In this document: positions 1 through 26,404 of the stretch, piece after piece
How the letters are laid out: every line of letters starts with the position of its first letter
Position numbering within the stretch: position 1 is the stretch's first letter
Origin: a virus
DNA length: 26,404 bases
Virus record (IMG/VR): IMGVR_UViG_3300033141_003134
Location: 36,860 to 63,263 of that record
Strand: one strand, 5' to 3'
The notes under the pieces: generated by a model
Databases searched by the model: none
Told to the model about the DNA's origin: nothing
What the model saw: the letters and a program-made list of their open reading frames with translations, nothing else
Made by a program: the position numbers and the translations under genes

Positions 1-144
1 TGGTTGCATTGGTGCCTCTTTTGGTTGCATTGGTGCCTCTTTTGGTTGCATTGGTGCCTCTTTTGGTTGCATTGGTGCCTCTTCTGATTGCATTGGTGCC
101 TCTTTTGGTTGCATTGGTGCCTCTTTTGGTTGCATTGGTGCCTC
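1..144. repeat. 21-bp tandem repeat (about 7 copies) coding for EAPMQPK
   Basis: Near-identical 21-bp units run from the window edge to 144. The unit boundaries in the coding frame are 144-124, 123-103, 102-82, 81-61, 60-40, 39-19 and a partial last copy. The only clear divergence is in the third unit, which changes PK to SE. The period is an exact multiple of three, so copy-number change keeps the reading frame. Confidence 0.95.
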
Positions 145-168
145 TTTTTCTTTTTTGTTTTCGCTCAT
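1..168 (-). CDS. Heptad-repeat protein, N-terminal part (runs off window)
   Basis: Function unknown. Reading the minus strand from the ATG at 168-166 gives MSENKKEK, then about seven copies of the heptad EAPMQPK, with no stop before the window edge. The third copy is EAPMQSE. A good Shine-Dalgarno (AAAGGAG) lies about 5 nt upstream of the ATG. The repeats are proline-, glutamine- and methionine-rich and charged, so an extended, disordered or coiled linker is likely. Each repeat carries its own ATG preceded by GAGG. The same DNA read on the plus strand gives a hydrophobic VPLLVAL repeat, which I regard as a shadow because it has no ribosome-binding site and lies against the local gene direction. 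The C-terminal part and any real domain are outside the window. Confidence 0.7.
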   Translation of the reverse strand, partial: MSENKKEKEAPMQPKEAPMQPKEAPMQSEEAPMQPKEAPMQPKEAPMQPKEAPMQP

Positions 169-200
169 ACTTTCTCCTTTACTTTGTCAATAACAAAAAA

Positions 201-605
201 TTACTTTGATTTAGATATACTTAAAATCGGTTGAAAATAAGTTTTAACTAAATCATTAGGAACGCTCTCTCGTTTTTCCATGCGTTGTTTTATGAAGGTA
301 GTAAAGGATTTAGCATTTACGGTACGTTTAATCAGATCCGCACGACCGCATTCTTCATCAAGCCAAGCCATCGCTTCTTTTTTCTTGTCTTTAACCATAC
401 TTGCACGGAGCGTTTCCTTCCTAACTACCAGAATGCCGTCTTCTGTTTTGAAAGACTTTTCTTCCAGTAATTCCATCAACTCTCGCAACTTCCTTTCTGC
501 TTCGTCCCTGAGTATCTTAGCCGCAGAAGTTTCTTCTTCTGATTTTTCGACTCGATCCCGGGCTTCAATTACATCAGAAAGAAGTTTACCTTTGTCTACT
601 GACAT
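201..605 (-). CDS. Coiled-coil phage protein of unknown function
   Basis: This 134-residue protein is not recognised with confidence. Residues 1-50 are a highly charged heptad-type helix (ARDRVEKSEEETSAAKILRD) predicted to form a coiled coil. The middle holds a short beta-like stretch (TEDGILVVRKETLR). The C-terminal half contains a compact helical segment with EECGRADLIKRTVNAKSF. The layout resembles small phage proteins found in replication or recombination blocks, but that is inference. The start is supported by GGGAGGTGATGAAAC just before the ATG. A predicted promoter and GGTTCGATA operator boxes lie directly upstream, so it is probably the first gene of a regulated transcript that also covers the heptad-repeat gene. 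Confidence 0.75.
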   Translation of the reverse strand: MSVDKGKLLSDVIEARDRVEKSEEETSAAKILRDEAERKLRELMELLEEKSFKTEDGILVVRKETLRASMVKDKKKEAMAWLDEECGRADLIKRTVNAKSFTTFIKQRMEKRESVPNDLVKTYFQPILSISKSK

Positions 606-637
606 GTTTCATCACCTCCCTTTTCATTTAGTTATGT

Positions 638-736
638 ATTTTACATGGTTCGATAGGTTCGGTAAATAAAAAAAGATTCTTGTAATATTAAATTAAAGTG
701 ATATACTATTATCGAACCATAGGTAGGGGTTCGATA
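638..736 (-). promoter_or_regulatory. Promoter with four GGTTCGATA operator boxes
   Basis: On the minus strand a candidate -35 (TTTACC, 661-666), a 17-nt spacer and -10 (TAAAAT, 638-643) precede the gene at 201-605. Two tandem boxes, GGTTCGATA (647-655) and GGTTCGGTA (656-664), fill the spacer and overlap the -35. A third and fourth copy form a perfect inverted pair, TATCGAACC (710-718) and GGTTCGATA (728-736), separated by 9 nt. Boxes placed across a promoter are typical of repressor operators. The protein that binds them is unknown; the ribbon-helix-helix protein at 3176-3346 is one candidate. Confidence 0.55.
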
Positions 737-746
737 GGATATATAA

Positions 747-1154
747 TCATAAACTATGTGTTAACCTCACCCCCCTGCGCCCTTTGCCACCGATAGCATT
801 GGTTATCTTGCGTGGATTCTTATACTTATCGCCTGTTATAATCTTATTCATATCAGGAAGATAACTCCCTTTTATCACACCGACGAGTTTATTCATATCA
901 GTTTTTTCAGTGATTACCATAGGCATACCGGCGCATTTGCGGACTTCCTTTAAATAATATATCTGGTGCTTTTTAAGTATGTCTTTACCGACTTTAAATT
1001 CAATAGCATAAAAGAAACCTTTATACAGCAAAAAAGCGTCGAAGGGGCGAATATTACCAAGTCCTTTTGTATCAGGAATTTTGTAAAAGAAATAAACATC
1101 AAGATGTTTTTTAAGGAGTCTTCCGAATTTTGCTATAAGCTGGATATGAGTCAT
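747..1154 (-). CDS. VRR-NUC-like PD-(D/E)XK nuclease
   Basis: This 135-residue protein is probably a small metal-dependent nuclease of the PD-(D/E)XK superfamily, in the VRR-NUC or Holliday-junction-resolvase-like group. The signature is visible: RPFDAFLLYKG (D39) followed by FFYAIEFKVG (E52 and K54), then a helix with Q64 and the strand GMPMVI. The length suits stand-alone phage VRR-NUC domains. The C-terminus is basic (GGKGRRGVRLTHSL), which suits DNA binding. A good SD (AAGGAG) precedes the ATG. It sits in the same direction as, and just downstream of, the SNF2 helicase, suggesting a joint role in phage DNA processing. The exact substrate cannot be told. Confidence 0.75.
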   Translation of the reverse strand: MTHIQLIAKFGRLLKKHLDVYFFYKIPDTKGLGNIRPFDAFLLYKGFFYAIEFKVGKDILKKHQIYYLKEVRKCAGMPMVITEKTDMNKLVGVIKGSYLPDMNKIITGDKYKNPRKITNAIGGKGRRGVRLTHSL

Positions 1155-1269
1155 TAATTTTCTCCTTCAAAGTTTCTTCCCAATAGATTCTATTAAAATT
1201 AACTCTTGCATTGCAACCTTTACAAGTCGAAAAATGAATATATTTTACTCTTTTAGCAAACCAAATCAT
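1111..1269 (-). CDS. Small CxxC protein overlapping the nuclease start
   Basis: A 52-residue reading frame starts at the ATG overlapping the stop of the 38-residue gene upstream (ATGA) and ends inside the nuclease gene in another frame. It contains a zinc-knuckle-like pair (STCKGCNARVNF). The overlap arrangement and the Cys pair suggest a real gene, but the 44-base overlap with the nuclease makes this uncertain. No function is assigned. Confidence 0.4.
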   Translation of the reverse strand: MIWFAKRVKYIHFSTCKGCNARVNFNRIYWEETLKEKINDSYPAYSKIRKTP

Positions 1270-1382
1270 AGACCGCCCTGAACCCATTCAAACATGACCG
1301 TATCTTTGTTAAGAATCTTTTCGAGGGTAGGTAAAATGGTTTTTGTGAACCAAGGCAATAATTCTTTAGGTTCTTTTTTCAT
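1266..1382 (-). CDS. 38-residue protein downstream of helicase
   Basis: A short frame, MKKEPKELLPWF onward and ending FEWVQGGL, starts 4 bases inside the end of the SNF2 gene and ends in an ATGA overlap with the next frame. The tight packing supports translation by coupling. It is a mainly helical peptide with no recognised family. Confidence 0.5.
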   Translation of the reverse strand: MKKEPKELLPWFTKTILPTLEKILNKDTVMFEWVQGGL

Positions 1383-3007
1383 TTACTTCCTTTCAACATA
1401 GCCAAGCACGCACTTGACATGCGTTCTTTGCTTTGTAATGCTTTATAAATAACTTCATCAATAGAGTTTTCCGCCAGCAGTAATACATAAGTACAAGTAT
1501 TTTTTTGTCCTTTCCTATATATCCGGTCGTTTGCTTGGCAAAATTCTTCGTCTGAATAAGAGATTGAATACCAGATACAATAACTGCATTGCTGCAAATT
1601 AAGCCCTATGCCCCCGCTCTTTGGGTGAGCAATGATGTACCGGGATTTCTTTGCCTTAAAGGCATCGATAGCTTCCTCTTTCTCTTTCTGCTTCATTTCA
1701 CCATAAAGGGTGAGTGGTTTCTCTTTCTTTAAGGCTTCTTTTATCATTGTTATTTCATAATGAAAATGAACCCAGATTATAACCTGTCTGCTTTCGTCGA
1801 TCTCATCAAGCACGGCCAGTAGTTCTTGAAGCTTGCGCTTAGAAATATCTACTATTGCGCCGTCGGTGGTAATAGTAAAGCCAGAGGTAATTTGTCGAAG
1901 CTTCATTATCTTAGCTAATTCATTGGATCCGAGCGTTGTCCGGCTCTTAAACTCCATGATATTATCTCTTTTTAATTCCTCATATTTTATGCGCTGTAAT
2001 TCTTCCATTTCAACCGATCGGACATGAAACACCCGCTCTGGTAGATCAATGGCGTCTTCTTTCTTGATGAAATATGCCTGCTTGGCTATATTTTTCATTA
2101 TAGTTTCTTTGGCCCCGGGCAACGGCCGGTACATATACCCGCCATAGCCGGTTGAGAAGAAATATTTGTTCCTGAATTTATAATAATTATCTTCCAAAAG
2201 TTCATCGTTTATCAACGCCATTTGCGCCCAGTATTCGAGTAAATCGTTTGGCGCAGGCTTGCCAGAGAGGATTAATTTATGCGGAATTTTGTCTTTTTGG
2301 TCCAGAATAGCCTTCGTTATTCGCGACTTGTTGTTCTTCATTTTGGCGCTTTCGTCAATAATAAGGAATTTGACTATTTTTTCCAAATCTTTTATTTTCT
2401 TAAACTGCTCGTAGTTAATAACATAGACGTCATATTTTTTGTTTATTTCCTTCGGGTGTTTCCAGAGATTGACGGCGGTGAGTCCCGACTTCTTATCGAT
2501 CTTTTGCCCCCACTTTTTAATCTCATGCATCCAGACAGATTCTAAAATCGATAGCGGTGCGACCACCATCGCTGGGACCCGGCGGAACTGGATAAGTTTG
2601 ATGGCGGTCAAAGTTTTCCCGGTGCCGGTTTCCATAAACAATGCGTACGAAGAAAACATTGAAGCTATAACAATGGCTTGTTTTTGGTGGGTGAAGCATT
2701 CCTTTATATTAGGCACCAGCGAAAGATCGCCCTGCCCTTTTTTAATCTGGTCAGCCATGTCTATGCGCTGATTCAATTCTTTTTGTTCTCGTTTTAATTT
2801 TTCATAAACACGCTCAACGTGGCTTTTTTCTTCTGCGCTAACATGCTGTATCTTTAGACTTTCAACTATTTTTATGAGGGATTTAAGCGGGAAGCTCCAA
2901 GCGGATCTTGCTTTTATGAATTTATAATTTCCTATGGCCTTGACCATTTCTTTGTCTTCGAAACGACACCAAACCAATACTTTGTTATTTTCTACAACGA
3001 CTCTCAT
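1379..3007 (-). CDS. SNF2-family DEAD-like helicase
   Basis: A 542-residue ATP-dependent DNA translocase of superfamily 2, SNF2 type. Walker A METGTGKT is at residues 125-132, the Walker B box DESA at 218-221, motif III SGKP at 248-251, motif V KSGGIGLNLQ near 463-472 and motif VI QANDRIYRKGQ at 491-501. The first 50 residues (with SAWSFPLKSL) resemble the small HARP-like domain found before some SNF2 cores. Phage homologues usually act in DNA replication, recombination or protection of injected DNA; which applies here is unknown. The start ATG (3005-3007) has the SD GAGG 8 nt upstream. That SD lies inside one strand of a long predicted stem, so translation is probably controlled by the leader structure. 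Confidence 0.95.
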   Translation of the reverse strand: MRVVVENNKVLVWCRFEDKEMVKAIGNYKFIKARSAWSFPLKSLIKIVESLKIQHVSAEEKSHVERVYEKLKREQKELNQRIDMADQIKKGQGDLSLVPNIKECFTHQKQAIVIASMFSSYALFMETGTGKTLTAIKLIQFRRVPAMVVAPLSILESVWMHEIKKWGQKIDKKSGLTAVNLWKHPKEINKKYDVYVINYEQFKKIKDLEKIVKFLIIDESAKMKNNKSRITKAILDQKDKIPHKLILSGKPAPNDLLEYWAQMALINDELLEDNYYKFRNKYFFSTGYGGYMYRPLPGAKETIMKNIAKQAYFIKKEDAIDLPERVFHVRSVEMEELQRIKYEELKRDNIMEFKSRTTLGSNELAKIMKLRQITSGFTITTDGAIVDISKRKLQELLAVLDEIDESRQVIIWVHFHYEITMIKEALKKEKPLTLYGEMKQKEKEEAIDAFKAKKSRYIIAHPKSGGIGLNLQQCSYCIWYSISYSDEEFCQANDRIYRKGQKNTCTYVLLLAENSIDEVIYKALQSKERMSSACLAMLKGSK

Positions 3008-3015
3008 AATAATGT

Positions 3016-3116
3016 CCTCGAGGGGTAAGGACGGTCACTTCCGAGGAAGGGATCGATGGAACCCTACCCCAGACGAGGATTATTTCAAATTAAAGCAATA
3101 AATTTAAAGTGACCGT
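3016..3116 (-). promoter_or_regulatory. Pseudoknot-forming leader that sequesters the helicase SD
   Basis: The minus-strand RNA between promoter and start codon can form two long stems that interlock as an H-type pseudoknot. Stem 1 is ACGGTCACTT (3116-3107) with AAGTGACCGT (3040-3031), 10 bp, perfect. Stem 2 is CCTCG plus GGGGTAGGG (3078-3074 and 3070-3062) with CCTTACCCC plus CGAGG (3030-3022 and 3020-3016), 14 bp including one G-U. The 3' arms of the two stems abut exactly at 3030/3031, so they could stack. Stem 2 contains the GAGG used as SD. The G-U pair would be an A-C mismatch in the opposite strand, which supports a minus-strand RNA. No known riboswitch class is recognised. Confidence 0.6.
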
Positions 3117-3132
3117 AATTTCCATCATAAAA

Positions 3133-3160
3133 AATGTACCATATTCAACCAAAAAGTCAA
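3133..3160 (-). promoter_or_regulatory. Sigma70-like promoter for helicase operon
   Basis: Minus-strand -35 TTGACT (3160-3155), 16-nt spacer and -10 TACATT (3138-3133), the latter preceded by TGG as in extended -10 promoters. Transcription would start near 3126, about 10 nt before the pseudoknot leader. Directly upstream lies a 15-bp box (3164-3178) that also flanks the plus-strand promoter at 11496. Confidence 0.55.
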
Positions 3161-3175
3161 GGGAAATATTCGAAA

Positions 3176-3346
3176 CTATAGAAGGTCTTTTTCCCTAGCT
3201 TTATTGATCAAATAACGCAAAACCGCGCCCCTTGTGCGTTTTTCCGGATCGTTCTTTTTAACCTTTTTCTCAAGATAGGTAATATTTTTTTGTGTTAAAA
3301 AGGTCGAAATCATTATCATTCTCTTTTTCGGTGCTTTTTTACTCAT
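3176..3346 (-). CDS. Ribbon-helix-helix-like small regulator
   Basis: A 56-residue basic protein beginning MSKKAPKKRMIMISTFLTQK. The pattern of a short beta strand (MIMISTFLT), a helix (ITYLEKKVKK) and a second helix (RGAVLRYLINKARE) fits the ribbon-helix-helix (CopG/Arc/MetJ) fold of small DNA-binding dimers. The SD AAGGAG precedes the ATG at a good distance. It lies directly upstream of the helicase promoter, and its 3' end overlaps the shared 15-bp box. It may regulate nearby promoters or the GGTTCGATA array, but no target is shown. Confidence 0.6.
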   Translation of the reverse strand: MSKKAPKKRMIMISTFLTQKNITYLEKKVKKNDPEKRTRGAVLRYLINKAREKDLL

Positions 3347-3360
3347 TTTTCTCCTTTTTT

Positions 3361-3552
3361 TTATCTATATGCCTTACAGTGTTTTGCTAATAATTTTTTA
3401 AATTCATCATTCAATATTGTTATGTTTTCACAAGGAAAATTTTCTTGATCGTTTTTTGAAAAATTATTAAAAATATTGTTTCTGAATTTACATATTCCAT
3501 AATGAAGACAACCAAAGCAACTTTTTGTTTTTTCATAGTTACAGCTCTTTTT
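3361..3552 (-). pseudogene. Cys-rich open frame lacking a start codon
   Basis: From 3552 down to the stop at 3361 the minus strand reads an uninterrupted 63-codon frame with well-spaced cysteines (KSCFGCLHYGICKF, then FPCEN and KHCKAYR) and an ordinary amino-acid composition. It has no ATG, GTG or TTG near its beginning and is bounded upstream by a TAA next to a run of seven A. It may be a gene with a frameshift in that run, or a decayed copy. Confidence 0.35.
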
Positions 3553-3563
3553 TTATGGCGAGT

Positions 3564-3589
3564 TGGGCCAGATTATCACATCTGGCCCA
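3564..3589. other. Perfect 10-bp hairpin between genes
   Basis: TGGGCCAGAT (3564-3573), loop TATCAC, then ATCTGGCCCA (3580-3589). It lies just after the stop of the gene at 3597-3806. There is no U-tract on either strand, so it is not a standard intrinsic terminator; it may protect mRNA ends or be a protein site. Confidence 0.6.
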
Positions 3590-3596
3590 TTCCCGG

Positions 3597-3806
3597 TCAA
3601 GGAGTCTCGCCTAATTTTTTCTCCATTATTATGTTTATTCTTTCACAGACTAATTTCTCGTATGCAGGGCAAGGCCTTATACAACCATTTTTACCATGAA
3701 CAACAGAACCACAAATTTCATCGCCGATTTGTTTTTCTGCTAAATGGAGGGCCAAACGCAAATGAGAATCAATTAATTGTGTTTTTATTTTTTTAGACAC
3801 CTTCAA
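3597..3806 (-). CDS. Small Cys-containing protein
   Basis: Up to 69 residues, ending EKKLGETP, with cysteines in EICGSVVHGKNGCIRPCPAY and KLVCERI. No family is recognised; the Cys pattern could bind a metal. The longest start is TTG at 3804-3806, which has AAAGGTGA a few bases upstream, while GTG three codons later is possible. It overlaps the end of the gene before it, so coupled translation is likely. Confidence 0.5.
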   Translation of the reverse strand: MKVSKKIKTQLIDSHLRLALHLAEKQIGDEICGSVVHGKNGCIRPCPAYEKLVCERINIIMEKKLGETP

Positions 3807-3954
3807 CTATCACCTTTATTTTCTTTGGCGGATTTTTGCCAAAGGCAAATTTTCTAATATATAAATGTTGAATTGGAGCGATATCGACATTTTTTGCTTC
3901 GTAGCGGTAAACACGCTTCCATTCATTCTTTTCTAGTTTCATTTCTACTATCAT
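3793..3954 (-). CDS. Small beta-rich protein of unknown function
   Basis: 53 residues beginning MIVEMKLEKNEWKRVYRYEA. A longer in-frame start upstream exists, but AAGGAGAAAGA lies right before this ATG and the upstream part coincides with another gene in a different frame (3951-4070), so the shorter form is preferred. It alternates hydrophobic and charged residues like a small beta sheet, ending KKIKVIVEGV. Confidence 0.55.
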   Translation of the reverse strand: MIVEMKLEKNEWKRVYRYEAKNVDIAPIQHLYIRKFAFGKNPPKKIKVIVEGV

Positions 3955-4070
3955 TCTTTCTCCTTTTTTCTTCCGCCATATGTTGTGTTTGAAACCTTCA
4001 TTAATAAAAAGATAACAAAAATTATACTTAAAAGGACCCAAGGTGGATTAATAAAACTATATATTATCAT
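3951..4070 (-). CDS. 39-residue single-span membrane peptide
   Basis: Reads MIIYSFINPPWVLLSIIFVI followed by FLLMKVSNTTYGGRKKEKE. Residues of about 10-24 form one hydrophobic transmembrane segment, followed by a basic tail, so an N-out or holin-like orientation is possible. The stop overlaps the next start (ATGA). AGGT lies a few bases upstream of the ATG. The role is unknown. Confidence 0.5.
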   Translation of the reverse strand: MIIYSFINPPWVLLSIIFVIFLLMKVSNTTYGGRKKEKE

Positions 4071-4116
4071 TTGATACCTATTTGTATTACAGTTGTGACA
4101 TGGATTGATTACAAAT

Positions 4117-4188
4117 TTATTCCTTCACCCTCTCTTTTAAGGTGGTGTTTTCTTTCGTTAATCGCATATTCTCTGTATCATCAGACAT
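4117..4188 (-). CDS. 23-residue coiled-coil microprotein
   Basis: MSDDTENMRLTKENTTLKER plus VKE, starting inside the end of the preceding gene. A strong SD (GGAGGTG, 4201-4195) sits 6 nt from the ATG, which is the main reason for calling it. The sequence is a single amphipathic charged helix. Confidence 0.4.
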   Translation of the reverse strand: MSDDTENMRLTKENTTLKERVKE

Positions 4189-4652
4189 TTCTTACACCTC
4201 CATTTAATACCACCAGCGTTAGTTAGTCTTTGAGAACTAAGGTCATATTCTTGTTGCCAATCATGCTGACAAGTATTACTACCAATAGGCTCTAAGAAAG
4301 GATGGTATTCTAACCCTTTCTTCAACTCCTCATTCTCCCTCTTAACCTTCTCCAGTTCGGCTTCTAACTTTGCTACTGTAGGTTGAATAAATTCCATAAC
4401 TCTTTCTGTAGTATATTCATAATCTTCATCCCCTACTATACACCTTATCTTGAGAAGTAAATCTTCTTCGTTTATCTTTGTCTTAGCCTTCCCAAACTGC
4501 TCAATAATCTCTAGGACTTGGGAAAAGGCTTGAATCAAATCTTTAGTTGGTGGATTTATGTGTATATCATCAATATTTTTGATAGAGATTTTCAAATCTT
4601 CTAATTCTCTCTCAATCACTCCCCTAACTTCATCATTCGTCATTGGTTTCAT
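4158..4652 (-). CDS. Coiled-coil protein with C-terminal zinc knuckle
   Basis: 164 residues of unknown function. The N-terminal two thirds are helical, with a strong coiled coil around residues 92-113 (VAKLEAELEKVKRENEELKK). The C-terminus carries a possible zinc site, TCQHDW followed by KWRCKKCLMIQRICD. It overlaps the start of the small gene downstream and the end of the Cys-rich gene upstream (ATGA), so it belongs to the same transcript as the C5 methyltransferase. Confidence 0.65.
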   Translation of the reverse strand: MKPMTNDEVRGVIERELEDLKISIKNIDDIHINPPTKDLIQAFSQVLEIIEQFGKAKTKINEEDLLLKIRCIVGDEDYEYTTERVMEFIQPTVAKLEAELEKVKRENEELKKGLEYHPFLEPIGSNTCQHDWQQEYDLSSQRLTNAGGIKWRCKKCLMIQRICD

Positions 4653-4840
4653 GTTGGCTCCTTAAACTCACCACATTTTTGGTTATCAAATGGTATTATT
4701 GGGTAAGTATATCCAGTTATAATTTTCTTTCCCATGAATGTCGGTTTAAGATATTGAAATCTCTGAGGTGGAAATCTTAAACAAGCTCCATAAGCACTAT
4801 CTCTAAATTCATACCATCTACAATCTTCACAAGTTTTCAT
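4649..4840 (-). CDS. Small Cys-rich protein
   Basis: 63 residues with four well-placed cysteines: MKTCEDCRWYEF, GACLRFPPQ and FDNQKCGEF. This CxxC...C...C pattern is common in small phage and bacterial proteins that bind zinc or an iron-sulfur cluster. It begins right after the methyltransferase stop and overlaps the next gene by 4 bases. Confidence 0.65.
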   Translation of the reverse strand: MKTCEDCRWYEFRDSAYGACLRFPPQRFQYLKPTFMGKKIITGYTYPIIPFDNQKCGEFKEPT

Positions 4841-5518
4841 CTACCCTTCCTTCTTATTGGCTCGTGTGTTAAATAAACTCATTTGTTTTTTTTGAGATTC
4901 TTTTAGAATATGCAAACCTATTTTCGGCAATACACAATTTCTCAATACTTGCCTTTTGTTAGGTACTTTGAAATTTTTTAAATCATGCAACTTTAAAAAT
5001 TCAGGTATCTGCGCCTCTCTTATTATCGCTTTCCGTTGTTTTTCTTTAGATGCTTGCCTATTCATTGTGCCTATCTGATAATCAACCTTTATTCTGTTTA
5101 TATGAAAATTAGTCCAGAAAGCATGACGGCCTAAATATTGTGGTTTTATGAGTGGTTCATAGTAAGGTTTTACATTCTCAACACACCATTTGCCTTTAAA
5201 GAAATGTTTAAGAAATATTATCTCTTGATATAAATTCATGTCAGGATAACGATATATGCCTTGTCCTTTTAAAAAATGGTTGCATACAGAATGGCTTGGA
5301 CAAGGAGGACTGCTCCAAATAAAATCATATTCTTTAAAGTGCTTTAATAAATAGTTGTGTGCATCTGCTATAATAACTTTGTCTTTTGGAAAAAAAGTTT
5401 TATAAACTTCTGCTATCTCTGGTTTCCACTCTATCGCAACAACTTCAACATCCTCCCATAGTTTTCTATTCCCACCTATACCAGCATAAAGGTTAAGAAC
5501 TTTTAACTCATTCTTCAT
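4841..5518 (-). CDS. C5 cytosine DNA methyltransferase
   Basis: 225 residues. It transfers a methyl group from SAM to carbon 5 of cytosine in DNA. Motif I is LNLYAGIGG (residues 8-16, SAM binding), motif IV is SSPPCPS (69-75) with the catalytic Cys at 73, motif VI is VENV (113-116), and the C-terminal VLRNCVLPKIGLHIL resembles the end of motifs IX/X. It is shorter than the usual 300-400 residues, so the target-recognition region between motifs VIII and IX must be small. No restriction enzyme gene is next to it, which fits an orphan phage methyltransferase used to evade host restriction. It overlaps the gene upstream by 11 bases. Confidence 0.88.
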   Translation of the reverse strand: MKNELKVLNLYAGIGGNRKLWEDVEVVAIEWKPEIAEVYKTFFPKDKVIIADAHNYLLKHFKEYDFIWSSPPCPSHSVCNHFLKGQGIYRYPDMNLYQEIIFLKHFFKGKWCVENVKPYYEPLIKPQYLGRHAFWTNFHINRIKVDYQIGTMNRQASKEKQRKAIIREAQIPEFLKLHDLKNFKVPNKRQVLRNCVLPKIGLHILKESQKKQMSLFNTRANKKEG

Positions 5519-5750
5519 ATAATTTCCTCATATCTGCGATGGCTTGGTCTCTACCATCATCAAATCCTTGCTCATAATCACTAGGGTATTTTCTAAATGT
5601 TACTTGCGGTAACGACTCAACAACTATCTTCTTTATGGCGGAGAGGGTTTGGTCTACTATATCTTGTCTGGACAGTATCATACCAAGTTTTATATCATTC
5701 ATGTTTCTATCAAATTCAAATAGCTCCTTCCTTATCTCATTATCTATCAT
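5508..5750 (-). CDS. Hypothetical 80-residue helical protein
   Basis: Begins MIDNEIRKELFEFDRN and ends with QGFDDGRDQAIADMRKLYEE, the latter resembling C-terminal helices of small phage proteins. No family is recognised. The start overlaps the stop of the zinc-ribbon gene by 4 bases. Its first codons are duplicated about 190 bp upstream in an 11-codon fragment (MIDNEIRREGC). Confidence 0.6.
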   Translation of the reverse strand: MIDNEIRKELFEFDRNMNDIKLGMILSRQDIVDQTLSAIKKIVVESLPQVTFRKYPSDYEQGFDDGRDQAIADMRKLYEE

Positions 5751-5944
5751 GGTTGCTCCTTTAAATTAACAAACTTTACTTCGTCAATAGTTAAGCCTCC
5801 ACACTTAGGGCAATCAAGGTTTATTTCATCTTCAAGCTCTCCGTTGTAGCCGTTAGGCAAAGAAAATGATGCCTTCGTAACTACACTTCCACACCTTAAA
5901 TATTTTAACATCCTTCTCTCCTTATCTCATTGTCTATCATGGTT
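5730..5944. repeat. 25-bp direct repeat pair flanking a small gene
   Basis: The 25-bp sequence at 5730-5754 recurs at 5920-5944 with one mismatch (5742/5932). Both copies include an ATG and the codons for MIDNEIR on the minus strand. The pair encloses the zinc-ribbon gene at 5747-5911, as expected if that gene was inserted or part of the region was duplicated by recombination. Confidence 0.85.
5747..5911 (-). CDS. Small zinc-ribbon protein
   Basis: 54 residues, MLKYLRCGSVVTKASFSLPN through LDCPKCGGLTIDEVKF. Cysteines at RC and CPKC make a plausible zinc ribbon, although the first knuckle has only one Cys. AAGGAGAGAAGG precedes the ATG. The stop overlaps the next start by 4 bases. Confidence 0.6.
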   Translation of the reverse strand: MLKYLRCGSVVTKASFSLPNGYNGELEDEINLDCPKCGGLTIDEVKFVNLKEQP

Positions 5945-6110
5945 TTACCCATTGAGTCATTTCAGAACCCGGCAATGTTTTTCTTGTATATCCACTTTCG
6001 ATAAACTTTCTCTGAGTGCGATAATGTTCAAAAATCCAAACTGTTAATAAAACTGTAAGACCAGCTAAAATTATTGCTAATAATCTACACCAATCATATT
6101 CAAATTTCAT
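5937..6110 (-). CDS. Small single-pass membrane protein
   Basis: 57 residues. An uncharged stretch, LLAIILAGLTVLLTVWIF (about residues 10-27), predicts one transmembrane helix, followed by a basic and polar tail (HYRTQRKFIESGYTRKTLPG). It could be part of a lysis or membrane-remodelling function, but no family is recognised. It overlaps the zinc-ribbon gene upstream (6100-6306) by 11 bases. Confidence 0.6.
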   Translation of the reverse strand: MKFEYDWCRLLAIILAGLTVLLTVWIFEHYRTQRKFIESGYTRKTLPGSEMTQWVKP

Positions 6111-6306
6111 CACTCACCATCCTTTGGTTAACCTTTTTTCTAATTCGTTTAGCTTCTTCTTTTTGTTCACTGACTTTGTCCCAAAATTCTTGGCTAAATC
6201 CAATCGGCTCATCGTTCTGACTATTCTGTTCCATGATATAAGTTTCTTCGTGACAATTAACGCAATGCCCATTATATACCTTGCACCCACAATCTTGACA
6301 AGTCAT
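6100..6306 (-). CDS. Zinc-ribbon protein with helical tail
   Basis: 68 residues starting MTCQDCGCKVYNGHCVNCHE. CxxC at residues 3-6 and CxxC at 15-18 form a clear zinc ribbon; the rest is a charged helix (SEQKEEAKRIRKKVNQRM). The ATG is chosen because AAGGAGGGAGTG precedes it directly. No specific function. Confidence 0.7.
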   Translation of the reverse strand: MTCQDCGCKVYNGHCVNCHEETYIMEQNSQNDEPIGFSQEFWDKVSEQKEEAKRIRKKVNQRMVSDEI

Positions 6307-6369
6307 CACTCCCTCCTTGTATTATAATTCCCCAAGATTACTTGGTAGGTAATTATGAGAAATATTATA

Positions 6370-6630
6370 TAGCCCTGATACCCTAGTTCCCGCTACGCAG
6401 TTCTTTTATACTGACTTACACAGTTAGGGTAAAGCAGGGTGTTATACAGGGGCTAGGCACGGTTGCACCGTCAAACTAAGTTATCAGGCAGTTCTGTTAC
6501 CGTTACAGCTTGCGCTACACCTAGCCTTAATTATAAAAGAACAGGGGCTAGGCTGTCAGAGAGTCTAACTCTGATTTCGCACCGCTACCTTTTATCCTTT
6601 CGCCCCGTTTCACGGATAAATCGCAGCCTA
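6370..6630. ncRNA. Gene-free, hairpin-rich segment; candidate structured RNA
   Basis: No plausible gene lies between 6310 and 6648, yet the sequence is full of complementary segments. GTTCTTTTATA (6400-6410) pairs with TATAAAAGAAC (6532-6542). TAGGCTG (6549-6555) pairs with CAGCCTA (6624-6630), enclosing TCAGAG/CTCTGA (6557-6562/6570-6575) and TTTATCC/GGATAAA (6591-6597/6614-6620) as a three-way junction. CCTAGCC (6520-6526) can pair with GGCTAGG on either side (6451-6457 or 6546-6552). CCTGATA (6374-6380) matches TATCAGG (6482-6488). ACGGT-TGC-ACCGT (6459-6471) is a small hairpin. A 13-bp direct repeat occurs at 6446-6458 and 6541-6553. The strand is undecided and no known RNA family is recognised. 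Confidence 0.4.
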
Positions 6631-6648
6631 AATTAAAAGAACACTAAT

Positions 6649-7011
6649 TTATTTTATCCACCCCTGCTTCCCTAGCACCCTATTAATATTGTTCAACACC
6701 TTTAACATTCGAGATTGTTTAGGGCCGTTACTCTCGCTTATTTCTACTAACTCTCTGGCTAAAGGTTTTAATTCTTCCATGTTCCTTTCCTCAACTAGTG
6801 TGCGGAATCCCTTGCAACTGTCCTCAATAATTTTGAAATTACTTAAGTCTATAAAGAACTGTTTGTATATTGCCTCGGCTCTCATCCATGCTGCTTCCCT
6901 ATCGTAAGATACTGGATTGTCCGGATAGATTGGCTCTCCTGTCCTCTTAGGATTTTCCGTATGATTGCAAAGAGTATATCCGCAAATATAACACTTTCTT
7001 TTATTCTTCAT
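6649..7011 (-). CDS. Protein with N-terminal zinc knuckle
   Basis: 120 residues from the ATG at 7009-7011. The first residues, MKNKRKCYICGYTLCNHTEN, hold a CxxC...C..H zinc knuckle. The rest is helical (EAAWMRAEAIYKQFFIDLSN; LKPLARELVEISES). A TTG three codons upstream would extend it, but ATG is preferred. It overlaps the endolysin gene end by 11 bases. The function is unknown. Confidence 0.65.
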   Translation of the reverse strand: MKNKRKCYICGYTLCNHTENPKRTGEPIYPDNPVSYDREAAWMRAEAIYKQFFIDLSNFKIIEDSCKGFRTLVEERNMEELKPLARELVEISESNGPKQSRMLKVLNNINRVLGKQGWIK

Positions 7012-7417
7012 TATACTCAAAATGCCCGAAATCCTTCACTTTCCAGTTCCCACCCCACGTCAAGCCAAGAACCATACCTAATTCGCCTAATGCGTCGTAG
7101 GGAGCTTCGTTATACTCTAATACCCTTACCCCATTGGTAAAATATATATCGGCAGCCAAGCCTTTTGTATGCATAGAGTTTTTTACCCAAGACTTACCAG
7201 TCTTGTAAAGCATATTTTGGCGGTCATGATCCCGGTAAGTTTCAGCCACAACTATCTCATATTCAGGAAAGAAAGACCGGGCTGTTATTAACAGCCATAC
7301 AATACGGATTTTAGCAGGCTCCTGCAACCTTTCTATCTTTTCAAATTCTTTCATAGATTCAAGGTGCACGGGGGCAATTGTGCGCAGGAAAAGAATTATT
7401 GTAAAAAATAATTTCAT
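7001..7417 (-). CDS. M15 peptidase endolysin (L-Ala-D-Glu / VanY-like)
   Basis: 138 residues, a zinc peptidase of the M15 family that cuts cell-wall peptides, most likely the phage endolysin. The zinc motif SMHTKGLAADIYF (SxHxxGxAxD, H83 and D90) and the C-terminal DFGHFEY (H132) are intact, with TYRDHDRQNMLY before them. The N-terminus (MKLFFTIILFLRTIAPVHLE) is hydrophobic and looks like a signal peptide or signal-anchor-release sequence, which would allow export without a large-hole holin. The gene is followed by a membrane-less zinc-knuckle protein and overlaps the gene upstream by 4 bases. Confidence 0.85.
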   Translation of the reverse strand: MKLFFTIILFLRTIAPVHLESMKEFEKIERLQEPAKIRIVWLLITARSFFPEYEIVVAETYRDHDRQNMLYKTGKSWVKNSMHTKGLAADIYFTNGVRVLEYNEAPYDALGELGMVLGLTWGGNWKVKDFGHFEYNEE

Positions 7418-7614
7418 TTGTTCTCTTTTGGGATAGGGATATTACACCTGAACGTTGTTTCGGGCACGCCATCACCGGACACTAGGCCACCGTGCATACA
7501 GGTTTCTGGTACAATCACTGTATGCTTAATTGAGGGTATAAAAATCTCTCTCCTTGATTTCAAACAGCCCTCGTAGCCGATCAGTTTAATTAATTTTGGC
7601 TTTTGTTTTTTCAT
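7414..7614 (-). CDS. Hypothetical 66-residue protein
   Basis: Begins MKKQKPKLIKLIGYEGCLKS with three Cys overall and a conserved-looking stretch TCMHGGLVSGDGVPETTFRC. AAAAAAGGAGCAA precedes the ATG. The stop overlaps the endolysin start (ATGA), so it is co-translated with it. It may be a small accessory lysis or regulatory protein; no family is recognised. Confidence 0.6.
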   Translation of the reverse strand: MKKQKPKLIKLIGYEGCLKSRREIFIPSIKHTVIVPETCMHGGLVSGDGVPETTFRCNIPIPKENK

Positions 7615-7634
7615 TTGCTCCTTTTTTATTGAGG

Positions 7635-7677
7635 CAGGGGGGGCGGTAAAGAGTTTACCGCACCCTTTGTCCCCCTG
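7635..7677. other. Two-tier hairpin in non-coding gap
   Basis: CAGGGGG (7635-7641) pairs with CCCCCTG (7671-7677). Inside it GCGGTAAA (7643-7650), loop GAG, pairs with TTTACCGC (7654-7661). No U-tract follows on either strand. It sits 20-60 bp upstream of the gene at 7414-7614 and may be an RNA processing or attenuation element. The rest of 7615-7781 shows nothing convincing. Confidence 0.5.
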
Positions 7678-7781
7678 ACTCTATCCTCAAACTATACTTC
7701 GCTTAACGGCTTCACTTCAAATACATCCAAGGAATGCATTTTGGCTCATTCGCTTCGGCAAGGTGTATAGCAAGTTTCAAT

Positions 7782-8051
7782 TTAAACAACTAATGCTTTT
7801 ACACCCTGCGCCTTGATGCTCTTAATCCCTGCAAGATTAATCATTCTATAGTCGTTCTTGCGCATATCAAACACCGGGAGCAAACGTTTCTTAATAGGAT
7901 CAAATTTCAGGCCCTCGCCAGTTAAATTCTTCTTGACGCCGAGCCTGCAAATCATTTTGCGTAAGCTGCCGTCTTTCTTGATGAATTTTACTGAAAAGAT
8001 TTTGCCGTCTGTTTCAATCATACGTACGTAGGCTTCCAATTTGTCAATCAT
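7782..8051 (-). CDS. WYL_2-like (DUF2693) Sm-fold protein
   Basis: 89 residues. The stretch KIFSVKFIKKDGSLRKMICR followed by LGVKKNLTGEG and LLPVFDMRKNDYRMINLAGI matches, from memory, the small SH3/Sm-like beta-barrel family WYL_2 (DUF2693), common in phages and plasmids. The function is unknown; the fold often binds nucleic acid. An SD (GGGAGGTGCAGA) directly precedes the ATG. It is downstream of the Lys-rich gene 8064-8303 in the same transcript. Confidence 0.7.
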   Translation of the reverse strand: MIDKLEAYVRMIETDGKIFSVKFIKKDGSLRKMICRLGVKKNLTGEGLKFDPIKKRLLPVFDMRKNDYRMINLAGIKSIKAQGVKALVV

Positions 8052-8063
8052 TCTGCACCTCCC

Positions 8064-8303
8064 TTAATGGGTATATATTAATTTATACTTTTTTTCTAAA
8101 GCCTTTACTTTATTATAGGCTTTAGCTAACTGGTTAATTCTGACCCTGACCTGCACGCGATCCTCAGCTGTTAATGTTGTGTCGTGTTTGATTTTGTATT
8201 CAAGGGTTTTTACGGCGTTAGGATTATTGGTCAAGGCGAGGTGTTGTTTTAAGGTAAGTATTTTCTGGGGCTTTTTCTTTTTTACTATTTTCTTTTTGGG
8301 CAT
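8064..8303 (-). CDS. Lys-rich helical protein
   Basis: 79 residues from MPKKKIVKKKKPQKILTLKQ. An in-frame ATG 22 codons upstream would overlap the -35 of the promoter at 8341-8369, and a second one lacks an SD, whereas AAAAAAGGAGGAAACAG lies right before this ATG, so the shorter form is chosen. It is rich in Lys with a helical C-terminus (QLAKAYNKVKALEKKYKLIY), suggesting nucleic-acid binding. It is the first gene after the candidate origin region. Confidence 0.65.
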   Translation of the reverse strand: MPKKKIVKKKKPQKILTLKQHLALTNNPNAVKTLEYKIKHDTTLTAEDRVQVRVRINQLAKAYNKVKALEKKYKLIYTH

Positions 8304-8340
8304 CTGTTTCCTCCTTTTTTCTGTTTTATTCATCAATACA

Positions 8341-8369
8341 TATATATCACAAATAATGGTTCTTGTCAA
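8341..8369 (-). promoter_or_regulatory. Sigma70-like promoter
   Basis: Minus-strand -35 TTGACA (8369-8364), 17-nt spacer, -10 TATATA (8346-8341). Transcription would start near 8334, about 30 nt before the start codon chosen for the Lys-rich gene. Confidence 0.7.
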
Positions 8370-8391
8370 GATATATTTATATATATTTTTA

Positions 8392-8454
8392 AAAATTCCA
8401 GCCGGCTGAGATTAGAGATTAAAGCTACCGCAAAATTCCAGAGATTAGAGATTA
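8392..8454. repeat. Direct repeats beside the DnaA boxes
   Basis: The segment AAAATTCCA (8392-8400 and 8432-8440) followed by GAGATTAGAGATTA (8408-8421 and 8441-8454) occurs twice; each 14-mer is itself two 7-bp copies. An AT-rich stretch (8370-8400) lies alongside. Repeats next to AT-rich DNA and DnaA boxes are a typical origin layout. Confidence 0.8.
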
Positions 8455-8501
8455 GGGCAGGGTGCTCGAAAATCTGCTTTTTGAGGCAACAGAAAATCGC
8501 C

Positions 8502-8532
8502 TGTGAATAACCTGTGAATAACCTGTGGATAA
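8502..8532. promoter_or_regulatory. Three tandem DnaA boxes; candidate replication origin
   Basis: TGTGAATAA at 8502-8510, TGTGAATAA at 8513-8521 and TGTGGATAA at 8524-8532. All three match the complement of the DnaA box TTATNCACA, and the last equals the strongest form TTATCCACA. They are in the same orientation and spaced exactly 11 bp, about one helical turn. No gene lies in 8370-8738, an AT-rich tract and direct repeats are adjacent, and a terminator insulates the region. This suits a DnaA-dependent origin or a DnaA titration site. Confidence 0.65.
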
Positions 8533-8593
8533 CTTTTGCCTTTTTTTGCTTCTCGGCTGGCTCTCGGCTCTCTTATGGTCTTAGGGGCAGGCT

Positions 8594-8652
8594 ATAAAAA
8601 AACCCTTCGCTAATGGCTCGCCTTAATAGCCTTGAGCCTTTGACGAAGGGTT
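8594..8652 (-). terminator. Rho-independent terminator (minus strand)
   Basis: On the minus strand AACCCTTCG (8652-8644) pairs with CGAAGGGTT (8609-8601), with an inner stem GGCTC/GAGCC (8615-8619/8634-8638). The outer stem is followed by a run of seven T (8602-8596). It ends transcription of the block starting near 10,552 before the candidate origin. Confidence 0.75.
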
Positions 8653-8738
8653 GAAGGGTATTTAATTTAAAAGAGCCTATAAAGGGGCGATCTTGCGCCT
8701 TTGTAGGGTGTTTTGCCTGATTGTCAAAGAAAATTTAT

Positions 8739-8888
8739 TTAGCCTCTAATTATATCCGAAGTTTCAGTCCATTTGACATTTTTAAAAGTTTTTTTATCAA
8801 TGCTATTGTTTATTTTTTCGGCTATTTTTTCAGCTTGCTCTTGGTTTCTTGCTTCCACTAAAATTTCAAGTACTATAACATAGTCCAT
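8739..8888 (-). CDS. 49-residue hypothetical protein
   Basis: MDYVIVLEILVEARNQEQAE through SDIIRG. A beta strand, an amphipathic helix (AEKIAEKINNSI) and a second strand suggest a small alpha/beta fold like those in phage accessory regions. AAGGCGG lies before the ATG. It is the last gene before the terminator. Confidence 0.55.
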   Translation of the reverse strand: MDYVIVLEILVEARNQEQAEKIAEKINNSIDKKTFKNVKWTETSDIIRG

Positions 8889-8904
8889 TTTTACCGCCTT
8901 TTAT

Positions 8905-9408
8905 TTATATATTTTCCATAGTGCCATTTTCTAAAAAAGTATAATTATTTGCCTCACAAAGATCGTTGAATTCTTTGTTGTCCATTCTGTATCTAAGTAT
9001 CCTATAACCTTCTTTTTCCAATTCGCTGCATATTTCATAATAAAGGTTTTTAAATTTTTCATAGACGCTTTGTTTAGCTTCGTTTGCGCAATTAGTTTCT
9101 ATCATTATATCAGTGCTGTATTTGTGATAATATCGAAAATTATGGGTAATGTTGATATAGTAATTTTTCCATTTGAACTTACCAATAAAACAATATCCAT
9201 CACCTTGAGAATAGCCTAATGAATAATATTGCTTTAAGGTATCATCATATTTGATTTTGTGCTGTTCAAGTAATACTTGCAGGCTATATCTTAAGTCATC
9301 TAATAAAAAAGGATAATCTTCATGTTCATACCATTTTTGGATAGCTTTTTCTTTTGCTTCTTTGGATAATTCTTTGAATTCATATACCTTGATTTTTTTG
9401 ATTTTCAT
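8905..9408 (-). CDS. Conserved phage protein with GYSQGDGYCF motif
   Basis: 167 residues. The central stretch YYSLGYSQGDGYCFIGKFKW followed by INITHNFRYYHKYS resembles a widespread phage hypothetical family that I recognise by pattern only, with no known function. The N-terminus KVYEFKELSKEAKEKAIQKW is typical of the same group. The protein is mainly acidic and aromatic. AGGGGGTAAATT lies before the ATG, so the SD lies in the end of the small gene upstream. Confidence 0.7.
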   Translation of the reverse strand: MKIKKIKVYEFKELSKEAKEKAIQKWYEHEDYPFLLDDLRYSLQVLLEQHKIKYDDTLKQYYSLGYSQGDGYCFIGKFKWKNYYINITHNFRYYHKYSTDIMIETNCANEAKQSVYEKFKNLYYEICSELEKEGYRILRYRMDNKEFNDLCEANNYTFLENGTMENI

Positions 9409-9411
9409 AAT

Positions 9412-9501
9412 TTACCCCCTCTTTTTTCTTACCTCTATATACACTTTAAACAACTGCTTTGCCTTCATGCGCCTGTATCGTGCTTTATCTTGGGGATACA
9501 T
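9412..9501 (-). CDS. 29-residue basic microprotein
   Basis: MYPQDKARYRRMKAKQLFKV then YIEVRKKRG. Very basic and helical. It overlaps the end of the 26-residue frame upstream. There is no strong SD, so this is a weak call resting on gene packing. Confidence 0.3.
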   Translation of the reverse strand: MYPQDKARYRRMKAKQLFKVYIEVRKKRG

Positions 9502-9565
9502 GGATGATAAACTGGTTAGCAACTTCTCTGTTGCTTCTTGGGTTTACCATGTTTTTGACTTTCAT
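9485..9565 (-). CDS. Truncated copy of a small phage protein
   Basis: MKVKNMVNPRSNREVANQFI then IHVSPR and a stop: 26 residues. The phrase NPRSNREVANQFII resembles the N-terminus of a longer small phage protein family (about 60 residues) that continues after the point where this frame stops. It may therefore be a truncated gene. AAGGAGGAAG gives it a good SD and its ATG overlaps the previous stop. Confidence 0.45.
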   Translation of the reverse strand: MKVKNMVNPRSNREVANQFIIHVSPR

Positions 9566-9669
9566 TCTTCCTCCTTTTCTAAATAAAGCAGCTTTTCAAG
9601 GGCTTTAATTATGCCTTTACCGTGCCTTATGATTTCTTCTATGATCTTGATTTTCTTTTCTTTGTTCAT
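9562..9669 (-). CDS. 35-residue helical protein
   Basis: MNKEKKIKIIEEIIRHGKGI followed by IKALEKLLYLEKEEE. A single amphipathic helix pair with heptad spacing, preceded by AAGGAGCCT. ATGA overlap with the next gene. No function. Confidence 0.5.
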   Translation of the reverse strand: MNKEKKIKIIEEIIRHGKGIIKALEKLLYLEKEEE

Positions 9670-9692
9670 AGGCTCCTTTTTTATAAAGACGT

Positions 9693-9708
9693 GGGGGCTT
9701 CTGCCCCC
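9693..9708. other. G/C-rich hairpin between genes
   Basis: GGGGGC (9693-9698), loop TTCT, GCCCCC (9703-9708), in an AT-rich gap between genes. No U-tract follows it in the direction of transcription. Confidence 0.5.
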
Positions 9709-9728
9709 CCCATAGTTAAAAAGAGAGT

Positions 9729-9923
9729 TTAAGCATAACGCTGGTGCTGGTGCAGCTCTAAATGGTGCCTTGTTGCTTCTGTGCGAAGATGTATTACTAT
9801 AAGATAAACTTCATCAGAGTCTAATTTGTGATGTTTTGCAATTGCTTCGCTGGCTAATCTTGCGCTGGGGTACTGCCCTTTGATTTTTTCGTATTCCTGT
9901 AAAATTTGTTTTTGGTAGATCAT
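9729..9923 (-). CDS. 64-residue hypothetical protein
   Basis: MIYQKQILQEYEKIKGQYPS followed by ARLASEAIAKHHKLDSDEVY, ending in a His/Gln-rich tail (HHLELHQHQRYA). The middle resembles a helix-turn-helix-like three-helix unit, but the match is weak. AGGCGGT lies before the ATG. Confidence 0.5.
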   Translation of the reverse strand: MIYQKQILQEYEKIKGQYPSARLASEAIAKHHKLDSDEVYLIVIHLRTEATRHHLELHQHQRYA

Positions 9924-9937
9924 AGAGACCGCCTTTT

Positions 9938-10552
9938 TTAGTTATGAATATCAATCATTACCGCAAAATAACCTTCGAAGTTTTCAGGGATAGAAAAATC
10001 CTCTGTTTCGAGGTTGTAAACATTAGTTTCAAAAGAAAATCTTTGTTGATACAATTCGGCTGCGCATTTTAAAACATAGCCATACATACTGTAGTTGTCT
10101 TTTCCCCTTTTGCCGTTAAGCCAATCTTGCGCCTTTTTTTCTTCTTCTTGCGCTGTTTTGATTGTTTGTTGCCATTCCTTAACAATGTTAATGCAATCAG
10201 CAAGGGGCAATACATCATAATAACCGCCTTCATTGGGTAATTTGTAATGGTCGCAGTAAGGATTTTCGCCTTTGGCTTTTAAATTTACTGACCATATTTT
10301 TTGCAATTCGGCTTGTTTGTTGCTTACTTCTTGTTGACTCAAAAAACCCTTTTTTTTTCTTTCAATTTCAAATAGTTTTTTTGCTTTTTCCATAAATTCT
10401 TTATGCATTGGTGCAAGGGTTTGTGTCCAACGGCCGCCTATTACATACCAATCCCAAACGGTATCTTGGTATCCTTCTAAAAACTTTGCTGTTTCTGCTA
10501 GTGCAGCCTTTTTGTCGTTTGCCTTTACTATTAAAATAATTCCTTTGTGCAT
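9938..10552 (-). CDS. Conserved phage protein with WYVIGGRW motif
   Basis: 204 residues. The motif TVWDWYVIGGRWTQTL (residues 31-46) marks a family seen in many phages, with no known activity. It is followed by a long charged helical region (PMHKEFMEKAKKLFEIERKK) and ends with a beta-rich part (FEGYFAVMIDIHN). AAAGGAGGCAAACACT gives a strong SD. It is probably the first gene of the block ended by the terminator at 8594-8652. The 160-nt gap upstream (10553-10711) is AT-rich and shows no gene. Confidence 0.65.
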   Translation of the reverse strand: MHKGIILIVKANDKKAALAETAKFLEGYQDTVWDWYVIGGRWTQTLAPMHKEFMEKAKKLFEIERKKKGFLSQQEVSNKQAELQKIWSVNLKAKGENPYCDHYKLPNEGGYYDVLPLADCINIVKEWQQTIKTAQEEEKKAQDWLNGKRGKDNYSMYGYVLKCAAELYQQRFSFETNVYNLETEDFSIPENFEGYFAVMIDIHN

Positions 10553-10711
10553 AGTGTTTGCCTCCTTTAGCTACTGTGTTCTAAGGTAGATATAATGAAG
10601 GGCCTAATAGTGCAAGGGTTGCGGGGTTGTGGTATCCCTACCCAGCAACATATCATCAATTGTTTTAATCCTTTCATATATACTTACTTACTAAGCTATA
10701 TAATATATATA

Positions 10712-10930
10712 CTATATAGACTTATTCTCCTTTATAACTTCTGACGCTTGGACCATTGAAGCCATTAACCCATTAGTCCTATAACATAGGCCGCATAGAT
10801 ACAGGTCAAGGCTGATTGAAGCATACCGCCCCATGTGTACCGCTTCCTTGAGGTCATGGCTTGATACCCTTATCTCGACCTTGTGCTGCTTGTCCTTGAT
10901 ACCTATTCCGCAATGAGTACATACATTCAT
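10712..10930 (-). CDS. Small zinc-finger protein
   Basis: 72 residues with CxxC at the N-terminus (MNVCTHCGIGIKDKQHKVEI) and CxxC near the middle (LYLCGLCYRTNG), which form a zinc ribbon with a hydrophobic insert. Such proteins often bind nucleic acid or act as small transcription modulators. AGGGGGTTCAA lies before the ATG. It is driven by the strong minus-strand promoter at 11005-11033. Confidence 0.65.
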   Translation of the reverse strand: MNVCTHCGIGIKDKQHKVEIRVSSHDLKEAVHMGRYASISLDLYLCGLCYRTNGLMASMVQASEVIKENKSI

Positions 10931-11004
10931 TTGAACCCCCTCTTTAAGTGGCTATGGGTGCAAGGGCTTTTACCTATTGAACCCTTGACCCCTGATACGC
11001 TTCA

Positions 11005-11033
11005 ATCTTACCATATATATATATGTTTGTCAA
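11005..11033 (-). promoter_or_regulatory. Strong sigma70-like promoter (minus strand)
   Basis: -35 TTGACA (11033-11028), 17-nt AT-rich spacer, -10 TAAGAT (11010-11005). The 11 bases TCAAGGGAAAT at the -35 and just upstream (11030-11040) are identical at the helicase promoter (3157-3167). It starts the leftward transcript from the zinc-finger gene on. Confidence 0.75.
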
Positions 11034-11073
11034 GGGAAATCTTGTTTATTTTTCAAAAAGTTTCAAAACCCTA

Positions 11074-11185
11074 GGGGCAAGGGGCAAGGGGCAAGGGGTA
11101 TCGGGTGCCGGAGATTGAGGCAGGGGGTATCGGGTGCCGGAGATTGAGGCAGGGGGTATCGGGTGCCGGAGATTGAGGCAGGGCA
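11074..11185. repeat. Tandem repeats: GGGGCAA x3, then 29-bp x3
   Basis: Three 7-bp GGGGCAA units (11074-11094) lead into three 29-bp units starting at 11099, 11128 and 11157, each containing TATCGGGTGCCGGAGATTGA. The block lies between the divergent promoters and its base composition differs sharply from the AT-rich surroundings. Confidence 0.9.
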
Positions 11186-11495
11186 GGGGTGTATGGTTGT
11201 GGGGGTGTGGAGGTGTGGATGTGCGGGGGTGCGGGGTTATATCTTTTCTGTGTTTTATGAGGTAACAGAAAAAAAGTTAGAAATTCGGTTTTCAAACAGA
11301 CCATATCCCTCTCTGAAAAGTAGCTTCGCAAGCGGATTCCCTAAACCCAAAAACTCTAATACCCTATTACCTTTTTTCCTTTTTCCAAAAAAATATCAGC
11401 TTCGAACTTAATTTTAACCCCTTTTACCTTGGAATTCCCTTATTGCCACCCATTTACCGCCCTGAAACCATTATCAAAAAAATATTCGAAACTAC
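11186..11495. other. Non-coding spacer with G-rich tract
   Basis: 11186-11236 on the plus strand is a run of G-tracts separated by T/A-rich bases (GGGGTGTATGGTTGTGGGGG and further), with potential to form a G-quadruplex. The following 11237-11479 shows no gene or clear structure. A 15-bp box at 11480-11494 also occurs upstream of the helicase promoter. Frames crossing this region are low-complexity and rejected. Confidence 0.5.
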
Positions 11496-11525
11496 TTGAC
11501 AAATGGTTTAAAATAAGTATATAAT
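11496..11525 (+). promoter_or_regulatory. Near-consensus promoter giving a leaderless mRNA
   Basis: TTGACA (11496-11501), 18-nt spacer and TATAAT (11520-11525). Initiation 6-8 nt downstream would fall at about 11532, right at the ATG (11533-11535). There is no SD before this ATG, which agrees with a leaderless transcript. It starts the rightward gene block. Confidence 0.8.
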
Positions 11526-11532
11526 TAAACTG

Positions 11533-11841
11533 ATGGATAATACGGTCAAAGACATTAAAAAAGACTCTGTGCTTAATGCTTTTATTAAGGGCAAGTTTAA
11601 GGTCGAATACGTCACCGGGATCAAACTCTGCAAGGATGATTGGATGCAGATAGCATGCCCTAGCGGCGCCACGCTAAAATCAGTCAATAAAAACACCAAC
11701 GTTTATATTAAGGAAAAAGAAGATTCAAAGATAAAACTGCTTTACAAAACAGGCTCAAAGGCTGTTGATTTGCCAGAGCCGGTGCATATTGAACACGGGA
11801 CGTTTGTTAAGACGACGGGATTAGTGAGGTTTGTTATATGA
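11533..11841 (+). CDS. First rightward gene, unknown 102-residue protein
   Basis: MDNTVKDIKKDSVLNAFIKG through GLVRFVI. Mixed alpha/beta with many Lys; no family is recognised. Residues 31-48 (LCKDDWMQIACPSGATLK) hold two Cys. It starts at the probable +1 site of a near-consensus promoter, so it should be strongly and early transcribed, as expected of an early regulator or host-takeover protein (inference). It overlaps the next gene by 4 bases. Confidence 0.65.
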   Translation: MDNTVKDIKKDSVLNAFIKGKFKVEYVTGIKLCKDDWMQIACPSGATLKSVNKNTNVYIKEKEDSKIKLLYKTGSKAVDLPEPVHIEHGTFVKTTGLVRFVI

Positions 11842-12008
11842 ATGAGAAAGAAAAACATGTTTTCAAGGTGACATTAAGTTTCGACAGGGGAAAAGGCACG
11901 ATCGAGCCGTACTATATGACAAGAGTTGTTATTGAAGGTTTAGGTTGTGACAATGTTTTACCCGGCTTAACAGGTGTTAACGTTGAAAGATTAGAAGAAT
12001 CAGATTAA
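11838..12008 (+). CDS. 56-residue hypothetical protein
   Basis: MNEKEKHVFKVTLSFDRGKG through LEESD. Beta strands alternate with a conserved-looking GLGCDNVLPGLTGVNVE. The start overlaps the previous stop (ATGA). No function is recognised. Confidence 0.55.
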   Translation: MNEKEKHVFKVTLSFDRGKGTIEPYYMTRVVIEGLGCDNVLPGLTGVNVERLEESD

Positions 12009-12010
12009 TT

Positions 12011-12251
12011 TTGGATCCAAGGCATAGTCCTAAAGCTGGATACCCGGGCGCGTCTGATGTCTTGGATTTAACAAAGCGGTGTGGCATACCGTGAGGCGTA
12101 GGGGAACCACCGGTATCTCGGCCGGCCGCCCTACCACTGCTTTGTATTTAGGGGCGGAACTGTCATTGGCATAGTGTAGGTCGTAAAATAATGTTAAGCC
12201 CGGGCAACATAGCATTGAATACCGACGCGGGTTCGACTCCCGGCCGCCTCT
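12011..12251 (+). ncRNA. Structured non-coding segment with tRNA/tmRNA-like 3' end
   Basis: Domain 1: ACAAAGCGGTG (12071-12081) pairs with CACTGCTTTGT (12135-12145) using one G-U. Inside, ATACCG/CGGTAT (12086-12091/12111-12116) and TAGGG/CCCTA (12099-12103/12129-12133) form a pseudoknot. Domain 2 is tRNA-like: acceptor AGGGGCG (12150-12156) with CGCCTCT (12245-12251), D-arm ACTG-TCATTGGCA-TAGT (12159-12175), T-arm GCGGG-TTCGACT-CCCGG (12227-12243, outer pair mismatched). The end, GACGCGGGTTCGACTCCCG, is strongly reminiscent of tmRNA 3' ends. No standard anticodon arm fits the 50 nt between the arms and no CCA is encoded. It may be a degenerate tRNA/tmRNA, a novel RNA, or an attachment site derived from one. 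Confidence 0.45.
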
Positions 12252-12264
12252 AATATATAAAGGC

Positions 12265-12447
12265 ATGAAAAAAATAAATAGAAGAACCTTTCACCACATC
12301 ATAGCATTAATACTTGGTCTTGTCGGCATATATCTTCTTTGGGGTAAAGGCATTTTACTTGGGATTTTCTTTTTACTCTGGGCTAATAATATAGGACAGG
12401 GGCTTGACATGGAAAAGCAAATAAATGAATGGAGAAATAAAAAATGA
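12265..12447 (+). CDS. Small two-span membrane protein (holin-like)
   Basis: 60 residues. Hydrophobic segments at about 11-25 (IIALILGLVGIYLLW) and 28-42 (GILLGIFFLLWANNI) are joined by a short GKG turn, with a charged C-terminus (QINEWRNKK). This hairpin layout suits a class II holin or other small phage membrane protein. It is followed at once by a lipoprotein gene (ATGA overlap), a pairing seen with lysis genes, but the endolysin is on the other arm, so the role is uncertain. Confidence 0.6.
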   Translation: MKKINRRTFHHIIALILGLVGIYLLWGKGILLGIFFLLWANNIGQGLDMEKQINEWRNKK

Positions 12448-12674
12448 AAAAATACTTATTATTAATTCTATGTCTCTTTTTCACTGGCTGCGGTCCGGTA
12501 CTTTATTATCATCCAGAAAAATCCCCGCAGCAATTCGAAAAGGATAAATATGATTGCGAAATGGAAGCATACGCGCGTTCGGTAGCTAAAGGATTTCCGG
12601 GGAATCCTTTTATTGTCAATGAAGAATTTCACAGGTGTTTGAGATTAAAGCACGGGTGGTGTCCACAGGGCTGA
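12444..12674 (+). CDS. Small lipoprotein
   Basis: 76 residues. Signal sequence MKKYLLLILCLFFTGC with lipobox FTGC (Cys16 becomes the lipidated N-terminus), then a short mature chain with CEMEAYARS and paired Cys near the end (FHRCLRLKHGWCPQG). It resembles small Gram-negative outer-membrane lipoproteins and outer-spanin-like proteins. It indicates a diderm host. Confidence 0.75.
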   Translation: MKKYLLLILCLFFTGCGPVLYYHPEKSPQQFEKDKYDCEMEAYARSVAKGFPGNPFIVNEEFHRCLRLKHGWCPQG

Positions 12675-12821
12675 TGAAGCAGTTATCTGTAAAAATAAAA
12701 CTTAAAAGAATAAAACGAAACGATTCTTTGTTAACGATAATTAAAAAAAACTAATTCGGCAATAAAGTTTATTAATGACCATCAATTTGTGATTAAGGAT
12801 AATGGAAAAAGTAATTTATAA
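12674..12821 (+). pseudogene. Small gene split by an A-run frameshift
   Basis: The ATG at 12674 overlaps the previous stop (TGATG) and reads MKQLSVKIKLKRIKRNDSLL to TIIKKN, stopping at 12752. If one A is skipped in the run of eight A (12743-12750), reading continues as TNSAIKFINDHQFVIKDNGK to a stop at 12819. The joined 48-residue product looks like a single basic protein. The frame break may be a sequencing or assembly error, a decayed gene or slippage. Confidence 0.4.
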
Positions 12822-13056
12822 AAAAGTAAAGCCATCAAGTATTCTTAAGAAACTAGAATACATGGCAAAATCAAACTATTTTTTTGGCGGTCTAGACGAA
12901 GTAATACTGCAAGAACTATTGAAGGGTTTTAGGAAAGCCCCTGACGATAAGCCAGTGGAAGTACCGGAAAATTTGTTAAAGAAGTTGGATAAGTTTTACA
13001 GGAAATGTCGCAGGGCATTTAATAAAAGGAAAAATGAAAAAACTCCCCGACCCTAA
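12802..13056 (+). CDS. Hypothetical basic helical protein
   Basis: 84 residues, MEKVIYKKVKPSSILKKLEY through AFNKRKNEKTPRP. Mainly charged helices, very basic at the C-terminus. ATTAAGGATA precedes the ATG. It overlaps the sulfotransferase start by 23 bases. No family is recognised. Confidence 0.6.
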   Translation: MEKVIYKKVKPSSILKKLEYMAKSNYFFGGLDEVILQELLKGFRKAPDDKPVEVPENLLKKLDKFYRKCRRAFNKRKNEKTPRP

Positions 13057-14062
13057 AATTTGTTTGATCGGTGGCACCGGCCGCTGCGGTTCTTCTTTAT
13101 TAAAGAAGATATTCCAGCAACATCCCAAAGCTGCAGACACAGGTTTAAAAGAATGGCGCCTGCTTTCTGACCCCGACGGTTTGGCGGATTTCTATTCTAC
13201 ATTCCGAGAAAATTGGCACCCGCAACTCTGGGACATAAAGGTAAAGAGATTGGAACGCTTACTTAATGATTTAGGAAGAAACAATTTTATTACCGGGCCA
13301 TTAGGCAATATGTTTAAACGCACAGGACTATGGAAAAAATTCCCGGTCAAGATTATTCCCCGCTACGCTGAAATAAATATCTCAAAATATTGCCCGGTCT
13401 TTAAAGAGCTTTGCACTGATTTTATAAATGGTTTAAATACTTTTAAATATGAAGCCCGTTGGTTCGGATCCGAATTCTTAAAAAAACCAGAAATGTATTT
13501 CTGTTCACCACCACCTACAAACTCTAGCTTCCTTTCCTATATTATTGGAGAATTTTACAAGCAAATGGCAAATGGAGCATTGACCCGTCCAGACGAAGAA
13601 TTCTTTATTGATGATAATGCCTACAGCATTTTATGGTTTGATAAAATACTTCAGTTTCTTCCTGAAGCAAAACTGGTCCATATCTATCGTGACCCCCGCG
13701 ACGTAGTATGCTCTATGATAAAGCAGTCTTGGGCACCGTCAGATATGTTTAAAGCTGTTAAATATTATAAAGGCATAATGAACGCGTGGTTTCTTGTAAA
13801 AGAAAAGATACCGGCAGAATCATACATGGAGATTAAGTTTGAAAGTATTGTTGGTAAAGATGATTTACCATTTGGTTTACCGACTATAGGAAAGTTCTGG
13901 GGTATGCCCCCGGTAGAAGAAGTTTTTAAATTTAAAATCGATAGAGACAAAATGCACATCGACCAATGGCTTAATTTAAATAAATTCCAAAGAAGAACTA
14001 TAAATATTTTGTTAAAAGATGAAATAGCTAGATTAGGCTATAAAGTTTATAGATATCCATGA
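13034..14062 (+). CDS. PAPS-dependent sulfotransferase
   Basis: 342 residues. It moves a sulfuryl group from PAPS to an acceptor, here most likely a sugar. The 5'-phosphosulfate loop GGTGRCGSSL is at residues 13-22 and the 3'-phosphate motif YRDPRDVVCSM at 218-228. The strand MEIKFESIV near 265 matches the end of the fold. It belongs to the broad Sulfotransfer family rather than a named enzyme. Sulfotransferases are rare in phage genomes. It opens the glycan island, so the product may carry sulfate. AAAGGAAAA lies before the ATG, within the previous gene. Confidence 0.88.
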   Translation: MKKLPDPKICLIGGTGRCGSSLLKKIFQQHPKAADTGLKEWRLLSDPDGLADFYSTFRENWHPQLWDIKVKRLERLLNDLGRNNFITGPLGNMFKRTGLWKKFPVKIIPRYAEINISKYCPVFKELCTDFINGLNTFKYEARWFGSEFLKKPEMYFCSPPPTNSSFLSYIIGEFYKQMANGALTRPDEEFFIDDNAYSILWFDKILQFLPEAKLVHIYRDPRDVVCSMIKQSWAPSDMFKAVKYYKGIMNAWFLVKEKIPAESYMEIKFESIVGKDDLPFGLPTIGKFWGMPPVEEVFKFKIDRDKMHIDQWLNLNKFQRRTINILLKDEIARLGYKVYRYP

Positions 14063-14196
14063 AAGTAATTAATTCTACAAGTTTAGGCTTCCCTATCTTA
14101 GCTGTTGAGCGCGGGGACCCCGCAGTCCCTGCGCGCCTTAAACATTTGCTTGTATATAAATACCATGAGATAATTGCTATTAAGCGTAAGTGGTAA
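14059..14196 (+). CDS. 45-residue protein overlapping the sulfotransferase stop
   Basis: MKVINSTSLGFPILAVERGD through IIAIKRKW. The start overlaps the sulfotransferase stop (ATGA), which supports coupled translation. Mixed strand/helix with a basic end; no family is recognised. The centre coincides with a GC-rich palindrome. Confidence 0.5.
   Translation: MKVINSTSLGFPILAVERGDPAVPARLKHLLVYKYHEIIAIKRKW
14109..14134 (+). repeat. GC-rich palindrome (REP-like) inside a small gene
   Basis: GCGCGGGGAC (14109-14118), loop CCCGCA, GTCCCTGCGC (14125-14134): a 10-bp stem with one G-U in the plus-strand RNA. Its GC content stands out against the surrounding AT-rich DNA. Only one copy is seen in the window. 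Confidence 0.55.
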
Positions 14197-14200
14197 AGAT

Positions 14201-14266
14201 TTGAAGGTGGTTCATAAAGTAAAGATGATGTTTAACGGAACAATATTTAGAGCAAGGATAACATGA
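14201..14266 (+). CDS. Possible 21-residue peptide
   Basis: From TTG at 14201 the frame reads LKVVHKVKMMFNGTIFRARI plus T and ends overlapping the next start (ATGA). GGTAAAG lies upstream. The overlap is the only support; a shorter start at the ATG ATG pair is possible. Confidence 0.25.
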   Translation: MKVVHKVKMMFNGTIFRARIT

Positions 14267-15111
14267 AGAAAAAAATATTAATATTAGGTAGCGGGTATAT
14301 CGGCACAAAGCTTGCAGCCAAGTTGAATCTGGATTGTTACATCACCAGTAAAAGAATAAATAATTATTATGACGCTGAAAAGATATTTGAAGAAGTAAAA
14401 CCCGATATAGTAATTAACGCTATTGGCGTAACCGGCGATCCTAACGTAGATGCTTTAGAGGAAATAAAAGATAAGACTTTATTCAGCAATACTTATATAC
14501 CTATATTATTAGCCGAGCTTTGTTTTAGGACAAATACAAAACTTATCCATATAAGCAGTGGTTGTATATTCCATACAAAATCAATGCCCATAGATGAAAG
14601 ACGAGCCCCAGACTTCTTGGACCTGTTTTATTCAAGGACAAAGATATATTCTGAAAGTGCATTAAGCGTTTTAATAAATCTTAAAAGAAATATATTAGTT
14701 ACTCGCATACGCATACCGCTTGACGACACCCCTCACCCTAAGAACATATTGACCAAGCTCATTAAATATAAAAAAGTAATCGCTGTAGCGAATTCAGTAA
14801 CTTACATACCAGACTTCATTGAAGGCCTGCGTGTTTTGATTATTAAAGATGCTAGGGGTATCTGCAATCTTGTCAATGAAGGCGCTTGTTTATATCCTGA
14901 ATTATTAGATGTGTATAAAAAACATGTACCTGATTTTAAATATGAGATAATGCCTTGCAACGAATTAAAGCTTACCCGCACCAATGTATTATTGTCTACA
15001 AAGAATATAGCAAGTGTTGAACATAAAATGAGAAACATCAAAGATGTCTATGATGAATGCGTTAAACAATATGTGTTTAAAAACGTAAAGTACAAAAAGG
15101 AGCAGAAATGA
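14263..15111 (+). CDS. RmlD/UER-type 3,5-epimerase/4-reductase-like protein
   Basis: 282 residues, extended short-chain dehydrogenase family. The Rossmann motif GSGYIG is at 9-14, SSGC at 98-101 and the catalytic YSRTK (Y123, K127) fits YxxxK. The stretch NAIGVTGDPNVDALE closely resembles the plant NRS/ER and UER group, which epimerises and reduces 4-keto-6-deoxy nucleotide sugars to rhamnose-type sugars. It would act on the product of a 4,6-dehydratase such as the gene at 18357. The exact sugar is not determined. It starts with an ATGA overlap and ends in ATGA with the next gene. Confidence 0.8.
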   Translation: MKKKILILGSGYIGTKLAAKLNLDCYITSKRINNYYDAEKIFEEVKPDIVINAIGVTGDPNVDALEEIKDKTLFSNTYIPILLAELCFRTNTKLIHISSGCIFHTKSMPIDERRAPDFLDLFYSRTKIYSESALSVLINLKRNILVTRIRIPLDDTPHPKNILTKLIKYKKVIAVANSVTYIPDFIEGLRVLIIKDARGICNLVNEGACLYPELLDVYKKHVPDFKYEIMPCNELKLTRTNVLLSTKNIASVEHKMRNIKDVYDECVKQYVFKNVKYKKEQK

Positions 15112-16391
15112 AACGAATCACTATTCTTTCAAATTTTCTTTCTTACGACAAAAAGTATTCATTATGTAATGTAGTAGCCGAGCAAATCAGGATGCTTAAA
15201 AGAAACAATTATCCGGTTAAAGTAATTGTTTGCGATGGTTTTACACCGGAAGATCCTTACACTGAAGATATTTTGCAGTTTATACCTAATGTCCGCGTAT
15301 ATAACGAGATTAAACGTGACGACACATGGGAAAAAGACATAGAAGAAACTGAAAAGAGGCTTTATGCATTATTAAAGGATACTGATACCGTTTTATCTCA
15401 TGATCTTATTTACCAGCCGGCTTATTTTAAATTAAACATTGCAGCAAGGCAAATCGCGGAAAAACTCCCTAAGCTCCAATGGCTTCATTGGATTCATTCC
15501 GCTACTACACCTATGATATTAAATAGCTCACAGGATTATCTTGATACAATAAAAAGGCGTTTTCCAAGAAGCTTCGTAATTTACCCTAATTCATTCGAAA
15601 TACCGAGAGTCGCAAAAAATATGGGCTATGAAGAAGATCAGGTCAAGGTAGTGCACCACGCAACTGACCCGGCAGACTTTTTTGATTTCCATGATATAAC
15701 AAAAAACCTAGTTGAAGAAAAAAATATTTATTCAGCAGATGTTATTGGTTGTTACCCTTTAAGATTGGATAGAGGCAAGCAGCCTGAAATGGTAATCAAA
15801 ATATTTGATGCTATTAAAAAATTAGGTAGATCAATACGGCTTGTGATCTGCGACTTTCATTCAACTGGCGGTGATAAAGTTAATTATAGAAGGGAGTTAA
15901 AGGAATTGGCAATTGATAAAGGATTTAATCCGAGCGAACTAACTTTTACTTCTGATATAAGCGCTGAATGCTCTCATGGCGTCCCGAGAAAAGTGGTAAG
16001 AGATTTAATGCTTATTTCTAATCTTTTTATTCTACCTTCGCGCTCAGAGACCTATTCCCTTGTAGTGCAGGAAGCCGGGCTGTGCGGGAACTTGCTTTTA
16101 CTTAATTATGATTTTCCGCCGATGCGTTCTATTTACGGCTCTGCTGCGCTGTATTCTAAGTTTTCTTCAAATATTAATATTAACGATGGCATGGACGGCA
16201 ATACTGATACGCAATATCAGCCTAATTTTGAGGCATATGCTCACGATCAGGCATTGCGCATATGTTATCATCTTGACCACGATAGGAGTTTAGCCATGCG
16301 GACAATGTTGCGTAAGAAACGTAACCCACAGGCAATATTCAGAAACCAGTTAGAGCCATTATTTTATAAGGATATGGATAAATGGAGTTAA
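15108..16391 (+). CDS. GT4-like glycosyltransferase (GT-B fold)
   Basis: 427 residues. It transfers a sugar from a nucleotide donor. The C-terminal donor domain carries PSRSETYSLVVQEAG, an EX7E motif typical of GT4 retaining enzymes, preceded by CYPLRLDRGKQPEM (the usual start of the second Rossmann domain). The N-terminal half (DTVLSHDLIYQPAYFKLNIA, WLHWIHSAT) resembles the acceptor domain. AAAGGAGCAGAA gives a strong SD. Acceptor and donor are unknown. Confidence 0.85.
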   Translation: MKRITILSNFLSYDKKYSLCNVVAEQIRMLKRNNYPVKVIVCDGFTPEDPYTEDILQFIPNVRVYNEIKRDDTWEKDIEETEKRLYALLKDTDTVLSHDLIYQPAYFKLNIAARQIAEKLPKLQWLHWIHSATTPMILNSSQDYLDTIKRRFPRSFVIYPNSFEIPRVAKNMGYEEDQVKVVHHATDPADFFDFHDITKNLVEEKNIYSADVIGCYPLRLDRGKQPEMVIKIFDAIKKLGRSIRLVICDFHSTGGDKVNYRRELKELAIDKGFNPSELTFTSDISAECSHGVPRKVVRDLMLISNLFILPSRSETYSLVVQEAGLCGNLLLLNYDFPPMRSIYGSAALYSKFSSNININDGMDGNTDTQYQPNFEAYAHDQALRICYHLDHDRSLAMRTMLRKKRNPQAIFRNQLEPLFYKDMDKWS

Positions 16392-16404
16392 GGAGGTGAT
16401 TTGA

Positions 16405-16572
16405 ATGGCAAAGATAAAATACATTATTTTAAAATATGGTTGGGGCAGTGATTTAGAAGATCTTATAAAGAATAAAATAATTAGTAGTTATTCAGATGGA
16501 GTTGACACAATCGTTGCTCGATACGGTGTTAATAAAACAACGCTGAAAAAACTTTTAAAAGAAGAAAAATAA
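16405..16572 (+). CDS. 55-residue helix-turn-helix-like protein
   Basis: MAKIKYIILKYGWGSDLEDL through TTLKKLLKEEK. The part SDGVDTIVARYGVNKTTLKK fits a resolvase/transposase-type helix-turn-helix (IVARYGVNKTTLKKLL), so a small DNA-binding role is possible. An almost perfect SD (AAGGAGGTGAT, 16390-16400) sits 4 nt before the ATG, marking it as efficiently translated in the middle of a glycan operon. Confidence 0.6.
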   Translation: MAKIKYIILKYGWGSDLEDLIKNKIISSYSDGVDTIVARYGVNKTTLKKLLKEEK

Positions 16573-16585
16573 AAAAGGAGGGGTT

Positions 16586-16843
16586 ATGAAATTATCATTT
16601 TTGATAATCATTTGTATTTCATTGTTGGTTATGGTTGGTTGTGCAGCTACTAAAGCTACCATTGCTGATATCAAGGCAGACCCGGAAGGTTTTAAAAACG
16701 AAGCACAGGATATAACTACTGGGATAGGTACTGCTTTTCCGCTTTTACCAACCGCAGCCGGTGTAGGTATTGGTTATGGTATAGCATTTTTAAGACGACT
16801 CTATGTTAATTTAAGAAAGAAAAAAGCTGAATTAAGTAAATAA
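16586..16843 (+). CDS. Small lipoprotein with glycine-rich membrane segment
   Basis: 85 residues. Signal MKLSFLIIICISLLVMVGC ends in lipobox VMVGC (Cys19). A second hydrophobic, glycine-rich segment (AFPLLPTAAGVGIGYGIAFL) follows and the C-terminus is basic (RKKKAELSK). This organisation is common among small phage lipoproteins. AAAGGAGGGGTT precedes the ATG. It may be a membrane or superinfection-exclusion factor (inference). Confidence 0.65.
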   Translation: MKLSFLIIICISLLVMVGCAATKATIADIKADPEGFKNEAQDITTGIGTAFPLLPTAAGVGIGYGIAFLRRLYVNLRKKKAELSK

Positions 16844-16845
16844 TT

Positions 16846-17031
16846 ATGCCCGTAAAAAAATGTAACAACGGAAAGTACCAAATTGGAAATGGCCCCTGTG
16901 TTTTTGGTACGCAAGAAAAAGCGCGGAAAGCATACAGGGGCTATTTGTTCCAAAAACATGGAGCAAGAGCTTCTGAAATGGAAGGTGTGGATATTCCTGA
17001 TAATTTAGGAGAAGAAGAAAATGTTAGATGA
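16846..17031 (+). CDS. Phage small protein with GNGPC motif
   Basis: 61 residues, MPVKKCNNGKYQIGNGPCVF then GTQEKARKAYRGYLFQK. The pattern K(Y/W)xIGNGxCxF...KAxxAYxxYL recurs in phages as a stand-alone small protein or as the end of virion proteins. The function is unknown; a compact two-Cys fold is likely. It overlaps the next frame by 11 bases. Confidence 0.65.
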   Translation: MPVKKCNNGKYQIGNGPCVFGTQEKARKAYRGYLFQKHGARASEMEGVDIPDNLGEEENVR

Positions 17032-17300
17032 CATTTGTAAAAAAATCAAAAAAGTTTTGAAATTAGAAAAAGGTGGTATTTATGCTTTTAAAACCGAAGG
17101 TTTAGATATAGAGACAGCTAACAATATTGTTGAAATATTTAGAGATAGATTTAATATAGATATTTTCTTTTTTTCTTCAGGGCGATGGTGATATAAGCCC
17201 ATTAAATCCAAAAGATTTAAAAGATTTTATTATAAAAATAGTAAATAGTAGCATAAAAGAAAATTCTATTATTAGAGGAATAATTAAAAAAAATGGATAA
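17021..17300 (+). pseudogene. Small gene with a frameshift in a T7 run
   Basis: From the ATG at 17021 the frame reads MLDDICKKIKKVLKLEKGGI through RFNIDIFFFSSGRW and stops at 17189. Skipping one T of the seven-T run (17168-17174) joins it to a frame that continues LQGDGDISPLNPKDLKDFII to a stop at 17298, overlapping the next start. The joined product of about 91 residues reads smoothly (beta strand, GDGD turn, helix). It may be a broken gene, a sequencing error, or programmed slippage. Confidence 0.45.
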
Positions 17301-18066
17301 TACTTTTTCAATTATAATCCCAACGCACAATCGGCCAGAGAAAGTTGTGCGTGCAATTAATTCAGCGCTGACTCAAACCTATGGCAATCTTGAAGTAATC
17401 GTCGTTGACGATGGTTCTTGGAATTCGCTGAAAGAAAAGGACACTTTTACTGAAATAAAGAAGCTACAAAGACCGCATGTACCATTAACTTATGTACGCC
17501 AAGTCCGCCAGCAAAGATTGATTGCTCGTAATGCCGGCATGAGATTAGCACGGTACGAATGGATAGTTTGGATGGACGATGACGACGAACTGCGACCTTC
17601 TTATCTTGAAGAATTTAATAAAATAATAAATAAATATCCTGAATTTCATGTCTTTGGTTGTGATGTGCAGTTCTACAAAATCATAGACGGTAAAGAAAAA
17701 TATTTGCGCACGATGAAGTGTCCTTTTTTGGGCCCTAGGGGTGGTCCGGCCAATTTAGAAAAACCTTTCGCGACTTTTCCTCATTTTAGATCAGGTTGTA
17801 TAACTACTGGTCAATTTATTTTTAGAAAAGAAGATTTGAGCGTTGTTGGTTATTTACCGCACACTCACCTTTATGGTGATTTCGCTATTGCGTCGGGGAT
17901 CCCGGGGTATGGTTGGGTTGATCCGCAACCACCACGATTCCCAAAGAAACGTGTTCAGGTGATGGGTAATCCTTGGGGCGAAGATTTCTATATGTTTTAT
18001 AAATTAACGAGGCATTTTAATGTGGTCCCGATCGAAATTTACCTTTATAAGAAAAATTGCCGCTAA
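17293..18066 (+). CDS. GT2-family glycosyltransferase
   Basis: 257 residues. N-terminus FSIIIPTHNRPEKVVRAINS with VVDDGS at about 37-42 marks a GT-A fold. The metal-binding WMDDDDE is near 93-99 and the predicted acidic motif GNPWGEDFYMF is near the end. It makes an inverting glycosidic bond from a nucleotide sugar. The GED motif is uninterrupted here, in contrast to the intein-bearing GT2 at 25709. The next gene overlaps its 3' end by 47 bases. Confidence 0.85.
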   Translation: MDNTFSIIIPTHNRPEKVVRAINSALTQTYGNLEVIVVDDGSWNSLKEKDTFTEIKKLQRPHVPLTYVRQVRQQRLIARNAGMRLARYEWIVWMDDDDELRPSYLEEFNKIINKYPEFHVFGCDVQFYKIIDGKEKYLRTMKCPFLGPRGGPANLEKPFATFPHFRSGCITTGQFIFRKEDLSVVGYLPHTHLYGDFAIASGIPGYGWVDPQPPRFPKKRVQVMGNPWGEDFYMFYKLTRHFNVVPIEIYLYKKNCR

Positions 18067-18364
18067 AATACGTAGTTTTTGGTCAAAAAAGGCTCCAGTA
18101 GAGGGCAAAAAAGAGCAAATTGACCCTGAAGTGGTTAAAAAAGCGATAAAAGTAGCCAAAAAACAGGTAAAATATAAGAATTATAAGGCAAAAGACATAT
18201 TAAAGTACTTTGGAAAATTGATTTCCGGCGGTGATGGAACGTGCAATGTATGTGGTAAAGATATATTAAAAAACAACGCGAAGCAGACAGTGTATTATTG
18301 TAGTAAAGATTGCAGACGCGCTAGGCACAATAAGGTGCGGGTACAGGGGGTAACAAATGGATAA
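18020..18364 (+). CDS. Zinc-ribbon protein of unknown role
   Basis: 114 residues. After a basic N-terminal half (IRKIAAKIRSFWSKKAPVEG) a zinc motif TCNVCGKDILKNN and YYCSKDCRRARHNKVR (CxxC...CxxxC) appears at about 85-110. It overlaps the GT2 gene by 47 bases; ACGAGGC lies before the ATG. Single zinc ribbons of this type occur in RNA- or DNA-binding phage proteins. A start further in is possible, as the N-terminal part overlaps another gene. Confidence 0.55.
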   Translation: MWSRSKFTFIRKIAAKIRSFWSKKAPVEGKKEQIDPEVVKKAIKVAKKQVKYKNYKAKDILKYFGKLISGGDGTCNVCGKDILKNNAKQTVYYCSKDCRRARHNKVRVQGVTNG

Positions 18365-20429
18365 ACATGTAAGTTCACCTACATCAAGCTATACCAGTTC
18401 TTCTATTCAAACAAGATCACTTTTGACGGGAGTTAGTGGGTTCGTAGGAAGTCATTTGGCAGAATATTTATTGTCTCAAGGCGAAGAAGTGCACGGTATT
18501 AAGCGCTGGCGCTCACCATTAAAGAATATTAGTCACATTTTACCTAAAATAACTTTACACGAAGCTGATTTATTAGAGAAAGATTCTTTAACTAAAGTAA
18601 TAAAGGAAGTCAAACCAGATTTCATTTATCATTTGGCTGCTCAAAGTTATGTACCTTATTCTTTTACTGCACCGGATTTAACTATGGCTGTTAATGCCGG
18701 TGGGACACAGAATCTATATGAAGCAATCATACAATCAAAAGTTAAATCTATTAAGAGAATACATTTTGTATCTTCCAGTGAAGTATATGGTCAAGTGTCT
18801 AAACAAGATGTACCCATAAAAGAAACACAAGCCTTTAACCCTCAATCCCCTTATGGGGCCAGCAAGGCTTCTGCTGATACTATTAGCAAAATGTTTTTTG
18901 ATGTATATGGTTTACCTATTATAAGGACACGGGCGTTTACGCATAGTGTTAGTAAGTGGACACCTGTTATTTTACGTGATTCTATTAGTGGCTTAATAGA
19001 TATAAAATATATTTCTGAAATTAGGCAAAAGCAAAAAACCGGTGGTTATTTATCAGGTAAGATGTTAGATAATGATACACAAATATGGGATATGACCCGT
19101 CATAATTTAGAGGTATGGAATGATAGGTGTTGGACTAAAATAAAACATCTTTCTTGCCACCCTATAAAAAATAATAAATTATTAGAAATATCCTGTAGGC
19201 AAGGAGTAGTTGATGCTACTGATAATCATTCAATTATAAATAATAAAAATGAGCCAATTCAAGCAAGTTCTTTAAAAAATAAAGATAAAATAAAAATTAC
19301 TAAATTACCAAAAGTTGAAAAAACAATTATCCCAGAAGAATTAGCATGGCTATATGGTCTCTTTGTTGCAGAAGGAACAGTAACTAATGGAAAATTAAAA
19401 ATATCAAATAAGAATATTGATTTATTAAAAAAATGTAAAAGAATATTTTTACAATATTTAGCCATAGATAGTACAATTGATTTTTATGAAAAAGAATCTA
19501 TATATACTTTAAGAATAAGAAAACCTTTTGAAATTTCAAAAAGATTTTATAAAGATTGTTATGCTAGTGATAAAAATAAAAAAATACCTCAAATTGTACT
19601 TAATGCTAAAAAAGAAATTAAAGTTGCTTTTTTAGAAGGTTATAATTGTGGCGATGGAGATAATAATAACAACGTTTGCAGTAAATTTTATAGATTTAAG
19701 ACAAAATCACCTATTTTAGCTTTAGGTTTATGTTGTTTTATAGAAACAGTTTTGAATGTAAAGTACAAAATACATGTTGAACATAGAAAAGATAATCGTT
19801 ATTTTGAAATTAGAGCGTTATCTCAAACTAATTATTCAGGATCAGAACATAAAAAGGCTAAAAATAAAAATCATTTTTTAAAACCTGATAATGAAATAGT
19901 TAAAATTACTCAATTAAAATACTCTGACGAAGTATGGGATTTTGAAACAGAAAATCATTGGTTTCATGCAGGAATTGGAGGTAATATCGTACACAACACG
20001 GGACCTAGACGCGGTGAAGTATTTGTTGTATCAGCCTTCGCCAAACAAATAGCAGAGATTGAAGTAGGTAAGAAAAAAGAGCCTACAATTGAAGTAGGCA
20101 ATCTTGAATCTATTCGCACATTTATGGACGTTAGAGATATTGTTAAAATTTATTATGAATTAATTAGAAAAGGTAAGCCCGGAGAAGCATATAACATTGG
20201 CGGCAATACCACTATGACAATAGGTGGTATGCTTAACAAACTTCTTTTATTAAGCGATATTTCTATTATACCAGTAGAAAAAAGAAATTTACTTAGAAAA
20301 GCAGATGTTACTTTGCAAATTCCAGATCTTACTAAGCTGAACAAATTAATAACATTCGACCCATCAATCTCCTTCGAAAAAACTCTCTCGGATATCTTGG
20401 AATATTGGAGAAAAGAGGTAAGAAAATGA
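18357..20429 (+). CDS. GDP-mannose 4,6-dehydratase-like enzyme with in-frame intein
   Basis: 690 codons: an extended SDR enzyme of 339 residues interrupted by a 351-residue intein. N-extein: Rossmann TGVSGFVG (24-31), HLAAQSY (92-98), SSSEVYG (139-145) and YGASK (Y166, K170), ending RTRAFTH (196). C-extein resumes TGPRRGEVFVVSAFAKQIAE, so splicing restores the conserved RAF(T/N)HTGPRRGE motif of the GDP-mannose 4,6-dehydratase / NDP-sugar epimerase group. The enzyme would make a 4-keto-6-deoxy sugar, the substrate of the UER-type and RfbH-type enzymes nearby. AGGGGGTAACAA precedes the ATG. The first ~20 residues are Ser-rich and may not all be native. Confidence 0.9.
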   Translation: MDKHVSSPTSSYTSSSIQTRSLLTGVSGFVGSHLAEYLLSQGEEVHGIKRWRSPLKNISHILPKITLHEADLLEKDSLTKVIKEVKPDFIYHLAAQSYVPYSFTAPDLTMAVNAGGTQNLYEAIIQSKVKSIKRIHFVSSSEVYGQVSKQDVPIKETQAFNPQSPYGASKASADTISKMFFDVYGLPIIRTRAFTHSVSKWTPVILRDSISGLIDIKYISEIRQKQKTGGYLSGKMLDNDTQIWDMTRHNLEVWNDRCWTKIKHLSCHPIKNNKLLEISCRQGVVDATDNHSIINNKNEPIQASSLKNKDKIKITKLPKVEKTIIPEELAWLYGLFVAEGTVTNGKLKISNKNIDLLKKCKRIFLQYLAIDSTIDFYEKESIYTLRIRKPFEISKRFYKDCYASDKNKKIPQIVLNAKKEIKVAFLEGYNCGDGDNNNNVCSKFYRFKTKSPILALGLCCFIETVLNVKYKIHVEHRKDNRYFEIRALSQTNYSGSEHKKAKNKNHFLKPDNEIVKITQLKYSDEVWDFETENHWFHAGIGGNIVHNTGPRRGEVFVVSAFAKQIAEIEVGKKKEPTIEVGNLESIRTFMDVRDIVKIYYELIRKGKPGEAYNIGGNTTMTIGGMLNKLLLLSDISIIPVEKRNLLRKADVTLQIPDLTKLNKLITFDPSISFEKTLSDILEYWRKEVRK
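18945..19997 (+). mobile_element. Intein with LAGLIDADG endonuclease (351 residues)
   Basis: Residues 197-547 of the dehydratase gene. It starts at Ser (SVSKWTPVILRDS, block A), has block B VVDATDNHSI (TxxH), two LAGLIDADG helices (LAWLYGLFVAEGT and VAFLEGYNCGDGDNN, blocks C and E), block F EVWDFETENHWFHAG and ends GNIVHN before Thr+1. All residues for class 1 splicing (Ser1, block-B His, penultimate His, Asn, Thr+1) are present, so it is probably active. The DNA is visibly more A-rich than the flanking exteins, a sign of separate origin. The homing endonuclease would cut intein-free alleles of the same gene. Confidence 0.93.
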
Positions 20430-21613
20430 AAATCAATACCGGATATGTAAAGGTTGGCCGTAAAGCCAAAATGCTGATGCAGGATATTTTAACAACTTCA
20501 CGGATATCATGCGGTAAATATGTTTCGCAATTCGAGAAAGAGTATGCGAAAAAACACAACGTTAAGCATGCTATAACCGTTGGCTCCGGCACAGAAGCCG
20601 ATATATTAGCTTTATTAGCTTTGGTCGCGCAAGGAAAAGTTTTCCCGGGGTCAGAAGTGATTATGCCGGCTACCTGTTTCATTTCAGTAGCTAATGCTAT
20701 TCTTTTCGCTGGTATGAAGCCGGTATTCGTTGATACAACACTATTTAATATGAGTATAGAAAAACTTAAATCAACGATATGTTCAGAAACAAAAGCCATT
20801 ATCGGTGTTCATTTCGGAGGGCTCCCTTTAGACATGGAGTATTTAAAAGAAGTAGCTGGTGATATACCTATAATAGAAGATTGTGCCTGTGCGCACGGTA
20901 CGATAACAAATGATAAAATAACAGGTTCACAAGGGTTATTGTCTACTTGGAGTTTATATGTTGCTCATATTGTAACAGCTGGAGGTGGAGGGGTTATTGC
21001 TACAAATGATGATGGTTTAGCTGAAATATTATATTCTATCAGGGCATATGGCCGTTCCTGTACTTGCAGGCCTTGCCTTGCCAATATATCCGGAGACACT
21101 TGTTCAAAGCGATTCAATATAAAGAATAAAGATATGCGTTTCTTATATAAAAGAATGGGTTTAAACAGTAGAATGACTGAAATGGAAGCGGCAATAGGAT
21201 TAGACCAGATGGATATTTATGATGATATTGTATCTATTAGACAGAATAATTTTGCTAATTTGAAGAAGATGTTAGCTATTAAAAAAGTTAAATATACAAC
21301 ATTCCCGAATCAGCCATCGGGTTTTAAGCTCTCACCGATATTTTTTCCTATAATCGTTAATGAAAATGTTAATAGAGACATGGTTGTTATTTATTTAGAA
21401 TCTAAGGGGATTGAAACTCGTAATTTATATGCTTGCATACCAACACAACAGCCTGCTTATAAATGGCATCCTCAAAGTAAAGAAAGGTTCCCTAATGCTG
21501 AAAGATTGGGAAACAAAGGTTTTTATGTTGGTATACACCAAGGATTAGAGCATACCGACTTAGAGTATATGGCGGAACATATAGCAATGGGAATAAAAAA
21601 GGCGGAGATATGA
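20426..21613 (+). CDS. RfbH/ColD-type PLP sugar 3-dehydratase
   Basis: 395 residues, DegT/DnrJ/EryC1/StrS fold. In ordinary members a Lys binds PLP in SxxxxK; here the site reads LYVAHIVTAGGGG, with His in place of Lys, as in RfbH and ColD 3-dehydratases that remove a sugar hydroxyl. A Cys cluster (YGRSCTCRPC, then GDTCSKRF) matches the RfbH-type region that in family members holds an iron-sulfur site. GSGTEADILAL and EDCACAHGT are also typical. The product would be a 3,6-dideoxy sugar. The start is the ATG overlapping the dehydratase stop (ATGA) with GAGGTAAGAAA as SD; 7 more upstream codons are in frame but unlikely. Confidence 0.85.
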   Translation: MKINTGYVKVGRKAKMLMQDILTTSRISCGKYVSQFEKEYAKKHNVKHAITVGSGTEADILALLALVAQGKVFPGSEVIMPATCFISVANAILFAGMKPVFVDTTLFNMSIEKLKSTICSETKAIIGVHFGGLPLDMEYLKEVAGDIPIIEDCACAHGTITNDKITGSQGLLSTWSLYVAHIVTAGGGGVIATNDDGLAEILYSIRAYGRSCTCRPCLANISGDTCSKRFNIKNKDMRFLYKRMGLNSRMTEMEAAIGLDQMDIYDDIVSIRQNNFANLKKMLAIKKVKYTTFPNQPSGFKLSPIFFPIIVNENVNRDMVVIYLESKGIETRNLYACIPTQQPAYKWHPQSKERFPNAERLGNKGFYVGIHQGLEHTDLEYMAEHIAMGIKKAEI

Positions 21614-21954
21614 AAAAAAAATCGGTAAAAAATATGAAAAAAAAGAAAAGTAAATTAACAACTAGTATTAAAGTTTCAATGGTTACAGAAGAAGAATATC
21701 GAATCGCAACCGGTGAACTAATTGATCGTCTTTGTATTGTTAATTTAAAGATGTGGCATGCTGATGAAAAAATGGCAAAAGCTAAAGAAGCAGGAGATAA
21801 AGACATGGTTGCTGATTGTGCTATTATTGCCAGAGAACTAAATGCAGATAGGTCTGATTTACGTGAAGAAATTAACCGTCGCCTTGATGGTATTGGTAAA
21901 GGTACAAATAAAATTGAATATGCTTTAGGCAGGGGGCAAGGATTGAAGAAATGA
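21610..21954 (+). CDS. Helical protein, DUF4254-like (tentative)
   Basis: 114 residues, Lys-rich start then GELIDRLCIVNLKMWHADEK and ADCAIIARELNADRSDLREE. The LIDRL.I.NLK.WH pattern resembles small helical proteins of glycan clusters (DUF4254 comes to mind, from memory only). It overlaps both neighbours by 4 bases, so it is translated as part of the glycan operon. Confidence 0.6.
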   Translation: MKKKSVKNMKKKKSKLTTSIKVSMVTEEEYRIATGELIDRLCIVNLKMWHADEKMAKAKEAGDKDMVADCAIIARELNADRSDLREEINRRLDGIGKGTNKIEYALGRGQGLKK

Positions 21955-22730
21955 AAAAATTAGTAACTATTTTAATGGTCAATGACGACGGTGATATTAT
22001 TAGAGATTGTTTAAAGAATCGTCTTGAGAATTTTGACTTAATAGCCATCGAAGATTCGTCGCACGATAATACGCCAGAGGTATGTAAGGAATTCTTACAT
22101 CGTTATCCAGATAGAATACTTTATCGTTGGGACGATACACCTTTAACCATTAAATACCATCGTACCCAATTATATAGAATGCTTATGAATAAAGGCGTCA
22201 AAGATGATACATGGTTGTGGCAAATGGACACGGATATATTTTTTAATGGGACCAAAGACCATATGCTCGAGACTTTAAAAATAGCTGATGAAGAAAAAGC
22301 AAATTGTATTGTATGCAGGATAGCGCAGTTTTATCTCACATTTGAAGATATGGAATTAATGCGACATTGGAAAGAATTCCAATACTATTCTTTGAATTGG
22401 CGTTCAAAAATAATTTACAAAGGAGTATCTAAGCTGTTTTTTAGAACTGATGATCAGGAAACACCAAGCGTCCCTGATGAAAAAAGATGTAGCCTTTCAC
22501 CGACAGTAAGGCATTATCAATATAGAAGCATTGAGCAAATAAAAAAGAAATTGAAACGCGCCTATAAGACGCGTAGTTATTCTCACGTTATAAGCCCAGA
22601 ATGGGAAGACTATATTGTAGATAAAGATTTTCTTTCTAAATGGGACGACAACACGCATCGGCGGCAGCATCATAGCTGGCGCTCTTTGGTGCAGTTAACA
22701 AAGGAGAAACGTGGACAAAAGATACCTTGA
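21951..22730 (+). CDS. GT2-like glycosyltransferase with MDTDIFF motif
   Basis: 259 residues. The N-terminal strand LVTILMVNDDGDIIRDCLKN and IAIEDSSHDNTPEVCKEFL fit the nucleotide-binding half of a GT-A enzyme, and WLWQMDTDIFF holds the DxD metal motif. The C-terminal half (SVPDEKRCSLSPTVRHYQYR) is variable. A possible sugar transferase of GT2 or a related clan; donor unknown. AAGGATTGAAGAA precedes the ATG. Confidence 0.75.
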   Translation: MKKLVTILMVNDDGDIIRDCLKNRLENFDLIAIEDSSHDNTPEVCKEFLHRYPDRILYRWDDTPLTIKYHRTQLYRMLMNKGVKDDTWLWQMDTDIFFNGTKDHMLETLKIADEEKANCIVCRIAQFYLTFEDMELMRHWKEFQYYSLNWRSKIIYKGVSKLFFRTDDQETPSVPDEKRCSLSPTVRHYQYRSIEQIKKKLKRAYKTRSYSHVISPEWEDYIVDKDFLSKWDDNTHRRQHHSWRSLVQLTKEKRGQKIP

Positions 22731-23388
22731 AAGATATTGGAGTCATTCTGAAGAAGAAATAGATGAAATAATCCGTGTAATTAAACGATGCCAAGGAAAG
22801 ACAATTCTTGAAATTGGATGTTTTAAGTTTAATATGGCTTTGACGTTTTTAACTTCGGTTGTTAAAGAGCCTTCCCCTTTGGTGATTGGAATGGATGTAA
22901 GAGATCATGATCCAAAACGCAGGGAAATGTTAAAAGAATTCTTCGGCAAGAAATTTGAGTTTATCCACGCGGATAGTCATTCCGAAGAAGCCAAAATAGA
23001 GTTAAAGAAAGTTTTAATTAGTAAAGACAAAACGGTAAGAAAAATAGATGTTCTTTTTATAGATGGCGATCACAAGATAATAACACTTGAAAAAGATATG
23101 AAAGATTATCTACCATTTCTTAACCTAGAGGGTTTTATAATTTGGCATGATGCATTACAAAAAGATACAGTATATCGTTATTTGTTTAATTTGTTGGGAC
23201 AACGCTATCCAATATCTTTGCATTTTATAAGAGAATCGCTAATTGCTTACATCGAAGTAAAAAAATTCATTCAAGCAGAAGAAAGAATGCGCAGGTGGAT
23301 GGATAAGGCTTATGATGGTGGTCAATGGACTAAATGGCCGCCAAACACGTCCAATTTATACGAGTTTTGGTCGTCATTTGCAGCTTAA
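22711..23388 (+). CDS. Class I SAM methyltransferase (Methyltransf_24-like)
   Basis: 225 residues from a GTG start with AAGGAGAAAC before it. Motif I is LEIGCFKFN (33-41), the acidic strand VIGMDVRDHD follows, and the metal/cofactor part LFIDGDH (115-121) with IIWHDA is typical of TylF/CmcI-like O-methyltransferases. It probably methylates a sugar hydroxyl in the glycan. It is a clear paralogue of the gene at 25150-25716 (WSHS, EIGCF.FNM, ILFIDGDH shared). Confidence 0.8.
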   Translation: MDKRYLERYWSHSEEEIDEIIRVIKRCQGKTILEIGCFKFNMALTFLTSVVKEPSPLVIGMDVRDHDPKRREMLKEFFGKKFEFIHADSHSEEAKIELKKVLISKDKTVRKIDVLFIDGDHKIITLEKDMKDYLPFLNLEGFIIWHDALQKDTVYRYLFNLLGQRYPISLHFIRESLIAYIEVKKFIQAEERMRRWMDKAYDGGQWTKWPPNTSNLYEFWSSFAA

Positions 23389-23390
23389 TT

Positions 23391-24188
23391 ATGGAAAAAA
23401 TAGATATTATAATTGTAACTAAAAGTAGGAGGCCGTCGCTTGAAATTGTTCTTAACAACATAAAAGATAAAACAGTTTCTCCGCATAGAATAATTATTAT
23501 TAGAGACCCAAGCACAGATGATACAGATGCTTATTTAGAAAAAAACAAAAATTTATATGATGTTTTAATTAAAAAAGAAAAACAAGATTGGTTTGGTTCA
23601 AATCTAAATATAGGATTAGAACACGTTCTTTCTAAAGATTTCGTCGTTGCTCCGGATGATTACATTATACATGAAAACGGTTGGTTAAATAAAATATATA
23701 AAGCTTATAAAAAGGATAATTGGTTTGGAGTCATGCCTTTTTCTGTTCCTTGGCCAACATTACGTCATCAAAACAGAATCAATTTTCATTCCGAGGATAG
23801 GGTTTTTAGATCTACGTGGGGAATGAACGGTGTATTTAGAATACAGAACGCAGAAAAGGTAAGAAAAGCCGGTGGATTTCAATGGATTATCCGTAGCCCT
23901 AACACAAGTAAGCAATATGAAGGTATTGGTTTTTTACATTTAGCCAGTAAATATAAACAACCTGTTGGTAAATATCTTGGCGTAAGAGTGATGTATTTTC
24001 ATAAATTTAGCCACGATAGAGTTGATGGACAAGATTTTCATTTTTACAAAGATGAATTAAAATGTTTTAAAACTTTTATGGATACAGGAGAGATTGTAAT
24101 GTATGGAAGGAGTAGCGCTGAAAAAAAACAGCATTTTATTGATAAGAAATCACGCTTTAACCCTTTTTCTAATAGAAGAAAAAAATGA
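23391..24188 (+). CDS. GT2-family glycosyltransferase
   Basis: 265 residues from the ATG at 23391 (an upstream in-frame start inside the methyltransferase gene lacks support). IDIIIVTKSRRPSLEIVLNN and IIIRDPSTDDTDAYL give the nucleotide-binding half; VVAPDDYIIHENGW holds the DD metal site. The rest includes NGVFRIQNAEKVRKAGGF. A GT-A glycosyltransferase with unknown donor and acceptor. It overlaps the next gene by 4 bases. Confidence 0.8.
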   Translation: MEKIDIIIVTKSRRPSLEIVLNNIKDKTVSPHRIIIIRDPSTDDTDAYLEKNKNLYDVLIKKEKQDWFGSNLNIGLEHVLSKDFVVAPDDYIIHENGWLNKIYKAYKKDNWFGVMPFSVPWPTLRHQNRINFHSEDRVFRSTWGMNGVFRIQNAEKVRKAGGFQWIIRSPNTSKQYEGIGFLHLASKYKQPVGKYLGVRVMYFHKFSHDRVDGQDFHFYKDELKCFKTFMDTGEIVMYGRSSAEKKQHFIDKKSRFNPFSNRRKK

Positions 24189-25153
24189 AAATAGCAGTTA
24201 TTACCAGAGTAGCAACATTTATAAATGATACCATTGACGAATGGGAAAAAAAGGGATATGAAGTACAGAAAGCAGGAACCTACAACGTAGACTTAGGCAG
24301 GTGGGCAGATGTATTGTTTTTTGAATTCATCGATAAAGAGATTAAGATTGCTACGCAATGTAAAATCGGTAGTACCAAGAAGATAATAGGCCGGTTGCAT
24401 AGGTGCGAATATTATATGGGCATGCTTGGGCGTATGACTCGGGAAGAAATAAGGTGGGATAAGGTCAGCACACTGATCATAACCGGCAAATATTTTTATG
24501 ATAAAATCATGGCTGGCCCGGAGAAGGGTTGGATCGGGAACAAATGTAACATCATTCATCTTAGGTATGGGGTGGATAAAGAACGGTATGTTTATAGAGA
24601 AAGAAAAAACATTGACCATTCTATATCACTTAGAACTGATAAAGATCAAATATGTAATATTGGCTGGTTAGCTAAAGGCTACACTTGGCGCAAAGATCCG
24701 ATTAAAGCTTTGAGTTTATTTTATGCAATCAGGAATAAATATGCCGATAGTAAATTTAAAATGTATATGGCTGCTGGCGGTGGCGATCGTGGCATCCCTG
24801 ATTATTGGAAATATCTTTATTCTACGCATCCGACATTAGAGCAAGATATAATAAAACTTCGTTGGCAAGGCAATGTTAATAAATATTTAGATAATATAGA
24901 TTTCTTCCTTAATACATCAAACAATGAAAGTTTTTGTTTTGTGATAGCAGAGGCGGCGCTTAAAGGTATTAAGCCTTTAATCTGGGATTTTGAACCTGCT
25001 TCAACCATATGGCCAAAGGAATGGACTTTTTTTAGCGATCAAGAAATGTTTGATTTAATGGAGGGTCCTTACGAGAGTGAAAAGTATCGTCAATACATTA
25101 TTGATAATTTTTCTCTCGAGGCACAGGTAAAGGAGTTTGATAAACTATTATGA
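24185..25153 (+). CDS. GT4-like glycosyltransferase (GT-B fold)
   Basis: 322 residues. A GT-B enzyme: N-terminal MKIAVITRVATFINDTIDEW, WADVLFFEFID, IIHLRYGVDKERYVY at the domain boundary, and the donor-binding EX7E in NESFCFVIAEAALKG. NIGWLAKGYTWRKDPIKAL is the usual start of the C-terminal half. The start and end overlap neighbours by 4 bases. Confidence 0.8.
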   Translation: MKIAVITRVATFINDTIDEWEKKGYEVQKAGTYNVDLGRWADVLFFEFIDKEIKIATQCKIGSTKKIIGRLHRCEYYMGMLGRMTREEIRWDKVSTLIITGKYFYDKIMAGPEKGWIGNKCNIIHLRYGVDKERYVYRERKNIDHSISLRTDKDQICNIGWLAKGYTWRKDPIKALSLFYAIRNKYADSKFKMYMAAGGGDRGIPDYWKYLYSTHPTLEQDIIKLRWQGNVNKYLDNIDFFLNTSNNESFCFVIAEAALKGIKPLIWDFEPASTIWPKEWTFFSDQEMFDLMEGPYESEKYRQYIIDNFSLEAQVKEFDKLL

Positions 25154-25716
25154 ATATTTGGAGTCATTCTAATTCAGAATTGATTAAGATAATGGAGATA
25201 ATTCTACGCACAAAAAGAAAAACATTTATTGAGATAGGTTGTTTTAATTTTAATATGACATCTATTTTTGCTTTAATGAGCGAACGTGATCCATTGATTA
25301 TTGCTAATGATATTAAAGACCATTTTCCAAAAAAGAGAGAGGTTTTGACAGACCTACTCGGTAACTCTTTTAAATTTGTATTAGGTGATAGTAAAGATAT
25401 TAAAACTATTGATAAAATAAGATATACTTTACTCGGTAGAAAAGCAGATATATTATTTATTGATGGTGATCATGCCACCGAAGTGACTGAAGCAGACTTT
25501 AAAAATTACTGCAATATGGTTTCTCCAAACGGGTATATTATCATACATGATGCAAGTTTTTTTACAGTTTCTTCAACAAATGATTATACCGAACTTCACT
25601 CAAAGCTTATCCGCCCTTGGTTCATTCAAAAATTGAAAGAGGGGATAAGATTAAATCTTTACTTTGAAGGCAATGCTAAGCTGGCATATATTAAAAGAGG
25701 GGATTTAGATGTCTGA
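25150..25716 (+). CDS. Class I SAM methyltransferase (second paralogue)
   Basis: 188 residues. IEIGCFNFN (27-35), IIANDIKDHFPKKRE and ILFIDGDH with GYIIIHDASFF show the same Methyltransf_24-like fold as the gene at 22711-23388, lacking its first ~6 residues and about 30 residues of C-terminus. Duplicates in the same operon suggest two different methylation positions or acceptors. The ATG overlaps the previous stop. Confidence 0.78.
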   Translation: MNIWSHSNSELIKIMEIILRTKRKTFIEIGCFNFNMTSIFALMSERDPLIIANDIKDHFPKKREVLTDLLGNSFKFVLGDSKDIKTIDKIRYTLLGRKADILFIDGDHATEVTEADFKNYCNMVSPNGYIIIHDASFFTVSSTNDYTELHSKLIRPWFIQKLKEGIRLNLYFEGNAKLAYIKRGDLDV

Positions 25717-26404
25717 AAATATAATATTCGAAAACAAACAGTTTAAATCAATAGTACCACAGGAAGAAGTGCTTAATACTTTCATTGTGCCGGTTATTTT
25801 TAATTACAATGGCGTAGCTAGGTGCATTGAAACTATTCATAAATATAATGATAAATACAGGATAATTTTAATAGATCAAACCAAGGAAGGTAAATGCCTT
25901 TATTTAAAAGATCTGGTTGACGTTTATATGAAAGTTCGTAGGAATTTGGGTTTTGCAAAGGCTATGAATTTAGGCGCCAAGATAGCCACGACACCATATA
26001 TTACACTCTGTAATGATGATATTGAATTTATAAATAAACGCTGGTTTTATGCGATAAAAGAATTATTTGAAAAACAACCGCATTTAATGGGTATCAACCC
26101 TGCTTCGGTTAGGGAGATTGGGCCAGATAGGTCTAAAGATTGGATGCCCTACAAGGAAGAATACAGCGAAGAAGATTATAATTATTTATTGACACCAAAG
26201 AAAGGATTTAACCCCACGCACATATTTGAAGGGACGATGATGTTTTGCACTGTATTCAGGAAACAAGCTTTTGAGTTAGTAGGCTATCTTGATGAGGGCT
26301 TTTATCCGGGTTGTTTTGTTCCAAAAGGTAAAGTTTTAATGGGAGATTTAACTTATAAAAATATAGAGGATGTTTCTAAAAATGATAAAGTAATATCTGG
26401 GAAC
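25709..26404 (+). CDS. GT2 glycosyltransferase interrupted by an intein (partial)
   Basis: The 232 codons seen begin MSENIIFENKQFKSIVPQEE. GT2 features: TFIVPVIFNYNGVARCIETI, ILIDQTKEG, RRNLGFAKAMNLGAK and the metal site TLCNDDIEFINKRW (D103, D104). At residue 201 the usual GT2 run DEGFYPG, normally followed by a GGED-type acidic motif, is replaced by Cys202 and an intein-like N-terminus. The C-extein must lie beyond the window end. Its start overlaps the methyltransferase stop by 8 bases. Confidence 0.85.
   Translation, partial: MSENIIFENKQFKSIVPQEEVLNTFIVPVIFNYNGVARCIETIHKYNDKYRIILIDQTKEGKCLYLKDLVDVYMKVRRNLGFAKAMNLGAKIATTPYITLCNDDIEFINKRWFYAIKELFEKQPHLMGINPASVREIGPDRSKDWMPYKEEYSEEDYNYLLTPKKGFNPTHIFEGTMMFCTVFRKQAFELVGYLDEGFYPGCFVPKGKVLMGDLTYKNIEDVSKNDKVISGN
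26312..26404 (+). mobile_element. Start of a second intein (Cys1 type, runs off window)
   Basis: Translation from 26312 reads CFVPKGKVLMGDLTYKNIED then VSKNDKVISGN, which follows the Hint block-A pattern (Cys1, a hydrophobic strand and K(I/V)xxVxxxDKV). It interrupts the GT2 reading frame right where the conserved acidic motif should follow FYPG. It is unlike GT2 sequence and unlike the first intein (Cys1 rather than Ser1), so it is a second, independent element. Splice and endonuclease blocks are outside the window. Confidence 0.75.

Follow-up and report, generated by a model that had tools for sequence, protein, structure and literature searches.

The phage locus and its interrupted enzyme

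The stretch of DNA considered here, called the window, comprises 26,404 nucleotides, bases 36860-63263, and forms the last 26.4 kb of the 63,263-base IMG/VR record IMGVR_UViG_3300033141_003134. The record encodes a terminase large subunit, portal, head-protease protein, tape measure, minor tail protein and primase; as the terminase, portal, tape measure and tail genes indicate, its source is a tailed phage. In the window, a rightward-oriented block that encodes sulfotransferase, glycosyltransferase, DegT aminotransferase and methyltransferase also includes an open reading frame (18357-20429, forward strand, as are all other window features given below) of 690 amino acids with no internal stop, in which an enzyme gene is split by an insert of 351 residues (18945-19997) lying between His196 and Thr548. 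These coordinates, lengths and borders, first proposed in a sequence-only reading of the locus, prove exact base for base. The same reading spoke of a host gene for glycan synthesis; the gene belongs to the phage and not to a bacterial host. In the relative L089, the genes at the end and at the start of the window contig are neighbors. The genome is thus probably circularly permuted, with the contig end marking a point within it where assembly broke off.

The upstream portion of the enzyme (N-extein, 18357-18944) is the NAD-binding half of a protein of the GDP-sugar 4,6-dehydratase/reductase type, with the motifs TGxxGFVG, S-S-E142, Y166xxxK170 and FTH196, and the downstream portion (C-extein, 19998-20429, stop included) is the substrate-binding half, beginning T(+1)GPRRGEVF. 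Pfam GDP_Man_Dehyd (PF16363) gives a discontinuous match covering residues 1-196 and 548-690 (E 1.7e-71). The predicted spliced product has 339 amino acids. The cofactor motif TGxxGxxG, the Ser/Thr-Glu-Tyr-Lys active site and the substrate loop that typify an extended short-chain dehydrogenase/reductase (SDR) are all present and invariant in the homologue alignment. The solved structure nearest to the spliced product is that of GDP-D-glycero-D-manno-heptose 4,6-dehydratase (7us5, E 2.1e-60), followed by those of GDP-6-deoxy-lyxo-hexulose reductase (2pk3, 1e-59) and the GDP-mannose 4,6-dehydratase (GMD) of Escherichia coli (1db3, 1e-43). As the NCBIfam GMD equivalog TIGR01472 (cut-off 415 bits) is not reached by the 147.3 bits obtained with the interrupted precursor, the enzyme can be placed only in the wider GDP-sugar dehydratase/reductase group and not as a GMD. 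The earlier designation "sugar-nucleotide dehydratase" is right at the superfamily level; the nearest solved enzymes include examples of either activity, 4,6-dehydratase or reductase.

The insertion site lies in the substrate-binding loop of the enzyme. Relative to 1db3, the junction falls between His186 and Glu187 (position counted by hand), just ahead of the SPRRG loop, and of the 289 ten-residue segments of the enzyme compared across 136 uninterrupted homologues, the one at the junction is the 8th most conserved, in agreement with the earlier description of the HTGPRRGE motif as conserved.

Identity of the insert

The insert begins SVSKWTPVILRD and ends GGNIVHN, with TGPRRGEVF following directly, and its two junctions are identical across 12 alleles, which makes its boundaries exact. 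An alignment spanning the whole insert could be assembled for ten members (three viral sequences and seven loci from bacterial metagenome-assembled genomes, or MAGs), and the residues expected of a working intein are invariant throughout it. Splicing block A (18945-18983, SVSKWTPVILRDS) supplies the nucleophile Ser1, block B (19203-19238) the TxxH motif (Thr92, His95), block F (19929-19976, EVWDFETENHWFHAGI) Asp332 and His338 among other invariant positions, and block G (19977-19997, GGNIVHN) the penultimate His350 and terminal Asn351. Between these lie the endonuclease motifs: block C (19341-19379), the first LAGLIDADG helix LAWLYGLFVAEGT with the catalytic acid Glu143; block D (19569-19592), the K-IP motif DKNKKIPQ with invariant Lys212 and Pro215; and block E (19626-19661), the second LAGLIDADG helix AFLEGYNCGDGD with the catalytic acid Asp237. 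The N-terminal nucleophile, block B TxxH, block F and C-terminal His-Asn, together with a +1 Thr in all 12 intein alleles, are the features of a class 1 intein.

Profile and structure comparisons point the same way. Pfam LAGLIDADG_3 matches the insert at 35.3 bits (E 1.4e-8; cut-off 22.5), and Intein_splicing matches the single sequence at 26.1 bits (E 8e-6), under its curated 35.8-bit cut-off. A profile built from the ten members reaches the VMA inteins (7qsu, 2.8e-15) and the DNA polymerase B (PolB) intein PI-PkoII (2cw7, 9e-12). An AlphaFold model of the intein (pLDDT 81, pTM 0.82) places the LAGLIDADG helices at residues 131-143 and 223-237, and Foldseek returns 7qss, 7qsu, 7qst, 2cw7 and PI-PfuI as top matches (E 3e-20 to 4e-15). 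The HINT fold is recognized through 7qss (E 2.8e-20) and also through the mini-inteins 5o9i and 5o9j, and the two-helix LAGLIDADG (DOD) endonuclease, with its invariant Glu143 and Asp237, through I-DmoI and PI-PkoII. The whole precursor was also modeled, at a pTM of 0.55 that is too low to read domain packing. A search of the whole record with Intein_splicing and TIGR01445 detected neither intein of the window (a second is described below); as TIGR01445 misses both yet finds five others in the phage G001, such a negative profile result is weak evidence. The LAGLIDADG_3 match, the invariant motif residues and the two modeled helices thus bear out the sequence-only claim of an intein with splicing blocks and a LAGLIDADG endonuclease. 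A chance origin of these features is excluded, and alignment and model together identify the insert as a class 1 intein carrying a homing endonuclease of the LAGLIDADG type, predicted both to splice and to cut.

The best fold matches, the archaeal VMA inteins (TliVMA, 7qss/7qsu; PhoVMA, 7qst), share with the window intein the HINT domain and a two-motif LAGLIDADG endonuclease, but they occupy another host protein and site, are only about 17-19% identical to it, and begin with Cys1 (mutated C1A in the structures) rather than Ser1. PolB inteins, such as PI-PkoII and that of the huge phage LR756508, are likewise of the LAGLIDADG type, but they interrupt a replication protein at a different site. 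The LR756508 intein, which is unannotated, aligns over all 351 residues at 26% identity and ends HN before TDS, again with a +1 Thr; it was the only relative, and a distant one, returned from the phage collection by an intein-only query. Its alignment to positions 194-548, initially a candidate for a second dehydratase intein, was rejected because the reading frame is PolB.

That the element is a decaying relic, with its endonuclease or splicing domain dead, is very improbable given that the motif residues are all intact and invariant, that the 690 codons are open and that dN/dS in the endonuclease region is low. The latter values (0.04-0.23) are rough estimates because dS is saturated; they are consistent with an active nuclease.

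Occupied and empty sites

The insertion site is empty in all 80 other viral dehydratase homologues fetched and in all 59 bacterial homologue loci read (Methylomirabilota and Omnitrophota), so that 139 uninterrupted homologues with alignable reading frames contain no insert and show seamless extein continuity. The sequence-only reading had allowed that close homologues might carry the segment as an ordinary domain; all 139 lack it. An empty site would read TTTACGCAT joined to ACGGGACCTAGACGCGG; in the intein-free homologues the +1 position is occupied by Thr, Ser or another residue. Two apparent mini-intein carriers (L023 and L025), proposed from a long tblastn span, were rejected as ordinary uninterrupted dehydratases.

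The 12 alleles with an intein at the same site derive from three phages (the window phage, the 219-kb phage of locus L004 and the 66-kb phage of L005) and nine bacterial genomes, assigned to Syntrophaceae, Desulfobacteraceae, Nealsonbacteria, Omnitrophica and, in five cases, Rokubacteria. The carriers thereby span at least four phyla (Desulfobacterota, Patescibacteria, Omnitrophota and Rokubacteria), with the caveat that the bacterial carriers are MAG contigs, for which binning errors are possible. The genes beside them, encoding glycosyltransferase, Wzt-type transporter, transketolase, epimerase and methyltransferase, are those of ordinary glycan clusters. Within the sampled phyla the intein is sparse (5 of 95, 1 of 193, 1 of 198 and 1 of 287), and intein-free relatives can be close to carriers, at 78% for phage L004, 79% for L092 and 85.5% for L111.

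Extein position 197, the +1 residue, is Glu and not Thr in 11 of 30 intein-free Methylomirabilota alleles (L116-L145). Glu at this position would be incompatible with splicing and may represent either a natural block, that is, a resistance allele, or a scar. Such natural Thr-to-Glu alleles in Rokubacteria offer a route to the study of homing resistance.

The position of the insert raises the question of a role in regulation. At a highly conserved loop, the intein parts the Rossmann half and the Ser-Glu-Tyr-Lys center from the half that binds the substrate, and it is plausible, as suggested earlier, that enzyme activity requires splicing. That the intein acts as a post-translational switch, its conditional splicing timing the sugar pathway during infection, is nonetheless very unlikely, as no conditional feature was identified, most homologues do without an intein, and ordinary homing selects such sites anyway (Swithers et al. 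2009, PMC2814812).

Evidence for mobility

Placed on an extein tree of 100 rows, the 12 intein alleles require 11 state changes (gains or losses), of which strongly supported branches force at least eight; labels shuffled at random average 11.5, so that the intein is as scattered as by chance. The tree was built by a quick method, in it the window extein forms a long branch that is itself uncertain and pairs with a second long one, and losses could explain some of the 11 changes. Topologies of intein and extein conflict directly: in AU tests, the extein tree is rejected by the intein data (p 4.65e-5) and the intein tree by the extein data (p 5.7e-43). Phage L004 has the sister of the window intein (support 99.3/98), and these two inteins are 73% identical where their exteins are 53% identical; against six carriers, the window intein is conserved 12-20 points above the extein. 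This excess is not universal, being found in 31 of 66 pairs, and the argument for mobility therefore rests on the tree conflict and the empty sites. In phage L005, an intein of 39% GC lies inside a gene of 57% GC.

These data bear on an alternative in which the intein descended vertically along with the dehydratase gene and owes its patchiness to repeated loss. In its favor, one pair looks like the co-transfer of gene and intein: phage L004 and the Nealsonbacteria locus L093 have equal intein and extein identities (66.3 and 66.4%) and share two neighboring genes, an E1-dehydrogenase/transketolase cassette. Against a vertical history stand the mutual rejection of the two trees, the excess conservation of the window intein relative to six carriers and the foreign, AT-rich composition of the intein in the GC-rich phage L005. 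As the sole history, vertical inheritance is strongly disfavored and has only a small chance of being correct. Both modes of transfer, of the gene with its intein and of the intein alone by homing, seem to occur.

The preferred reading, which is very probably correct, is that a class 1 intein of full length, bearing a homing endonuclease of the LAGLIDADG type, invaded a GDP-sugar 4,6-dehydratase/reductase-type gene of this tailed phage. Trees and empty sites together show recurrent horizontal acquisition of the dehydratase intein, and its recurrence at one spot in unrelated phages and at least four bacterial phyla indicates an element that jumps between them; the direction of any transfer can only be inferred. 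In the proposed sequence of events, the splicing domain would fold within the precursor, and an N-O shift at Ser1 would turn the His196-Ser1 bond into an ester. The N-extein would then move to Thr(+1) by transesterification, Asn351 would cyclize, and an ester-amide shift would release the active enzyme of 339 residues. The freed endonuclease would cut intein-free alleles at the conserved coding sequence for FTH/TGPRRG, and repair of the cut allele would copy the intein in; the repeated invasions of the site support such cutting indirectly. Phages and bacteria with related glycan-synthesis genes would provide the meeting ground, which could account for one intein family across phages and several phyla.

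Related inteins and novelty of the host protein

A second intein begins at the very end of the window, in a family 2 glycosyltransferase gene. Its N-extein (25709-26311) matches Pfam Glycos_transf_2 (E 1.5e-11) and has uninterrupted relatives in L089 and L090. The intein, with a block-A-like start CFVPKGKVLMGDLTYKNIEDVSKNDKVISGN (26312-26404), is inserted after EGFYPG with a first Cys, just ahead of the conserved SGEDY motif, and is cut by the contig end; the site is empty in L089 (EGFYPG/SGEDY) and L090. This very short fragment has no profile match.

Inteins homologous to the dehydratase element also occur in canonical GDP-mannose 4,6-dehydratases of Rokubacteria (L113) and Omnitrophota (L114 and L115), with E values to the intein profile of 4.1e-25, 1.5e-52 and 1.7e-47, respectively. 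They occupy the same loop but lie one residue downstream, following FNHE, starting with Ser or Cys and, where the end is seen, closing with HN before SPRRG, and their host enzymes belong to another branch of the family; for L113 the contig stops short of the intein's end. The substrate loop is thus a repeated intein target.

Surveys assign nearly all phage inteins to nucleic-acid proteins; proteins that bind nucleic acid account for all hosts in mycobacteriophages and 84.9% in bacteria (Kelley et al. 2016, PMC5050341). Metabolic hosts are known in general (PMC7765530). The earlier view that the host protein is unusual accords with the mycobacteriophage survey. Mycobacteriophage inteins (TerL, RecB, portal and ThyX) likewise home, occupy conserved functional motifs and, for ThyX, are exchanged with bacteria (PMC5050341); they differ in that their hosts all bind nucleic acid, whereas the host described here is a sugar-nucleotide enzyme whose intein carriers span several phyla. 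No report of an intein in a sugar-nucleotide or glycan enzyme, dehydratase included, was found in the open literature. Within that literature, the insertion site and host protein are new for inteins, the kind of intein itself is known, and the spread of the dehydratase intein is unusually broad and well documented.

Repeated entry into a nucleotide-sugar enzyme of phages and of several phyla makes this a clean case in which to test whether phages carry inteins, and it suggests that the element needs conservation of the coding sequence and not a replication role of the host protein. The window has two inteins within 8 kb, one in the dehydratase and one in the glycosyltransferase, and canonical GMD carries a sister intein one residue away. 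It is possible, if on balance doubtful, that surface-glycan genes are an overlooked intein niche common to phages and bacteria, and that phage glycan cassettes are a platform moving inteins between phyla.

Inteins are also found elsewhere in these genomes. The 219-kb phage with the closest intein (G001) has at least five more (L176, L177, L178, L179 and L100/L180), in UvrD-like helicase, polymerase III alpha-like, RNA ligase-like, clamp loader-like and papain-like protease genes, those in L177 and L178 seemingly split over two reading frames. The portal gene of L089 (6795-8291) has an apparent intein, TTRA followed by CYSEDTETLTENGW, within which the contig stops; the window phage has an uninterrupted portal at this point. 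One Rokubacterium (G009; L108, L109 and L110) has LAGLIDADG inteins in a radical SAM-like protein, a MoxR-like ATPase and, twice, a DnaB-like helicase. Separately, long Ser/Thr-repeat (TSTTST) stretches mark many structural genes of the window phage (L007 1-738, 8930-10129 and 16209-17594, among others) and of its relatives L089 and L090; these stretches may be glycosylated by products of the glycan gene block.
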